A DNA stretch of 54,371 nucleotides. It comes from Bacteroidales bacterium. GTDB lineage: Bacteria; Bacteroidota; Bacteroidia; Bacteroidales; PXBB01. A model generated the notes under the pieces. It worked only from the letters and a program-made list of their open reading frames with translations, did not search any database and was not told the DNA's origin. The stretch spans positions 1 to 54,371 of the forward strand of contig PXBB01000110.1 in NCBI GenBank assembly GCA_003565735.1. The letters run 5' to 3'. Of the stretch, positions 1-54,371 are shown in pieces. The position numbers were made by a program, and so were the translations under genes. How positions within the stretch are numbered: position 1 is the stretch's first letter; each line of letters opens with the position of its first letter.

Positions 1-90
1 ACTAGAAATAACAATTGTGGGATGTGGTTTTGTTTTGTTATCCGGTAGCAAAAAACAAACTTCTACAATATCACCTTGTTCAATTTTCAT
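1..90 (-). CDS. PemK/MazF-family toxin, N-terminal fragment cut by window edge
   Basis: The reverse strand opens with ATG at 90 and reads 30 codons to the edge. The peptide starts MKIEQGDIVEVCFLLPDN and continues KTKPHPTIVISS. The GDIV element followed by a KPHPTIVIS strand matches the first two beta strands of PemK/MazF ribonuclease toxins (usual form GDIV-V-F followed by RPALVIS). Toxins of this family are mRNA interferases held inactive by the antitoxin encoded just upstream. The start lies one base after the stop of the upstream 74-residue gene, which is typical of a translationally coupled toxin-antitoxin pair. The catalytic half is outside the window, so activity cannot be judged. Confidence 0.6.
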   Translation of the reverse strand, partial: MKIEQGDIVEVCFLLPDNKTKPHPTIVISS

Positions 91-91
91 A

Positions 92-316
92 TTAAAAGAT
101 AGATTCGTTTTCCTTTTCTAAAAAATCATTTAAAGCTTTAGTAGAAGTAATATGTAGCCCTTTAATAGTTTCTTTATCAGATATTTTGTTTAATTCGCTT
201 TCTTCGTCAGTATGTATCTGAAATTTTTTTATATAGTTTTTAGATTTTAGATATTGTATTAGGCTTCTAATATCGCTTTCTAAGGTATTTTCTTTTATTT
301 TTATTAGTAAGTCCAT
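92..316 (-). CDS. Putative antitoxin upstream of PemK/MazF-like toxin
   Basis: This is a 74-residue, charged, mostly helical small protein that I do not recognise by family. It starts MDLLIKIKENTLESDIRSLI and is rich in Lys and Glu. Its assignment as antitoxin is an inference from position: it lies first in a two-gene unit, one base from the start of a PemK/MazF-like toxin, and has the size of known partner antitoxins. No ribbon-helix-helix or AbrB motif is obvious. A TAATTTTG promoter box sits about 20 bases upstream, so the pair probably has its own promoter, as autoregulated modules do. Confidence 0.5.
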   Translation of the reverse strand: MDLLIKIKENTLESDIRSLIQYLKSKNYIKKFQIHTDEESELNKISDKETIKGLHITSTKALNDFLEKENESIF

Positions 317-337
317 GTCTTTGTTTTATTGGTATTA

Positions 338-345
338 CAAAATTA
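338..345 (-). promoter_or_regulatory. Bacteroidota -7 box for the toxin-antitoxin pair
   Basis: The minus strand reads TAATTTTG, fitting the Bacteroidota sigma consensus TAnnTTTG, and lies 21 bases before the antitoxin start. Confidence 0.45.
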
Positions 346-459
346 CATATTTTTTTTAATTAAAAAAAATATTTCTAAACCCATGTAATTTCTCAAGGTA
401 GTGCGGTAATACACTATGGCATGCACCCTAACGCCTGCCCGCAGTTCTCTACTTATCCC

Positions 460-686
460 TTGTCATGCTGAGTTTCCCCCTTGTCATTCTGATTCCCTTG
501 TCATTCTGAACGCAGCGAAGAATCTATATTACAAGGAAAAAGAGATTCTTCACTCCACTACGTTTCGTTCAGAATGACACTAGGCGTTTGTCATGCTGAG
601 AGCAGCGAAGCATCTCTGTTATAGTAGAGATGCTTCAGTTCGACACCGCTCAGCAAGCACTCCACTACGTTTCGTTCAGAATGACA
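460..686. repeat. Cluster of REP-like imperfect palindromes (TTGTCATTCTGA family)
   Basis: Three left-arm starts, TGTCATGCTGAG (461), TTGTCATTCTGA (481) and TTGTCATTCTGAAC (498), are followed by two large hairpins. The first runs 498-580: GCAGCGAAGAATCT on the left pairs imperfectly with AGATTCTT on the right, and the outer arms are TCATTCTGAAC and GTTCAGAATGA. The second runs about 589-686 with the variant GAAGCATCT and the same outer right arm. Repeats of this sort are common in intergenic DNA of Bacteroidota and other phyla. The cluster ends 20 bases before the ORF6N gene. I see no coding potential in 401-700. Confidence 0.75.
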
Positions 687-705
687 GAATTGTATAAAAA
701 CTACC

Positions 706-1263
706 ATGACAGATATTATTAAACTTGAGGAAGTTGAAAGCAAAATTATTGAAATTAGAAATCAAAAGGTTCTTTTGGATAGTGATGTGGCTGTGCTTTA
801 TGGGGTGGAAACCAAAAGAGTTAATGAAGCTGTGAGTAATAATCCTGATAAATTCCCTGATGGGTATATTATTTATTTAACTAATAATGAATGGAGTACA
901 TTGAAGTCGAAATTTTCGACTTCAATAAAGGGCGGAAAAACAAAACTACCAAAAGCCTTTACAGAGAAAGGCTTGTATATGCTTGCCACAATATTAAAAG
1001 GTTCTAAAGCCACACAAACCACACTGACAATTATAGAAACCTTCTCAAAAATAAAAGAACTGACAAGAAACATTAAAAAACTTTCGAAAACCGAAGATGA
1101 CAAAAATAAGAAAAATCTTATGCAAAAAAGCGTGGAAATAACTGCAGAAATTTTAGCCTGTATTATTCATGCTTTTAATTTAGGTCAGATGCAAGGCGTC
1201 GAAAGCCGCCGACATAGTAAACTATTTCAAGGTTTTCGCAACGCAGCAGATGGCCTGAAGTAA
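706..1263 (+). CDS. ORF6N-domain protein with a C-terminus encoded by a MITE-like repeat
   Basis: This 185-residue protein has an ORF6N domain at about residues 10-100. The typical core is VLLDSDVAVLYGVETKRVNEAV, then a PDGYIIYLTNNEW segment and KAFTEKGLYMLATIL. ORF6N domains are small DNA-binding modules of the KilA-N/Bro group found in phages and in many Bacteroidota chromosomes, with poorly known function. Residues 101-149 are Lys-rich and likely helical. From residue 150 (LACIIHAFN) to the stop the DNA belongs to a repeat that recurs at 36875-37074. The tail was therefore probably replaced or extended by insertion. The gene stands alone between REP hairpins and decayed sequence. It may still be expressed, but its native C-terminus is probably lost. 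Confidence 0.75.
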   Translation: MTDIIKLEEVESKIIEIRNQKVLLDSDVAVLYGVETKRVNEAVSNNPDKFPDGYIIYLTNNEWSTLKSKFSTSIKGGKTKLPKAFTEKGLYMLATILKGSKATQTTLTIIETFSKIKELTRNIKKLSKTEDDKNKKNLMQKSVEITAEILACIIHAFNLGQMQGVESRRHSKLFQGFRNAADGLK

Positions 1264-1387
1264 AAGCACTTGCTAAAAGTAAACTATAAATATTTTCAAA
1301 AATTTGATCGCTTTTAGACTGATAATCTATATTATACATCTTTTTGTTTACTTTTTTTTGTTTACTTTTTGTGAATATTACAGGTTA
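1154..1387 (+). repeat. MITE-like element, copy A (overlaps the 3' end of the ORF6N gene)
   Basis: The element is bounded by imperfect terminal inverted repeats, TAGCCTGTATTATTCA on the left and TGAATATTACAGGTTA on the right. Sub-terminal inverted motifs AAAAGTAAAC and GTTTACTTTTTG lie inside. About 130 bases next to the left end (CATGCTTTTAATTT through CACTTGCTAAAAGTAAAC) match copy B at 36875-37074 at high identity, while the central part differs. No transposase is encoded, so this is a non-autonomous element. The left part is read as the last 36 codons of the ORF6N gene. Confidence 0.7.
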
Positions 1388-1680
1388 GAAGATGATTTAG
1401 ATCTTAATGAAACTGAAACATCTATTGAACTGAACTTTGCCGTTTTAAAGTTCAAGCACACCATTAAAAAGAAAAAAGAGAATTAGCAGATAAACAGTAC
1501 CAGCCCGAAAATACAGAATACAAAAACGAAGTGACAGTGCCTCAAACCATAAAGGGAGGCACTATATATCCAGTACCTAACCCACAAAGAAGCTTTATAG
1601 TGACATTTTTTCAAGGAAAAGGTGGTGCTATCAGAACTTCGATTTACTTCGAGCTTCTCAACGCAAGTCGCTCAATGTAA
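1388..1680 (+). pseudogene. Degraded, frameshifted open-frame remnant of unknown origin
   Basis: After the repeat one frame reads LEDDLDLNETETSIELNFAV and runs into KHTIKKKKEN before a stop at 1486. At an A-rich run near 1470 the neighbouring frame takes over as RELADKQYQPENTEYKNEV, then VTVPQTIKGGTIYPVPNPQR, and stops at 1680. The two pieces look like one coding sequence broken by a frameshift, with its 5' end replaced by the repeat. The IYPVPNPQRSF stretch recalls the start of a T9SS sorting domain, but this is too short to assign. The last 50 bases (CTTCGATTTACTTCGAGCTT and on) look like another REP-type palindrome. Treat as decayed sequence. Confidence 0.35.
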
Positions 1681-1691
1681 GAAAACATTTG

Positions 1692-1699
1692 TATATTTG
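1692..1699 (+). promoter_or_regulatory. -7 box upstream of the pirin gene
   Basis: TATATTTG fits TAnnTTTG and lies 55 bases before the ATG at 1755. Confidence 0.45.
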
Positions 1700-1754
1700 T
1701 TGAAAACAAAGCACGTAAGAACTGCACCGTTTACTGCTAGCAAAACAAAAAAAT

Positions 1755-2633
1755 ATGACACAAGAAAGACAGATAGAAGCAATTATTAGTCCGCCGCCAT
1801 ACCATTGGGTAGGTAATGGTTTTAAAGTAAACAACTTTATGCCGAGGGGTATTCAGTCGAACAGCCGTATGAGCCCCTTTTTCCTTTTAGATTATAATGC
1901 CAAAATGTATTATCCGCCTTCATCCGAAAAGCGTGGTGTGGGCGTGCATCCGCACCGCGGACTTGAAACTGTGACCATTGCTTACAAAGGGAAAGTAGCA
2001 CACCACGATAGCGAAGGCAACGGCGGCATCATTTCGGAAGGAGATGTGCAATGGATGACAGCAGGAAGAGCCATACTGCACAAAGAATACCACGAAGAAA
2101 GCTATGTTAAGGAAGGTGGCGACTTTCAGATGGTTCAGCTATGGGTCAATTTACCGGCAAAAGACAAAATGACCGCACCCAAATATCAGGAAATACCGGC
2201 TGAAACAATGGGTAAGTACATGCTCGACGGAGGGAAAGGAGAAGTCAATATCATTGCCGGCACCTATGAAAATGCCAAAGGCCCCGCCAGTACATTTACG
2301 CCTATCAACCTTTTTGATGTCAGGCTTTCCAAAAATGCGTCCCTTTCTTTTAACTTTGACGAAACGCACAACACAGCTTTTCTTATTATTGAAGGACATG
2401 CATTGATTAACAACAAAGAAAAAGCCCCACAAGACCATTTAGTCCTTTTCGAAAACAAAGGCAAAAACATTGTTTTAGAGGCACTGGAAGACGCAACCAT
2501 TCTCGTTATGAGCGGTGCGCCTATCAACGAAGCTGTTTACCCATACGGCCCTTTTCTTATGAACAACGAAGAGGAAATACAGCAAGCCTTTGAAGACTTT
2601 CACAATGGGGAATTTGGTGAACTGGAGGATTAA
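1755..2633 (+). CDS. Pirin family protein
   Basis: The 292 residues cover both cupin domains of pirin and match the usual length. The N-terminal cupin carries the metal-binding set: VHPHRGLETVT near residue 62, then AHHDSEG, and later the LHKEYHEE segment. Bacterial pirins are metal-binding cytosolic proteins. Some act as quercetin 2,3-dioxygenases and others bind metabolic enzymes, so the substrate here cannot be named. The C-terminal domain includes the conserved GAPINEAVYPYGPFLMN segment. The gene stands alone with its own promoter and decayed sequence on both sides. Family assignment is secure; function is open. Confidence 0.9.
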   Translation: MTQERQIEAIISPPPYHWVGNGFKVNNFMPRGIQSNSRMSPFFLLDYNAKMYYPPSSEKRGVGVHPHRGLETVTIAYKGKVAHHDSEGNGGIISEGDVQWMTAGRAILHKEYHEESYVKEGGDFQMVQLWVNLPAKDKMTAPKYQEIPAETMGKYMLDGGKGEVNIIAGTYENAKGPASTFTPINLFDVRLSKNASLSFNFDETHNTAFLIIEGHALINNKEKAPQDHLVLFENKGKNIVLEALEDATILVMSGAPINEAVYPYGPFLMNNEEEIQQAFEDFHNGEFGELED

Positions 2634-2675
2634 TATTTTTTAATCATGAAATATACTCAAATTTTTTAAGAATGA

Positions 2676-2885
2676 GAGTTTTACTGCACCGCTGATGCTT
2701 TCCTTAAAATTCAAATAATAAATCAGGAAGCACCTATAAGCACCGAACAGAAAAAATTTGTAATCACTTAAACTTAGCCAGATGAAGCCTACAGCAATTA
2801 CAAGTTCAGCTATTTTGAAAGCGAAAAACTAGGACAGTCATACTATAAGTTTTTAAGCAAAATTCGTAAACATATAGCGTTTTAA
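2676..2885 (+). pseudogene. Decayed reading frame with two internal stops
   Basis: One frame across the gap between pirin and urocanate hydratase reads TADAFLKIQIINQEAPIS, then TEQKKFVIT, two in-frame stops (TAA, TAG), then PDEAYSNYKFSYFESEKL and GQSYYKFLSKIRKHIAF before a final TAA at 2885. The amino-acid composition is protein-like on both sides of the stops, which suggests a recently lost gene. I cannot name the family. Otherwise 2634-2941 shows nothing. Confidence 0.3.
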
Positions 2886-2941
2886 GGGAATGTCAGGCGT
2901 CTTAAATAAAGTACAATATTGTAAAACGATTAAATTATGTA

Positions 2942-4948
2942 CTAAAACAAACTCTCTACGATACCATCTTCAACAATATTTGGGAGGGTCACTTTTAATT
3001 TGCTTTCATTTTCCATGGCACGTTTAATGGCAAACATAGCATGGGGATTTCGTGCCCAGCTTCTTCTAGCAATCCCGTTGTTAACATCCCAAAAAAGCAT
3101 AGATTTTAACCTTCTGTCGGCATCTTCGGAGCCATCGAGCAACATACCAAATCCGCCATTTATCACTTCTCCCCAGCCGACACCACCACCATTATGAATA
3201 GAGACCCATGTGGCACCTCTGAAAGCATCCCCAATAACATTATGGATAGCCATATCTGCGGTAAACCTTGAGCCATCGTAAATATTTGATGTTTCACGAT
3301 AAGGTGAATCTGTTCCCGATACATCGTGGTGGTCACGACCCAAAACGACAGGCGCACTGATATGCCCTTCTTTGATGGCTTCGTTAAAAGCGGCTGCTAT
3401 TTTTGTTCGCCCTTCACAGTCAGCATACAGTATTCTCGCTTGAGACCCTACCACAAGCTCATTTTCTTGTGCAGACTTAATCCAAAGTATATTATCAGAA
3501 AGTTGCTGACGTATTTGCTGTGGTGCATTTTCATAAATTTCTTCCAGCACTTTTGTAGCAATAGCATCTGTTTTAGCAAGGTCGTCAGCTTTTCCAGAGG
3601 TACATACCCATCTGAAAGGCCCGAATCCGAAATCGAAGCACATGGGCCCCATGATATCCTGCACATAAGACGGATATTTAAAAGAACCGTCATTTTTCAG
3701 TATATCTGCTCCGGCACGAGAAGCTTCTAGAAGAAATGCATTGCCATAATCAAAGAAATACATACCCTTAGCCGTAAGTTTATTAATAGCATCTACCTGC
3801 CTTTTGAGGCTATTTTGAACATATTTTTTAAATTGTTCAGGGGCCTCGGCCATCATATCATTAGCCTCATCAAAAGAGAGACCTGCCGGATAATAGCCTC
3901 CGGCCCAGGGATTATGAAGTGACGTTTGATCTGATCCTAAATCTATATGAATATCTTCTGTAACAAACTTCTCCCATAAATCCACCACATTTCCTAAGTA
4001 AGCCAATGATACAGCTTCTTTGTTGGTGCGTGCATTTTTTATACGTTCTATAAGCTTGTTAAGGTCGTCATAAGTTTCGTCAACCCATCCTTGTTCGTAA
4101 CGGGTTTGTAAAGCTTTGGGGTTTATTTCTGCAACAACACCAATAGCACCGGCTATAACGGCTGCTTTAGGCTGTGCTCCTGACATTCCCCCCAGGCCGG
4201 AAGAAACGAATATTCTGCCTGCTAAACCCTGATCATTTCCCTGCAATTTTCTTCCTGCATTAAGTACTGTAATGGTTGTACCGTGTACAATACCCTGTGG
4301 ACCGATATACATAAAAGAGCCAGCTGTCATTTGACCATACTGCGTCACGCCTAAAGCATTAAAACGCTCCCAGTCATCCGGCTTTGAATAATTTGGAATC
4401 ATCATACCATTGGTTACTACTACACGAGGCGCATCCTTATGCGATGGAAATAAACCCATAGGGTGACCCGAATACAGAACTAATGTCTGTTCATCAGTCA
4501 TTTCTGCCAAATACTTCATACATAAAAGATACTGTGCCCAATTTTGGAAAACAGCACCATTACCTCCATAGGTAATCAGCTCGTGTGGGTGCTGTGCGAC
4601 GGCATAGTCAAGGTTGTTTGATAACATAAGCATAATTGCAGCAGCTTGCTTACTTTTATGAGGAAACGCATCAATAGAACGGGCATATATCTTATAATCA
4701 GGTCGAAAACGATACATGTATATGCGGCCATATTTTTCAAGCTCCTGAGCAAATTCAGCAGATAATATTTTATGATGTTTGGGGTCAAAATATCTAAGCG
4801 CATTGATTAAAGCCAACTTCTTTTCCTCTTTGGTAAGAATACTTTTACGCTTGGGCGCATGATTAATACCCGGTTCATAAGCTTTTGCTGCTGGTAAATC
4901 ATCAGGAATACCCTTTAATACTTTTTCTTGAAATTCTTTTAACGCCAT
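2942..4948 (-). CDS. hutU: Urocanate hydratase (long Bacteroidota form)
   Basis: Urocanase (EC 4.2.1.49) converts urocanate to 4-imidazolone-5-propionate, the second step of histidine degradation, using tightly bound NAD+. The 668-residue protein carries family hallmarks: ELITYGGNGAVFQNWAQYLL, LYSGHPMGLFPS, VTNGMMIPN, MTAGSFMYIGPQGIVHGTT, SSGLGGMSGAQPKAA, and later GDAFRGATWVSIHNGGGVGWGE with a glycine-rich end. It is about 110 residues longer than the classic proteobacterial enzyme, as is usual for the Bacteroidota branch. A cysteine in FRWVCTSGKADDL lies where the essential cysteine is expected. No other hut gene is adjacent, so the rest of the pathway must be elsewhere if present. The gene is monocistronic with a TAATTTTG promoter. 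Confidence 0.96.
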   Translation of the reverse strand: MALKEFQEKVLKGIPDDLPAAKAYEPGINHAPKRKSILTKEEKKLALINALRYFDPKHHKILSAEFAQELEKYGRIYMYRFRPDYKIYARSIDAFPHKSKQAAAIMLMLSNNLDYAVAQHPHELITYGGNGAVFQNWAQYLLCMKYLAEMTDEQTLVLYSGHPMGLFPSHKDAPRVVVTNGMMIPNYSKPDDWERFNALGVTQYGQMTAGSFMYIGPQGIVHGTTITVLNAGRKLQGNDQGLAGRIFVSSGLGGMSGAQPKAAVIAGAIGVVAEINPKALQTRYEQGWVDETYDDLNKLIERIKNARTNKEAVSLAYLGNVVDLWEKFVTEDIHIDLGSDQTSLHNPWAGGYYPAGLSFDEANDMMAEAPEQFKKYVQNSLKRQVDAINKLTAKGMYFFDYGNAFLLEASRAGADILKNDGSFKYPSYVQDIMGPMCFDFGFGPFRWVCTSGKADDLAKTDAIATKVLEEIYENAPQQIRQQLSDNILWIKSAQENELVVGSQARILYADCEGRTKIAAAFNEAIKEGHISAPVVLGRDHHDVSGTDSPYRETSNIYDGSRFTADMAIHNVIGDAFRGATWVSIHNGGGVGWGEVINGGFGMLLDGSEDADRRLKSMLFWDVNNGIARRSWARNPHAMFAIKRAMENESKLKVTLPNIVEDGIVESLF

Positions 4949-4989
4949 AATTATTAATTATTTTAGAATTATAAACCTTCAATTTTTGC

Positions 4990-4997
4990 CAAAATTA
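4990..4997 (-). promoter_or_regulatory. -7 box for hutU
   Basis: The minus strand reads TAATTTTG 41 bases upstream of the hutU ATG. It lies in a 250-base divergent intergenic region shared with pabB, in which I find no other clear element. Confidence 0.45.
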
Positions 4998-5198
4998 ATT
5001 TTTTTTTAAGAATTTTCTAAAGTTCGGTATCTGATTTTGTCTAATTTCGTATGCAAAACTCAGCAAGCTTTTATGTGTTATTTAATTTCAAACTACTTAT
5101 TTTTAAAAACATGCGCTTTCGCAACAGAATTTTTAAACTTCGAATTAAACAGTACAAGAGCTTTAAAAAAGACATTATTTTTGCCTTAAACTTGAAAT

Positions 5199-6491
5199 AT
5201 GAGAAAATATAAAACCTATACAATAGAAAGCTGTCAACTTTTTTTAAAACAACTGCTCATCTGGACAAAAAACACAGAACCTTTAGCCATATACAACAGT
5301 AATGACTATGATGACCCCTATAAAAGTTATGATCTGCTGGCCGGCTGTGGTAAAGTTTCAGCCATTACAATAAACGACATCCGGTCATTTCACACACTAG
5401 ATGCTTTCATTACAGCCAATGACTGGTGCTTAGGATACATCAGTTACGACACAAAAAATTTTATTGAAAATTTAAAATCTGATAATTTTGATGGCTTACA
5501 CATTCCGGCTGTTCATTTTTTTTGTCCTTCTTTATTGTTTATAGTTAATGATGGTGTTTTACAAGTTGGATATTTTGAATCCCTGCACAAAGCGTCTGAA
5601 ATAGATCAAATTATTGACACAATACTCAAAAACAACACTTTTTACAAGCCCGACACGGTTAAGTTGAAAATTGCAGAACGCGTAAGCTATAGAACATATG
5701 AAAATGTTCTTAAAAAAATCAAGCATCATATACAGCGGGGAGACATTTATGAAATGAATTATTGCATAGAATTTTACAGCAATTACAGCACCCCACTTAA
5801 TGCAGACGATATTTACATTAAGCTAAACAGCATCTCGCCTTCGCCTTTTTCATGTTTATTTTCAGCTGATGATACCACTTTAGTTTCATCAAGTCCGGAA
5901 CGCTTTCTTAAAAAAGAGGGACAAAACATTATTTCACAACCCATCAAAGGGACAGCTCCAAGAAGTGATGATGCTTCTAAAGACAAAGAACTAAAAACCC
6001 AACTACAACAAAGCGAAAAAGAACGCAGCGAAAACATAATGATAGTTGACCTAGCGAGAAATGATCTTGCACGCATAGCTACTAAGAATTCTGTGCAAGT
6101 CAAAGAGCTATGCGGCTTGTATAGCTTTCCATCCGTTCACCAGCTCATATCGACAATCACGGCACGCCTCAGAGATGATGTCAGCTATAGCGATATCATC
6201 AAAGCAACTTTCCCGCCCGGCTCTATGACAGGAGCTCCCAAGGTAAAAGCAATGCAACTTATTGAAGCATACGAATTTAGCAGGAGAGGCTTGTATTCAG
6301 GTGCTGTAGGATATATAAACCCCGAAGGAAATTTCGATTTTAACGTGGTTATAAGAAGCATCTTATTTAACAACAAAAATGCTTATCTGTCTTTTCATAC
6401 AGGTGGGGCTATTACAAACCTTTCGGATATTAAAAATGAATATGAAGAATGTCGTACAAAAGCACAAGCTATGATAAATGCGCTCAAATAA
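5199..6491 (+). CDS. pabB: Aminodeoxychorismate synthase component I (PabB-like)
   Basis: This 430-residue chorismate-binding enzyme converts chorismate plus ammonia to 4-amino-4-deoxychorismate for folate synthesis. The C-terminal chorismate domain (about residues 165-430) has the motifs RGDIYEMNYCIEF, SPSPFSCLF, SSSPERFL, QPIKGTAPR with the PIKGT lysine typical of PabB and TrpE, ENIMIVDLARNDLARI, FPPGSMTGAPK and FHTGGAITNLSD. The N-terminal part is shorter and more divergent, as in Bacteroidota PabB. No glutamine amidotransferase partner or aminodeoxychorismate lyase is next to it, so those must be encoded elsewhere. Anthranilate synthase is less likely because there is no trp context and the GTAPR variant fits PabB. 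The start is the first ATG after the divergent hutU promoter region. Confidence 0.85.
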   Translation: MRKYKTYTIESCQLFLKQLLIWTKNTEPLAIYNSNDYDDPYKSYDLLAGCGKVSAITINDIRSFHTLDAFITANDWCLGYISYDTKNFIENLKSDNFDGLHIPAVHFFCPSLLFIVNDGVLQVGYFESLHKASEIDQIIDTILKNNTFYKPDTVKLKIAERVSYRTYENVLKKIKHHIQRGDIYEMNYCIEFYSNYSTPLNADDIYIKLNSISPSPFSCLFSADDTTLVSSSPERFLKKEGQNIISQPIKGTAPRSDDASKDKELKTQLQQSEKERSENIMIVDLARNDLARIATKNSVQVKELCGLYSFPSVHQLISTITARLRDDVSYSDIIKATFPPGSMTGAPKVKAMQLIEAYEFSRRGLYSGAVGYINPEGNFDFNVVIRSILFNNKNAYLSFHTGGAITNLSDIKNEYEECRTKAQAMINALK

Positions 6492-6643
6492 TTTACCTGT
6501 AGTTTTATTTTTTTCGAAATACAAAAAAATAAAAACCAACTTATATCTCTATAAAACAATGACATGGAAATCAATATTACTGCGAGAAACAAAAATAATT
6601 TCGTTAAATCTTAAAAAAAGTTAATTTTTTTAAGATTTATTTA

Positions 6644-6651
6644 TATATTTG
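6644..6651 (+). promoter_or_regulatory. -7 box for the acidic lipoprotein gene
   Basis: TATATTTG fits TAnnTTTG and lies 48 bases before the ATG at 6700. It overlaps the TTG of a longer in-frame extension, which argues against that extension as the true start. Confidence 0.5.
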
Positions 6652-6699
6652 CAGTTATTAAATGAAAGAATAAGATTTATTAACCAAAAAACAAAAAAA

Positions 6700-7179
6700 A
6701 TGAAAAAAAATCTATTAAACTTAGTAGTTGTTTTTTTAGCTGTTTTTGCGCTTAACGCCTGCAAAAGCACAGACACACCAGAAGCAGTTGCCGAAAAGTA
6801 CTTAAAACATGTTGCTAACCAGGAATGGGCTGAAGCCAAAAAACTAGGCACTGAAAGCACCCAGAACATGCTTGACATGATTTCCGGTTTTGGAGGTGAA
6901 GCACAGAAAGTTGATGTTAAAATCGAAGACATGAATTGCAATGTAGAAGGCGACGAAGCAGAATGTACATATAAAGAAAACGGAGAAGAAGGTATTATTA
7001 ACCTTGTTAAAGTTGACGGCAAGTGGTTGGTTGACCAGAAAAAAGAAATGGGTGATGACATGCTTTCAGACGACGACCTATGGGGCGATGATGACTGGGA
7101 CGATGAGTGGGAAGATGAAGCTTACTTCGAAGAAGAAATCGAAGTTGTTGAAGACCTTGTTGAAGAAGTTATTGACTAA
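6700..7179 (+). CDS. Small lipoprotein with DUF4878-like domain and very acidic tail
   Basis: I place the start at the ATG at 6700 rather than an in-frame TTG at 6649, because the sequence from 6700 reads MKKNLLNLVVVFLAVFALNA followed by Cys, a complete lipoprotein signal with an LNAC lipobox. The mature part begins with STDTPEAVAEKYLKHVANQE and continues with helix-forming residues, then a beta-rich segment (CTYKENGEEGIINLVKVDGKWLVDQ). This is the pattern of DUF4878/NTF2-like lipoproteins. About the last 45 residues are almost all Asp, Glu and Trp (DDDLWGDDDWDDEWEDE). The role is unknown; the tail could bind cations or a basic partner. It is monocistronic with its own promoter and terminator. 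Confidence 0.75.
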   Translation: MKKNLLNLVVVFLAVFALNACKSTDTPEAVAEKYLKHVANQEWAEAKKLGTESTQNMLDMISGFGGEAQKVDVKIEDMNCNVEGDEAECTYKENGEEGIINLVKVDGKWLVDQKKEMGDDMLSDDDLWGDDDWDDEWEDEAYFEEEIEVVEDLVEEVID

Positions 7180-7206
7180 GTCATCACAACAAATACTCAA
7201 TAAAAA

Positions 7207-7237
7207 AACTCCTGCATTAATGCAGGAGTTTTTTTAT
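7207..7237 (+). terminator. Rho-independent terminator of the lipoprotein gene
   Basis: A perfect palindrome with arms AACTCCTGCA and TGCAGGAGTT around TTAA is followed at once by a T-rich run, 28 bases after the lipoprotein stop. Confidence 0.85.
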
Positions 7238-7304
7238 TTTTGCACGTCAAATATTTTTAATCACTGCGGTATTCCTGCAAAAAACGATAAGTATAGTTAA
7301 CGTT

Positions 7305-7958
7305 ATGCACAAATTTCACAGGTTAATTTATTTAGCCATACAAATTTTATTAACCCTTATGCTTTTAGTTTACATTTTTTTGGAAACATATGAGCATAGC
7401 AGCGACCAAAAAAGACAAAGACTGAATTACAGGCTTACCAAAGTGGAATTCGATTTAATTGAAGATGGGGATATCGTATTAAGGCATGGTTACGGGCTTG
7501 TTAGTGATATGATTGTAAACACGCTTAACGAGAGCTTTAGCATTTCACATTGCGCTATAGTTGTTAAAGACGACTCCTCTGCACACGTTATCCACTCAGT
7601 TTCTCAATCTTTATCAGATTATGATGGTGTTCAGATACAGGATTTACGACCTTTTATAAATAATAGTAAAAAAAACTCCGTAATAGTTATACGGTTCAAC
7701 AAAAGTGAAGACCGGCATCTCATTTCCGAAAGAGCTCGTTACTATCTCAGCAAGCGTGTTCCGTTTGACAGCAGTTTCGACATTAAAGACACAAGCAAGT
7801 TTTTTTGCTCCGAACTTATTTGGCGAATAATTCTTGATGCTTTTGATGTGGATATATTTGAAAGTAAGTACGAAAAAGGCCATCTGGAGCTTTTAAAGTT
7901 TGATATTTTTGTTGACAGCAATTATTTTGACCTTGTTTTTTCGCATCAAGATTTTTAG
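7305..7958 (+). CDS. YiiX/YebB-like NlpC/P60-superfamily cysteine peptidase with N-terminal membrane anchor
   Basis: This 217-residue protein begins with a hydrophobic helix (residues about 5-27, LIYLAIQILLTLMLLVYIFL), so it is likely anchored in or exported across the inner membrane. The domain starts FDLIEDGDIVLRHGYGLVSD, the usual opening of YiiX-like circularly permuted papain-fold proteins. ISHCAIVV supplies the conserved histidine, and KFFCSELIWR in the C-terminal part supplies the likely catalytic cysteine. Relatives are thought to hydrolyse amide or lipid bonds in the envelope; no substrate is established. The gene lies between two terminators and seems to be a single unit. Confidence 0.75.
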   Translation: MHKFHRLIYLAIQILLTLMLLVYIFLETYEHSSDQKRQRLNYRLTKVEFDLIEDGDIVLRHGYGLVSDMIVNTLNESFSISHCAIVVKDDSSAHVIHSVSQSLSDYDGVQIQDLRPFINNSKKNSVIVIRFNKSEDRHLISERARYYLSKRVPFDSSFDIKDTSKFFCSELIWRIILDAFDVDIFESKYEKGHLELLKFDIFVDSNYFDLVFSHQDF

Positions 7959-7981
7959 TAAGCTGAATACTCAAACAACAT

Positions 7982-8005
7982 CATCTTTTAAAAAGATGGT
8001 TTTTT
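7982..8005 (+). terminator. Probable terminator after the YiiX-like gene
   Basis: A CATCTTT/AAAGATG stem with a short A-rich loop is followed by GTTTTTT, 24 bases after the stop. It also precedes the promoter of the next gene. Confidence 0.6.
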
Positions 8006-8021
8006 AAAAGAATCATTTTTA

Positions 8022-8029
8022 TAATTTTG
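8022..8029 (+). promoter_or_regulatory. -7 box for the YebC-family gene
   Basis: TAATTTTG lies 18 bases before the ATG at 8048, so the leader is very short. Confidence 0.5.
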
Positions 8030-8047
8030 CAAAAAAAATTATGACCA

Positions 8048-8758
8048 ATGGGAAGAGCATTTGAATACCGCAGAGCAGCTAAGGAGAAGCGTTGGGACAA
8101 GATGTCCAAAGTGTTTCCAAAACTGGCTAAATTAATTACTTTAGCTGTAAAAGATGCCGGCCCTGACCCTGAAACTAATGCAAGCTTGCGCCACGCTATT
8201 CAGATGGCAAAAGGGCAAAACATGCCTAAAGACAATATTGATAATGCCATAAAAAGAGCTCTTGGCAAAGATGCAGACACGCTTGTAGAAGTGGTGTATG
8301 AAGCCAAAGGGCCACATGGCGTATTGTTATATATAGAGTGTACAACCGACAATACCACACGCACCGTTGCCAATGTACGTTCTTATTTGAATAAAGCTGG
8401 AGGTGCTTTTGTCCCGGCCGGTTCTTTCGACTTTCTCTTTTCCAGAAAAGCTGTATTTGAAATTGTTAAGCATGAAGGGATTGACTTGGAAAATCTCGAA
8501 CTAGAACTGATAGACTATGGCCTTCAAAGTATTGAAGAAGAACAAAACATTATATACATTTACACCGATTATACAGACTTTGGAGCAATGAGTAAAGCTC
8601 TCGAAGCCAAAAATATTGAGTGCAAATCATCCATGCTTAAACGTATAGCAGCTTCACCAGTCAAATTTACCGAAGAACAACTCCTTGATATTGAAAAAAT
8701 GCTTGACAAAATTGAAGACGATGATGATGTTCAAGCTGTTTATACAAACATAGAGTAA
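8048..8758 (+). CDS. YebC/PmpR/TACO1-family protein
   Basis: The 236 residues match the family length (about 240-250). The N-terminus MGRAFEYRRAAKEKRWDKMS is a lineage variant of the usual AGHSKWANIKHRKA start. The core motifs NMPKDNIDNAIKRALG, VVYEAKGPHGVLLYIECTTDN and RTVANVRSYLNKAGG are diagnostic. Some family members were reported as transcription regulators. Others act in translation and help ribosomes through difficult peptide motifs, and I cannot tell which applies here. The next gene, mtnP, starts 29 bases downstream, so the two are probably cotranscribed. Confidence 0.93.
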   Translation: MGRAFEYRRAAKEKRWDKMSKVFPKLAKLITLAVKDAGPDPETNASLRHAIQMAKGQNMPKDNIDNAIKRALGKDADTLVEVVYEAKGPHGVLLYIECTTDNTTRTVANVRSYLNKAGGAFVPAGSFDFLFSRKAVFEIVKHEGIDLENLELELIDYGLQSIEEEQNIIYIYTDYTDFGAMSKALEAKNIECKSSMLKRIAASPVKFTEEQLLDIEKMLDKIEDDDDVQAVYTNIE

Positions 8759-8787
8759 TAACACTTTTAACCTTACGCAACATAGAA

Positions 8788-9549
8788 ATGCAAAAAATTG
8801 GCATCATCGGGGGTTCGGGTTTAAGCGACTATCCCCTTTTCAAAATTTCAAAAACCATTACGACAACAAACAGCTATGGCCAACCATCCGGGCCTTTACT
8901 TAGCGGCAAGATAGGTAATACTGATGTCGTTTTTTTGCCACGACATGGTAAAGGGCACACAATTCCACCTTCTCAGGTTAACTATAGGGCTAACATCATT
9001 GCTCTTAAAGAAGCAGCTTGCACACACATTATTGCAACAACGGCATGTGGTAGTCTTAGAGAAAACCACCAAAGAGGCGACTTTGTGGTGCTTGACCAAT
9101 TTATCGACTTTACTAAAAGACGCATCAATACTTTTTATGAAAAATTTGAGCCCGGCAATCCGGAACATACACCTATGGCAGAACCTTTTGACCATCAGTT
9201 GCGAAATATCATCAAAGAAGTTTGTCAATCGAAAAATATACCCTACCACCCCAAAGGCACTGTTGTAACCATAGAAGGACCCCGTTTTTCCACCAAGGCA
9301 GAATCCAATCTCTTCAGGATGTTTGGTGCCGATGTTATCAACATGTCTATTGCAACAGAATGTGCACTGGCCAAAGAAGCAAAAATACCTTATGCTGCCA
9401 TTGCGTTGGTTACCGACTTTGATTGCTGGAAAGAAGACGAAGAGGAAGTTTCATGGCATATTGTTTTGGAAGAATTCAAAAACAATGTTGATGTTATGCA
9501 GCAAATCATTTATAATACTATTCAAAAAATCAACTCAGCGGAATCATAA
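8788..9549 (+). CDS. mtnP: S-methyl-5'-thioadenosine phosphorylase
   Basis: This is a family 2 purine nucleoside phosphorylase of 253 residues. The phosphate-binding start IGIIGGSGLSDYPLF, the FLPRHGKGHTIPPSQVNYRANI block and TVVTIEGPRFSTKAES are all present. The base-recognition segment reads VTDFDCWKED. The paired aspartates are the signature of MTA phosphorylases that bind adenine, where guanine- or hypoxanthine-specific enzymes carry asparagine. It splits 5'-methylthioadenosine into adenine and methylthioribose-1-phosphate, recycling a product of polyamine and SAM metabolism. No other methionine-salvage gene is adjacent. It lies 29 bases after the YebC gene. Confidence 0.9.
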   Translation: MQKIGIIGGSGLSDYPLFKISKTITTTNSYGQPSGPLLSGKIGNTDVVFLPRHGKGHTIPPSQVNYRANIIALKEAACTHIIATTACGSLRENHQRGDFVVLDQFIDFTKRRINTFYEKFEPGNPEHTPMAEPFDHQLRNIIKEVCQSKNIPYHPKGTVVTIEGPRFSTKAESNLFRMFGADVINMSIATECALAKEAKIPYAAIALVTDFDCWKEDEEEVSWHIVLEEFKNNVDVMQQIIYNTIQKINSAES

Positions 9550-9611
9550 ACAGCATAAGCTTCACATGCTTTTTTGGGACACTGCAGCAAAAGTTTATTC
9601 ATTTTTTTTTG

Positions 9612-9619
9612 TAAGTTTG
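9612..9619 (+). promoter_or_regulatory. -7 box for the GrpB-family gene
   Basis: TAAGTTTG lies 20 bases before the ATG at 9640. Confidence 0.45.
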
Positions 9620-9639
9620 TATCAGAATAAATAAACATT

Positions 9640-10233
9640 ATGGGTATTGATATTAATAATCTGAGCATTGAGGAATTCAGCAAACTTTTTCCCATTGAAA
9701 TCGTGCCTTACAATAGTAAGTGGCCGGTGATATTTGAAAAAGAAAAAAGCTTACTTCAGGAAACCCTTAGCGAATCGATTGCTTTACGCATTGAACACTT
9801 CGGAGGAACATCTATCCCGGGTTTATCTTCAAAACCTACGATTGACATTATAATGGAGATACCTCAACTTAATGAACGTCTCCGCAAATGGATCATAAGT
9901 AAAATGGAGCTCATTGACTATATACCTTTGTGGCGTGTTTCTGATAAGTTCTCTCATATGATGTTTGCCAAAGGATATTTTGCTTCCGGATTTTCAGGTC
10001 AGACTTTTCATGTTCACATGGATGTTAAAAAAAGTTCAATGTGGGACAGGCTTTATTTTAGAAACTTTTTACGCGAAAACCCAGAAACGATGAAGGCATA
10101 TGATACGTTAAAGCAAAAATTAGCTGATCAACATAAGTACAACAGAGATGCTTACAATGAATCTAAAACAGATTTTATTTTAGAAATTACACGTAAAGCC
10201 AAGGTAGAAGCTGAAAAAAAAGATAAGGAATAG
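9640..10233 (+). CDS. GrpB/UPF0157 family protein (nucleotidyltransferase fold)
   Basis: This 197-residue protein has the family core VPYNSKWPVIFEKEKSLLQE, then IEHFGGTSIPGLSSKPTIDI. The GGTSIPGL-KPTIDI block corresponds to the nucleotide-binding motif GS-AVPGL-KPVIDI of GrpB/UPF0157 proteins, which have the nucleotidyltransferase fold. Family function is not established. The C-terminus (about 40 residues) is basic and ends in a KAKVEAEKKDKE tail. It converges with the TlpA-type gene, leaving only nine bases between the stops and no visible terminator. Confidence 0.85.
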   Translation: MGIDINNLSIEEFSKLFPIEIVPYNSKWPVIFEKEKSLLQETLSESIALRIEHFGGTSIPGLSSKPTIDIIMEIPQLNERLRKWIISKMELIDYIPLWRVSDKFSHMMFAKGYFASGFSGQTFHVHMDVKKSSMWDRLYFRNFLRENPETMKAYDTLKQKLADQHKYNRDAYNESKTDFILEITRKAKVEAEKKDKE

Positions 10234-10242
10234 TGTAAATAG

Positions 10243-11652
10243 TTACGGTTGATTGATTAATCGATTAAGGGTTGTAGTAATTGCCCCACTGGGTTGAGGA
10301 GCAGGATATCTTAAAACCTGTCCATCCCTGTCAATTAAAATAAAAAAAGGCAAATGACGTACGCGTAAGTTATCCAACAATCCATAATTATAATCAAAAT
10401 GGGCAATAGTAAAATTATAATCTTTATCACTCAAAAAATAATTCATGTTTAAAGGCTCCATATCAACATTAACACCAACAATTTTGACATGATTGCTAAA
10501 TTTCTCATAAATTTCATTGAGCAAAGGCATTTCAGCCATACATCTCACACAGGAAGTATTCCAAAAAAATAAGTACACATATTTCCCTTTCCAATCTTTT
10601 AAGTTGAGCAATGCGCCACGGGTGTCGGTTAGCGTAAAGTTTTCAATAGGAAAGTGTCCCTTATAAGAATTCAGCAATTCTTTTTGTGCGGTTGCCATGA
10701 TACGAACCTCAGGAAAACGCGCCTTATGTGCTACATCATCCAAAATACTGATAATATTGCTTCGTTCAAAACCAGGATACTCCCATAATTCTCCCAGCCC
10801 CTTGACCAGCACAACTTTTCTAATATACTCATTACGCAGCAAAGTATCTTTACCTAATGAATCGAGAAGTGCCGGATAGCTTGCCAGATCATTTATAGTA
10901 TATTCAAGGTCGGAAAAACGAATGCGGCGGCTGATATCTGTAAAAAATTTTGAAAAATACTGATTAAAAAAAACCATGTATCCCATATTGTCAACATGTA
11001 CAGGCTTATTATAAAAGTAAGCACGAAACAAATTCTCTCTTGACAAAATACGTGATGACTGCTCAATAATAGCTATTTTGTATGTTTTGTAAATATGAAA
11101 GTAGGGATGGGTTGCCGTACTGAAGTAGTGCGCTGTTTCTTCTTTAAACGATTCTATCAGAGCCCTGTCGCGCCCGCGCAGTAATGCAACAGCATTATCC
11201 GCAATAAAAGCATTATACCGACTATCGAAAGTTCTTATTAAGTAATTCAATGATGTTGAATCCTCCCCTTTTATCGAATAGTTTAACAAAGGTCTTTCTA
11301 AAAAGGGGTTGCTGGTTTCTCTGTAGGAAAAAACATCATAATCCTCAAAAATCAACTCATATGTTTTTCCTTTTTCTATGTATAATGTCGTTTCAAAAAA
11401 ATCTAAACGTAAATAAATAAGCCGGGGCGCATTTACGTTAAAAACAAACTCAAAGCTTGCATTATTATTGATTTTTTGTTCGCCAAATTTTTTCAGATTG
11501 TACGTCAAATAATCGGTATAGGTATAAGCCCGTAAAAACCTCCCCTCCGCTCCTTTGATGTAGCCCTTAACAACAGTTTTCTGGCTCACAGCAGAACTTA
11601 TTGAGAAAAAAAATACAATTATTAAAAAAAAACGAATTTCTTTTTTCACCAT
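10243..11652 (-). CDS. TlpA-type thiol-disulfide oxidoreductase, exported
   Basis: A signal peptide (IRFFLIIVFFFSISSAVSQ) is followed by a beta-rich segment (VVKGYIKGAEGRFLRAYTYT) of the kind found in DUF4369-bearing proteins of Bacteroidota. A long helical region comes next, and a thioredoxin-like domain covers about residues 330-469. The active site is WNTSCVRCMAEMPLLNEIY, a CxxC motif with Val-Arg in the middle. It also has the GKYVYLFF strand and the cis-proline segment HLPFFILIDRDGQVLR. It probably handles disulfides or carries peptides in the periplasm. No cytochrome c gene is close, so a c-type maturation role is not supported. CoaD is 25 bases upstream on the same strand and may share the transcript. 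Confidence 0.85.
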   Translation of the reverse strand: MVKKEIRFFLIIVFFFSISSAVSQKTVVKGYIKGAEGRFLRAYTYTDYLTYNLKKFGEQKINNNASFEFVFNVNAPRLIYLRLDFFETTLYIEKGKTYELIFEDYDVFSYRETSNPFLERPLLNYSIKGEDSTSLNYLIRTFDSRYNAFIADNAVALLRGRDRALIESFKEETAHYFSTATHPYFHIYKTYKIAIIEQSSRILSRENLFRAYFYNKPVHVDNMGYMVFFNQYFSKFFTDISRRIRFSDLEYTINDLASYPALLDSLGKDTLLRNEYIRKVVLVKGLGELWEYPGFERSNIISILDDVAHKARFPEVRIMATAQKELLNSYKGHFPIENFTLTDTRGALLNLKDWKGKYVYLFFWNTSCVRCMAEMPLLNEIYEKFSNHVKIVGVNVDMEPLNMNYFLSDKDYNFTIAHFDYNYGLLDNLRVRHLPFFILIDRDGQVLRYPAPQPSGAITTTLNRLINQP

Positions 11653-11677
11653 ATAGTAATTAGCAAAAGTACATCAT

Positions 11678-12142
11678 TTACATTTTTATATCAACGCCCT
11701 TCGGCACAAAACGTGACACATCGCCGCCATTTCTGTATATATCCCTCACTATTGACGAGTTTAGTGCCGTAAGCTCAGGTGTTGTAAGTAAAAATACCGT
11801 TTCTATAGAACGATGCATTTGCTTATTTATTTGCCCGATGCTTCTTTCAAATTCAAAATCTGCTGAAGTGCGCAAACCCCGTAAAATGTATCGTGCTTTC
11901 ATTTTTTTACACAAATCTACTGTAAGACACTCATAAACAACAACTTCTACTCTTTTATATGGTGCAAATACTTGCTCTATCCATTGCTTGCGTTTTTCTA
12001 AAGGGAAAAAAGATTTTTTATTTTGATTTTTTCCGATGGCCACTATAATTTTATCAAAAAGGGGTAAAGCACGCTTTATGATAGATTCATGACCTGTAGT
12101 AATAGGATCGAAAGAGCCGGGAAAAACAGCTATATTATTCAT
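11678..12142 (-). CDS. coaD: Pantetheine-phosphate adenylyltransferase
   Basis: CoaD transfers AMP from ATP to 4'-phosphopantetheine, the penultimate step of coenzyme A synthesis. The 154 residues fit the family. VFPGSFDPITTGHESIIKRA contains the TxGH nucleotidyl-transfer motif. YILRGLRTSADFEFE and the terminal LNSSIVRDIYRNGGDVSRFV, with the ISSxxxR-like element, complete the signature. It probably heads a two-gene unit with the oxidoreductase. A TAGTTTTG box on the minus strand near 12205 is a possible promoter. Confidence 0.95.
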   Translation of the reverse strand: MNNIAVFPGSFDPITTGHESIIKRALPLFDKIIVAIGKNQNKKSFFPLEKRKQWIEQVFAPYKRVEVVVYECLTVDLCKKMKARYILRGLRTSADFEFERSIGQINKQMHRSIETVFLLTTPELTALNSSIVRDIYRNGGDVSRFVPKGVDIKM

Positions 12143-12293
12143 TTTTGTGAATTTGAATTATACTTATTAATTTGAGTCTTTGCTGATTTTTATAATATTA
12201 CTTGCAAAACTAAGTTTTTTATTAAATTCGTGCTTAACAATTTTGGATTTATTAATAAATATTAGAAAAACAGCTTTTTGTTAGATTGTTTTA

Positions 12294-12851
12294 ATGATTA
12301 TGTTAAGAAACAAAGGACTGCTACAAGTTGGCGGATTGTCGAAAGATGCAGGAAAAACATCATTGGTATTAAAAATTATAGCACACTTTAGCAAGTATCA
12401 TAAAATTAAGGCATTAAAAATTTCTAAGCACCAAGCATCAGGTACTGTTCATACTATTAAACAAACTGATGGTTATGAAATATCTCAGGAAAAAAGCCGT
12501 AAAGGCATCACCGACACATCAAAAATGCTTAAATTTGGTGCCTGTGAGGCCTATTATATTTGTGCAACAGATGCGTATCTTAAATCAGCTTATGATGGCT
12601 TGCTTTCTCATATTGGGCAAAGCTTAATAGTTTGCGAGTCAAATAGTATCGCACAATTTTTTGTGCCTGATGTGCTATTGATTTGTCAAAACAGCAATGA
12701 AAGTGTTAAACCCTCTGCACTTCCGTTACTGCAAAAGGCACATAAAACCATTAAAACGGAAAGTATAAATATGCTCAACATAGAATCTTTATTAGAAATA
12801 AAATGTAACACCTGGTATCTCAAAAAGAATATGCCGGCAAACCCTAAATAA
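12294..12851 (+). CDS. MobB-like P-loop protein of molybdenum cofactor cluster
   Basis: This 185-residue protein starts with a P-loop, LQVGGLSKDAGKTSLVLKII, the GGxxKxAGKT form seen in MobB and related deaminating or cofactor-loading GTPases. Later segments CESNSIAQFFVPDVLLIC and IKALKISKHQ are consistent with that fold. Its place directly ahead of moeA (the moeA ATG starts two bases after its stop) supports a role in molybdopterin or molybdenum chemistry. MobB proteins bind GTP and assist MobA, but no mobA is here. The start could also be the ATG two codons later. Assignment to the superfamily is good; the exact role is uncertain. Confidence 0.65.
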   Translation: MIMLRNKGLLQVGGLSKDAGKTSLVLKIIAHFSKYHKIKALKISKHQASGTVHTIKQTDGYEISQEKSRKGITDTSKMLKFGACEAYYICATDAYLKSAYDGLLSHIGQSLIVCESNSIAQFFVPDVLLICQNSNESVKPSALPLLQKAHKTIKTESINMLNIESLLEIKCNTWYLKKNMPANPK

Positions 12852-12852
12852 T

Positions 12853-14034
12853 ATGAAAATGAAAAGTTTTGAAGAGGCTTTAGATCTTATGTTGTCTTGT
12901 GAATATCATGCTCAAACAGAAAAAGTTGACATTATGGAATGCCTGGGTAGGATATTAGCCGAAGATGTCACATCCGATATCAATATGCCTCCTTTCGATA
13001 AGTCTGCGATGGACGGTTATGCTGCCAGGCGCTGCGATTTGGGAAAACCACTTGAAGTTATTGAAACAATAAAGGCAGGTGATATCCCTCAAAAAAAAAT
13101 TCATACATGCCAATGCAGCAAAATTATGACCGGTTCAATCATACCCGAAGGTGCTGACTGTGTCATTATGGTTGAAGAAACAGAACAACACACGGCCAAC
13201 ACAATTTTATTCACAGGTCGTTATCGCAAAAGCAATATCGCATTGAAAGCAGAAGATATTGCTGTGGGTACTGTTGTATTAAAAAAGAGCACCCTAATAC
13301 GGCCTCAGGAAGTTGCTGTTTTAGCTACTGTAGGATGTGTACAACCCCTCGTTTTTAAAATGCCAAGGATAATCATTTTATCTACAGGAGATGAAATCGT
13401 TGAGCCTCATATAAAACCTTCTAATGGAAAGATACGCAACAGTAATGCTTATCAACTCCATGCACAAATTCTAAAAATGCACTTTAAGTCAAGCTATGGC
13501 GGCATTATATGCGACACCCCTCAAAAACTCGAGGAGACACTCGCACATGCCCTGAGCAACCATGACCTTATAATCCTTACGGGCGGCATTTCCATGGGCG
13601 ATTATGATTATGTGCCGGATATTTTAAAAAAACTGGGTGTTGATTTGTGTGTTCAAAAAATTGATATCAAGCCGGGAAAGCCTACAATATTTGGTCAAAA
13701 ACATAACACTTTTGTTTTTGGCTTGCCGGGCAACCCTGTTTCTTCTTTCGTCATATTCGAACTGTTCACGAAACCTTTCATTTATAAAATGGCAGGCCAT
13801 ACCTATGAGCCACGTGTTTTATCGCTGCCTATGGCCGATGATTATACGGTAAAAGGCATCAACCGACTTTCGTGGCAACCTATAGTTATCACACCGCAAA
13901 AAACAGTTGAAGCCGTAAGGTATCACGGTTCAGGGCACATACATGCATTAAGCAAAGCAGACGGCATTATGCGTGTAGAAGCTGGCAAAGCAAAAATTTT
14001 AAAAGGAGAACAAGTGCATGTTAGACAAATTTAA
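12853..14034 (+). CDS. moeA: Molybdopterin molybdotransferase
   Basis: MoeA inserts molybdate into adenylylated molybdopterin. The 393 residues match the family. The N-terminal part has LGRILAEDVTSDINMPPFDK followed by SAMDGYA, and CSKIMTGSIIPEGADCVIMVE. The MogA-like domain reads RIIILSTGDEIVEP and LTGGISMGDYDYV, followed by KPGKPTIFG and GLPGNPVSSFV. It is the second gene of the cluster, and its 3' end overlaps moaA by 17 bases. The last codons (AAAAGGAGAACAAGTGC) supply a good Shine-Dalgarno sequence for moaA at 14003-14009, suggesting coupled translation. Whether the organism loads molybdenum or tungsten cannot be read from this gene. Confidence 0.95.
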   Translation: MKMKSFEEALDLMLSCEYHAQTEKVDIMECLGRILAEDVTSDINMPPFDKSAMDGYAARRCDLGKPLEVIETIKAGDIPQKKIHTCQCSKIMTGSIIPEGADCVIMVEETEQHTANTILFTGRYRKSNIALKAEDIAVGTVVLKKSTLIRPQEVAVLATVGCVQPLVFKMPRIIILSTGDEIVEPHIKPSNGKIRNSNAYQLHAQILKMHFKSSYGGIICDTPQKLEETLAHALSNHDLIILTGGISMGDYDYVPDILKKLGVDLCVQKIDIKPGKPTIFGQKHNTFVFGLPGNPVSSFVIFELFTKPFIYKMAGHTYEPRVLSLPMADDYTVKGINRLSWQPIVITPQKTVEAVRYHGSGHIHALSKADGIMRVEAGKAKILKGEQVHVRQI

Positions 14035-14818
14035 CCGGAAAATTAACTACCTGCGCATTTCCGTAACAGACCGCTGTAACCTGCGCTGCAGGTACTGCAT
14101 GCCTCACTGCGGTGTCAAGTGGCTACAACCCGAAGACATTATAAAATACGAAGAAATTATTGAGGTTGTTGAATTTGTTATTGGCAAAGACATCAATAAA
14201 ATCAGACTTACCGGAGGCGAACCTTTGGTACGAAAAAATATTGTTAAACTGGTTAATGCTTTGGCAAATATTAAAGGCATCAAAGACCTGGCCATGACAA
14301 CCAATGGTGTGCTGCTTAAAGATTATGCACAAGAGCTGGCAGCAGCGGGCCTGCACAGAATAAATATCAGCCTTGACACGGTTGACCCTATCAAATTTAA
14401 AAATATTACACGCGGCGGCGATATCAACAAAGTTTTTGCAGGTATTGAAGAAGCCAAAAAGGCAGGCTTATTCCCCGTAAAAATTAACTGTGTCATCAAT
14501 AAGTGGACTACAGCTGAAGATGCTTTAGCTGTCAGAAAGTTTTGTTTCGACAATGGGCTGGAGCCCCGTTACATATCAGAAATGAGCCTTACCGAGGGCA
14601 GTTTTGGCATTGTTGACGGTGGCACCGGAGGCGATTGCAGCCACTGTAATAGAGTCAGACTTACCAGCAACGGCATGTTTAAACCCTGTCTTTTCAGCGA
14701 CCTGGAATTTAACATCAGAAAACTGGGCATCGAAAAAGCTTTTTTAAGTGCTGTTAATTCAAAGCCCGAAAAGGGCTGTAAAAATCATACTAACTTTTTT
14801 AATAATATCGGAGGTTAA
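14018..14818 (+). CDS. moaA: GTP 3',8-cyclase, compact form
   Basis: This radical SAM enzyme makes 3',8-cyclo-GTP in the first step of molybdopterin synthesis. The SAM cluster motif CNLRCRYC sits near residues 20-27, followed by RLTGGEPLVRKN and ISLDTVDPIKF. The second cluster motif is CSHCNRVRLTSNGMFKPC, giving the Cx2Cx13C spacing with both NRVR arginines, then LFSD. The protein ends in IGG, the double-glycine tail needed for catalysis in characterised MoaA. It is only 266 residues against about 330. The missing 50-60 residues lie between the RFIE-equivalent (PRYISEMSLTEG) and the second cluster. All catalytic elements remain, so I read it as a compact but working variant rather than a pseudogene. 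Confidence 0.9.
   Translation: MLDKFNRKINYLRISVTDRCNLRCRYCMPHCGVKWLQPEDIIKYEEIIEVVEFVIGKDINKIRLTGGEPLVRKNIVKLVNALANIKGIKDLAMTTNGVLLKDYAQELAAAGLHRINISLDTVDPIKFKNITRGGDINKVFAGIEEAKKAGLFPVKINCVINKWTTAEDALAVRKFCFDNGLEPRYISEMSLTEGSFGIVDGGTGGDCSHCNRVRLTSNGMFKPCLFSDLEFNIRKLGIEKAFLSAVNSKPEKGCKNHTNFFNNIGG
14809..14815 (+). promoter_or_regulatory. Shine-Dalgarno of moaC formed by the GG-tail codons of moaA
   Basis: CGGAGGT lies seven bases before the moaC ATG. The same bases GGA GGT are the codons of the terminal Gly-Gly of MoaA, so the essential tail and the ribosome site of the next gene coincide. Confidence 0.7.
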
Positions 14819-14821
14819 CAT

Positions 14822-15283
14822 ATGACGGGTAAAAAATTATCGCACACAGACAGTAAAGGCAAAGCCAGCATGGTAGATGTTGGACAAAAGGAATACCAAT
14901 CGAGAAAAGCTGTTGCCACAGGATTTATTAAGATGCAAAAAGAAACCATTTTGCTTGTTGAAAAAAATCTTGTCAAAAAAGGCGATGTACTGAGTATTGC
15001 TGAAATAGCAGGCATACAAGCAGCCAAGCAAACACCGATACTTATTCCCCTGTGTCATAACCTGAACCTTACAAAAATTGAGCTGCAATGCTCTATAGCC
15101 ACCAACGGTATCAAGGTACAATCGGAGGTGCGCTGTAATGGTCAAACAGGTGTGGAAATGGAAGCGCTAACCGCTGTATCTGTTGCACTGCTTACCATAT
15201 ACGACATGTGCAAAGCTGTTGATAAAAAAATGTCAATATCAGAGATAAAACTCCTGGAAAAATCAAAAACAAACATCACATAA
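14822..15283 (+). CDS. moaC: Cyclic pyranopterin monophosphate synthase
   Basis: MoaC converts 3',8-cyclo-GTP to cyclic pyranopterin monophosphate, directly after MoaA. The 153 residues carry LSHTDSKGKASMVDVGQKEY, the conserved K-----DVLSIAEIAGIQAAK helix, the active-site block TPILIPLCHNLNLTKIEL, and GQTGVEMEALTAVSVALLTIYDMCKA. The start three bases after the moaA stop, with a strong Shine-Dalgarno site, indicates tight coupling. The order moeA-moaA-moaC fits one operon. Confidence 0.96.
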   Translation: MTGKKLSHTDSKGKASMVDVGQKEYQSRKAVATGFIKMQKETILLVEKNLVKKGDVLSIAEIAGIQAAKQTPILIPLCHNLNLTKIELQCSIATNGIKVQSEVRCNGQTGVEMEALTAVSVALLTIYDMCKAVDKKMSISEIKLLEKSKTNIT

Positions 15284-15296
15284 AAATGAGTCGAAA

Positions 15297-16232
15297 ATGA
15301 AAAAAGATATTATAGTCAAATCTGTTAATATATCACTTGAAAAGGGCACCATAAAAAAAACGACCGACACAGCAGAAATTACTGAGCAAGGTATTAAAGG
15401 CGATGCCCATGCAGGCGCATGGCACAGGCAAATCAGTATGCTGGGCACCGAAAGTATTGAAAAATTCTCTGCTATGGCCAAGCGCGGCATCAGCTATGGT
15501 GAATTTGCCGAGAATATTACCACAGAAGGCATGTTGCTATACCATGCTTTACCGCTTGACACCTTTGAAAACAAGGATATTGTTCTGCAAGTTACACAAA
15601 TAGGCAAAGAATGCCATGGCAGTAAGTGTGCCATCTTTAATGAAGTTGGCAACTGTGTTATGCCCAAAGAAGGTATTTTTTGCAGAGTTTTACAAGGCGG
15701 CAAACTCAAAGCAGGCGATAAGCTCACATACAAGCCCCGCCCTTTTACTTTTCATGTAATTACTCTTAGCGACCGTGCCAGCAAAGGAATATACGATGAT
15801 CGCAGCGGCCCGCGCATCATAAAGCATGTCAAATCTTTCTATGCTGATACCAACAGGCCTGTTTACATTACACACACCATAATACCTGATAAGGAAGAGG
15901 ATTTGGCCTTACATATTCAAAAAAGTGTAGCCGTTGATACAGACTTCATAATAACTACAGGAGGCACAGGCATAGGTCCCAGAGATATAACAACTGATGT
16001 GGTAAAACCTCTTTTAGAAAAAGAAATACCCGGCATTATGGAGATGGTAAGAGTTAAATATGGCATGCAAAAACCAAATGCTTTTTTAAGCCGTAGTGTT
16101 GCGGGTACCATACAAAAAACCTGTCTTTTTACGCTACCGGGCAGTTTAAAAGCTGTTGATGAATACATGAATGAACTGCCGCAGTTTTTCAACCATCTCA
16201 TTTACACACTGTACGAACTTGATTTTCATTAA
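15297..16232 (+). CDS. MOSC domain fused to MogA/MoaB-type molybdopterin adenylyltransferase
   Basis: The 311 residues form two domains. The first (about 1-148) is a MOSC domain of the small stand-alone type: GIKGDAHAGAWHRQISML, GEFAENITTEGM, and the cysteine-rich GKECHGSKCAIF with CVMPKEGIFCRVLQGG and KAGDKL. The second (about 150-311) is MogA/MoaB: HVITLSDRASKGIYDDRSGP, FIITTGGTGIGPRDITTDVV and CLFTLPGSLKAV. MogA adenylylates molybdopterin before MoeA inserts the metal. MOSC domains bind sulfur on cysteine or transfer it to the cofactor. The gene closes the operon, 13 bases after moaC. The fusion links a late cofactor step to sulfur handling. Confidence 0.9.
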   Translation: MKKDIIVKSVNISLEKGTIKKTTDTAEITEQGIKGDAHAGAWHRQISMLGTESIEKFSAMAKRGISYGEFAENITTEGMLLYHALPLDTFENKDIVLQVTQIGKECHGSKCAIFNEVGNCVMPKEGIFCRVLQGGKLKAGDKLTYKPRPFTFHVITLSDRASKGIYDDRSGPRIIKHVKSFYADTNRPVYITHTIIPDKEEDLALHIQKSVAVDTDFIITTGGTGIGPRDITTDVVKPLLEKEIPGIMEMVRVKYGMQKPNAFLSRSVAGTIQKTCLFTLPGSLKAVDEYMNELPQFFNHLIYTLYELDFH

Positions 16233-16454
16233 TGCAACACTGATGGCGCCTTTCAAAACGCCCCCATCACATACAAAATGGCATATTAGCGTTTTTCCCT
16301 GCCTACCTGAAGAGCAAGCCTAACTTAAGAAAGTGCTGTCATTGCCTCTTTATGGGGGTTTTGCAAAAGGCAGAGCTCTCTGGATGATAAGGCCATTGTT
16401 ATAAAAAGCAGATAATACAGGCTAGGTTAATTTTTCAGTACGGAGGGCAAATTA
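16233..16454. other. Intergenic region between the molybdopterin operon and trmH
   Basis: This 222-base convergent gap has no open frame with protein-like content. A run CGCCCCCATCAC and a later TTTATGGGGGTTTTG could pair loosely, but I see no clean terminator or known riboswitch fold. Confidence 0.3.
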
Positions 16455-17225
16455 TTATTTCAAAAGCCCGTTTCTTAAAAGCTCCCCTCCTATTATTGCA
16501 GCAGCTGTAGCTACATTAAGTGATTCCGGTCCGGATAAATCATTCATGCGTGGTATCATGATTTCATAATTTACGAATTTGTTTAAGCTTGTAGAAATAC
16601 CATGAGATTCACTGCCCATAAGCAAAATGCCACTATTAGTAAATGTTGTTTCATAAATACTTTGCCCTTTTAAATTTGCAGCATAAACAGGCACATGCTT
16701 TGTCATTTCTTTCAAGAAAAGCTCTAAAGGTCTGTAGCAAACTTTAACATCTGCTACGGCACCCATGGTAGCCTGTATTGCTTTGCTGTTATATATATCT
16801 ACGGTTTCGGGCGAACAAAAAACATATTCAATATTAAGCCAATGAGCCAAACGTACAATGGTTCCTAAATTACCGGGGTCATTAACATTATCAAGAGCTA
16901 TTGACCACCGCGCTTTTAAATGATCAACAGAGGGGTCATGGTCAATTATGTTGCATAAGGCAATTACTTCATTTGGGGTTTTCAAATGTGCGGCTCTTTG
17001 GAGGTCTTTAGCACTCACAGTTGAATATCTGACACCCTTAGCATCCAGCTTTTTTTGGTGCAATGCTATAAATGAAGGAAGTGCGTAAAGATGCTCCAGT
17101 GGGCAACCTTTATTTATAAGGTCATTTACCAGCTTGGGGCCTTCAGCAACAAAAAGCTTGTTCTTCTGTCGCTGCTTACGATTTTTTAGTGCACGTATTA
17201 ATTTAAATGTTGATTGTGAAAGCAT
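16455..17225 (-). CDS. TrmH/SpoU-family RNA 2'-O-methyltransferase
   Basis: The 256 residues have an N-terminal substrate-binding segment (RKQRQKNKLFVAEGPKLVND) and a C-terminal SPOUT domain. The three family motifs are LDNVNDPGNLGTIVRLAHWL, LLMGSESHGIS and IPRMNDLSGPESLNVATAAA. Such enzymes methylate ribose in 23S rRNA or tRNA with SAM; the target cannot be read from the sequence. The start codon follows directly on a terminator-like hairpin that ends rplI, so transcripts reading through from the ribosomal operon would put that hairpin in its leader. Confidence 0.9.
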   Translation of the reverse strand: MLSQSTFKLIRALKNRKQRQKNKLFVAEGPKLVNDLINKGCPLEHLYALPSFIALHQKKLDAKGVRYSTVSAKDLQRAAHLKTPNEVIALCNIIDHDPSVDHLKARWSIALDNVNDPGNLGTIVRLAHWLNIEYVFCSPETVDIYNSKAIQATMGAVADVKVCYRPLELFLKEMTKHVPVYAANLKGQSIYETTFTNSGILLMGSESHGISTSLNKFVNYEIMIPRMNDLSGPESLNVATAAAIIGGELLRNGLLK

Positions 17226-17256
17226 AAAAAAGCCCTATTATTTTCATAATAGGGCT
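17226..17256 (-). terminator. Terminator of rpsF-rpsR-rplI, abutting the trmH start codon
   Basis: On the minus strand an 11-base perfect stem (AGCCCTATTAT with ATAATAGGGCT) closed by a GAAA tetraloop is followed by a run of T, and the ATG of trmH comes at once. It lies 22 bases after the rplI stop. Confidence 0.85.
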
Positions 17257-17278
17257 AAAATTAAATAAAGATTTTCAA

Positions 17279-17728
17279 TTATTCGGCTAAAACTTCAAAA
17301 TTTATTACAGCTGAAATATCTTTGTGTAAATTTATTTTAGCGGTATATGAGCCGAGTTCTTTAACACTGTCTGATTCAATAATAATTTTCTTTCTGTCCA
17401 CTTCGTAGTTAAACTGAGCTTTAATAGCTTCAGCAATTTGTATGTTATTAACAGAGCCAAATATTTTACCTGTCGAAGCAGCTTTAGCTCCAATTTTGAC
17501 GGTAATATTTTGCAACATTTGCGCCAGTTCGTCGGCATCTTTAGCTACTTTTTCGAGTTTATGAGATTTTTGTCTCATATTCTCTTCATGTATTTTTTTG
17601 TTAACGTCTGTTGCCATTATGGCATAGCCTTTTGGGATTAAATAGTTAACAGCATAGCCATTTTTCACATTAACAACATCGTCTTTATAACCCAGGTTAG
17701 GGACATCTTGTTTTAAAATAATTTCCAT
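17279..17728 (-). CDS. rplI: 50S ribosomal protein L9
   Basis: The 149 residues match L9. The N-terminal domain reads MEIILKQDVPNLGYKDDVVN and then VKNGYAVNYLIPKGYAI, the conserved rRNA-binding region. A long connecting helix (KKIHEENMRQKSHKLEKVAK) and the C-terminal domain with GKIFGSVNNIQIAEAI follow. It is the last gene of a three-gene ribosomal operon. AGGAGGA, complementary to 17736-17742, is a strong Shine-Dalgarno sequence that overlaps the rpsR stop codon region, one of few strong ones in the window. Confidence 0.97.
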   Translation of the reverse strand: MEIILKQDVPNLGYKDDVVNVKNGYAVNYLIPKGYAIMATDVNKKIHEENMRQKSHKLEKVAKDADELAQMLQNITVKIGAKAASTGKIFGSVNNIQIAEAIKAQFNYEVDRKKIIIESDSVKELGSYTAKINLHKDISAVINFEVLAE

Positions 17729-17741
17729 TATAAAGTCCTCC

Positions 17742-18014
17742 TTATTTTAATAAATCTGTTACATATGGCAAAATTGCGATATGCCTTGCCCTTTTGATAG
17801 CCTGGGCAACTTTGCGCTGATACTTTATTGAGGTGCCTGTTATTCTTCTGGGCAATATTTTGCCTTGTTCGTTAACAAATCGGAGCAAGAAGTTGGCATC
17901 TTTATAATCAATGTATCTGATTTTATTTTTCTTAAAGCGGCAGTATTTTTTCTTCTTTATATCAACCGCTATAGGCGTGAGATATCTTATTTCTGATTGA
18001 TTATTGGTACTCAT
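17742..18014 (-). CDS. rpsR: 30S ribosomal protein S18
   Basis: The 90 residues carry the S18 core [20 protein letters not shown], then [18 protein letters not shown] and [21 protein letters not shown]. Its place between rpsF and rplI is the usual order. There is no ssb or priB gene between S6 and S18. S18 binds the 30S platform together with S6. Confidence 0.97.
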
Positions 18015-18032
18015 ATTTAATATTTTTGAGGG

Positions 18033-18395
18033 TTAAACAATTGTTTTATCGGCTTCTTTTTTTTCTTTGGCCAAAGCACGTTTTTTCTCGTTATAAGCAA
18101 TAGCATGTTTGTCTAGCGCTACGGTAAGGAATCGTAAAATCCTCTCATCACGTTTGAATGCCAGTTCATAATCAGCTATTAAACTACCTTCGGCTTTAAA
18201 CTCAATAAGGTAATAAAAACCTGTGGAGAGTTTTTTTATGGGATAAGCCAGCTTTTTCAAACCCCAGTTGTCCTCAAAAACGATCTCTGCTCCTTTATCA
18301 ATAAGCAAAGACTTAAACTTTTTTACCGTTTCCTTCATCTGTTCTTCAGATAAAACGGGAGTCATAATGAAAACGGTTTCATACTGTTTTTGCAT
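18033..18395 (-). CDS. rpsF: 30S ribosomal protein S6
   Basis: The 120 residues fit S6: [20 protein letters not shown], a [20 protein letters not shown] strand pair and [16 protein letters not shown]. The C-terminus is Lys-rich and ends near KKEADKTIV. It is the first gene of the operon, behind a TATCTTTG promoter about 50 bases upstream. Confidence 0.96.
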
Positions 18396-18445
18396 GTTAC
18401 AATTTTTTGTTTGTTGTTAATAATAAATTTTTTAAAATCGGGGTG

Positions 18446-18453
18446 CAAAGATA
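18446..18453 (-). promoter_or_regulatory. -7 box for rpsF-rpsR-rplI
   Basis: The minus strand reads TATCTTTG, the most common form of the Bacteroidota consensus. It lies 50 bases upstream of the rpsF ATG and only 33 bases past the stop of the M14 peptidase gene. Confidence 0.6.
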
Positions 18454-18485
18454 CAAATAATTGTGTAATATACAAGCTGCTTACA

Positions 18486-21400
18486 TTATTTTTTTATGAA
18501 TAACTTTTCAGTAACACAGTGTGTATTGTTGCATATTTTAAGCATATATAAACCACTGTAAACATTATTCAACGCAAGCTTATAAACGTTTTTTTGCGGG
18601 CAATATGACAGGCTTGTCTGGTACACACGTCCCATCATATCATATAATTCAACAAAGACGACCTTATCAGCATTGATAAATACCTGATTTTGTGCAGGAT
18701 TGGGAAATACACTCATTTTAAGTAGTTCATTGTTGATATGGCTGATTGATAATGGTTCTACATTCACATAATCATCTTCGAACAAATAACCAGAGCCAAA
18801 ATTATTAGTAGCGATAAGCGATACAAAAAATAAGCCGGGTGTATGGTAAACCACATAAGGATTTTGCAAGCTTGATACGGCCGGTGTGCCTCCCTGAAAG
18901 TGCCATAGCCAGGTATGTGGATTATACAAACTCGAATCAGAAAAATACACAGTATCGCCTACAACAAGCTGCTGTGCACTTGCAAAAAAATTAACTTCCG
19001 GCGGTAAGGCAGCCTCATCAACATTTATATAAGCAATCTTTGTCAGCGTATCTACACCAAAAGAGTTGGCTACTAACAATGAAACATTGTAAGTGCCGGG
19101 GGTATTGTATTGTATAACGGGATTTTGAAGGTTTGAATTTTGGGGTGTGCCTCCTTCAAAGTTCCATTCCCAGTAATGAGGGTTTGGTGCAGACATGTCA
19201 GAAAAAGAAACATAGTCGCCCTCTGTAACATTATTTTCAGAAGCAATAAAATGGGCTACTACTGGTAAATCGTTAAGTTCGAGGGTATAAGTAATGGTAT
19301 CGCTGCCACAGTTATTAAAAGCAATAAGCATAACATGGTATGTACCAAAACCGGCATATTGGTGTACAGGTGCCGCTTGAGTTGATACTTGTCCATCGCC
19401 AAAATGCCACTCATAAGACACCGCATCATCGGATGTGTTAAAAAAAGTAACCTCGAGCGTATCTACCAAATAGTTGAATGAGGCCTGAGGAGCAGGCATC
19501 AGATAAACAGAAACCGGTTCACGTAAACTGACACACGTCTCTGTCAATATTTCCCAGTCGTAAAGATAGTAATAATACCCTGTGGGATTTATCACATGGC
19601 TGCTGTGTTTAATACTTAAGTAGCCGGGAATTTCATAAGGATAAGAGATCCCTGAATTGCTTTTGAAGAGATCCGGGACGGGCGGGCCTGCAATTTGGAG
19701 GTTTTGTCCGGCAGGGATGTTTATGTTTAAAGGTATTCTGCTATGGCCGGCAGGTATAAAAACATTAACTGAATCAATAAGCTGTCCGTTTTCATTACGC
19801 AAAGTGAAAGCTCTATAGCCTGAGCTACCGGCATTAACAACAGCAGAAACCAGCTTCAGGGGTTTAAAACAATCGAACACCAGATAGTTTTGCACGGCAC
19901 CGTTATAAAATGTTCCATTTATGCTGTCATTAGTTTCGCCAACATTTTCATAATTCTTTTGCGTATCAGACACATAATAGGTTGTTGTTTGGCTTAGCAA
20001 TGGCGTTTGGAAAAAGAATCCGGTATCAATGGCAACAGAATCGTTGATGTTGGCATACCATTTTATGATTCCGTCACCTGTTGCAGTAAGCACAACACTA
20101 TCCGGCTGGCATATAGTATCTCCTTGAACCACAGGAGGCAGTGGTCTATCAATTACGATGCTGTCACCTAAATGCAAAAAGTGGGTGCCGGTACAATTTG
20201 TCAAGTTAATTCCGGGATAGTATATACCATTGGCACTGTAGGTATGTAAAGGGCTGGCTTCTGTTGACGAAGAACCATCACCGAAATCCCACAGCCAGCT
20301 TTCCGCATTAAGAATGTCGGCAAAAAACTGAATTTGTCCGTTGCAACTGAAAATGGTGTCTGTGATTATGCTTGCAGCCGGCATAGTTGGCGTTAAAGCG
20401 ACATCCAAAAACGTGGTGCTGTAATTATTAATCAACACATTGCTAAATGTTTGGGTTTGGTATCCGGGGGCTGACACCTCTACGTTATAATTTCCAGCTA
20501 ATGCAGGACGGTGATAGTTACCTAATGGCATAAAACTATAAACATGAGAATTGTCTATATCGTGACCAGCTAAAAAAATCTGTGCCTTCAGAGGCTGCCC
20601 TGTACATGAGTCCGTAACAATACCTCGGATGCCATATAAGCTTTGTTCCATATAATTAAGCAACGAACGGTAATTATAGTTCCAGAAATCAGGCAGTTGA
20701 GATGCCGGAGGTATTTTAGCATTGGAAATTTCAAGTGTGAACTCCCTGCTATGGGTGTAATATGTCAAATAATCTTGTCTGGAACCTTGAATAGCGTACC
20801 AGTCGCCACCATGCGTGACACCATTATTGAAACTTGGCCCAAATGGATTCATATAGTTGGCAGGGCTGTAAAATCGGGCTGTATCGGCATACTCATGTGA
20901 AACAAGCTGCCACCAGAAGTGGTCGGCATGTGTTTTAACGGCACTTGGCCAGGTATCCCAGGGATAATTAATACACTCAATACCTCCATGCAGGTTGGCT
21001 GACAGAGTAAAGTTCATGGTATCCAGAAAACCCATTGTGATGATTGTTTCCTCCTGCCAGGGCTGCCCATCAGGGTGATTGCCGCCAAGAGGATTTTTGT
21101 AATTTCTGTTTAAGTCAACCAAATTTGCATTTCCTCGCGTAGCACCACTTACCGTAGAGTTATCATTGGTATATGCACCATCCGGATTTTCAAGTGGCGT
21201 TATCCATATTTCAATATTATCTAACAGATAGGTTATACGTGGGTCGGTGGTGTAGTTGTTCAACAAGTAATCAATTAGACGCAGCATAAGTACATAGCCG
21301 GTAAGCTCATCGCCATGCATTGAAGAAGAATAATTGAAACGGGGCTTGTTTGCAGGCTGGTTGATATTTGAGGTTATTTTCAAAGCTAATATTTTACGCC

Positions 21401-21845
21401 CGCTACTTAATGTTCCTAATTCATACAATCTGCACAAAGCAGGGTGATCTGTTTCGAACTGTTGCATCATAGTCACGTAAGCGTTGTATGTTGGATAAAA
21501 ATCCCAGGTATTAACAGCTTTTATTTCAGCAAACTCCATCATTTTTGGCGTATAAAGGGTTGATGGTGGCGGTAAAACCTCATAGATGTATTCGTGTGAC
21601 AAAAAATCAATAAAGGTTTTCTTATTGGCATAAGCAAACACCGTATCCCCATCTAATCGATCTATAGAAACTACATTTGCTAAATTAAATAACTCTTCAA
21701 TGTTTTTGATGGTAAAGCTAAAATACAGCTCCCCTCTTGTATTAAAAATATCTTCGACATCAGAAGGCAACGGTTTTGAGTCTTGAGCCTGACCCTGAAT
21801 AAATAAAAAACTGAAAATGGCCAAATAGTAAAACTTATATTTCAT
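18486..21845 (-). CDS. Secreted M14 zinc carboxypeptidase with PKD repeats and T9SS type A sorting domain
   Basis: The 1119-residue precursor has a signal peptide (KFYYLAIFSFLFIQGQAQ). The M14 domain spans about residues 100-400. Zinc ligands are expected in SSMHGDELTGY and SANLHGGIEC, and the catalytic glutamate in REFTLEISNA. A carboxypeptidase-type beta-sandwich region follows (GIVTDSCTGQPLKAQIFLAG). PKD-like modules then appear, each with a W-FGDG or W-FEGGTP core: WLWDFGDGSS, YEWHFGDGQV, WEWNFEGGTP and WLWHFQGGTP. The last 80 residues form a T9SS type A sorting domain (MSVFPNPAQNQVFIN to the terminal LFIKK). The product is probably exported to the surface and digests proteins or peptides outside the cell. 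The gene is monocistronic. Confidence 0.92.
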   Translation of the reverse strand: MKYKFYYLAIFSFLFIQGQAQDSKPLPSDVEDIFNTRGELYFSFTIKNIEELFNLANVVSIDRLDGDTVFAYANKKTFIDFLSHEYIYEVLPPPSTLYTPKMMEFAEIKAVNTWDFYPTYNAYVTMMQQFETDHPALCRLYELGTLSSGRKILALKITSNINQPANKPRFNYSSSMHGDELTGYVLMLRLIDYLLNNYTTDPRITYLLDNIEIWITPLENPDGAYTNDNSTVSGATRGNANLVDLNRNYKNPLGGNHPDGQPWQEETIITMGFLDTMNFTLSANLHGGIECINYPWDTWPSAVKTHADHFWWQLVSHEYADTARFYSPANYMNPFGPSFNNGVTHGGDWYAIQGSRQDYLTYYTHSREFTLEISNAKIPPASQLPDFWNYNYRSLLNYMEQSLYGIRGIVTDSCTGQPLKAQIFLAGHDIDNSHVYSFMPLGNYHRPALAGNYNVEVSAPGYQTQTFSNVLINNYSTTFLDVALTPTMPAASIITDTIFSCNGQIQFFADILNAESWLWDFGDGSSSTEASPLHTYSANGIYYPGINLTNCTGTHFLHLGDSIVIDRPLPPVVQGDTICQPDSVVLTATGDGIIKWYANINDSVAIDTGFFFQTPLLSQTTTYYVSDTQKNYENVGETNDSINGTFYNGAVQNYLVFDCFKPLKLVSAVVNAGSSGYRAFTLRNENGQLIDSVNVFIPAGHSRIPLNINIPAGQNLQIAGPPVPDLFKSNSGISYPYEIPGYLSIKHSSHVINPTGYYYYLYDWEILTETCVSLREPVSVYLMPAPQASFNYLVDTLEVTFFNTSDDAVSYEWHFGDGQVSTQAAPVHQYAGFGTYHVMLIAFNNCGSDTITYTLELNDLPVVAHFIASENNVTEGDYVSFSDMSAPNPHYWEWNFEGGTPQNSNLQNPVIQYNTPGTYNVSLLVANSFGVDTLTKIAYINVDEAALPPEVNFFASAQQLVVGDTVYFSDSSLYNPHTWLWHFQGGTPAVSSLQNPYVVYHTPGLFFVSLIATNNFGSGYLFEDDYVNVEPLSISHINNELLKMSVFPNPAQNQVFINADKVVFVELYDMMGRVYQTSLSYCPQKNVYKLALNNVYSGLYMLKICNNTHCVTEKLFIKK

Positions 21846-21972
21846 ATGTATTTCTTTTATTTTTCAATGAAGTTGTATGCTAAGACTAAGAAAGACCATC
21901 GTGAAGATTGGTATGGTAAGCATCAACTTCTCAATATACGCTGAGTGTAAACATCAGATAAATCAAGATGTC

Positions 21973-23265
21973 CTAGTTATCCTTAATGCAACGCACACTA
22001 AATCCAACCGCCCGGTAGAAGCTGAATGAGCCAACATTACCATTGAACATCAGGCGATTTACGTGGATACCAATGAACTTATTTGACCAATAGTGACCGA
22101 GGACTCCTACTGCGACAACGCTCCCATCGTCTGGTTGGCGGCCACCGGCAGTGGTTAATTTAAGTGGGGAGGCAAAAGCACCGGCTGCATTATCTGTACT
22201 CCAGGAATGACGTTCATCAATCCACTCATCTTCAGTAGGAATACGCCAACCAGGAGGACAGGGGTTATTAATACCGTAAACACCTTGCCATAAACTATCA
22301 TTAATTGAGCTGCGCCAATCATTAGGGTTATCTGTCACTATGATAAAATTGCTATGTCCTGGTGTATCACTATTGCTTAAAGTTGTAGTAGTTCCGCTTG
22401 TACGTACCTGATGCCCATCATCACCCCTGCCCCACTGGAACAAATCGCCATAGGCAGCGGTATCAGTGCTACTTGTTGCAACTTGCAAAGCCCCAAGGTT
22501 GCGGTCTAACCAGCAATTACCACTGCTCATAACTGTACCATAGGTAACAGTATCTCCATTATAAATAAATGTTACATTATCTCCACATGTAAATGATGTA
22601 AATACAAAATTAATAGTCTTACTTGAAGTAGGCACATCCGTGACAACATCACTCAAGCTTCCGTAATAACCGGTAAACTGCATCTCGTCCCCCGTTGTAT
22701 AGGGCATTTGTATTATATTTTTGGCGCTCTTTTTTGTCGATTTTAAGTGAATGTCATCTGATAAAAAAGTGCTTTTAAGTTGTATTTTCGGAGATGAGCT
22801 TTCGGGATTTAAAGTAAAAAAGCTTGCCGATTCTTGCCGTTTTGCCGTTTTTACAATTAAATGATAGTGCCCGGCAGAAAAACCTGAAATCTCAAATAAA
22901 TTGACTCCTTTTTGAATGCCCTGCCTTAATTGCAGTATGTGCCTGCCAACAGCATCATAAACATCAACAGTGGCTACAGCAGGTGTCTCACTGTAAAACT
23001 CCAAATGGCTTGTTTCAGTAAAAGGATTGGGATAGATTTTTATTGTTTCACTGTTTTTTAAGTGAGACGAAATGCCTACAGAACCCGTAAGATGCAAAGT
23101 ATCGCTGCCCTGTAATGTAAGCGCAGTATTCTGTGTAAGGTTTTCCACATAAACACTGTCTAATGTGATAGCTGCACCACTGGCGGTAAAATCAATGTAG
23201 TAATTCTGTGCCTGCAAGCTAACTATTGCAAACCACCCTAAAAGTACAATCGTAATTTTTTTCAT
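21973..23265 (-). CDS. Exported FISUMP-domain protein with internal T9SS-like segment
   Basis: A signal peptide (KKITIVLLGWFAIVSLQAQ) is followed by a short beta region and, at about residues 72-145, a segment that looks just like a type A sorting domain: IKIYPNPFTETSHLEFY, VDVYDAVGRHILQLRQG, FSAGHYHLIVKT. Such domains normally end the protein; here about 280 residues follow. The C-terminal 200 residues are a FISUMP domain (TIGR02145): GNCWLDRNLGALQVATS, CPPGWRIPTEDEWIDE, GFSVRCIKDN. FISUMP proteins are surface proteins of unknown function with a lectin-like look. A paralogue with the same N-terminal half lies at 29969-31278. The transcript may start at a 13-base element shared with the next upstream gene. 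Confidence 0.85.
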   Translation of the reverse strand: MKKITIVLLGWFAIVSLQAQNYYIDFTASGAAITLDSVYVENLTQNTALTLQGSDTLHLTGSVGISSHLKNSETIKIYPNPFTETSHLEFYSETPAVATVDVYDAVGRHILQLRQGIQKGVNLFEISGFSAGHYHLIVKTAKRQESASFFTLNPESSSPKIQLKSTFLSDDIHLKSTKKSAKNIIQMPYTTGDEMQFTGYYGSLSDVVTDVPTSSKTINFVFTSFTCGDNVTFIYNGDTVTYGTVMSSGNCWLDRNLGALQVATSSTDTAAYGDLFQWGRGDDGHQVRTSGTTTTLSNSDTPGHSNFIIVTDNPNDWRSSINDSLWQGVYGINNPCPPGWRIPTEDEWIDERHSWSTDNAAGAFASPLKLTTAGGRQPDDGSVVAVGVLGHYWSNKFIGIHVNRLMFNGNVGSFSFYRAVGFSVRCIKDN

Positions 23266-23306
23266 AATTTGTTGTATTGGTTTTTTTGGTATGTTGGTAA
23301 CTATAC

Positions 23307-23338
23307 AGCGTTTTATTAAACGCTACCGTACAAAGATA
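23307..23338 (-). promoter_or_regulatory. Promoter and start-site hairpin of the FISUMP gene
   Basis: The minus strand has TATCTTTG (23331-23338), eight bases, then CGTTTAATAAAAC (23310-23322). The flanks extend this to the hairpin AGCGTTT-AATA-AAACGCT. The transcript would begin at about this hairpin. The same 13-mer at the same spacing precedes the SUMF gene. Confidence 0.55.
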
Positions 23339-23588
23339 TGAATTAATCGTAAGAGTACTCCGATTTTTTGATAAAAACTATTACATCACGGAAATGAATC
23401 ATAAAATCGAATGAAGCTGAGTCTGCTTGTTATGGTTTTTTTACTGTTAGCTGATGGCTATTGGCATTTTTGGTTATTGGCTATATTTCGTTTTTGCTTG
23501 TAACCGAAATCTTATGGTGCGGGATACATTATGAGAGGTTGTACTCCCGTTAACCGGTCTGGGGGGCAAGCTACTTGATAATTGGAAG
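23339..23588. other. Intergenic region without recognisable gene
   Basis: With the promoter this makes a 323-base gap. It contains GATGGCTATTGGC and TTATTGGCTAT direct-repeat fragments but no frame with protein-like content. Confidence 0.3.
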
Positions 23589-24500
23589 TTATTTTTCCCA
23601 GGTTTTCCATTCACTAACATTTCTAAATCCGGTCCAGGCATTTGGTGAAACAAGGTTAAATGTATCTGTACTTAGTATTCTTTCTTTTTTATCAAGCCAA
23701 CTGCCGCCAGCGGCTATATTCTTATCAGATGTCCATTCACTTACATTACCATAAAGGTTGAAAATTCTTTTATTATTTCTACTAGAACAATTACACGATA
23801 CCGGCCTCGTGGGCATAGCAGATAATGAATCATTTATGCATGGTATTATATCACTCCAGATATAAGGATAATCACATTTGCAGACTCTCTTACCAATATT
23901 TTGCATAACAGAGTCATTGTAGTATAAAATCAGTTTTCTTTCCTCCAGTGTCGGCAAACGAAACTCCAGATAATAGTTAAATTCTCTATCGGATATGACA
24001 TTCGTGAGCTCTCCATTGAAATATCTTTCAATTGTAAAATGATTATCCCGTGTTTGCTCAGTGTCGTATTGAATGACCCCGTACTTTGCAAGCAAATACT
24101 CAAAAACTCTATCAGTGCGCCATTTAGAAAACTTCTTTGCCTGCTCCTGCGAAACGCCCACCAGCGGATATGCCATGCGGTTATGATAATGTGATGCGAA
24201 AGAGTGCAGGCAACTGTCCATTTCTAGCCAGGAAAGCGTATCAGGTAATATGGAAAGGTACTCTACGGATTCCAAACCAAATATTCTTTTGTTCCAGTAC
24301 ATATATTCAGCCCAGTCTAAGTTTGATATCTCAGTTTGATCGCAAAATAAGTTATCATTAATTTTTATGCCACCTGGCGGCATTTCATGAATATGGTAAT
24401 TGTCAATAATAATGGCTTTTTTTACGAAACACGATGTATTAAACACCGTCAACAGAGAAAGACTCAATATTATCAGTTTAATCCTCATTGTTTTTTTCAT
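23589..24500 (-). CDS. SUMF1/FGE-domain lipoprotein (GldK/GldJ-like)
   Basis: The 303 residues begin with a lipoprotein signal (IKLIILSLSLLTVFNTS, then Cys in a NTSC lipobox). The rest follows the formylglycine-generating-enzyme fold: FCDQTEISNLDWAEYMYW near the start, VSQEQAKKFSKWRTDRV, EFRLPTLEERKLI, IFNLYGNVSEWTSD and AAGGSWLDKK with WTGFRNV at the end. Many Bacteroidota members, such as the gliding/T9SS lipoproteins GldJ and GldK, are not enzymes. The catalytic cysteines of true FGE are not evident here, so a structural role is likelier. It lies between a FISUMP gene and a gliding-type protein gene, in keeping with a surface role. Confidence 0.8.
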   Translation of the reverse strand: MKKTMRIKLIILSLSLLTVFNTSCFVKKAIIIDNYHIHEMPPGGIKINDNLFCDQTEISNLDWAEYMYWNKRIFGLESVEYLSILPDTLSWLEMDSCLHSFASHYHNRMAYPLVGVSQEQAKKFSKWRTDRVFEYLLAKYGVIQYDTEQTRDNHFTIERYFNGELTNVISDREFNYYLEFRLPTLEERKLILYYNDSVMQNIGKRVCKCDYPYIWSDIIPCINDSLSAMPTRPVSCNCSSRNNKRIFNLYGNVSEWTSDKNIAAGGSWLDKKERILSTDTFNLVSPNAWTGFRNVSEWKTWEK

Positions 24501-24521
24501 AATGATTTTTAAATTTATGGT

Positions 24522-24550
24522 GTTTTATTAAACGTTTCTTTACAAAAATA
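24522..24550 (-). promoter_or_regulatory. Promoter with shared 13-base start-site element, SUMF gene
   Basis: The minus strand has TATTTTTG (24543-24550), eight bases, then CGTTTAATAAAAC (24522-24534), identical in sequence and spacing to the element before the FISUMP gene at 23310-23338. Confidence 0.5.
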
Positions 24551-24699
24551 AAAAAAAAAATCCGCTTATGTTATGTGTTTCGATTTTTTTTTGATGAAAA
24601 TTATAGTTTTGTACAGGCTGTTGGCTGGCGAATTCTGTTTATGGACGCAAATAAGGGTAATGCTGGGATGGGATTTCCGGTGTCGTAAATAAACCACAA

Positions 24700-27330
24700 T
24701 CAATACTTTTGGCCACTACCCCTTAACAAATAGACGATACCGGATAGGGTTCTTTTTTTGATGCCTCCCAGCCGCAGCTCATACACTTCACACACGTAAA
24801 AATAAGCCCCCTGGCTGCTGTGTTCGTTGGTAAACATATTTCTGCCGTCCCAGTTAATATCGGGGTCTTGTGTTTCGAAAACAAGACCGCCCCAACGATT
24901 ATATATCTTAAGGTCAATTTTTTCAACAAAGTCATACGGGAAAGGAATAAATAAATCGTTATAGCCATCACCATCAGGAGTAAACACATTAGGGAGTCTG
25001 TAGAGGTCGCAGCTGTCAATATCAACACAAATGATGTTGGAGAAAACACTTTCATTCATAAAAGAGTCGAGAGCTGTTACAGCATAGCAGCCGGCTATAG
25101 TAGGCAGGTTTTGATGCAAAAAGGTGGTATCTTCCACGTTGTCAACAACATGAATTAGCTGAAGGTCATCCGAACCGGTAAGGGCGTAGTAGATACGATA
25201 GCTTGTCACATCCTCGAAGCATTCATCGGCGATGGTGTGCCATTGTAAAAAGTTGCTCAAAAAATCACAATCGGGGGTAAGCGTCAATTTTGGCGGGCAT
25301 GGCGGTATGGTATCTATGGGAATATCGCAGATAATCTGTGAATAATTAATTAAAGGATCGTGGGTATGACTACCGGAGTAGCGTCCTTTAGCTTTTACCA
25401 AATAACAGTATTCTTTACCGTTTACAAGGTCTGTATCATCATAATAAAAATTGTTGTAGGCAATACCAATTGAGTCGAAGTCGAGGGTTTGTGGATTTTG
25501 TCTAAAAATGGCATAAGCGTAATTATCCCAGGGCACTTTATAATCCCACGACAGTTGTACGGTTTGGTTGGTGCCATAAGAAGAAAGGTAAACGGAAGAT
25601 GCCGGCTCAGAACCACCTATCTTAAAGATATTTGATGGGGCGTTATTATAGAGCTCAACTTGATAGGTATATGTTTGTGCAACAGTATTGAGCATCGTAT
25701 CGGTATAACTTGTATCGCTGATGCTAAACAGCGAATCTATGAGGACAGCCTGACTCAGGCTTTGCCCTGGACTTCTGTAAACATAATACTTAAAAGGACC
25801 GGTATGTACGGCCGAGTCGAGGCTTGTGGGGGGTGCCCATGCGATGTATATGGCACCATTTTGCGGGTCGGTATGATTAACGCTCACATGCGTGATGATG
25901 GGTGCCGTATGTGGCAACTCTTGACATACTTCGTCCGAAGCATAGCTCTCAGCGCCATCATTAAACCATGCTGTAACCATATAGCAGTATTTATGACCTT
26001 GAGGTAAGCCGGCCCCATTGTTATCATCAACAAAGCTGGTATCGTTAACATCATTAAGGGTTGCTATGAGGGTATAACCTGTGTAGGAAGGGACGCCTGT
26101 TTCGCACGAATCGGGTACAAAACCATAGAACCCCTGACGCCTGTAAATTTTATAACCTGCCGCATTGGTGCAAATTGATTTATCCCAGCTCAAGTCTATG
26201 GCATCATTTAAAGCCGTTGCTGTAAGGTTATCGGGGGCAGGTGCTACCACCCGTATAAAAACATTTTTGATATCAATAAGGTTGACAGGCAAGCTGTTAT
26301 CTTGTGCTTTAAAAGTGACGGTATAGGGATTTTTTCGTACATGCGAACAATGCGTTTGCCATGAGAAGTACGACTGTACGCTGTTCGTTCCATGTGAAGG
26401 CTGAGGGAAAATGGCTGAAGGTGTCACTTTAAAAGGACCACCTGTTGCTGTAAGGGTAACCACGTCGCCCATATCAGGGTCGGTAGCTCTTACGATAAAA
26501 TTTACTGTGGTGCCGGCCAGCACGCAATAGTCCTTCAACGGTTCTATCTCCGGGGGTCTGTTATCGCAAGGGGCTACGAGTATTTGCATATCCACGGTAA
26601 CAGAGCCTATAAGCACGCCGTGGCGCCATTCTTCAATAAGAAATGCGACGTTATATTCGCCCACTTGAATAGGGCTGTCCCAGAAAAGGTCACCCGTATA
26701 AGCGTCGAGACTAAAAACACTGCTGGCCGCAGGAAAAGTGTAGCCATTGACATCTAAGCCGCCATCACCCTTGCAGTTAACCAATCGGTAAGAAAGGCTA
26801 TCGCCATCTATATCAAATGCCGACGGGTTGTAGATGAATGGCTGGTTGGCACATGCATTCTCTATGGGAGGATTCAAAATATCCGGTGAAGAATTGGGTC
26901 CCAAAAAAGGATTGATAACCAAAATCGTTTCTATATAAAAAGCCACATTCACAGAGTTTGGTATGTTTAGTACGCCGCCATTTCTGTTTTTATCTTCTAC
27001 AGAGATGGTGTAAGTAGCCGGAGCACTGTAAGTATGGGTACCCACATACTTGTTTTTGGAAATATTATTTGGAAAATCAAGTTTTTCAATTCTTTGCAAA
27101 TCATCAGATGTGCCATCGCCCCAGGATATGGTAAGCAGCGGTCTGTCTGCCGGACTGGGTGTATATGTGTATGTGATAAGAGTTACTTCATAAGTAAGAC
27201 CGGAAATATGTCTGTAAGTAATATATCCGGCACGTTGGTGAGTGGCTTTAAGATCTTCCGGCAATAGAAATAGCATTAGCATACATAATACTATGATGCT
27301 GCGTAATTTTTTATATGCTTCTTTTTTCAC
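24700..27330 (-). CDS. Large exported protein with fibronectin III-like repeats and gliding-type (T9SS type B) C-terminal domain
   Basis: The 876-residue protein starts at a GTG. MKKEAYKKLRSIIVLCMLML is a good signal peptide, and no ATG gives a better one. The N-terminal third begins THQRAGYITYRHISGLTYEV, a block recurrent in Bacteroidota surface proteins, and has PKD- or cadherin-like beta segments (DIDGDSLSYRLV). Several fibronectin III-like modules follow (APDNLTATALNDAIDLSWDK; YKIYRR; YCYMVTAWF). The last 90 residues are a gliding motility-associated C-terminal domain: LPNVFTPDGDGYNDLFIPFP, LKIYNRWGGLVFET, NWDGRN, GAYFYVCEV. That domain directs export through the T9SS. The role is probably adhesion or scaffolding on the cell surface. 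Confidence 0.9.
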   Translation of the reverse strand: MKKEAYKKLRSIIVLCMLMLFLLPEDLKATHQRAGYITYRHISGLTYEVTLITYTYTPSPADRPLLTISWGDGTSDDLQRIEKLDFPNNISKNKYVGTHTYSAPATYTISVEDKNRNGGVLNIPNSVNVAFYIETILVINPFLGPNSSPDILNPPIENACANQPFIYNPSAFDIDGDSLSYRLVNCKGDGGLDVNGYTFPAASSVFSLDAYTGDLFWDSPIQVGEYNVAFLIEEWRHGVLIGSVTVDMQILVAPCDNRPPEIEPLKDYCVLAGTTVNFIVRATDPDMGDVVTLTATGGPFKVTPSAIFPQPSHGTNSVQSYFSWQTHCSHVRKNPYTVTFKAQDNSLPVNLIDIKNVFIRVVAPAPDNLTATALNDAIDLSWDKSICTNAAGYKIYRRQGFYGFVPDSCETGVPSYTGYTLIATLNDVNDTSFVDDNNGAGLPQGHKYCYMVTAWFNDGAESYASDEVCQELPHTAPIITHVSVNHTDPQNGAIYIAWAPPTSLDSAVHTGPFKYYVYRSPGQSLSQAVLIDSLFSISDTSYTDTMLNTVAQTYTYQVELYNNAPSNIFKIGGSEPASSVYLSSYGTNQTVQLSWDYKVPWDNYAYAIFRQNPQTLDFDSIGIAYNNFYYDDTDLVNGKEYCYLVKAKGRYSGSHTHDPLINYSQIICDIPIDTIPPCPPKLTLTPDCDFLSNFLQWHTIADECFEDVTSYRIYYALTGSDDLQLIHVVDNVEDTTFLHQNLPTIAGCYAVTALDSFMNESVFSNIICVDIDSCDLYRLPNVFTPDGDGYNDLFIPFPYDFVEKIDLKIYNRWGGLVFETQDPDINWDGRNMFTNEHSSQGAYFYVCEVYELRLGGIKKRTLSGIVYLLRGSGQKY

Positions 27331-27351
27331 CGCTCAGTAATTATCGTTATT

Positions 27352-27393
27352 TTATGACAATTACCGAAAATTAAAAATCCGAAACTGTCATAA
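27352..27393. promoter_or_regulatory. Spaced inverted repeat in the leader of the gliding-type gene
   Basis: TTATGACA and TGTCATAA form perfect 8-base arms separated by 26 bases, which include CCGAAAA and CCGAAAC direct repeats. The block lies 22-63 bases upstream of the GTG start and could be an operator or an mRNA hairpin. Confidence 0.3.
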
Positions 27394-27433
27394 TATTTTT
27401 ACTAACGTAAAGTTACAAATAATTATTTTCTTT

Positions 27434-27460
27434 TAGCCTGTATTATTCACGAAAAGTAAA
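27434..27460 (-). repeat. Solo end of the MITE-like element
   Basis: TAGCCTGTATTATTCACGAA followed by AAGTAAA matches the reverse complement of the right end of copies A and B (TAACCTGCATTATTCACAAA, AAGTAAAC). No partner end is found within the 249-base gap, so it is a solo or truncated end. The rest of 27331-27579 shows nothing coding. Confidence 0.5.
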
Positions 27461-27579
27461 AAATTATATGTATATAGTTAATTATAGTACTAATAGTTCA
27501 CAAACTCTTGGAAATATTTATTATTTAACTGATTTTCAACTATTTATATTGTCAGACCATTTCTTATTGTCGCCATGAT

Positions 27580-28107
27580 TTATTGGGGCTTCATAATATC
27601 GGTCAGTTCTATATCATAAACCAAAGTAGCTCTTTTAGGAATTTTTTCATCATCACCAAGCAGGCCATATGCCAGATAAGAAGGTATGATTACTTTAGCT
27701 TTGTCACCTTTGTGCATCATGAGTATGGCCTCTTCCAAACCATTTATAACTTCAGCTCTGCCGGTAACAAATGTCAAAGGGCCATCATCATATGAGTTGT
27801 AAACTTCGAGACCGTTCAGCAAGTTAACGGCATATTCAGCACGTACCACACTGCCGCTTTCTACTTTAGGGCCCTCGCCGCGATGGTATATTAAAATGCG
27901 TAAGCCTGTACCGGTTTTAGTCATATCCCAACCATGTCTGCGGGCATAACTATCAATATATTCATTTTCCCTTTGTACGAGAATTTTATTGGCCCCTACC
28001 AAAGGATCTTTAAACTCACCAGGGTCTTGCACAGGTGCTTCTTGCACATTTTGACACCCCACTAATAAGTAAAAGCTGACAATAAAAAATGTTAGGTATT
28101 TTTGCAT
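27580..28107 (-). CDS. FKBP-type peptidyl-prolyl isomerase lipoprotein (GldI-like)
   Basis: The 175 residues begin with a lipoprotein signal (KYLTFFIVSFYLLVGC) whose lipobox cysteine is residue 18. The FKBP domain covers about residues 68-175: GLRILIYHRGEGPKVESGSV, RAEYAVNLLNGLEVYNSY, EVINGLEEAILMMHKGDKAK and IIPSYLAYGLLGDDEKIP, with TLVYDIELTDI at the end. It would catalyse proline isomerisation in the periplasm. Lipoprotein FKBPs of this size include GldI, needed for gliding in Flavobacterium, and the neighbouring gliding-type gene supports the comparison. The overlap of function is inferred. DUF4301 lies 30 bases upstream on the same strand and may share its transcript. Confidence 0.88.
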   Translation of the reverse strand: MQKYLTFFIVSFYLLVGCQNVQEAPVQDPGEFKDPLVGANKILVQRENEYIDSYARRHGWDMTKTGTGLRILIYHRGEGPKVESGSVVRAEYAVNLLNGLEVYNSYDDGPLTFVTGRAEVINGLEEAILMMHKGDKAKVIIPSYLAYGLLGDDEKIPKRATLVYDIELTDIMKPQ

Positions 28108-28137
28108 TTTAATTTTATTAACTTATGAGTCCGCTAT

Positions 28138-29679
28138 TTATTGTTGATGGTTTAGATGTTCTTTGCGCAAGAGGTCATCAATGGTTTTAACAGGATTAAA
28201 AGTAACAATCGGCACTTCCACAAAAATTGTAATCCAATCAGCCATGGCACCGTTCCACAAGCCGGGAAGTTCTAATGCTTTGAGGTCCTTGCCATCTTTT
28301 GATTTAATAGAAATAAAGCCTGCATCCTTATCAACAAAACTCAAAAGATCAAATTTGCGACCTTTGTAATCTTTGGTACGACAAACGATATCAACAGGAT
28401 TGAAATGAGTGGCCTGTTGCACTATAGCTTTTTGCTCGGTGTTGCTCATGTCTATTTGAGAGGCTTCAACAATTTGCAGGGAAACTTCTTTGTTTTTTGG
28501 GTTTATAGTCCAAAAAGGACCGCCTCCGGGCTCTCCTTCATTCTTAACCATAGCACAAATGCGCACAGGCCTGTTAAGTTTTTGATAAAGGTACGCTTGC
28601 CTTGAAGAAATTGACATGCCTCCGGCAGCTTGCATATCAATAAAAAGGGTATCTTCGGCAAAGGCACATATGTTATCAAGCATTTTTTCGCTGCAACTAC
28701 CTTTTTCAAGTTGGGATAGATACGTATCAATTTGTAGGCACAATTGCAACAACAAACCACCAATCACCTTCTTATAGCGTACTGTTGGTTCTCTAAGCCT
28801 GTCAGGAACAATATTATCAATATTTTTAATAAAAATAATATCCGCATGAATATCATTTAGGTTTTCAATAAGAGCACCATGTCCTCCCGGTCGGAAAAGC
28901 AAGCTGCCATCATCGTTTCTAAAAGGTTTGTTTTGCATATCAACGGCAATGGTATCTGTTGATGGCTTTTGCTGTGAATAAGTTATGTGGTATGTTACAT
29001 CGTAATGTGACTGGTAGGTGTTGAGCACTTTTTCTATCAATTCTTTAACAGCTGTTTCATGCTCAGCCGAAATGGTCAGATGCAGCTTGACTTTTTGCTT
29101 ATCATCTTTGCCATACAATGCACCTTCTACAAGATGTTCCTCCAGAGCAGTACGAACAGTATCGCCATAATCATGAAATTTTATAAGCGCTTTGGGTGTT
29201 GCGCCATAATTCAGGCCTTTGTCTGATAACAAATAGGAAGATATTAAAATAAAATCCTTTTCAGATTTAACTTTCTCGTAGTTATGACCATCCTTTTCCA
29301 AAGATTCTTTCAAATCCTTAAAAAAAGCAAAACGAGGCAATTTGTTAAAGAAATCATTGACAGACTCATGGGTCTCAGGGTCATGAGGATTATTCAGCAA
29401 CTTTTCGCGCAGACTAAAAAGGCTTTTAAACATGCGGGTAGCCGCACCTGATGCCGGCACAAACTTCAACAGGCTTTTGCCTTTAATACCCTCCTCAAAA
29501 TGTTGTATAAGCCTTTCTTTTTCATCCTCATCAAAAACAAGAATGCCATTGCCCGGCGTTGCTGCTGATTTTATACGGATATAAGGAATCCCTTTTTCAA
29601 ATGTTTTGATTTGGTCTTCAATAACTGCCTTGCTGATGCCTTTTTTTTTAAGCATTTCATTATCACTGGAATATATCAT
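28138..29679 (-). CDS. DUF4301 family protein
   Basis: The 513-residue cytosolic protein has no signal peptide. The motifs KFVPASGAATRMFKSLFSLR, GAYLYGKDD-type loops (LVEGALYGKDDKQKVKLHLT), LFRPGGHGALIENLNDIHAD, IIFIKNIDNIVPDRLREPTV and VCAMVKNEGEPGGGPFW-like text (RICAMVKNEGEPGGGPFWTI) match DUF4301. The PASGAATRMFK and RPGGHGALIENLN segments look like the nucleotide-sugar binding features of UDP-sugar pyrophosphorylases, so a nucleotidyltransferase-like activity is possible but not shown. A TATCTTTG promoter lies 70 bases upstream. Confidence 0.85.
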   Translation of the reverse strand: MIYSSDNEMLKKKGISKAVIEDQIKTFEKGIPYIRIKSAATPGNGILVFDEDEKERLIQHFEEGIKGKSLLKFVPASGAATRMFKSLFSLREKLLNNPHDPETHESVNDFFNKLPRFAFFKDLKESLEKDGHNYEKVKSEKDFILISSYLLSDKGLNYGATPKALIKFHDYGDTVRTALEEHLVEGALYGKDDKQKVKLHLTISAEHETAVKELIEKVLNTYQSHYDVTYHITYSQQKPSTDTIAVDMQNKPFRNDDGSLLFRPGGHGALIENLNDIHADIIFIKNIDNIVPDRLREPTVRYKKVIGGLLLQLCLQIDTYLSQLEKGSCSEKMLDNICAFAEDTLFIDMQAAGGMSISSRQAYLYQKLNRPVRICAMVKNEGEPGGGPFWTINPKNKEVSLQIVEASQIDMSNTEQKAIVQQATHFNPVDIVCRTKDYKGRKFDLLSFVDKDAGFISIKSKDGKDLKALELPGLWNGAMADWITIFVEVPIVTFNPVKTIDDLLRKEHLNHQQ

Positions 29680-29748
29680 GTGTTTTTATTTTTAAATGTA
29701 TTATACCTTGAGGTGCTAAACCTTACACACCCGATAAATTTAACGTAA

Positions 29749-29756
29749 CAAAGATA
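29749..29756 (-). promoter_or_regulatory. -7 box for the DUF4301 and FKBP genes
   Basis: The minus strand reads TATCTTTG, 70 bases upstream of the DUF4301 ATG. Confidence 0.5.
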
Positions 29757-29917
29757 GGTTTTTTTAGGGTTTTGCTATAAACGTTTTGTGCAGATTTATC
29801 AGATACCCGAATTATGTATCTGAACTTTGCAGTAGGTTTTTCTAATGTTAAGCAAGGCGTTAAGCGTTAAGCCTTAAGGCGTGAAATATAAACCCGAGCA
29901 ATTTCATGGAATAAATC

Positions 29918-29956
29918 TTAAAAAAAACATGCAGAATAATACGCAAATTATTCTGC
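29918..29956 (-). terminator. Terminator of the second FISUMP gene
   Basis: On the minus strand GCAGAATAAT and ATTATTCTGC form a perfect 10-base stem with a six-base loop, followed by ATG and a run of eight T. It begins 12 bases after the stop at 29969. Between it and DUF4301 lie AAGCGTTAAGCCTTAAGGCG-type short repeats and nothing coding. Confidence 0.8.
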
Positions 29957-29968
29957 TTCTTGGCACAA

Positions 29969-31278
29969 TTAATTCCTTACGCAACGAACAGAGAAGCCCA
30001 ACTCCTTAAAATAGTTTAGTCTGAAAGTATTGCTGCCATTGTAGAACATGTAACGGTACCAGGCGTTATCGGTAGAGTTCTCCGTAGCACTCCACCAGTT
30101 ACCGTAGTTTCCAATACCGTCGAAACTGCCACCGAAGTACCTGCCGCCGCCAGGAAGTGCTGTAAAGCCTATTTCGTTGGTTGCGCCCGTATTTGGGCTG
30201 TTCCAATGTGTTGTTCCGGTTTCTTTAAGTTTACCTCCTGCAACGCTTTCGCCACCCAAACTATCGATTAATTGAGTCCATTCCGCATCGCTTGGTAAAT
30301 GCCAGCCTGTTGGGCATACTCCCTGAACGCCGCTTGGGATGGCTGAGCTACTTGCTGCTCCATTCATTGCAGCAGGCCAATTGTACAAAACACCGTAAGT
30401 ATTATAATTGGCAGTAGCTTTGGCAGCGGATACAATTGTATCATTATATCCATAAACATAATAATAAGGAATTGTTTGCGATCCTGTACCCGGCCAACTA
30501 CACTTGGCAAATATGCGAGATTTTCTGCCATCCAGCACTGGTTACCTATTTGTACGGTAGCGTAAACATTACCATCCCTTGAGTCTGTTATTGTGTCTCC
30601 ACATGTAAATGATATAAATACAAAATCAATAGTCTTACTTGAAGCAGGCACATCGTTTACAACATCAATCAAGCTTCCGGAATAACCAGTGAACTGCATT
30701 TGGTCTCCTGTTGTGTAAGGCATATGTATAATGTTTTTTGCGCCCTTCTTTCTTGTTTTTAAATCAGAATTTTGCTGGTAAATACTATTAAAAAGTATTT
30801 GCGGGTTTGCTCTTTTGTTATTAAGGGACACAAAACTTACTGATTTTTGACGGTTTGCTGTTTTTACAACAATGTGATAGTGTCCTGTAGTAAAACCTGA
30901 AATCTCAAAAATATTACTCCCTTTGTGAATGTTTTGTCTTAAATGTAAAATCTGTTTGCCTATAGCATCGTAAACATCTATAGAGGCAACAGTAGGCGCC
31001 TCACTGTATAACTCCAAATGGCTTGTTTCAGTAAAAGGATTGGGATAAATTTTAATATTTTCATTGTTATTTGTGTGAGAAGAAATGCCTACTGTGCCCG
31101 TAAGATGTAAAGTATCGCTGCCCAACAAAGTAAGTGCAGTACTCTGTGTAAGGTTTTCCACATAAACACTGTCTAATGTATTAGCTGCACCACTGGCGGT
31201 AAAGTCAATAAAGTAATTCTGAGCCTGTAAGCTGATAATTGCAAACCACCCTAAAAGTAAAATTGTAATTTTTTTCAT
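29969..31278 (-). pseudogene. FISUMP-domain protein, paralogue of 21973-23265, with a single frameshift
   Basis: The 5' frame starts MKKITILLLGWFAIISLQAQ and covers the signal peptide, the T9SS-like segment (IKIYPNPFTETSHLELY) and the start of the FISUMP domain (DGNVYATVQIGNQCWMAENL, AYLPSVVG). It then leaves frame near 30490. The next frame resumes exactly where expected (PGTGSQTIPYYYVYGYN) and runs through CPTGWHLPSDAEWTQLIDSL, WWSATE and GFSVRCVRN. One missing C in GGCCGGG (minus strand, expected GGCCCGGG) would restore the reading frame. The rest of the frame is clean and has promoter and terminator, so this is either a very recent mutation or an assembly error. The first half is about three-quarters identical to its paralogue. 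Confidence 0.85.
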
Positions 31279-31391
31279 AAGTTTTGGTATGGGTTTTTAC
31301 GGCATGTTGCCTACATATTTATTTAACAAAAAAACTATTACAAGTCAGCAATACTTGTACGCTTGTTAACGTTTTTTCTGCTTTTATTTTT

Positions 31392-31399
31392 CAAAGATA
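31392..31399 (-). promoter_or_regulatory. -7 box for the frameshifted FISUMP gene
   Basis: The minus strand reads TATCTTTG, about 114 bases upstream of the ATG. A weaker relative of the shared 13-mer (AACGTTAACAAGCG) lies downstream of it. Confidence 0.45.
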
Positions 31400-31532
31400 C
31401 TATTTTTTAAAATTCGTGGGGGAAACTTTTGTTTTGGCGTTTAGTTTTTAGCTTTCGAACAAAATGGTTATGACTATCAAGACACTATCATGCTCAAAAC
31501 AGCTACATTATAGCGCATAAAAAGAATTGTTT

Positions 31533-31540
31533 TATATTTG
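31533..31540 (+). promoter_or_regulatory. -7 box for the MBL-fold hydrolase gene
   Basis: TATATTTG lies 28 bases before the ATG at 31569. It overlaps an upstream in-frame ATG at 31527, so the later start is preferred. Confidence 0.5.
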
Positions 31541-31568
31541 CAAAACTTATCTAAAAACAACACAAGCA

Positions 31569-32207
31569 ATGACTATTAAAAACTTTGTTTTCAATCCTTT
31601 TCAGGTCAACACTTACGTACTTTACGACACAACAAAAGAATGTATCATTATTGATCCTGCATGCAGTAATGCAGAGGAGTTCGAAATTTTAAAAAATTTT
31701 ATCAGTGAAAATGGTTTAAAGCCGGTAAGCTTTTACAACACACACAGCCACATAGACCATTTGGCGGGCAATGCATACATCAAAGACAACTACAATATCA
31801 ATCTTTGCATACATAAAGCCGGTCTTCCGTTTCTTGAATTTGCCTCGGCACAGGCCGCCTCTCTGGGTTTTACTCTTGAAAAAGTAATACAGCCCGACTT
31901 TTTTATAGAGGATGGTGACACAGTAAATTTCGGGAATGCTTCTCTAAAAGTGATTTACACCCCCGGACATGCCGACGGCAGTGTCTGTTTTTATGCTGCC
32001 GAAGACGCTTTTATTATTGTCGGAGATGTATTGTTTCAAGGAAGTATAGGACGTACCGATCTCCCTACGGGTCATTTTGAGCTACTCGAGAGAAGTATTA
32101 AAGAAAAACTTTATACACTCCCCGATAATGTTGTGGTTTACACGGGTCACGGCCCCTCTACCACCATTGGCAATGAAAAACGCCACAACCCTTTTGTTAA
32201 GGCATAG
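31569..32207 (+). CDS. MBL-fold metallo-hydrolase (glyoxalase II-like)
   Basis: I choose the ATG at 31569 because MTIKNFVFNPFQVNTYVLYD is the usual family start and the promoter box lies between it and the earlier ATG. The 212 residues carry the metal-binding series: NTHSHIDHLAGN for the first metal pair, PGHADGSVCFY for the third histidine, FIIVGDVLFQGSIGRTDLPT for the bridging aspartate and VYTGHGPSTTIGNEK for the last histidine. Members hydrolyse thioesters such as S-lactoylglutathione or related metabolites; the substrate is not certain. It stands alone. Confidence 0.9.
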   Translation: MTIKNFVFNPFQVNTYVLYDTTKECIIIDPACSNAEEFEILKNFISENGLKPVSFYNTHSHIDHLAGNAYIKDNYNINLCIHKAGLPFLEFASAQAASLGFTLEKVIQPDFFIEDGDTVNFGNASLKVIYTPGHADGSVCFYAAEDAFIIVGDVLFQGSIGRTDLPTGHFELLERSIKEKLYTLPDNVVVYTGHGPSTTIGNEKRHNPFVKA

Positions 32208-32579
32208 CCGGTTCACCTCTATACTATTCATTATAGGAATACAGCCAATTATTTGAAGCGGCTTGAATAGATTATTGCTGACTGAAAAACCTGATAAGCA
32301 CATCAGTTAAAAAAAATGTTGTAGCAACCCTCTATTATTAAGTGTCATAATAAAAATGCAAATTTCTACAAAGTGAAGCATCTTAAAAAAAATAAGTCGG
32401 TCACTACTACAAAAAAATATAATTTTGCAAACTGACAATTTGTCTTTATTATGAAGTGGCAAGCTCTTTGTTTTTAGAGTGCTGCTTTTTAAGAAATGAA
32501 TGTGGGTTGATTTTTTTTTGAAAAGAAAATATTTCAACCTGCTCATTTATTGTTTGAAAAATGTGTTAATTGAAAGATT
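32208..32579. other. Leader and intergenic region upstream of grpE-dnaJ
   Basis: This 372-base gap carries a -7 box TAATTTTG (32420-32427), about 150 bases before grpE. A motif GAGTGCTGC at 32477 resembles one half of a CIRCE operator, but the other half is not convincing. No gene is seen. Confidence 0.4.
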
Positions 32580-33212
32580 ATGAAAAAAAGTAAAAAGAAA
32601 AAACAAAGCAAGGAAGATGTTTTAGAAAATGAAACTTTATCAGGTTCTTCTGCTAAAGCTGAAAATGTGTCAGAGAATGCTGACAGTGACAAAGCAAGTG
32701 AAGATGAGAAAAATAAAAAGACTGCTGAAGAAAAATCAGCGCATGAACATCTTGAAGAAGAGCCTTCAGAGGTTTCGCAGGAAGAAAAAATCAGGGAGTA
32801 CAATGAAAAATATTTGCGACTTTACTCTGAGTTTGACAATTATCGTAAGCGCACTATTAAGGAAAAAAATGAGTTAAGCCGGTATGCAAATGCACAACTG
32901 ATGACCGATTTACTGCCGGTTATTGACGATTTTGAAAGAGCCATGCAAAGCTTGGAAGAAAGCGAGATAAACGTGGCTGTTAAAGAGGGTATCAATCTGA
33001 TATTTAACAAGTTATTAAATGTTCTTGAGAAGCAAGGTTTAAAAGCTATTGATACAAAAGATGCCACATTTGATACAGATTTTCATGAAGCCGTTACCAA
33101 GATGCCTGCAGAAAATGAAAACATGAAAGGCAAAATATATGATATCATTCAAAAAGGCTACATGATGCATGACAAAGTTATAAGATATGCCAAAGTGGTT
33201 GTGGCAGAGTAA
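32580..33212 (+). CDS. grpE: Nucleotide exchange factor GrpE
   Basis: GrpE releases ADP from DnaK. Of the 210 residues, the first 70 are an acidic and Lys-rich disordered tail ([37 protein letters not shown]). The canonical domain follows: a long helix with [20 protein letters not shown], then [18 protein letters not shown], and the beta wing [20 protein letters not shown] with [19 protein letters not shown]. It lies 11 bases before dnaJ in a two-gene heat-shock operon. DnaK and HrcA are not in the window. Confidence 0.95.
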
Positions 33213-33223
33213 AAAAAAATAAT

Positions 33224-34399
33224 ATGAGCAAAAGAGATTACTACGAAGTTTTAGATATTGACAAAGATGCCAGTTCTACAGAGATAAAAAAGGCTTACCG
33301 GAAAAAAGCTATTCAATACCATCCTGATAAAAACCCCGGCAGCAAAGAAGCTGAAGAGAAATTTAAAGAGGCTGCTGAGGCATATGAAGTGTTGAGTAAC
33401 CCCGAAAAGAAAAGCCGCTATGATCGCTTTGGTCATGCCGGTGTTGGAGGGGCAGCCAGTGGTGGGGCATACGGCGGCGGCATGAGCATGGATGACATTT
33501 TCAGTCAGTTTGGCGATATATTCGAAAGTGCTTTTGGTGGTGGCTTTAGCAGTGGCTTTGGCTCTCATTTCTCTACAGGCAGCAGACGCACACGCCGCAC
33601 CAATAAAGGCTCTAATTTGCGTATCAAAGTAAAGCTTTCACTTAAAGAAATATTAAATGGCACAGAAAAGAAGGTAAAAATTAATAAATACATTAACTGT
33701 AAAACTTGCAACGGAACAGGTGCTAAAGATGCCAATAGCATTAAAACATGTGCCACCTGTCATGGCAGAGGTCAAATCACAAGAGTTACCAATACCATAC
33801 TCGGACAGATGCAAACCTCCTCGGTATGCCCTCAGTGTGGTGGTGAAGGAAAAAGCATTGTGGATAAATGCACCAGTTGTTTTGGCAATGGTATTGTTAA
33901 GGGTGAAGAAGTCATATCTATTAACATACCCCCGGGGGTAACAGAAGGTATTCAAATGACTATGCGCGAAAAAGGTAATGCTGCTGCCAGAGGGGGCTTA
34001 CCAGGCGACCTTATCGTGGTAGTAGAGGAAATTCCACACCCACAACTGGAACGTGATGGCATTAACTTACTTTACGAACACTATATAAGCTTCCCTGATG
34101 CAGCACTCGGAACAACCGTAGAAGTGCCTACTATTGAAGGAAAAGCGCGTATAAAGGTAGAACCGGGTACCCAAAGCGGCAAAGTCTTAAGACTCAAAAA
34201 TAAAGGCATTCCGGAACTTAACACCAATAACAAAGGACATCTGCTTGTCAACATTAATGTATGGACGCCCAAATCTTTATCCAAAGAGGAGAAGCAAATA
34301 CTCGAAAAGTTGCAAACAGCAGATAATTTTGCCCCCAAGCCAACCAGTCGTGACAAATCTTTCTTTGACAGAATGAGAGATTATTTTCAACAAAACTAA
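33224..34399 (+). CDS. dnaJ: Molecular chaperone DnaJ
   Basis: This type I DnaJ has 391 residues, with all domains in order. The J domain spans 1-70 ([23 protein letters not shown] in YHPDKNPGS). The Gly-rich linker spans about 75-125 ([28 protein letters not shown]). Four zinc-binding repeats follow ([37 protein letters not shown]), then two C-terminal beta domains ([11 protein letters not shown] near the end). It presents unfolded proteins to DnaK and stimulates its ATPase. It is translated from the grpE transcript. Confidence 0.97.
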
Positions 34400-34523
34400 G
34401 GTTTTACATCAGTTTTCTGACCTGAATCATTCATATCCCCGCTCAACTTTGTTTTCAAAACTTATGGAAATATCAATTGGTTACTGTGCACTATAGTGCT
34501 TTACTCCAACTATGATTCAGGTT

Positions 34524-35411
34524 TTACGAAGTTTTTCCCGTATGCGGAGGCATCTCTTGTTTGGCAGCTTCTGATAAAGCATTATCAATATGGGCAAATT
34601 GAAATTCATAAGCTGATTCGATAAGCCTTTGAGGATACACATTTTGACCGTGTGTCAACACAAAAGCGGCTTCGCCGAATACCATTCTTAATAGAAAGGA
34701 GGGCACCATAAAAAAGGCAGGTTTTTTCAAAACACGGGCGAAAGCTTTTGTAAATTCTTTATTAGATACCGGATATGGCGCTGTGAAATTTATAACCCCA
34801 TCAAGCTTATTTTCTAATACATGAACAAAAGCCTGCACAACATCTTCGATATGTATCCACGATAAGACCTGTTTGCCACTTCCGATAGGTCCACCCAGGC
34901 CTTTTTTGAAAACGGGCATAAGTTTTTCTACCAGACCTCCATTATGCCCCAAAACCAGACCCATACGACAAATGGCAACTTTAGTATGCGCAGCAGCTGC
35001 TAAAGCTTCATGTTCCCAATCAACACAAAGGCGGCTTAAAAAGTGTTCGGCAGTAATGTTGTCATTTTCTTTTTTGATACCCTTGTCGTCATATATCCCA
35101 ACGGCTGATACTGAAATAAAAATAGCAGGTTTATCCGGCATGAGAGCTATGGACTGGGCCAGCTTTCGCGTTGTAAACAACCGACTGGCGATAAGTTCAT
35201 TTTTGTATTTTTTAGTCCATCGTTTTACTATGGGCGCTCCTGCCAGATTTATAACAGCATCAGATCCACTTAAAAAATCCAGAAAAGCTTTAGGCTGCAT
35301 TTTGAACTCTTTCCTGCTGATAGGTACAACATTAAAACCTTTTGTTTTCAGGTGTTGTGACAAATGCGATCCAATAAAGCCTGTTGCACCACTGATAATT
35401 ATATTTTTCAT
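34524..35411 (-). CDS. TIGR01777/SDR39U1-family NAD(P)-binding epimerase-like protein
   Basis: The 295 residues have the extended SDR Rossmann start IIISGATGFIGSHLSQHLKT, then SDAVINLAGAPIVKRWTKKY, the family motif SASAVGIY-equivalent SVSAVGIYDDKG, and the DUF1731-type C-terminus (EAAFVLTHGQNVYPQRLIES, where QxVxPxRL is diagnostic). Known relatives include YfcH. The substrate is unknown. The promoter lies back to back with that of the serine hydrolase. The gene converges with dnaJ over 124 bases that lack a clear terminator. Confidence 0.9.
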   Translation of the reverse strand: MKNIIISGATGFIGSHLSQHLKTKGFNVVPISRKEFKMQPKAFLDFLSGSDAVINLAGAPIVKRWTKKYKNELIASRLFTTRKLAQSIALMPDKPAIFISVSAVGIYDDKGIKKENDNITAEHFLSRLCVDWEHEALAAAAHTKVAICRMGLVLGHNGGLVEKLMPVFKKGLGGPIGSGKQVLSWIHIEDVVQAFVHVLENKLDGVINFTAPYPVSNKEFTKAFARVLKKPAFFMVPSFLLRMVFGEAAFVLTHGQNVYPQRLIESAYEFQFAHIDNALSEAAKQEMPPHTGKTS

Positions 35412-35430
35412 GCTTTGAATAGTTTTTTTA

Positions 35431-35449
35431 CAAATTTAAAATATATTTG
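35431..35449. promoter_or_regulatory. Back-to-back divergent -7 boxes
   Basis: CAAATTTA (35431-35438; minus strand TAAATTTG) serves the epimerase gene, and TATATTTG (35442-35449) serves the serine hydrolase. Only three bases separate them, so RNA polymerase could hardly occupy both at once. Confidence 0.5.
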
Positions 35450-35477
35450 CAAAAAATAAAAGAGACGGGCATAGCTT

Positions 35478-36650
35478 ATGTCAAGAAAAAGAGTGAAGTT
35501 TTTATTGATTTTTTTGTTTTTTGTTTCAGCGGTTTTTTTTAATAGTAATACTGACGCTGAAGCTTACATCCCAACCAAAGAGCTAACACCTGAACTGTTA
35601 CGTCAACTGCTTTTAACTCCTGAAAAAATTGCTTTTTATCAGGAGGAGATGGATGCTATTGTACAAAGGCACAGGTTCAATGGCAACATACTACTGGTTA
35701 TTGGAGGGCGTGTTGTATATGAAACAAGCCGGGGGTATGCAGAAATTCACAATCGCACCCCCAATGATATGCATACAATATTTCAGCTGGCATCTGTCAG
35801 TAAGCCTTTTACTGCAATGGGCATCGCCATTCTTAAAGAAAGACAAGAACTATCCTTTGATGATAATGTCATAGATTATATCCCTGAGTTTCCTTATGAG
35901 GATATTACTATCAGACAACTGCTATGTCATACTTCGGGTTTGCAAAACTATATTTGGCTGCTCGATAATCACTGGGTTTTACCTTCCTTTCCCAATAATG
36001 AAGATCTTGTGCGACTTTTTCAAAGACACACCCTACCACAAAACTTTTTAACCGGAAACAGATACCTGTACTCTAACACAGGATATGCTTTTTTAGCATC
36101 TGTTATTGAGCGCGTTTCAGGAAAAACCTATGCGGAATTTCTCGATGACAATATCTTTAAACCTCTTCAGATGCATGATACTTATGTTTATGACAAAGAA
36201 CTTATGGACACGCTTTCAAATAAAGCTTTAGGACATGTGCGAAGAGGCAGGAGCTATGTTATTTATCATGATGATAACAATGATGGTATCGTTGGTGATA
36301 AAGGTATATACTCCACTGTATATGACTTGTTCAAGTGGGACAGAGCTTTGTATAGCGATGTACTGGTCTCACAACAAACGATAGCCGAATTGTTTCAAAA
36401 GCAAACCACCGTGAATGGGGATACCATAAATTATGGCTTGGGCTGGCGGCTACCCCGGGTGCCCTATCATAATATGGTGTATCACAATGGTTGGTGGCAC
36501 GGATTTAGAACAACCTTCAGAAGATACACTCACGAAAAAAACACCCTGATCATCCTTAATAATACAAACACTAACATTTTTTCAATGATTAGGGAAATCG
36601 AAGATTTGATATTCGAAGACCATTTTCTGGCTGATTTATCCACAAATTAG
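35478..36650 (+). CDS. Serine hydrolase of the class C beta-lactamase/PBP family
   Basis: The 390-residue protein has an N-terminal signal peptide or anchor (VKFLLIFLFFVSAVFFNSN). The penicillin-recognising fold shows its three motifs: SVSK with nucleophile Ser106, YSN in NRYLYSNTGYAF, and HNGWWHGF in place of the KTG/HxG element. The ITIRQLLCHTSGLQNY block is typical of the family. It probably acts in the periplasm on peptides, esters or amides; beta-lactam resistance is not implied. The gene is monocistronic. Confidence 0.9.
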   Translation: MSRKRVKFLLIFLFFVSAVFFNSNTDAEAYIPTKELTPELLRQLLLTPEKIAFYQEEMDAIVQRHRFNGNILLVIGGRVVYETSRGYAEIHNRTPNDMHTIFQLASVSKPFTAMGIAILKERQELSFDDNVIDYIPEFPYEDITIRQLLCHTSGLQNYIWLLDNHWVLPSFPNNEDLVRLFQRHTLPQNFLTGNRYLYSNTGYAFLASVIERVSGKTYAEFLDDNIFKPLQMHDTYVYDKELMDTLSNKALGHVRRGRSYVIYHDDNNDGIVGDKGIYSTVYDLFKWDRALYSDVLVSQQTIAELFQKQTTVNGDTINYGLGWRLPRVPYHNMVYHNGWWHGFRTTFRRYTHEKNTLIILNNTNTNIFSMIREIEDLIFEDHFLADLSTN

Positions 36651-36874
36651 CATCCACGCAAGTTTTAACCTTTAATATTTCAAGAAAATCTATTACGACT
36701 GAATAAACCTTTGAAATCAGACATTTTATTGCATATCTCTCAACAACCATACTTATTGGTACGCTTATATCGCGAAGCACCTGATCCCTGTGTAATTTTC
36801 AGCATCATTACGAACTTCTAAAACATAATGCAGGTTAAAATATTAATCTTATCTTTGTAAATATAATAATGCAT
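36651..36874. other. Intergenic stretch with an extra MITE-type end
   Basis: ATAATGCAGGTTAAA (36825-36839) equals the right end of copy B but lies just left of it, facing TTTAACCTGTATTAT (36874 on). Between them is TATCTTTG, a possible promoter at about 36851. The remainder shows no gene. Confidence 0.4.
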
Positions 36875-37074
36875 TTAACCTGTATTATTCATGCTTTTAA
36901 TTTTGGTCAGATGTGAGGCGTCAAAAGCTGCCGATATAGTAAACTATTTCAAGGTTTTCGCAACGAAGCAGATGGCCTAAAAGCACTTGCTAAAAGTAAA
37001 CAAAAATAAAGTTTTGAAATGATAATCAATCTTATGAATTATTTTGTTTACTTTTTGTGAATAATGCAGGTTAA
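36875..37074 (+). repeat. MITE-like element, copy B
   Basis: A 200-base unit is bounded by near-perfect terminal inverted repeats TTAACCTGTATTATTCA and TGAATAATGCAGGTTAA, with one mismatch. The inner half matches copy A at 1154-1387. In the frame used by the ORF6N gene, copy B reads CIIHAFNFGQM, a TGA, then GVKSCRYSKLFQGFRNEADG and LKALAKSKQK. The shared stretch may thus derive from a coding sequence. No transposase is present. Confidence 0.7.
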
Positions 37075-37136
37075 GTGTCAATTATATGTTAAGCCATGAT
37101 GTGTTTTAGTAGTAATATAGAATAACACCTGCTGTC

Positions 37137-37856
37137 ATGCTGATTTATATTTTAAAAAAAAGACTTGTTCTTACTGGCTTGATTTTATGTTCTTTTCAGT
37201 TTGTTTACTGTCAACAAAAGACTTTGTTGCATGCTTATGAAAAGCAACGACATGCATATGCCTACGATCTTCTAAAAATCAACCCTCTGGCTTTGTTATG
37301 TGGCCCAACTATGGTTAGTAGTGAGTTGGGTTTAATGTATGAAACTTCTATATCTCAAAAACAGTCTCTCTCAATAGGCGCTTCATGGTTGGCAAAAAAT
37401 ATTTTTATTTATCTGGGTGAGTCTTCATTGACTTTACCCGGGGTGTCTTCAAATCAAAGTGTAACATATACCACGCCAGACCTTAAGATTTCGGGCTGGC
37501 GCGTGCAAGGGCATTATAAGTTTGTTTTCCCTGTTTTTGGCAACTATCCTACTGCTTTGCATGTTGGTCCTCATGCTTCTTTTTCTTCAATACTCCTAGG
37601 CGACTCTTATAATGGCTTTGATGCCAATTATTATCGTATAGTGCATCGCAATATCAGTGTGCTTTTCGGCTTTCAGTTTAAGGCAAGCGACCGCATTTTT
37701 TTCGATATTTATCATGGCATGGGTTATAAAAACAATTATTGGGGCTTTCATAAAACCCCTGATCAGTTTAAAATGGAAGAGGATGTTTTTTTTTTCACAG
37801 GAAATCACCTGAATATTAAGTTCAGCCTTGGTTTTAATATTGGCTTTTTGTTATAA
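37137..37856 (+). CDS. Predicted outer-membrane beta-barrel protein
   Basis: The 239 residues begin with a signal peptide (LVLTGLILCSFQFVYCQQ). After it comes an amphipathic beta-strand pattern with many aromatic residues: NPLALLCGPTMVSSELGLMY, WRVQGHYKFVFPVFG, ALHVGPHASFSSILLG, ISVLFGFQFKASDRIFFDIY and a final strand KFSLGFNIGFLL ending in hydrophobic residues, as in outer-membrane barrels of the DUF3575-like group. I do not recognise a specific family. Its stop overlaps the stop of the convergent deacetylase gene by six bases. Confidence 0.6.
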   Translation: MLIYILKKRLVLTGLILCSFQFVYCQQKTLLHAYEKQRHAYAYDLLKINPLALLCGPTMVSSELGLMYETSISQKQSLSIGASWLAKNIFIYLGESSLTLPGVSSNQSVTYTTPDLKISGWRVQGHYKFVFPVFGNYPTALHVGPHASFSSILLGDSYNGFDANYYRIVHRNISVLFGFQFKASDRIFFDIYHGMGYKNNYWGFHKTPDQFKMEEDVFFFTGNHLNIKFSLGFNIGFLL

Positions 37857-38480
37857 AAAATGGTTGAGTATCGAAAACTTATAACCTTCATCCACACATC
37901 TTTCTATAAAACGGGGTAGCACATATCTAAGGTTTTCCGATGCTTTATCGCTGTCGTGAAAAACTATTATACTGCCGGGCTTTTTTATTCGAAGGCTTAA
38001 ATTCAGGCATTGCTCCGGTTTCATTTTTTTTTCGTAATCAGCCGTTAAGCATGACCACATAATAATTCTGAATTTATTTTTTAGAGCTGCAGCTTGCTTG
38101 TAAGTTATGCGACCGTAGGGTGGACGAAAGATATCAGAATTGATGAAATGTCCGGCTTTTTCAATATCCTTAACATAATCATGCAGGGACGTTTTCCATC
38201 CGTTTCGGTGACTGTACGTATGATTACCTGCAACATGTCCTTGTGAGAGAATTTCATTGAAAATACTTTGGTGTTTTTCTACCTGCTTGCCCAGACAGAA
38301 AAAATGCCCCTTGACAGCATATTTGTCAAGGCAATTTAATATGTAGTGGGTATGCTTTTCAGTTGGACCATCATCAAAAGTAAGAAACAACTTTTTATCT
38401 GTTGTTTTAATACGCCATATAAAATAACTGGGATAAAAAAAACTGTTTATCTCGCTGTTAAGTGCATAATACTTAAGCAT
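37851..38480 (-). CDS. Polysaccharide deacetylase family protein
   Basis: This NodB-type carbohydrate esterase of family 4 has the motifs LTFDDGP, with the catalytic and metal aspartates, GNHTYSHRNG with HxxxH, and RPPYGRITYKQAAAL. MWSCLTADYEKK and IIVFHDS complete it. I take the ATG at 38480 (MLKYYALNSEINSFFYPSYF), since that peptide matches family starts. An ATG nine bases earlier at 38489, overlapping the stop of the upstream gene, is also possible. It probably removes acetyl groups from a cell-wall or capsular sugar. It is coupled to the DUF2723 gene, whose stop is at 38482. Confidence 0.88.
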   Translation of the reverse strand: MLKYYALNSEINSFFYPSYFIWRIKTTDKKLFLTFDDGPTEKHTHYILNCLDKYAVKGHFFCLGKQVEKHQSIFNEILSQGHVAGNHTYSHRNGWKTSLHDYVKDIEKAGHFINSDIFRPPYGRITYKQAAALKNKFRIIMWSCLTADYEKKMKPEQCLNLSLRIKKPGSIIVFHDSDKASENLRYVLPRFIERCVDEGYKFSILNHFL

Positions 38481-38481
38481 T

Positions 38482-41400
38482 CTAGTCATGCATGGTGTAA
38501 AGCTGGTAATAATTATCAAAAACTTCTTCAGCCATTTGGGCTAATTCTTCTTGTCCAAACTGGTCTGTGATTTGATAAATTCTTTGTAATAATCCCAAAG
38601 CCATCTGTTTTTCATCTTCAATAGAAGCTCTGAACTTAGGTGCAAACTGGAAATAATACCTGAGTTCTGCTTCACCGATTTCAATGAGCCTTTTAGTAAT
38701 AGCATTTCCTTTTTCAATAGCTCCGGCTCTGTAATAATTCTCGGCCAGAGGCAATATGTAGAAATTGAATGGCACACTTTCTTCGGGCATAATTTCAAAA
38801 CACCTGTCAATAACAGCGATGGCAGAGTCCATTTTATTTTCATTAATAAGAGCACGGGACAGGCGGGCAAAATTATTTCTGAAGTTCATAGCCAACCTTC
38901 TGTTATCTTCACTCATATAAACTGATGGGTCGTTCATGTTACCCCATTTAAATCTGTTCATCATGTTTTCGTAAAGAATATCTGTATTGATGCGACCTAT
39001 TTGACCGTCGCGGCTTGCACTTCTTATAGGAAGAAGCCTGTAGGCCAATCCTTCAATTTGGAAGAAGGGCTCAAGGCCAATATAGCTGTCGCGCCCTGTT
39101 GTTATTGCAAAATAGATAGGTCTTTCCCAATTATTTGTGGCAAGTAAATCCAGAACAATAAAATGGTTTTTCATGACCAAACTAACATCCGGTGCCCATT
39201 CAAGAGCCGGTAGTATTTTGTGCGCCAGTTCAGGAGGAACAGTGCCATTATCAACTACTTTAGCAGAATCAACCGGCAGACGGAACCTATTGGTGGGAAA
39301 ATAGTCTATAGGCCCTGAAGGTGTAGGGAATCTACGACTGTCGCTCGCAGCAAAGTCAACAAGTTCGCGCAGGTCAACATAACCGGTGACTCTTTCATCG
39401 GGAATAATGTAAACAACATCACGGGTGCCTTGAATATACCTGTCTGGAGTCATCGTAAGAGGAATGGGGTCAGCTTCGTAAAACTTACGACGCATCATAT
39501 CGTTTATATACCAGTCTGTATTTAAAAGACTTAAGTTAACAACTTTAACATCGGTACGTATGCCTTCAACTTCTTGTAAGTACCAAAGTGGGAAGGTGTC
39601 GTTATCGCCATTGGTAAAAAGAATAGCATTGGGGGCGCACGAGTTTAGATAGTTGTAGGCAACATCTCTGGCAGTATAGCGTCCCGAACGGTCGTGGTCG
39701 TCCCAATTTTCTTTGGCCATAATGCCGGGAACCAAAATAAGTGTAATTAAAGTGGCTCCTACAACAGCCACTTTCCCATTGATAAACTCTTTAAGCTTAT
39801 CAATGATGGCATAAACCCCGAAAGCGATCCATATTGAAAAAGCAAAGAATGAAGCCGCATAGGAATAATCTCTTTCTCTTGGCTGATAGGGCGTTTGGTT
39901 AAGATACAATATGATGGCCAACCCTGTCATAAAAAACAGTAAGCTAACGACTATGGCATCTTTATAGTTTTTTCTGTAATGAAAGAAAAAGCCCGTCAGA
40001 CCCAGTATTAGAGGCAGCATATAATAGTTATTCCGCCCTTTGTTGTTGGCTAAATTGTAGGGAAGATTTGATTGAGGCCCGATACGTGGTTCATCGAGAA
40101 AACCCAGACCACTCAGCCAATTACCTTTTAAGGGGCTTCCATGCCCTTGGTAATCATTTTGCCGTCCCGCAAAGTTCCACATAAAATACCGAAAATACAT
40201 ATGCCCTACCTGATAACTGAAAAAGAAGCGAAGGTTTTCGCCAAATGTGGGTCTGTAGAGCACTTCTCTTTCACCGCCCTGCCGACGCACTTCAATGGGT
40301 ACGCCGCGCACTTTACCCCATTTCTTGTATGCAGAAACCTGATCGGCACGGGTGCCATGCATACGCGGAAATATGGTTTTAAAACGTTCGTCATATTCGG
40401 GCAAAATTCCCTTACGCTCATCTACAATTACATACCTGCCTTGCGCCCTGTCTTTTCTATACACAGGCTTTCCATCTTGCCGGCCTATAACAGGCGCATT
40501 ATAATAGGGTCCATAAAGCTTAGGCCAATCGCCATACTGCTCACGTCCCAAATAAGCTACCAAACCAAGTGCATCAACAGGAGCATTCTCGTTAATGGGA
40601 ACTTTCGCATTAGAACGTATGACCAGCATGAAAAAAGAAGTGTAACCAATAACTATAAAAGTAAAGCACAATATAATAGTGTTGGCTATCACTTTGCCTT
40701 TTTTGCGGGTATAATGTAAACCGTAAACTATAGCACTAATAACTACAATAAAATAAATAATTGTACCCGAATGAAAGGGCAGTCTTAAAGTATTGACAAA
40801 AAAGCGCTCAAAGATCCAGTCAAGTTTTATAAACCACGGAATAAAAACACCCTGTACAAAGCCCAGAATACCAACAGCTGAAAGAAAAGCTAATAAAAAG
40901 CCTTTTTTCGTGAACGTGTACTTTTTGAAATAGTAAATAAATACGAGGGCTGGTATAGCCAATAAGTTTAGCATATGTACACCAATGGATAAGCCAATGA
41001 TAAAAGAGATAAGTACAATCCACCTCAGAGAGTTTGGATTATCTGCTTGCGTTTCCCATCTGAGCATCGACCAAAAAACAAAGGCTGTTAGAAAAGTTGA
41101 CATGGCATAAACTTCCGACTCAACAGAAATAAACCAGAAAGTATCGCTAAATGTTAATGCCATAGCTCCCACTACTGCGCTGCCAAATATAGCATACATT
41201 TTAGTGTTATTCAAAGGGTTGTTTTTGGTAGCAAGCTTTTTCAACAACATTGTTGCAGACCAGAAGAAAAATAAAACGGTAAAGCCGCTACAAAGAGCCG
41301 ACATGGCGTTCATCATCATGGCTACTTTGGATAAATCGCCAAAAGCAAAAAGTGTGAATACACGCCCTATCATTTGAAACAGCGGCGCCCCGGGCGGATG

Positions 41401-41547
41401 CCCAATCTGCAACTTGTATGATACAGCTATACGTTCACCTGCATCCCAAAAGCTGACTGTAGGCTCTATGGTTAGAAGATAAACTAATGAAGCTACGGCA
41501 AATATTGACCAGCCGATAATGAGGTTAAGCCTGTTGTATTCTTTCAT
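38482..41547 (-). CDS. DUF2723 multi-pass membrane protein (glycosyltransferase-like)
   Basis: The 1021-residue protein begins with the DUF2723 block: VYLLTIEPTVSFWDAGERIA followed by VSYKLQIGHPPGAPLFQMIG. The WDxGE and HPPGxP motifs parallel the catalytic loop of GT-C glycosyltransferases. About ten membrane helices span residues 10-330 and 520-640. A soluble part follows with TNGDNDTFPLWYLQEVEGIR and ends in a helical, TPR-like tail (FCFEIMPEESVPFNFYILPL-type repeats). It is common in Bacteroidota and presumed to transfer sugars to proteins or glycans outside the inner membrane. The overlap with a polysaccharide deacetylase supports a glycan role. The 192-codon frame on the opposite strand at 40141-40719 is a shadow. 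Confidence 0.85.
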   Translation of the reverse strand: MKEYNRLNLIIGWSIFAVASLVYLLTIEPTVSFWDAGERIAVSYKLQIGHPPGAPLFQMIGRVFTLFAFGDLSKVAMMMNAMSALCSGFTVLFFFWSATMLLKKLATKNNPLNNTKMYAIFGSAVVGAMALTFSDTFWFISVESEVYAMSTFLTAFVFWSMLRWETQADNPNSLRWIVLISFIIGLSIGVHMLNLLAIPALVFIYYFKKYTFTKKGFLLAFLSAVGILGFVQGVFIPWFIKLDWIFERFFVNTLRLPFHSGTIIYFIVVISAIVYGLHYTRKKGKVIANTIILCFTFIVIGYTSFFMLVIRSNAKVPINENAPVDALGLVAYLGREQYGDWPKLYGPYYNAPVIGRQDGKPVYRKDRAQGRYVIVDERKGILPEYDERFKTIFPRMHGTRADQVSAYKKWGKVRGVPIEVRRQGGEREVLYRPTFGENLRFFFSYQVGHMYFRYFMWNFAGRQNDYQGHGSPLKGNWLSGLGFLDEPRIGPQSNLPYNLANNKGRNNYYMLPLILGLTGFFFHYRKNYKDAIVVSLLFFMTGLAIILYLNQTPYQPRERDYSYAASFFAFSIWIAFGVYAIIDKLKEFINGKVAVVGATLITLILVPGIMAKENWDDHDRSGRYTARDVAYNYLNSCAPNAILFTNGDNDTFPLWYLQEVEGIRTDVKVVNLSLLNTDWYINDMMRRKFYEADPIPLTMTPDRYIQGTRDVVYIIPDERVTGYVDLRELVDFAASDSRRFPTPSGPIDYFPTNRFRLPVDSAKVVDNGTVPPELAHKILPALEWAPDVSLVMKNHFIVLDLLATNNWERPIYFAITTGRDSYIGLEPFFQIEGLAYRLLPIRSASRDGQIGRINTDILYENMMNRFKWGNMNDPSVYMSEDNRRLAMNFRNNFARLSRALINENKMDSAIAVIDRCFEIMPEESVPFNFYILPLAENYYRAGAIEKGNAITKRLIEIGEAELRYYFQFAPKFRASIEDEKQMALGLLQRIYQITDQFGQEELAQMAEEVFDNYYQLYTMHD

Positions 41548-42038
41548 TTCTTAAATAATTTGTAATCATAATTTGAACGGCTAAAATAAAAAAAAATGAC
41601 ATAACTCTTTGTGAAATTTTTAAGTTTTTGTGTGATTTTTTTGACAACTTCCAAAAATGCTAAAGAATAACATCTAGCCAAAGTTAAACTTTAACGACAT
41701 TCCTTATTATGCCCAATCAACAAAAAATAAGGCATTTGCATATCTGTTAATAAAAGTCTTTAAAATAAAAACTGAAAAAGATATTGAAATGATTATCATA
41801 GCATTAAACTCGTCTCATTTTGAGTAATAAGTACTTACAATCGCACTTTAATGATTTTTAATGATTTTCTGAAAGATAATCATCAAGACGGAGATATCAC
41901 TTATTCATTATTTTTTTAAGCCAACATATAAAAAAAGAACGCTTTTTGTAAAAAAAAATATGTTAAAAAAAATAAAAATGGTATAAGTGCCAATTTATTT
42001 TGTACCTTTGAAAAACAAAAAAGTTTAATTTTTTTATC
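41548..42038. other. Long AT-rich intergenic region between DUF2723 and the response regulator
   Basis: Nearly 490 bases hold no protein-like frame. Visible elements are a small inverted repeat CCTTATT/AATAAGG near 41700-41735, a palindrome TAAGTACTTA near 41828, and the promoter box of the response regulator, TACCTTTG, at 42003-42010. Confidence 0.4.
42003..42010 (+). promoter_or_regulatory. -7 box for the response regulator gene
   Basis: TACCTTTG fits TAnnTTTG and lies 28 bases before the ATG at 42039. Confidence 0.5.
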
Positions 42039-42539
42039 ATGAAAGACTTTAAAAACCCAACCATATTTGTAGTAGAAGATGATCCTGCGTTTTCAACTCT
42101 CATTAAAAAAGAGTTGCAAAGACATAACTTTACCAATGTTGAAGTATTTTCTACAGGAGACGCTTGTTTAAAAAAAATATCAGAGCATCCGGATATAGTA
42201 TTATTAGATTATGCCTTAGGAAAAACAGGAATGAATGGTCTTGAGGTTTTAAAAAGAATTAAAGCACAATCGCCGCAAACTCAAGTGATAATGCTTACAG
42301 CTTATGACAAACTAGAAATAGCCATAGATTCGGTTAAAAATGGTGCTTATGATTATGTTTTAAAAAGTGAAACCGCTTTTGAAAGATTAAACAATCTTAT
42401 AAAAAGAATCATCAAGCAAAATGAAATTGCAATGGCTCATAAAAAGCTGACAAAAAAAAGAAATATTGTTTTGACAATAATTGCTTTGGTTGCTGTTTTG
42501 ACTGGTCTTCTTTATTTTTTTTATATAAACTTGTTTTAA
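42039..42539 (+). CDS. Single-domain response regulator with C-terminal transmembrane helix
   Basis: A complete REC domain (residues 7-125) shows the acidic pair Asp14/Asp15 in VVEDD, phosphoacceptor Asp57 in IVLLDYALG, Thr87 in MLTAYD and Lys109 in YDYVLKSE. No DNA-binding or enzymatic output domain follows. A charged helix (IKQNEIAMAHKKLTKK) leads into a strongly hydrophobic C-terminal segment, residues 142-163 (IVLTIIALVAVLTGLLYFFY), which should anchor the protein in the inner membrane with REC in the cytosol. No sensor kinase is encoded nearby. It has its own promoter and is followed by a separate lipoprotein unit. Confidence 0.88.
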   Translation: MKDFKNPTIFVVEDDPAFSTLIKKELQRHNFTNVEVFSTGDACLKKISEHPDIVLLDYALGKTGMNGLEVLKRIKAQSPQTQVIMLTAYDKLEIAIDSVKNGAYDYVLKSETAFERLNNLIKRIIKQNEIAMAHKKLTKKRNIVLTIIALVAVLTGLLYFFYINLF

Positions 42540-42636
42540 AATAAACCGAACTTGTGTTTTTCATGTTGATTGAAAACAATACCTCTTACTCATTATTGTT
42601 TTTTTAGAAACAATCTCAAAATTTAATATCTTTTTG

Positions 42637-42673
42637 TAAATTTGCACTAATACTATTTAAAATAAAAGGAGGT
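42637..42673 (+). promoter_or_regulatory. Promoter and strong ribosome site of the lipoprotein gene
   Basis: TAAATTTG at 42637-42644 is followed by AAGGAGGT at 42666-42673, five bases before the ATG. Such a full Shine-Dalgarno sequence is rare in this window. Confidence 0.6.
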
Positions 42674-42678
42674 CACAA

Positions 42679-43410
42679 ATGAAAGTTAAGTCATTACTAT
42701 GGTTATTTATAGCGGTTGTATTCTTTATGGCGGCTTGCGACAAAGAAGAAGATGAGGCGCCCCCGGTTGTGGAAGGTGATGGTACAGTAGAGTTTCGTAT
42801 GACTGTTTGGAATCAAACACCTGGCGGTTCGAAAGCTTTAGGTTTTGATGAGAGCAAGTCTGATGTTCACACCTTAAATATTATTGACGCGCGGCAATTA
42901 CTGACAAAAGTTGAGGTCACAACAGATGATATTGCAAGTGGAGTTCCATCGGGCACCATCAACTGGGTTACACTTTTCACATCTGATACAGAAAAGTTAG
43001 CTACAGGGCGAAACGTAACACTTGAAATTCCATCAGGGACATACACAGGATTCAGAGTAACACAAAGGAATTTGATGTACTGGGTTTGTATGCATGAAAA
43101 TGCCATCATAGAGTTGCCTGACAAAAATATATCTGTTATGCCTGATGAGGCTTTACTGACTAACTATTTTGGCTTAGATGGCTTATATGAAATCCAGGAT
43201 GGGGCTTTTGCGCTGGCCAATGCTAACGAAAAGCTGGGTAGTTTTAAAATAGAACCCAACAAAACAACCAGGATAACCATACGAATAAATTTAAAAACCA
43301 TTGATTGGCACGATAACGACTCATCAGGAACTTGGACTGACGGCGATCAGGTTTCCAACCGGACACTCCCGGATGGTGTCACATCAATGATGGACCTTTT
43401 AGTACAATAA
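42679..43410 (+). CDS. Lipoprotein, DUF4382-like beta-rich protein
   Basis: The 243 residues start with a lipoprotein signal (VKSLLWLFIAVVFFMAA, then Cys20) followed by an Asp/Glu-rich linker (DKEEDEAPPVVEGD). The mature domain is beta-rich with no cysteine pairs: VEFRMTVWNQTPGG, LLTKVEVTTDD, VTLEIPSGTYTGFRVTQRNL, RITIRINLKTIDWHDNDSSG. The conserved pattern of an early strand, a V-V central strand and an IPSGTYTxFR hairpin resembles DUF4382-type lipoproteins, but this is tentative. It lies 312 bases before the HPr-kinase-like gene, which has its own promoter, so a shared operon is not certain. Confidence 0.6.
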   Translation: MKVKSLLWLFIAVVFFMAACDKEEDEAPPVVEGDGTVEFRMTVWNQTPGGSKALGFDESKSDVHTLNIIDARQLLTKVEVTTDDIASGVPSGTINWVTLFTSDTEKLATGRNVTLEIPSGTYTGFRVTQRNLMYWVCMHENAIIELPDKNISVMPDEALLTNYFGLDGLYEIQDGAFALANANEKLGSFKIEPNKTTRITIRINLKTIDWHDNDSSGTWTDGDQVSNRTLPDGVTSMMDLLVQ

Positions 43411-43722
43411 TAGTTTATAGCTATTGTATTACAGTGACGTCCTACTTTTTTTAGACTTTTTGCTTCATTAAGAATTATGGGCGTTTGTGGCTTTCGAATG
43501 AAGTGAATTATTTGAAGCATCTTAATAGCCGGTTGGTATTACAATCACAACTTGATTAATATTGTCAGACAATTGTGGTTAAAGTATTACTTTCTCCATG
43601 TTTCCAGAATATCTAAACACTTATTTTTTTTAAGCCGTGTTCATTTTTTTAATTCCATAGCTAAAAATTGTATTTTTGTAAAGCAAATAATGACTTTATT
43701 TATTTTTAACAATTGATTTTTA
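43411..43722. other. Intergenic region before the HPr-kinase-like cassette
   Basis: This 312-base gap was inspected for a small precursor peptide. Only short frames of under about 20 codons occur (for example MFPEYLNTYFFKPCSFF), with no leader-like or Cys/Ser-rich core pattern. A -7 box TATTTTTG is at 43671-43678, 44 bases before the next ATG. Confidence 0.4.
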
Positions 43723-44640
43723 ATGGGTTTAAAAGATTTCTTTTTGAATATTGGAGGTTTTACTATACACTTCTATAGTGATGATAACGGTTTATTATTT
43801 CACCTTGACGATGCTTACATCTTATTTCTGGCAGAGCCGACAGAAAATCCGACAGCCCGTGTATGTGTCAGCAGGGGACGTCCTTTCGATTTATCACAAA
43901 GTGTTGTACAATTTAAAGCCAGTAATCCTGAAGCATCAAAAGGCTTAGAAAAAGAAACACTTTGGAGTATTCATAATTATAATGATAATTCCTATATAAT
44001 CAGTTCTGAACCCCAAAAAGGGATTTATCCGTTTTTATATGCTCATTTTCCAGAAGCACTTGATACATGGCGTATTTGGCTTCCTGAATCTGACACAAAC
44101 AATAATTTTGCTTCAACTGACCCTTTGGCATATCCTATGGGCCCTCTCTTAATGTACCATCTCGCCTTATTCAAAGGGAAAGTAATGATTCATGCTTCAG
44201 GTGTATGTAATGGTACAAACGGGTATTTGTTCTCGGGCTTTTCGGGCGTAGGTAAAAGCACTATGGCGCACCTTTGGCACGAAAGCGGACATCAGGTTAT
44301 TAACGACGACAGACTATGGCTTGGTATTGAAAACGACAAATGTTATATGTACAATACGCCAATGACTTATGTGGATAAACCACGCAAGTCGTTACTTACA
44401 CATGCTTTTTTAATCAAGCAAAGTCCTGAAAATTATTTAAAACAAGTAACAGGTATTGAAAAAATGATGCGTTTAATGGCCTTCTGTATTCAGCACCACT
44501 ATCATAAAAAGCATATTCAAATACTGATGAACACCATTGAAAACATAGCCGGTCGCTTGAAAATATATGAACTGGGGTTTGTGCCTGAACAAAGCATTGT
44601 AGAATTAATCAAAAATGAACAAAAAAGAAATTCCTTATAG
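43723..44640 (+). CDS. HPr kinase/phosphorylase-like P-loop protein
   Basis: The 305 residues have an N-terminal beta-rich domain (about 1-140) and a C-terminal HprK-like kinase domain. MIHASGVCNGTNGYLFSGFS precedes the P-loop GFSGVGKST (172-180), then VINDDRLWLGIE with the paired aspartates. True HPr kinase phosphorylates Ser46 of HPr. This protein lacks its usual N-terminal domain and has no HPr neighbour. Related stand-alone HprK-like proteins occur in lasso-peptide and other RiPP clusters, where some modify the precursor peptide, and similar proteins are sometimes annotated as PEP carboxykinase. The next gene starts 26 bases before its stop, so translation is coupled. Confidence 0.75.
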   Translation: MGLKDFFLNIGGFTIHFYSDDNGLLFHLDDAYILFLAEPTENPTARVCVSRGRPFDLSQSVVQFKASNPEASKGLEKETLWSIHNYNDNSYIISSEPQKGIYPFLYAHFPEALDTWRIWLPESDTNNNFASTDPLAYPMGPLLMYHLALFKGKVMIHASGVCNGTNGYLFSGFSGVGKSTMAHLWHESGHQVINDDRLWLGIENDKCYMYNTPMTYVDKPRKSLLTHAFLIKQSPENYLKQVTGIEKMMRLMAFCIQHHYHKKHIQILMNTIENIAGRLKIYELGFVPEQSIVELIKNEQKRNSL

Positions 44641-45121
44641 CGATTTACTGAATGTAGCATATGACGTTGCTATCAAAGGCAACATTATTAAGCTTAAGGC
44701 AGACGGAAACAGCATGTACCCGTATATCAGAAAGGGGAGCCTGCTTATTATAAGTCATGTTGACTTCGATAAGGTAGCGAAAGGTGATGTTGTCGTATTT
44801 AAAGGACAGGATAAATTTATTGCTCATAGACTTATAAAAGTGCAGTATGTAAATAAGCAGCGTCAACTTACTACCAAGGGAGATTCATGCAATAATGCTG
44901 ATACGGCTTTTGGCAAGGATCTTTATATAGGAAAGGTTATAGCTGTAGAAAAAAATGGGAAAACCATTGATATGACGACTTGGATGCAAAAAAAAACCGG
45001 ACTGTTTTTGGCTATTGTATCGCCCTATACACCGATAGTGTATAACAGTATCCGTTTTCTAAAAAAAATGTTTATTAAGAAAAGTTTAAAAAAAACATAT
45101 GATAACACCTCAAAAAAGTAG
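44615..45121 (+). CDS. S26/SipW-like signal peptidase (S24/S26 superfamily)
   Basis: The 168 residues carry the Ser-His type active site of SipW/ER signal peptidases: LKADGNSMYPYIRKGSLL with Ser33, DVVVFKGQDKFIAHRLIKV with His71, and LTTKGDSCNNAD with Asp90. The lysine of ordinary bacterial type I signal peptidases is absent. The usual N-terminal anchor is missing. A hydrophobic, then basic segment near the C-terminus (TGLFLAIVSPYTPIVYNSIR) may tether it to the membrane. Placement between an HPr-kinase-like gene and an ABC exporter, overlapping both, suggests it trims the exported substrate. Confidence 0.75.
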   Translation: MNKKEIPYSDLLNVAYDVAIKGNIIKLKADGNSMYPYIRKGSLLIISHVDFDKVAKGDVVVFKGQDKFIAHRLIKVQYVNKQRQLTTKGDSCNNADTAFGKDLYIGKVIAVEKNGKTIDMTTWMQKKTGLFLAIVSPYTPIVYNSIRFLKKMFIKKSLKKTYDNTSKK

Positions 45122-46931
45122 TTTTATAAAAAATTTTGGCACAGCGCTTGGTTTGGTTTACAAAACCACACCCGGATATACCATAGCCAATTTTGTGATA
45201 ACATTTATTCAGAGTATATTTCCGTTGATTATCATATATCTTATAAAAGAGCTGGTGGATGCTGTACAAATTGCTGTAATGGCAGAAGATAAAGCAAAAG
45301 CCTTTAATCGTGTTACGGCTGTTGTATTGTTGTCGGGAGGTGTTTACCTGGTCAACTCTATGGCCAATGCTTTGAGCCAGTATATAAGAGAGTATCAGTC
45401 ACAACATTTTTCGGATGCAATGTATAATAAACTTCATGTGAAAGCTTCACAACTTGATTTGTCTTTTTATGAAAACGCCCAATATCACGATATGTTTTAT
45501 AGGGCTTTACAGGAAGCTCCATACCGTCCGGTAAAAATTGTCAACAGTTTGTTTTATATAATGCAAAGTTTTCTGGCCATATGTATCCTTTCGGCTCTAT
45601 TGATATCGTTGCACTGGAGTATTGCTTTGGTGCTTATTATTGCTACTGTTCCGGTAGGGTATATACGCATGAAATATGCCCTTAATATGTACAAATGGCA
45701 AAAAGAAAATACACAACGGGAACGCAAATCTTATTATTTCAGCAGGATTCTGACCAATGAAATTTTTGCCAAAGAATTGAGACTTTTTGGTTTAAAAAAA
45801 TATTTTTCCAGGGCTTTTAAGATTACAAGAGCAAAGCTTATTAAAGAGAGGCTTCAAATAATAAAAAACAAAACATACAAAGAGTTGCCAACTCAGATTT
45901 TGGCCACGCTGGCCATTTTTTCGGCCTATGGTTTTATGGCGCATGGTGCCGTTTATGGCACCCTTAGCTTGGGTGCTTTAGTCATGTATTTCATGGCATT
46001 GCAAAAAGGAATGGGCTTTTTTAAAGAATTTCTTAACAGCTTGTCGGCTTTATATGAAGACAACCTTTATATTGAAAACCTCATGGCATTTCTAAAGCTT
46101 GAAAATAGTATGACATATAGTGGCAAAAAAGGGCGTTTTCCGGATAATTTAAAAAAAGGCATCACGCTTCGCAATGTATCTTTTAAATATCCTAACAGCC
46201 AACGCCATGCATTGAAAGAAATCAATATGCATATAAAACCACAAACCACTGTTGCTATAGTCGGCGACAATGGAGCCGGAAAAACAACATTGGTTAAGCT
46301 TTTGTGCCACCTCTATCAGGCTGATTCGGGCGAAATATTGATTGACGATACGCCCCTGAACCAGATTAATGATGAAGATATTAAAAGCCATATAAGCGTT
46401 TTGTTTCAGGATTTTGTCCTTTACCATTTAAGTGCTAAGGATAATATTATGTTTGGTCGTGTTGATAGGCCCTTAGATGCTGAACAAATAAAAGAAGCTG
46501 CCCAAAAAGCAGGCATCGACAAAACTATTGAGCACCTGCCACAGCAGTACGACACCATATTGGGGAAGCTATTTGATGGGTGCGAGGAATTGAGTATTGG
46601 TGAATGGCAAAAAATGGCTTTGGCCAGAGCTTTCTATAAAAACAGCCCTGTCATAATTCTTGACGAACCCACCAGCGCCCTCGACCCTAAAGCAGAATAT
46701 GAAGTTTTTAGAAAATTTAAAGAAATAATCCGTGATAAAACCGCCATTATTGTAAGTCATCGTTTCTCAACTGTAAAAATGGCCGACTATATTTATGTAA
46801 TGGAAAAAGAAACTATAATTGAAGAGGGTACACATGCTCAACTGATGCAATTGAATGGAAAATATGCCAGCATGTACCGTATGCAGTCAGAGGCCTATAA
46901 TTCTTTGCATAATAAGGATGACCGGCAATAA
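45099..46931 (+). CDS. ABC exporter, fused membrane and ATPase domains
   Basis: The 610-residue half-transporter has a six-helix membrane domain (about 20-320) and an ATPase domain with Walker A VGDNGAGKTTLVKLL near residue 390, Q-loop VLFQDFVLYH, signature LSIGEWQKMALARAF in place of LSGGQ, Walker B VIILDEPTSALDP and the switch histidine in IIVSHRFSTVKM. It has no C39 peptidase domain. The GEWQK-type signature is common among exporters of modified peptides in Bacteroidota, which is an indicative but not decisive resemblance. It overlaps the peptidase gene by 23 bases, completing a coupled three-gene unit. Confidence 0.88.
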   Translation: MITPQKSSFIKNFGTALGLVYKTTPGYTIANFVITFIQSIFPLIIIYLIKELVDAVQIAVMAEDKAKAFNRVTAVVLLSGGVYLVNSMANALSQYIREYQSQHFSDAMYNKLHVKASQLDLSFYENAQYHDMFYRALQEAPYRPVKIVNSLFYIMQSFLAICILSALLISLHWSIALVLIIATVPVGYIRMKYALNMYKWQKENTQRERKSYYFSRILTNEIFAKELRLFGLKKYFSRAFKITRAKLIKERLQIIKNKTYKELPTQILATLAIFSAYGFMAHGAVYGTLSLGALVMYFMALQKGMGFFKEFLNSLSALYEDNLYIENLMAFLKLENSMTYSGKKGRFPDNLKKGITLRNVSFKYPNSQRHALKEINMHIKPQTTVAIVGDNGAGKTTLVKLLCHLYQADSGEILIDDTPLNQINDEDIKSHISVLFQDFVLYHLSAKDNIMFGRVDRPLDAEQIKEAAQKAGIDKTIEHLPQQYDTILGKLFDGCEELSIGEWQKMALARAFYKNSPVIILDEPTSALDPKAEYEVFRKFKEIIRDKTAIIVSHRFSTVKMADYIYVMEKETIIEEGTHAQLMQLNGKYASMYRMQSEAYNSLHNKDDRQ

Positions 46932-46989
46932 TAGTTTAGTGTTTTTCACTCAAGTTATCTTCCAGAACCTGCTTTTAAGACTTGCCTCA

Positions 46990-47646
46990 TTAAAATGAGG
47001 CTATAACAGTTTCGCCACCTTTAACTTTTTGTTGTAATTGGATATTTATCCGGCAATCTAAGGGTATAAAAATATCAACCCTTGATCCGAACTTAATAAA
47101 GCCCAGTTCGGCTCCTTTTTCAACCGAGGTGTTTTTTTGGGCATAGCAAACTATCCTACGTGCAACAGTTCCTGCAATTTGACGCAGCAAAATATTGTGT
47201 CCATTATCATGAGCAATTGCTACGGTTGTGCGTTCATTTTTTTCAGAAGATTTGGGGTGCCAGGCAACTAAATATGCACCCGGGTGATATTTCATATATG
47301 CAACCTTTCCGCTTATGGGATACCTGTTTAAATGGACATTTAAAGGCGACATAAAAATGGAAATCTGCTTGCATTCCTGTTTTAAAAACTCTTTTTCATA
47401 AACAGTTTCAATAGCAACAATTTTACCGTCTGCCGGACTTATAATGGTCTGATGGTTATTATCGTTGCCTTTGCGTTTTGGTGACCGGAAAAACTGCACA
47501 ACAAGCCCCACAAATAAAACCGATACGGCTAATATCAGGTACGTAATTAATGTATGTTTAAGAAATATCAGTTGCAATACATTTATTACAACAACCAGAA
47601 CAGAGGCTGCCATAATTGATTTGCATCCTTCTTTATGAATGGTCAT
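46990..47646 (-). CDS. psd: Phosphatidylserine decarboxylase
   Basis: This enzyme makes phosphatidylethanolamine by decarboxylating phosphatidylserine. The 218 residues match the short PSD-A class: two membrane helices at the N-terminus (AASVLVVVINVLQLIF and LITYLILAVSVLFVGLVVQF), FFRSPKR, ISPADGKIVAIE, SIFMSPLNVHLNRYPISGKV and YHPGAYLVAWHPKS. The self-cleavage site is FGS in LGFIKFGSRVDIFIP, where the serine becomes the pyruvoyl group. Its start overlaps the cdsA stop by four bases (ATGA). A hairpin GCCTCATT/AATGAGGC spans its last codons. Confidence 0.93.
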   Translation of the reverse strand: MTIHKEGCKSIMAASVLVVVINVLQLIFLKHTLITYLILAVSVLFVGLVVQFFRSPKRKGNDNNHQTIISPADGKIVAIETVYEKEFLKQECKQISIFMSPLNVHLNRYPISGKVAYMKYHPGAYLVAWHPKSSEKNERTTVAIAHDNGHNILLRQIAGTVARRIVCYAQKNTSVEKGAELGFIKFGSRVDIFIPLDCRINIQLQQKVKGGETVIASF

Positions 47647-48485
47647 ATTCCAAAAATATTTTTAATAATTAAAAAAGATAAGGTCGCGGGAACAGCAAAA
47701 AAGAGGCAGTCGAAACGATCCAGGAAACCGCCGTGACCGGGAAATATTTGCCCTGAGTCTTTACAATTAACATTCCTTTTAAAGAGGGATTCCGTAAGGT
47801 CGCCAAAAGTGCCGCTAACAGCAACCACAATGGCAAGAGAACCCCAAACATAAAAGGAAAAGCCTGTCCAGAAAATGGAAATAATATAAGCTGTTACAAT
47901 TGTCGACAACACACCGGCGATGAAGCCTTCCCACGATTTTTTTGGAGAAATACGTTTAAAGAGTCTTCTTTTGCCAAATGCCAGCCCAAACACATAAGCC
48001 CCTGTGTCGTTGACCCACAGAAATATAAAAACAGAAGCAGGCAGCAAGTGCGATGGACCATCATAAAATTGAGGCAAAAATAGCAGGTTGAAACCGGCAA
48101 ATGGCAAAGCAATCCATAACAGTCCTGTAAGACCGTATGCAATATTTTCTAACGGTTTTTCTTTTTTTCTGTACATTTCAGCTCCTAATCCAGCTAAAAT
48201 CATCAACCAAGGAATTATCAAATAGTGATAGGGCAGTTTGATAAAAACTACAGCAGCTACCACAAGAAATATTATGGTGCCCGTTAATGTATTAAACAGG
48301 ACAAGTGGTTTGTAACGTGTAGAACAACTAACAATACTGTAAAACTCTTTTAAGCTTAAAAAACACATGATACTAAAAACTATGACATATGGGGCATAAG
48401 AAAAAGCATTGACCGCCCATATGGGCAGGACAACAAATAGTATGATAAAAATTCCCGTTATAGTTCTTATAATTGTGTTATTCAA
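47643..48485 (-). CDS. cdsA: Phosphatidate cytidylyltransferase
   Basis: CdsA forms CDP-diacylglycerol, the precursor of phosphatidylserine and hence of the product of the next gene. The 280 residues contain multiple membrane helices and the family signature near the C-terminus: SPKKSWEGFIAGVLST and SGTFGDLTESLFKRNVNCKD, ending GQIFPGHGGFLDRFD. It appears to begin with a TTG codon at 48485 (MNNTIIRTITGIFIILF); the first in-frame ATG would remove the first membrane helix. It overlaps psd by four bases, so the two are translated together. Confidence 0.93.
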   Translation of the reverse strand: MNNTIIRTITGIFIILFVVLPIWAVNAFSYAPYVIVFSIMCFLSLKEFYSIVSCSTRYKPLVLFNTLTGTIIFLVVAAVVFIKLPYHYLIIPWLMILAGLGAEMYRKKEKPLENIAYGLTGLLWIALPFAGFNLLFLPQFYDGPSHLLPASVFIFLWVNDTGAYVFGLAFGKRRLFKRISPKKSWEGFIAGVLSTIVTAYIISIFWTGFSFYVWGSLAIVVAVSGTFGDLTESLFKRNVNCKDSGQIFPGHGGFLDRFDCLFFAVPATLSFLIIKNIFGI

Positions 48486-48490
48486 AGCAG

Positions 48491-48694
48491 TTACAATTTA
48501 TTTTTTTCAATTATTTGTTTTGCGGTAAAGGCATTTTCTACATGCGTGTACAACTCCACCTCTCCAAAAAGGTAGGCATTATCTTTTTTATTAATGATAA
48601 CACTTTCTATACCATTGTCGTGTAGAACAGCCTTTACGAGTTCGGTATAGTAAGACTGGTTGTGCGCATAAACCTTTACCCAGTTTTTATCCAT
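48491..48694 (-). CDS. DUF2007-domain small protein
   Basis: The 67 residues from the ATG at 48694 read MDKNWVKVYAHNQSYYTELV, then AVLHDNGIESVIINKKDNAY and GEVELYTHVENAFTAKQII. This is the ferredoxin-like DUF2007 (signal-transducing PII-like) pattern, with a putative substrate-binding hairpin. An upstream in-frame start would lie inside the LUD gene and is unlikely. The ATG overlaps the LUD stop (ATGGATAA), so it is coupled to it. The function is unknown. Confidence 0.8.
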   Translation of the reverse strand: MDKNWVKVYAHNQSYYTELVKAVLHDNGIESVIINKKDNAYLFGEVELYTHVENAFTAKQIIEKNKL

Positions 48695-49337
48695 GTTTTT
48701 CTTTTTCAGTGAGAAATACAAATACTTCCTTAGGCCCGTGAGCACCCATTACAAGAGTTTTTTCAATATCAGCAGTACGGCTTGCTCCTGTAACAAAAGC
48801 CATTAAGGAGGCTCCTTTTTCGCCATATCTTTGACGCATAATAGCAAAAGCATCTTTAATATCCATGACAATCTGGTCGGTATAGGCCAGCACAATGTGT
48901 ATCGGTGCAGCGATGAAACCTTTGCGTCCTGTGGCCTGACGAGAACTCATCAAGACACTTCCAAAACGTGCTATCAAACACTCACAATAACTTATTGAAA
49001 CATCTGAATTAATTAAAGATTCCTTATCATCACTAAAAGGAATTTTGTTTATGGTCAAGAGTTCTTTTATTTCATTATCGCAACAGAATGTATGCTTCAG
49101 TTGGTAGTTGCTATATAAGGCATTGATATTCGTAATAAGCTCATGCTCATTTTCGCAGTATATGAACTTTCCCCCTGTTTCTGAAAAAGCTTCTGCAAAA
49201 ATGACATCAGGGTATGGTGTTTTATGGGCAACAAAAATATCCGACTTGGTATCAACATTTTCGAATGGAGGATCCGTTTTGCTGATAATCGCGTGGCGAA
49301 TATTTTTTAACATCCGTTCTCTTGATGTCACTTCCAT
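48687..49337 (-). CDS. LUD-domain (LutC/YkgG-like) protein
   Basis: The 216 residues show the LUD fold with SEADVSISYCECLIARFGSV-like text (NSDVSISYCECLIARFGSVL), ATGRKGFIAAPIHIVLAYTD, the FVTGASRTADIEKTLVMGAH segment and a GPKEVFVFLTE end. The TGASRTADIE element is the family signature. LutC acts with the iron-sulfur proteins LutA and LutB in lactate oxidation, but neither is here. In Bacteroidota this gene commonly accompanies ftsH and cdsA, and its role there is unclear. It lies between the ftsH stop and the DUF2007 gene. Confidence 0.85.
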   Translation of the reverse strand: MEVTSRERMLKNIRHAIISKTDPPFENVDTKSDIFVAHKTPYPDVIFAEAFSETGGKFIYCENEHELITNINALYSNYQLKHTFCCDNEIKELLTINKIPFSDDKESLINSDVSISYCECLIARFGSVLMSSRQATGRKGFIAAPIHIVLAYTDQIVMDIKDAFAIMRQRYGEKGASLMAFVTGASRTADIEKTLVMGAHGPKEVFVFLTEKEKHG

Positions 49338-49350
49338 AATTATCTTTTTT

Positions 49351-49381
49351 AAGACAGTCTAAAGCTCTTTTTGACTGTCTT
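49351..49381. other. Hairpin spanning the ftsH stop codon
   Basis: AAGACAGTC (49351-49359) and GACTGTCTT (49373-49381) are perfect 9-base arms that enclose the last codons and stop of ftsH. On the minus strand the stem is followed by A rather than T, so it is not a standard terminator; an mRNA-stability or processing role is possible. Confidence 0.45.
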
Positions 49382-51533
49382 GAGTTGTGTCTGTATTATT
49401 GCTTTGCTTTTCAGGTTTATGGTTTTCATTAAAACCTTTATCAGGTGCCTCCGATCCAGTGCTTTTGCTATCTGCTTTGGCATTATTTTTATCACTTTCT
49501 TCTGAGGCTTTCGGACTATTATCTGTTGATTTATTATTGTCGGCCATTTTTGGGGTTTCATTTTCTTTCGCACTTTCCGCTTCTTCATCGAAAGGACGCT
49601 TACCAAAAATTTCTTCAACATCTTCCTTAAAGATGACCTCTTTTTCCAAAAGTCTTTGTGCAAGGGCTTCTAATTCTTTTTTATTTTCTATGAGAATATT
49701 TCTGGCTTTAGTGTAAGCTTTTTCAACAATTTTGCTGATTTCTTCATCAATAACCTGAGCTGTTTTTTCGGAATAAGGCTTCGTAAAACTATATTCATTT
49801 TGTCCGGTGGAGTCGTAGTAGCTAAGGTTGCCAATAGTTTTGTTTAGGCCATAATAGGTTACCATAGCGTGGGCTTGTTTGGTTACTTTTTCGAGGTCGT
49901 TGAGGGCGCCTGTAGAAATTTCTCCGAACATGATTTCTTCGGAAGCTCTGCCTCCCAGGGTAGCAGTAATCTCTTCGAACATTTGCTCATAGGTGGTTAT
50001 TTGCCTTTCTTCGGGTAAGTACCAGGCAGCGCCTAATGCCTTGCCTCGCGGCACAATGGTTACTTTTATAAGCGGATGGGCATGCTTGAGCAGCCAGCTT
50101 ACTGCTGCATGGCCGGCTTCATGATAGGCAATAATATTTTTTTCAGCCTTGGAAATGATTTTATTCTTTTTTTCAAGTCCGCCAATAATGCGATCTATGG
50201 CATCCAAAAAATCTTGTTTTTCGATTTTTTCTTTATTACGTCTGGATGCTATGAGTGCAGCTTCGTTGCATACATTGGCAATATCTGCACCTGAGAAGCC
50301 GGGTGTTTGACGTGCTAAAAATTCTTCACTAACACTTTGATTATCAACCTTAAGACTTTTGGTGTGTACGCCGAATATTTCCTGACGTTCTTTAAGGTCC
50401 GGCATCTCTACATGTATTTGTCTGTCGAAGCGACCGGCTCTGAGCAGTGCCTTGTCAAGAACATCTGCCCGGTTGGTTGCAGCAAGAATAATAACACCTT
50501 GGTTAGAGGCAAAACCGTCCATTTCTGTAAGAAGTTGATTAAGCGTGTTTTCTCGCTCATCATTAGCCCCTGAGAAATTCGCTTTACCTCTGGCACGACC
50601 AACAGCATCAATTTCATCAATAAAGATAATGCAGGGGGCTTTAGATTTGGCTTGCTTAAAAAGGTCTCTCACACGAGAGGCTCCTACGCCCACAAACATT
50701 TCAACAAAATCGGAACCGGACATAGAGAAAAAGGGAACTTGAGCTTCTCCGGCAACGGCTCGTGCTAAAAGTGTTTTCCCTGTACCCGGAGGACCTACTA
50801 ATAAAACACCCTTAGGGATTTTTCCGCCAAGTTTTGTGTATTTTGAAGGATTTTTCAAGAAATCAACAATTTCCATTATTTCAACCTTAGCTTCTTCCAA
50901 TCCGGCTACATCCTTAAAGTTCACACTTACGTGAATATCTTTATCAAATAATTGAGCCTTAGACTTGCCAATATTGAAAATCTGACCGCCGCCACCACCG
51001 CCGCCACCGGCCATACGTCGCATAATAAAAATCCAAAACGCTATTAACAAACCGATTGGAAGCAACCAACTGAGTATATCAGATGCCCAGTCTTTGCGTG
51101 TTTCAAACTGAACAGGTATGCGTTCCACATGTTCTTGTTGCTCGTATGTGCGTTGCATACGTTGTTCAAGCACATCTATAGAGCCAATAGAAAAAATATA
51201 ATGAGGCCCTTCGTGAGGCCTGCCTCTGTATCCTTCTCTTACTGACTCATGCTTATCTTTTTTTAAAAAATCTTCTTTTATAAAAACTTCTGCAAATTCC
51301 CCATTAACAACAATAATTTTCTCAACCTCATTATTTAATAAAATATCGGTATGAAATTTCTCCCAGCTGATTTCTTCTGGATCGCCTCCTCCGAAATTCA
51401 TAAATTGCATCGCAATAAACAATATGGCCAACAAACCATAAACCCAGTAAATGTTAAATTTTGGCTTTTTGGGTGCAGGTTGTTTGCCTTTATTGCTTTT
51501 GTCTTTACTGCTCTCTTTCCTTTCTTGGTTCAT
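49359..51533 (-). CDS. ftsH: ATP-dependent zinc metalloprotease FtsH
   Basis: FtsH degrades membrane and short-lived cytosolic proteins as a membrane-bound hexamer. I start at the ATG at 51533; a TTG four codons upstream is weaker. The 724 residues have two membrane helices around a periplasmic domain ([40 protein letters not shown]). A Gly-rich linker (GGGGGGGG) is followed by the AAA domain with GPPGTGKT (about 245) and the second-region arginines ([17 protein letters not shown]). The zinc motif HEAGH lies near 473. The last 75 residues are an unusual acidic and Ser/Lys-rich tail ([20 protein letters not shown]) of unknown purpose. It lies 19 bases after rsfS. Confidence 0.97.
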
Positions 51534-51552
51534 CTCTTTTGTCAACGATTAG

Positions 51553-51933
51553 TTATTTTTTTATATTATGAGTATGTCTGTGTTGTTCGGCATCAGCCCA
51601 CAGTTTTTCAATACTGTAAAAATCTCTCGAAGTATCCAAAAATACATGCACCACTATGTCTATATAGTCTAAAAGAATCCACTCCGCATTTTGGCGTCCC
51701 TCAGTATGCCATGGTTTTACGCCTTTTTTTCGAAGAAAATTGTAAACATTGTCAGCTATGGCTTCTACTTGTGTTGTGGATGTCCCATGACATATTACAA
51801 AATAGTCTGTAATGGCATTGGTTATGTTCTTGAAATTGATACTTACTATATTCTGTGCCTTTTTCTGATCCATGCCCTCTATTACCAGCTCTTTTAGTTT
51901 TTCCGGGCTTAAATGTTCTTTTTGTTTGACCAT
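51553..51933 (-). CDS. rsfS: Ribosome silencing factor RsfS
   Basis: RsfS binds L14 on the large subunit and prevents subunit joining under nutrient limitation. The 126 residues carry INFKNITNAITDYFVICHGT, STTQVEAIADNVYNFLRKKG, KPWHTEGRQNAEWILLDYID and VVHVFLDTSRDFYSIEKLWA, all diagnostic. It is the first gene of a transcription unit continuing into ftsH, LUD, DUF2007, cdsA and psd, behind a TATTTTTG promoter 20 bases upstream. Confidence 0.95.
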   Translation of the reverse strand: MVKQKEHLSPEKLKELVIEGMDQKKAQNIVSINFKNITNAITDYFVICHGTSTTQVEAIADNVYNFLRKKGVKPWHTEGRQNAEWILLDYIDIVVHVFLDTSRDFYSIEKLWADAEQHRHTHNIKK

Positions 51934-51952
51934 ATATTGGTGTTATTTTTTG

Positions 51953-51960
51953 CAAAAATA
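51953..51960 (-). promoter_or_regulatory. -7 box for the rsfS-ftsH-cdsA-psd unit
   Basis: The minus strand reads TATTTTTG, 20 bases before the rsfS ATG. Confidence 0.5.
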
Positions 51961-52278
51961 ACTAAATTTTATAAATAGTTTTAAATCACATATTATGCAT
52001 ATTTTGTAATTGCTGCTATTAAAGTATTTCTTTTAGAAAAACTCATAACAAAGCATTTTGTTTTCACTTACAGCTCATATAAATAACAGTTTGTTAATAA
52101 AGCTTTAGCAAATTATTGCATACTCTAGCATTAAAAATATCGGCAGGTTTTATCTTCAGGGTCTTTGGTTTTAAAGCTTTTACAGGATTTTAAAACAATA
52201 TTTACCCCATAGGTTTTAAGTTCAGAAAAGTAAAAAAAGAATAATAAAGGCGGACAGTAAAAATAAGTGTATATGAGC
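51961..52278. other. AT-rich intergenic region without recognisable gene
   Basis: The 318 bases between the rsfS promoter and the butyrate kinase stop contain only short frames. One minus-strand frame ends KSCKSFKTKDPEDKTCRYF, but it has no credible start outside the buk gene. No clear terminator is seen after buk. Confidence 0.35.
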
Positions 52279-53352
52279 TTACACATATTCTTTAACATCA
52301 ATTTCATTGTTAAGGACCATATATGCATTCATGGCAAGTGCTTCCATTTCACCTTCACCGGGATATACTTTTACTGGGGCTAAATGTGCAACCCTTTCTG
52401 ATATTTCATCTGTTATCATGCTGCCAAAAGCCAGTCCACCGGTAAGTAAGATGCCGTCAACTTTACCTTTAAGTACGGTACTCAAAGCACCTATTTCTTT
52501 GGCAACCTGATAAGACATCGCATTATAAACAAGCTTGGCATGTGCATCGCCTTCTTTAATGCGCTTTTCAATATCTATGGCATCATTAGTGCCTAAATAA
52601 GCTGAGAGGCCACCACGGCCTTTAATCTTTTTCATGATTTCTTCCTTACTGTATTGACCTGAAAAGCAAAGTTCAACCAGCTGACCTACAGGTACACCGC
52701 CACTTCTTTCGGGTGACATAGGGCCATCGCCATTGAGGCCATTGTTAACATCTATGACACGTCCTTTGTAATGAGCTCCTACAGAAATACCACCACCCAT
52801 ATGAGCCACTATCACATTAACGTCTTCGTATTTTAATTTCAGTTCTTTCGCATATTTGCGGGCAATAGCCTTTTGGTTTAAAGCATGCAAAAAGCTGCGC
52901 CTCGGCAACTCAGGCATGCCTGATATGCGGGAAATATCCTCCATCTCATCAACACAAGTAGGGTCAACAATGATAGCCATTTTATCATGACCGGCCTCTT
53001 TAGCTAGTTCGTAAGCTATTATACCCCCCAGATTTGATTCATGTTCCCCCATAGGGTTCCTGATATCACGCAACATCACCTCATTAACTTTATAAACACC
53101 ACCTTGAATGGGTTTTAAAAGCCCCCCTCTGCCTACCACTATATCAATGCTTTTAAGATTGATACCTGAAGATTCCAGAACATTTTTGATCATATTTTTA
53201 CGGTACTCAAATTGATCGGCTATACATTTGAACTCCATTAAAACGCTTTGCTCGTGCTTAACATTGGTAAGTAATGTGCTGTTGAGGTTTGTATAAACAG
53301 CAATTTTGGTTGAAGTTGAACCAGGGTTGATTGCAAGTATTAGATTATCCAT
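52279..53352 (-). CDS. buk: Butyrate kinase
   Basis: Butyrate kinase (EC 2.7.2.7) interconverts butyryl phosphate and butyrate with ATP; related enzymes act on branched-chain acids. The 357 residues match the ASKHA acid-kinase fold. ILAINPGSTSTKIAVYTN begins the protein, VVGRGGLLKPIQGGVYKVNE and VNVIVAHMGGGISVGAHYKG hold the phosphate-binding regions, and GDGPMSPERSGGVPVGQLVE is characteristic of Buk as against acetate kinase. VDGILLTGGLAFG and PGEGEMEALAMNAYMVLN close the domain. No phosphotransbutyrylase is adjacent. The gene lies 33 bases after a DUF6125-like gene on the same strand. Confidence 0.95.
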   Translation of the reverse strand: MDNLILAINPGSTSTKIAVYTNLNSTLLTNVKHEQSVLMEFKCIADQFEYRKNMIKNVLESSGINLKSIDIVVGRGGLLKPIQGGVYKVNEVMLRDIRNPMGEHESNLGGIIAYELAKEAGHDKMAIIVDPTCVDEMEDISRISGMPELPRRSFLHALNQKAIARKYAKELKLKYEDVNVIVAHMGGGISVGAHYKGRVIDVNNGLNGDGPMSPERSGGVPVGQLVELCFSGQYSKEEIMKKIKGRGGLSAYLGTNDAIDIEKRIKEGDAHAKLVYNAMSYQVAKEIGALSTVLKGKVDGILLTGGLAFGSMITDEISERVAHLAPVKVYPGEGEMEALAMNAYMVLNNEIDVKEYV

Positions 53353-53385
53353 ATTGGTATTTTATTTTGATTTATTAATGCGTAT

Positions 53386-54114
53386 TTAAAAGCTAAAAAG
53401 CCATGAACAATAGGCACTATCTTTTATGGTATCAGGCGGACAGTGCAAACACCGGGTTTTAATACGATTGTCGATGGTTTGTGCAAAGCTTCTATATTCT
53501 ATAATTCCGGCTGATTTACAGGGATAGGCAGGTAAGTCTTTGCGTTCTCTTGCTTGTTGAACCCGACAGTCGAGTATTTTAAAAACAAAACTATCTGATG
53601 TCTCATCAATGATTTGATGTTGATTAATATCTGCATAAATCCTGTAGTTTAAGGCTTTTTTTAGTCCTGACAATCCTGCATTATCGGGCAGCTGTAGGCG
53701 ACTTTTAACAGCCCAGGCTTCAAAAGGTGAAAATTGCGCCCAGCAAGCATCATTGCATCCTTTGGCGTCATCTATCCCATAAGCACTTTCTACAGCCTGA
53801 AACCACACACCATCACAGGCCAGCCAGTTGACTGCGATACCCTTTTTGAGCTTATCAAGTTTTGCTTCTGAAAGGCTTAACAAAGGCTGTGGTAAACCAT
53901 CTGTCAATTCAAAATCGAGTATTTTTGCTATTCTATTTATGTGTATATTGTATGTTTTAGCACTGACTTGTGCCATGAGCGCGAGGGCTTTTTCTCTTCC
54001 ATAACGATGCTGCACCTCAGAAAACCATAAAGTGTGATGCACCACCGTCCGGTGTAAAAAATCTAAAACATCTCTAACTTTTTGACTATTAGGGCTCCTG
54101 TCTTTATTAAGCAT
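53386..54114 (-). CDS. DUF6125-like cysteine-rich cytosolic protein
   Basis: The 242 residues have a helical N-terminal half that includes HTLWFSEVQHRYGREKALAL. A middle domain follows with NWLACDGVWFQAVESAYGID and DACWAQFSPFEAWAVKSRLQ. The C-terminus is Cys- and Pro-rich: FKILDCRVQQARERKDLPAY, PCKSAGIIEYRSFAQTIDNR and RCLHCPPDTIKDSAYCSW. The spaced cysteines C-C-CxxC-C could bind a metal or iron-sulfur cluster. I compare it from memory to the DUF6125 proteins of anaerobes; the function is unknown. It is just upstream of butyrate kinase and probably cotranscribed, so a tie to fatty-acid or CoA metabolism is conceivable. Confidence 0.6.
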   Translation of the reverse strand: MLNKDRSPNSQKVRDVLDFLHRTVVHHTLWFSEVQHRYGREKALALMAQVSAKTYNIHINRIAKILDFELTDGLPQPLLSLSEAKLDKLKKGIAVNWLACDGVWFQAVESAYGIDDAKGCNDACWAQFSPFEAWAVKSRLQLPDNAGLSGLKKALNYRIYADINQHQIIDETSDSFVFKILDCRVQQARERKDLPAYPCKSAGIIEYRSFAQTIDNRIKTRCLHCPPDTIKDSAYCSWLFSF

Positions 54115-54156
54115 TTACTTTTTTTTTACAGACTATAATGTAGATAAACAGTATTA

Positions 54157-54164
54157 CAAATATA
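54157..54164 (-). promoter_or_regulatory. -7 box for the DUF6125-buk unit
   Basis: The minus strand reads TATATTTG, 43 bases before the ATG at 54114. Confidence 0.45.
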
Positions 54165-54239
54165 ATTTTTTTTAATAAAATGATAATGGTTTATTTTAAA
54201 AAGAGTATTGCAAATCATTATGATTAGAAAAAAACTTTT

Positions 54240-54247
54240 TATATTTG
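54240..54247 (+). promoter_or_regulatory. -7 box of the gene at the right edge
   Basis: TATATTTG lies 98 bases before the ATG at 54345, leaving a leader of roughly 90 bases that contains a strong hairpin. Confidence 0.45.
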
Positions 54248-54273
54248 TTTTCACTGTTGTCCGATAAAAAATT

Positions 54274-54310
54274 TAAAGAGAAGGAAGTTCTATAACTTCC
54301 TTTCTCTTTA
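54274..54310 (+). promoter_or_regulatory. Strong hairpin in the leader of the right-edge gene
   Basis: TAAAGAGAAGGAAGTT and AACTTCCTTTCTCTTTA pair over 16 bases with one bulged T and a four-base loop. It lies between a promoter and a start codon of the same strand, and the gene on the left is divergent. It therefore sits in a 5' leader rather than after a gene. There is no long T run. Confidence 0.6.
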
Positions 54311-54344
54311 TTTGTGTAGATTTGCTTCGCTAAAAACCTTCTAC

Positions 54345-54371
54345 ATGAACAAAAATACATATTTTTTTGGA
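54345..54371 (+). CDS. Possible N-terminus of pyruvate, phosphate dikinase (cut by window edge)
   Basis: Nine codons read MNKNTYFFG up to the edge. Pyruvate phosphate dikinases often begin with a K-VYxFG motif, so the match is suggestive, but nine residues cannot establish it. The promoter and leader upstream support a real gene start. Confidence 0.3.

What the first reader, a model, noticed from the sequence alone, without database searches (positions are those of the whole stretch)
1154..1387. MITE-like element supplies the C-terminus of an ORF6N gene
The last 36 codons of the ORF6N gene are shared with a stand-alone repeat 36 kb away. Terminal inverted repeats based on TTAACCTGTATTATTCA bound both copies. 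The shared inner part keeps a nearly open frame in both: copy B has one TGA and then a longer tail ending KALAKSKQK. The element could therefore carry a tail-coding module into genes, or derive from one.
Basis: seen in the sequence. Interest (0 to 1): 0.6.

Follow-up and report, generated by a model that had tools for sequence, protein, structure and literature searches.

The report
Mobile repeat that truncates ORF6N gene
A small hopping DNA repeat, present in about forty places in this bacterium, has landed in a gene and replaced the gene's normal ending with an accidental one; the repeat's folded shape is kept across related bacteria, but the altered gene ending looks like a by-product.

Summary
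Window 1157-1384 (copy A) and 36879-37070 (copy B) are two copies of one small inverted-repeat element. ORF6N relatives end in their own tail (ETETTIEINFAVLKFKHTVKKK). Joining the window's flanks at the TTAG restores that tail, so the element landed in the gene and cut off its last ~32 codons. The 34 codons it supplies are incidental: the frame is open in 1 of 12 aligned copies and shows no codon-position bias. About 40 places in the genome carry the element. Of 23 placed copies, only this one splits a gene. Its ends match insertion sequences of the IS1380 family, which also use TTAA; one intact IS1380 transposase lies in the same genome. So it is most likely a MITE moved by IS1380. Three things go beyond the routine. 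The element folds into a two-armed structure whose first arm keeps pairing through compensatory changes in several Bacteroidales genera and in Persicobacter. Two inner modules come and go at fixed sites. No description was found in my searches.

The parts
706..1156 (+). native 5' part of the ORF6N gene (150 codons plus first base of codon 151)
   Evidence: ORF; Pfam ORF6N PF10543, 106.9 bits; 83% identical relative G002 over residues 1-151
1153..1156 (.). left target duplication TTAG
1157..1384 (+). MITE copy A (228 bp, short class)
   Evidence: model R1 135.8 bits
1157..1169 (+). left terminal inverted repeat CCTGTATTATTCA
1372..1384 (-). right terminal inverted repeat CCTGTAATATTCA (1 mismatch)
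1170..1268 (+). arm I hairpin, with compensatory changes across genera
1275..1369 (+). arm II hairpin; its 3' side (TTTTTGTTTACTTTT) occurs twice in tandem in this copy
   Evidence: (inverted repeats I1, I2)
1157..1263 (+). element-derived end of the present ORF (34 codons plus stop TAA)
1385..1388 (.). right target duplication TTAG
1389..1486 (+). severed native 3' end of the ORF6N gene (...DDLDLNETETSIELNFAVLKFKHTIKKKKEN stop)
36875..36878 (.). left target duplication TTAA of copy B
36879..37070 (+). MITE copy B (192 bp, short class), intergenic
37071..37074 (.). right target duplication TTAA of copy B
27433..27500 (-). decayed third copy: right end only (TTAG then CCTGTATTATTCACGAAAAGTAAA), reversed; inner boundary uncertain
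   Evidence: not found by model R1

Best explanation
The element is a MITE, a non-autonomous miniature transposon, most likely moved by transposases of an IS1380-family clade. It inserted at a TTAG in the 3' part of an ORF6N gene and duplicated the TTAG. Translation now runs into the element for 34 codons and stops, so the native last ~32 codons are cut off. Shown from sequence: the insertion boundaries, the duplication, the intact native tail downstream and in relatives, the multi-copy family, and the shared ends with IS1380 elements. Inferred: that an IS1380 transposase did the moving, and that the truncated ORF6N product is altered or inactive. Also inferred: that the conserved fold (three-way junction, arm I, arm II) matters for the element, either in transposition (hairpin or cruciform at the ends) or in transcripts that contain it.
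For: Target duplication TTAG/TTAG; joining the flanks gives EILEDDLDLNETETSIELNFAVLKFKHTIKKKKEN, matching relatives. Five of six close relatives end in that native tail; the sixth (G001) starts it and then departs. ~40 places in the genome. 10 of 22 two-ended places have a perfect 4-bp duplication against 0.13 expected. IS1380-family copies in other Bacteroidales have the ends CCTGAATTATTCATA and the like; of 30 PF13701 loci examined, six showed both ends, and 3 of those 6 had a perfect TTAA duplication. The own genome has one intact PF13701 transposase (479 bits) with a matching end, and 50 bp of that end match two MITE right ends at 82%. Fold: z -8.2 for copy A and -4.6 for copy B. Arm I: 24 of 30 pairs with changes on both sides, 120 cells against 33.7 in shuffles, 0 of 500.
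Against: Of the 7 genomes with arm I, only 3 have any PF13701 match (G000, G054, G214), against 77 of 295 overall; G052, G239, G252 and G259 have none (completeness 66-90%). Of those 3, G214's copy shows no matching ends. The own IS1380 copy lacks its second end (the contig starts there), so its own duplication could not be read. 12 of 22 two-ended places lack a perfect duplication. No strain of this species without the insertion was available; the empty site is inferred from other genera. The genome is a draft of 84% completeness.
Confidence: 0.87

Rival explanations
1. The element carries a tail-coding module that is delivered in frame to genes (like Rickettsia palindromic elements), and the ORF6N fusion is a functional product.
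For: The frame is open for 34 codons in copy A and nearly so in copy B. In-frame fusions of MITEs are described in reviews.
Against: 1 of 12 aligned short copies is open in that frame; no codon-position bias; 1 of 23 placed copies splits a gene. Conservation is on base pairing.
Confidence: 0.04
2. The element derives from the 3' end of an ORF6N-type gene that was captured and spread.
For: It shares 34 codons with the present ORF.
Against: Relatives of the gene have no such sequence and the native tail lies downstream of the element. Members of the same element family occur in other genera as stand-alone repeats.
Confidence: 0.01
3. The element is mobilised by a different transposase family that happens to use similar ends and a 4-bp TTAA-like target; the IS1380 match is convergence.
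For: Four of seven element-holding genomes have no detectable PF13701 protein.
Against: 13-bp ends plus TTAA target shared with IS1380 copies in several genomes, and a 50-bp, 82% match to the own IS1380 end. No other transposase with these ends was seen, but no systematic search for one was made.
Confidence: 0.15

Closest known systems
Bacterial MITEs (review PMC10969869, passages read)
   Same: Small, AT-rich, terminal inverted repeats, target duplication, no transposase, multi-copy, transcript predicted to fold into stable stem-loops
   Different: The review has no occurrence of IS1380 or Bacteroid-; inner modules at fixed sites
IS1380 family (PF13701; related to eukaryotic piggyBac, which duplicates TTAA: PMC10813416, PMC10140906, passages)
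   Same: Ends CCTGnATTATTCA and TTAA-type 4-bp duplication shared with the Bacteroidales IS1380 copies tested here
   Different: No transposase in the element. A Paracoccus IS1380 member is listed with 5-bp duplications (PMC3281130, passage), so 4 bp may be a feature of this clade
Rickettsia palindromic elements (PMC10969869 and PMC2229807, passages)
   Same: Structured repeat found inside a protein-coding gene
   Different: RPEs are described as open reading frames fused in frame in many genes; here the frame is not kept and the gene is truncated
BrickBuilt, MITE239 and 464/PgRS of Porphyromonas gingivalis (PMC4596501, passages)
   Same: MITEs in the order Bacteroidales; predicted stem-loops; a nested MITE
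   Different: Ends related to IS5-family elements and internal tandem repeats; different ends
Correia/NEMIS, ERIC, YAPL repeats (PMC2229807, passages)
   Same: Stem-loop repeats, some affecting mRNA (NEMIS through RNase III)
   Different: Different hosts; no expression data here

Membership tests
MITE | short, multi-copy, no transposase gene | tested here: met
   64-413 bp for two-ended copies; ~40 places; no coding frame kept
MITE | terminal inverted repeats | tested here: met
MITE | target-site duplication | tested here: met
   10 of 22 perfect 4-bp; control mean 0.13
MITE | ends shared with an autonomous element | tested here: met
   IS1380-family copies
MITE | mobility in trans shown | not testable with these tools
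   needs a transposition assay
IS1380 (full insertion sequence) | PF13701 transposase inside the element | tested here: not met
   no transposase in the two-ended copies of up to 413 bp; the one PF13701 gene of the genome is on contig C1
IS1380-related derivative | same ends and target as IS1380 copies | tested here: met
IS1380-related derivative | IS1380 transposase in element-holding genomes | tested here: inconclusive
   3 of 7
Rickettsia palindromic element type | frame kept open and inserted in frame in genes | tested here: not met
   1 of 12 open; 1 of 23 splits a gene

The most novel reading that the evidence does not exclude
The element is a folded nucleic-acid device under selection for its shape. 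Across several Bacteroidales genera and the cytophagale Persicobacter, arm I has changed sequence while keeping its pairing, although the transposase should need only the ends. If selection rather than palindrome self-correction explains this, the folded form itself is used, either as a hairpin or cruciform in IS1380 transposition, or in transcripts as an RNA-processing or stability signal. The two inner modules, which come and go at fixed sites that face each other across the stem, would be optional parts of that structure.
Probability: 0.3. Interest if true: 0.55.

Novelty: new member of a known kind. Interest (0 to 1): 0.33.

Why it matters
It settles that the odd ORF6N ending is insertional damage, which matters for annotation of this and similar drafts. 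It also gives a named parent candidate (an IS1380 clade), exact ends and target for a structured MITE family found patchily in Bacteroidota. If the fold is selected, the family is a natural test of whether MITE secondary structure has a function, because many independent compensated sequences exist to swap.

Tried and rejected
Rfam scans: window at gathering thresholds, no match; eight loci with longer copies at E up to 1, one match below threshold to an unrelated nematode snoRNA. Within-genome covariation on 12 short copies was uninformative (1 of 62 pairs with a double change); it became informative only with other genera. An exact 32-base core pattern found nothing in genome contigs, and a 29-base core nothing in viral contigs; a looser two-part pattern found 8 stretches in Bacteroidales drafts. 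Phages: no match. Phylum-wide model search: only the own genome among 395, so the family is patchy and the Persicobacter match would be easy to miss. Considered and rejected: inner module M2 as an independent mobile element, because all 13 matches of M2 lie in element copies or remnants (positions compared by me). Considered: preferred insertion at stop codons; some duplications contain the stop codon of a neighbouring ORF (C139, C166, C121_b, C29), but by my rough estimate, not computed, the number is near what TTAR sites would give.

Rows dropped: two of 24 pairs (alternative pairings at C42 and C49). From the covariation set: L152 and L153 (same scores as L167 and L160, taken as the same records), L154, L155 and L158 (29-31 bits), L177 and all reverse-strand self-matches (they score alike). 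The alignment A7 is fitted to model R1, and 16 of its 40 rows went into R1. In one search the right part of C29 was cut wrongly (72 nt) and is ignored.

Full report
What is there. The window is contig C108 of a 2.64-Mb draft genome, 84% complete. Copy A (1157-1384) and copy B (36879-37070) align with the ends CCTGTATTATTCA. TTAG flanks copy A and TTAA flanks copy B. Copy A differs by a tandem duplication of the 3' side of its second hairpin. A third, decayed right end lies at 27437 in reverse orientation.

The gene. The ORF at 706-1263 has an ORF6N domain (PF10543, 106.9 bits). A relative in the same family (G002) is 83% identical over residues 1-151 and then continues GDDLALNETETTIEINFAVLKFKHTVKKKKDN. 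Six close relatives were translated. Five end in this native tail; the sixth (G001) begins it and then departs. In the window the same tail lies directly after the element. Joining the flanks at the TTAG gives EDDLDLNETETSIELNFAVLKFKHTIKKKKEN in frame. So the element landed in the gene, and the ORF now ends after 34 element codons.

Is the tail a module? In 12 aligned short copies the fused frame is open only in copy A, and variable sites fall 7/34, 6/35 and 9/35 on the three codon positions (11 copies). Of 23 copies placed against ORFs of at least 70 aa, 17 overlap none. C46 and C48 overlap a gene end by 4-5 bases, C42_a overlaps a 78-aa ORF by 26 bases, C57 and C77 contain small ORFs, and only copy A splits a gene that resumes beyond it. 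The tail is a by-product.

The family in this genome. DNA similarity gives 59 pieces, which I merge to 40 places; only 40 of 141 first-look candidates were scored, so this is a lower bound. Ten of 22 two-ended places have a perfect 4-bp duplication of the type TTAG, TTAA, ATAG or CTAT, against a mean of 0.13 and a maximum of 2 in 2000 random trials. There are three main size classes: about 214, 322 and 410 bp. The larger ones carry an extra module M2 at CAAC|GCAGC, or M1 at GGTCA|GATG as well as M2; one degenerate copy (C77) has M1 alone. In the predicted fold of a long copy the inner ends of M1 and M2 pair with each other (GTATAAG with CTTATGC), and each module also forms hairpins of its own. 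Copies with nearly the same right part differ in module state: C39 (M1+M2) and C91_43163 (none) 96%; C42_61645 (M1+M2) and C134_29647 (none) 95%. Modules were therefore lost, gained or exchanged more than once; which of these is open.

The parent. One intact PF13701 transposase is on contig C1 (479 bits), with the end CCTGAATTATTCATA. Fifty bases of that end match two MITE right ends at 82% (E 8.9e-5). Its other end is lost at the contig start. Among 30 PF13701 loci, six show both ends, with lengths of 1470-1795 bp; three of the six have TTAA on both sides. The same ends and target make an IS1380-clade transposase the best candidate. Against it: only 3 of 7 element-holding genomes have a PF13701 match (77 of 295 overall), and one of those three shows no matching ends. 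Papers: passages on piggyBac use IS1380 transposases as distant prokaryotic relatives and give TTAA as the piggyBac target (PMC10813416, PMC10140906), while a Paracoccus member is listed with 5-bp duplications (PMC3281130).

The fold. Copy A folds at z -8.2, copy B at -4.6 and a long copy at -7.3: the ends close a three-way junction with arm I and arm II. A covariance model of the left end plus arm I (R1) found matches in 7 of 295 genomes of the order (6 of 183 genera), in other Bacteroidales drafts and, by DNA search, there are matches on three Persicobacter replicons (Cytophagales), where the model scores 52-54 bits. Two of these three show TTAA on both sides. In a phylum-wide sample only the own genome matched (1 of 395). 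On 40 matches (Persicobacter not among them), 92.1% of cells pair, 24 of 30 pairs have changes on both sides, and 120 cells do, against 33.7 (sd 4.4) in shuffles and 10-29 in slid versions. The left and right sides of the stem change together, for example GCTTTTA/TAAAAGC, GCATTAA/TTAATGC and GAAATTA/TAATTTC. Cautions: the alignment leans to the model, 16 of the 40 rows built it, related rows count many times, and palindromes can be kept by template-switch correction without selection on function (recalled, no call).

Known or new. MITEs, and MITE fusions to genes, are well described (PMC10969869, PMC2229807, passages). P. gingivalis, also in Bacteroidales, has MITEs with IS5-type ends (PMC4596501, passages). 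Searches for MITE with IS1380 and Bacteroidetes (none), MITE with IS1380 (five papers, listings seen, one of them read in passages), MITE with Bacteroidales (one, the P. gingivalis assembly paper, read in passages) and for the end sequence TATTATTCA with transposition terms (31 papers hold the terms, 20 listed, none of them on such an element by title) gave no description of this family. The library is open-access only, so this is weak evidence of novelty. I file it as a new member of a known kind: a structured, probably IS1380-driven MITE family in Bacteroidota, one copy of which has truncated an ORF6N gene.

Noticed in passing
window 27433-27500: Decayed third copy: right end only, reversed, next to TTAG.
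   Followed up: partly
window 470-690: Another palindromic repeat type (TCATTCTGAACGCAGCGAAGAATCT and its inverse CACTACGTTTCGTTCAGAATGAC) just upstream of the ORF6N gene.
   Followed up: no
L119 (own genome C45:8900-9997), near the contig end: A long-class copy whose module M2 is interrupted after a hairpin by sequence ending CCAGAGGGTGAAAGTCCCT, which looks like a group II intron start (by eye, recalled motif; Rfam at E up to 1 gave nothing for this locus; the contig ends there).
   Followed up: partly
L008 (own genome C57:22828-23230): A copy with a different insert of about 180 bp inside arm II, itself with complementary ends.
   Followed up: no
L064 (G001:C71): The ORF6N relative in a genome of the same family also departs from the native tail, after ETETTIQ; a second, independent lesion of the same gene end is possible.
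   Followed up: no
L093 (G054:C150:22-144): A much simpler relative: a 123-bp near-palindrome with the same ends and TTAA on both sides.
   Followed up: partly
C139, C166, C121_b, C29 copies (L007, L003, L042, L009): The duplicated TTAG or similar target contains the stop codon of a neighbouring ORF, so insertion leaves the gene intact; in C139 it serves both converging genes.
   Followed up: partly

Follow-up and report, generated by a model that had tools for sequence, protein, structure and literature searches.

A Bacteroidales cassette of HprK-like kinase, signal peptidase and ABC exporter as a probable enzyme module of LPP-like RiPPs with unlinked substrates

The window, a 54,371-nucleotide contig of a Bacteroidales genome, contains three overlapping genes that we regard with good confidence as the enzyme module of a Bacteroidota branch of RiPPs resembling the linear polyphosphorylated peptides (LPP), acting in trans on substrates encoded elsewhere in the genome. 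LPP are RiPPs that were reported by Popov et al. (2026, Nat Commun, May 2026; PMC13381572) and that are restricted to Bacillota according to their authors. The first-pass annotation of the window had offered the cassette as an undescribed system. This held only in part, because the same gene set was published in 2026 as LPP in Bacillota; what stood was a Bacteroidota branch with a differing leader. The new elements are this branch, its dispersed substrates, a peptidase-exporter fusion and a linkage to type IX secretion (T9SS). A RiPP family called Bacillota-restricted in 2026 would have a diverged branch throughout Bacteroidota.

All three ORFs lie on the + strand and overlap by 26 and 23 bases, and their coordinates agreed with those first annotated. 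The first gene (43723..44640) was assigned to an HprK/PEPCK-fold, LppK-like kinase by profiles, homologue alignment and an AF2 model. The second (44615..45121), which overlaps the kinase gene by 26 bases, encodes a SipW/archaeal-type signal peptidase, a candidate LppS-like leader peptidase, and the third (45099..46931), which overlaps the peptidase gene by 23 bases, encodes an MsbA-like ABC exporter (LppD-like). The active-site motifs were intact in all three. The kinase has a beta-rich N-terminal domain (residues ~1-125) and a catalytic domain (~135-300) with His157 (44191..44193, +), the Walker A motif GFSGVGKST (44236..44262, +) and Asp195-Asp196 (44305..44310, +), which alignment to HprK placed in the catalytic Asp region. 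Alignment of 20 homologues showed that H157, the P-loop lysine and glycines and D195/D196 were invariant and that other P-loop positions vary; the ATP-binding residues, for which such a check had been proposed, were thus kept. The AF2 model, made with ten homologues as input, had a mean pLDDT of 88, with PEPCK and HprK/P as its top PDB neighbours. Family profiles matched weakly: Hpr_kinase_C gave E=0.0012 and 18.8 bits (cut-off 33.3), HprK_rel_B gave 2e-10, under its cut-off, and TIGR00679 gave 15.9 bits (cut-off 240), so that no match exceeded the curated HPr kinase/phosphorylase threshold. By these comparisons the protein is a very diverged HprK relative, in accord with the P-loop kinase of HprK fold originally proposed.

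The peptidase scored 69 bits against TIGR02228 (archaeal-type signal peptidase I; cut-off 51.85), and its catalytic Ser33 (44711..44713, +) and His71 (44825..44827, +) and the Asp90 of its KGD motif (44882..44884, +) were invariant, which bore out the earlier call of a SipW-type Ser-His enzyme. The exporter had the full motif set, namely Walker A GDNGAGKTT (46263..46289, +), the already noted ABC signature LSIGEWQK (46590..46613, +) and DEPTSALD, and MsbA models were its closest profiles. In seven genomes the two proteins were joined in a single protein, with the peptidase N-terminal and its catalytic residues kept, an arrangement that speaks for coupled cutting and export. The fused forms resemble peptidase-containing ABC exporters of the C39 type (PCAT) in having an N-terminal peptidase on a peptide exporter, but the domain is a Ser-His-Asp signal peptidase instead of a C39 Cys protease, and in the window the peptidase and exporter are separate proteins. 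A literature search turned up no paper on a signal-peptidase/exporter fusion.

We searched 393 genomes of the order with a kinase profile and took E<=1e-33 as a strong match, which was found in 30 genomes. For strong as well as weaker matches, the surrounding loci were retrieved and their genes labelled by profiles. Among the 30 strong-kinase loci, the window included, the peptidase was near or fused in 27, a RiPP recognition element (RRE) present in 25 and the exporter in 21, counted within fetched stretches, several of which end at contig ends. The three genes are therefore co-located in other genomes, the point on which the first-pass annotation had made its proposal depend. The usual order was an RRE (a PqqD protein of 90-110 aa), a short ORF, the kinase, the peptidase and the exporter, often with a PF14907 nucleotidyltransferase. 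Thus the cassette recurs across Bacteroidales, mostly together with a PqqD-type RRE and a precursor of 41-83 aa, and on these comparisons is a real, conserved system. The nearest relative (L017, 46% kinase identity) has the bare three-gene cassette, as in the window; in L117 the RRE is present, overlapped by a longer reverse frame. The nucleotidyltransferase adjoins the kinase in many relatives and is absent from the window.

The lipoprotein gene upstream of the cassette (42679-43410), which had been suggested as a partner, showed weak DUF4382 and Mfa1-fimbria-like similarity. A homologue was found in 0 of 15 related loci, and we rejected this candidate because it is not conserved beside the cassette. 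Further upstream, the frame at 42039-42539 encodes a receiver domain of the response-regulator type and, C-terminal to it, a hydrophobic segment, IVLTIIALVAVLTGLLYFFYI; its product is apparently a receiver tethered to the membrane and lacking an output domain.

The window contains no lasso cyclase, no RRE and no precursor. The missing components were found on other contigs of the same genome. The lack of a PqqD-type protein, stated in the original annotation, applies to the window and not to the genome, which encodes a single PqqD protein on contig C134; in most relatives the discrete RRE lies within the cluster. In relatives, the short ORFs situated between the RRE and the kinase, small frames of the kind suggested as worth seeking, have a common leader, and a precursor profile was built from them. 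This profile identified two precursors in the genome, of 55 and 61 aa, on contigs C29 (C29:29065-29178, E=1e-13) and C86 (C86:1644-1748, E=1e-8), with the sequences MKTKRNYSKPIIKKQTIDNDISLIMLSEGGPPSGPFDFGYNSDDLTDNKNTPYKV and MKATRKKNYNKPIISKLAIDNHISYVLMTPPPGGDENTIPGGPFGSTKKQPPKDKQKSFFG; the guess that the substrate is encoded elsewhere proved right. The leader motif was absent from the short ORFs of region 43410-43723 and from those that follow the RRE gene on C134, the precursor was not encoded in plasmid records, and the precursors had no matching family in Pfam or NCBIfam. Because the genome is a draft (84% complete, 1.5% contamination), the assignment of C29, C86 and C134 to it depends on binning; the same split was seen in relatives, and in sister genomes G001 and G002 the RRE and a precursor are adjacent, away from the enzyme genes and behind a protein with a T9SS sorting domain.

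The precursors consist of a leader, KKxYxKP-x7-D-xxISLxMM[S/T], followed by a Pro-rich core. Among 54 catalogued precursors, Y1 was present in 53 and P4 and D12 in all; these three residues were used as anchors, and the count at position 21, which was S or T in 54/54 (34 S, 20 T), was unforced. Every precursor had a Pro within the first ten core residues, eight had cores without Ser, and Cys occurred in one core only. The S/T at position 21 could equally be a phospho-acceptor or the residue before the cut, as Thr is in LPP. A second conserved element besides the leader was P[FY] in the last 14 residues of 43/54 precursors, often as [NDS]PF[KEG]. In one genome an intact precursor has a second copy beside it that contains two in-frame TAG codons (G219:C3:476223-476339) and is probably a decaying duplicate.

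Precursors were found in 26/30 kinase-positive and 5/363 kinase-negative genomes of the order (Fisher 1e-31). Kinase-positive genomes had supplied the seeds of the profile, which makes this co-occurrence circular in part; with the seed genomes left out, the values were 2/6 and 4/362 (p=0.003). A search for the kinase in the five precursor-only genomes detected none, and four kinase-positive genomes had no detectable precursor. In a separate phylum-wide draw of 396 genomes, precursors occurred only in G000, G414 and G504, and kinases of this clade (E<1e-70) occurred only in the same three, while two weaker kinases (E ~1e-30 and ~1e-26) were in genomes without precursors. G504 is a single 4.29-Mb contig on which the genes of a precursor (1.98 Mb) and of the kinase (4.18 Mb) lie ~2 Mb apart, indicating that the separation of substrate and enzymes is not a binning artefact. 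Since the substrates are scattered and served in trans by one cassette, ordinary gene-cluster mining misses them.

The LPP genes of Paenibacillus alginolyticus (LppA, K, B, S, D and N) include a SipW-like peptidase, a discrete RRE, an HprK-like kinase, an NTP transferase and an MsbA-like pump. The kinase puts up to four phosphates on a core Ser, the leader is cut off by the peptidase with the assistance of the RRE, Thr being the residue before the cut, and the roles of kinase, RRE and peptidase were proven experimentally in Bacillota (PMC13381572). The Bacteroidota branch has these parts (HprK-like kinase, discrete PqqD-type RRE, SipW-like leader peptidase, MsbA-like exporter, often a nucleotidyltransferase), lacks a cyclase as LPP do, has a Tyr-type YxxP leader and presumably works like LPP. 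It differs in phylum, in precursors that are often unlinked and number several per genome, in the peptidase-exporter fusion of some members, and in its linkage to T9SS cargo, as opposed to capsule loci for LPP. Past YxxP, its leader reads ID-xx-ISLxMM[S/T] where LPP have HQxIxFETxxS. The LPP leader motif YxxPxVLxHQxIxFETxxS was not matched by the 54 peptides, which agree with it only in Y, P and the hydrophobic position 6; we therefore did not file the branch as LPP proper.

By analogy with LPP, the C134 RRE would bind the YxxP leader of the C29 and C86 precursors, the HprK-like kinase would phosphorylate a Ser or Thr of the core or of its junction with the leader, and the SipW-like peptidase would remove the leader from the RRE-presented substrate, with a cut that probably falls close to or at the invariant S/T of ISLxMM[S/T]. 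Gene context agrees with the maturation and export of a ribosomal peptide foreseen by the first-pass annotation, with an HprK-like kinase in RiPP-type machinery, and the suggested phosphorylation is predicted from the LPP model system. The anatomy of the genes suggests that the ABC exporter would then move the Pro-rich core to the periplasm and that the product may act in the envelope, probably with T9SS-displayed proteins; genes for such proteins stand before the precursor or RRE genes in most relatives.

To quantify this linkage, we considered the gene before each precursor, skipping the RRE, and took TIGR04183 as the type A sorting domain. The domain was carried by 37/50 preceding genes as against 3/35 following genes (Fisher p=9e-10). 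Of eight later-found precursors from other lineages, G414/G504 contributed three and L149, L150, L154, L155 and L156 one each. Seven of the eight follow a T9SS protein, all over the curated cut-off. As a background, the genome itself has 87 type A domains, ~4% of its genes by estimate, and in T9SS-rich relatives the share of such genes may be about a tenth. The cargo domains among those examined were fn3, BNR-associated, beta-helix, YDG or none, and this variety points to a link with the secretion route and not with one protein family. In the genome under study the linkage was seen for the RRE only: the gene of the C134 RRE comes after that of a 1333-aa protein bearing a T9SS sorting domain, and neither precursor follows a T9SS gene. 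Full-length PorU was not found in this 84%-complete draft. The C29 precursor has no same-strand gene directly before it, and the C86 precursor stands directly behind an alkaline phosphatase gene (L111 21-1484), a suggestive neighbour for a predicted phosphopeptide gene. The literature search on T9SS together with RiPPs gave nothing relevant, and we found no report of such a link. Placement behind T9SS cargo is a testable clue to the role of the predicted phosphopeptide, namely surface action with secreted proteins.

The same pathway might instead yield a released antimicrobial or signalling peptide, the T9SS linkage being a mere genomic habit, for example of shared promoters behind surface-protein genes. 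We give this perhaps one chance in a few: the coupling of peptidase and exporter is like that of bacteriocin exporters, and several precursors per genome with variable cores would suit it, but the neighbourhoods showed no immunity gene that recurs, and the linkage is found again in a distant class and also for cargo unrelated in architecture. At the other extreme, the modified peptide, once cleaved from its leader and exported, could be a working part of type IX secretion, joined to the neighbouring type A cargo or anchoring it at the surface; in cells that lack the A-LPS linker, for instance, the PorU sortase might use it as an acceptor. We consider this a long shot. If true, a RiPP would serve as a protein-display anchor. 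Somewhat less probable again is that the small proteins of 41-83 aa have a structural or chaperone role for T9SS cargo and are no RiPP precursors, the kinase cassette having another target. Their genes do stand directly behind cargo genes, yet YxxP is a known binding motif of discrete RREs (PMC13381572), many relatives have the peptide gene between those of the RRE and the kinase, and peptide presence follows the kinase.

Apart from the LPP-like pathway that we favor, the enzymes might be the tailoring set of a phosphorylated lasso peptide of the paeninodin type, with its cyclase lost or elsewhere. HprK-like kinases, PqqD proteins and NTP transferases tailor such peptides too, and the best named NCBIfam relative of the RRE was lasso_PqqD_Bac, under cut-off. 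However, no Asn_synthase domain (lasso cyclase) was found in the 84%-complete genome by a search whose control matched 11/14 known genomes, a SipW-like Ser peptidase replaces the lasso B2 protease, and the cores look unlike a macrolactam-forming family. We rejected this very improbable reading because no cyclase was found in the 84%-complete draft. That the first gene is a carbon-regulation HPr kinase/phosphorylase in an accidental operon can practically be dismissed: the fold of its C-terminal half, the P-loop and the Asp-Asp region fit, but the kinase has very low sequence similarity to HprK/P, scores far under the HprK cut-offs, has an extra N-terminal domain and stands in a conserved RiPP context. 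The gene neighbourhoods already disfavoured this reading.

Beyond the LPP-like branch to which the window is assigned, a second, more distant Bacteroidales kinase clade (L025, L026, L029 and L059-L068) was accompanied by peptidase, RRE, NTP transferase and exporter in varied orders, and L025 has one candidate precursor, MKKLYTSPEIEVVEVIEYGFAASEPLGRSKVSQSFEEEEF. A scan of genome contigs gave matches with the kinase profile and none with the single kinase sequence as query. Kinase, RRE and peptidase also occurred together on contigs titled as Acidobacteria-type (Solibacteraceae, Acidiferrales, Terriglobales), Desulfobacula and Elusimicrobiales (L158-L162), indicating that related systems extend past Bacteroidota. 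Two records titled as alphaproteobacterial and archaeal MAGs (L149 and L153) have Bacteroidota-like cassettes, the former with T9SS cargo and a precursor, and are probably mis-binned contigs. In one family (L047, L050, L052 and L056) the cluster lies directly behind tsaD, a shared insertion place.
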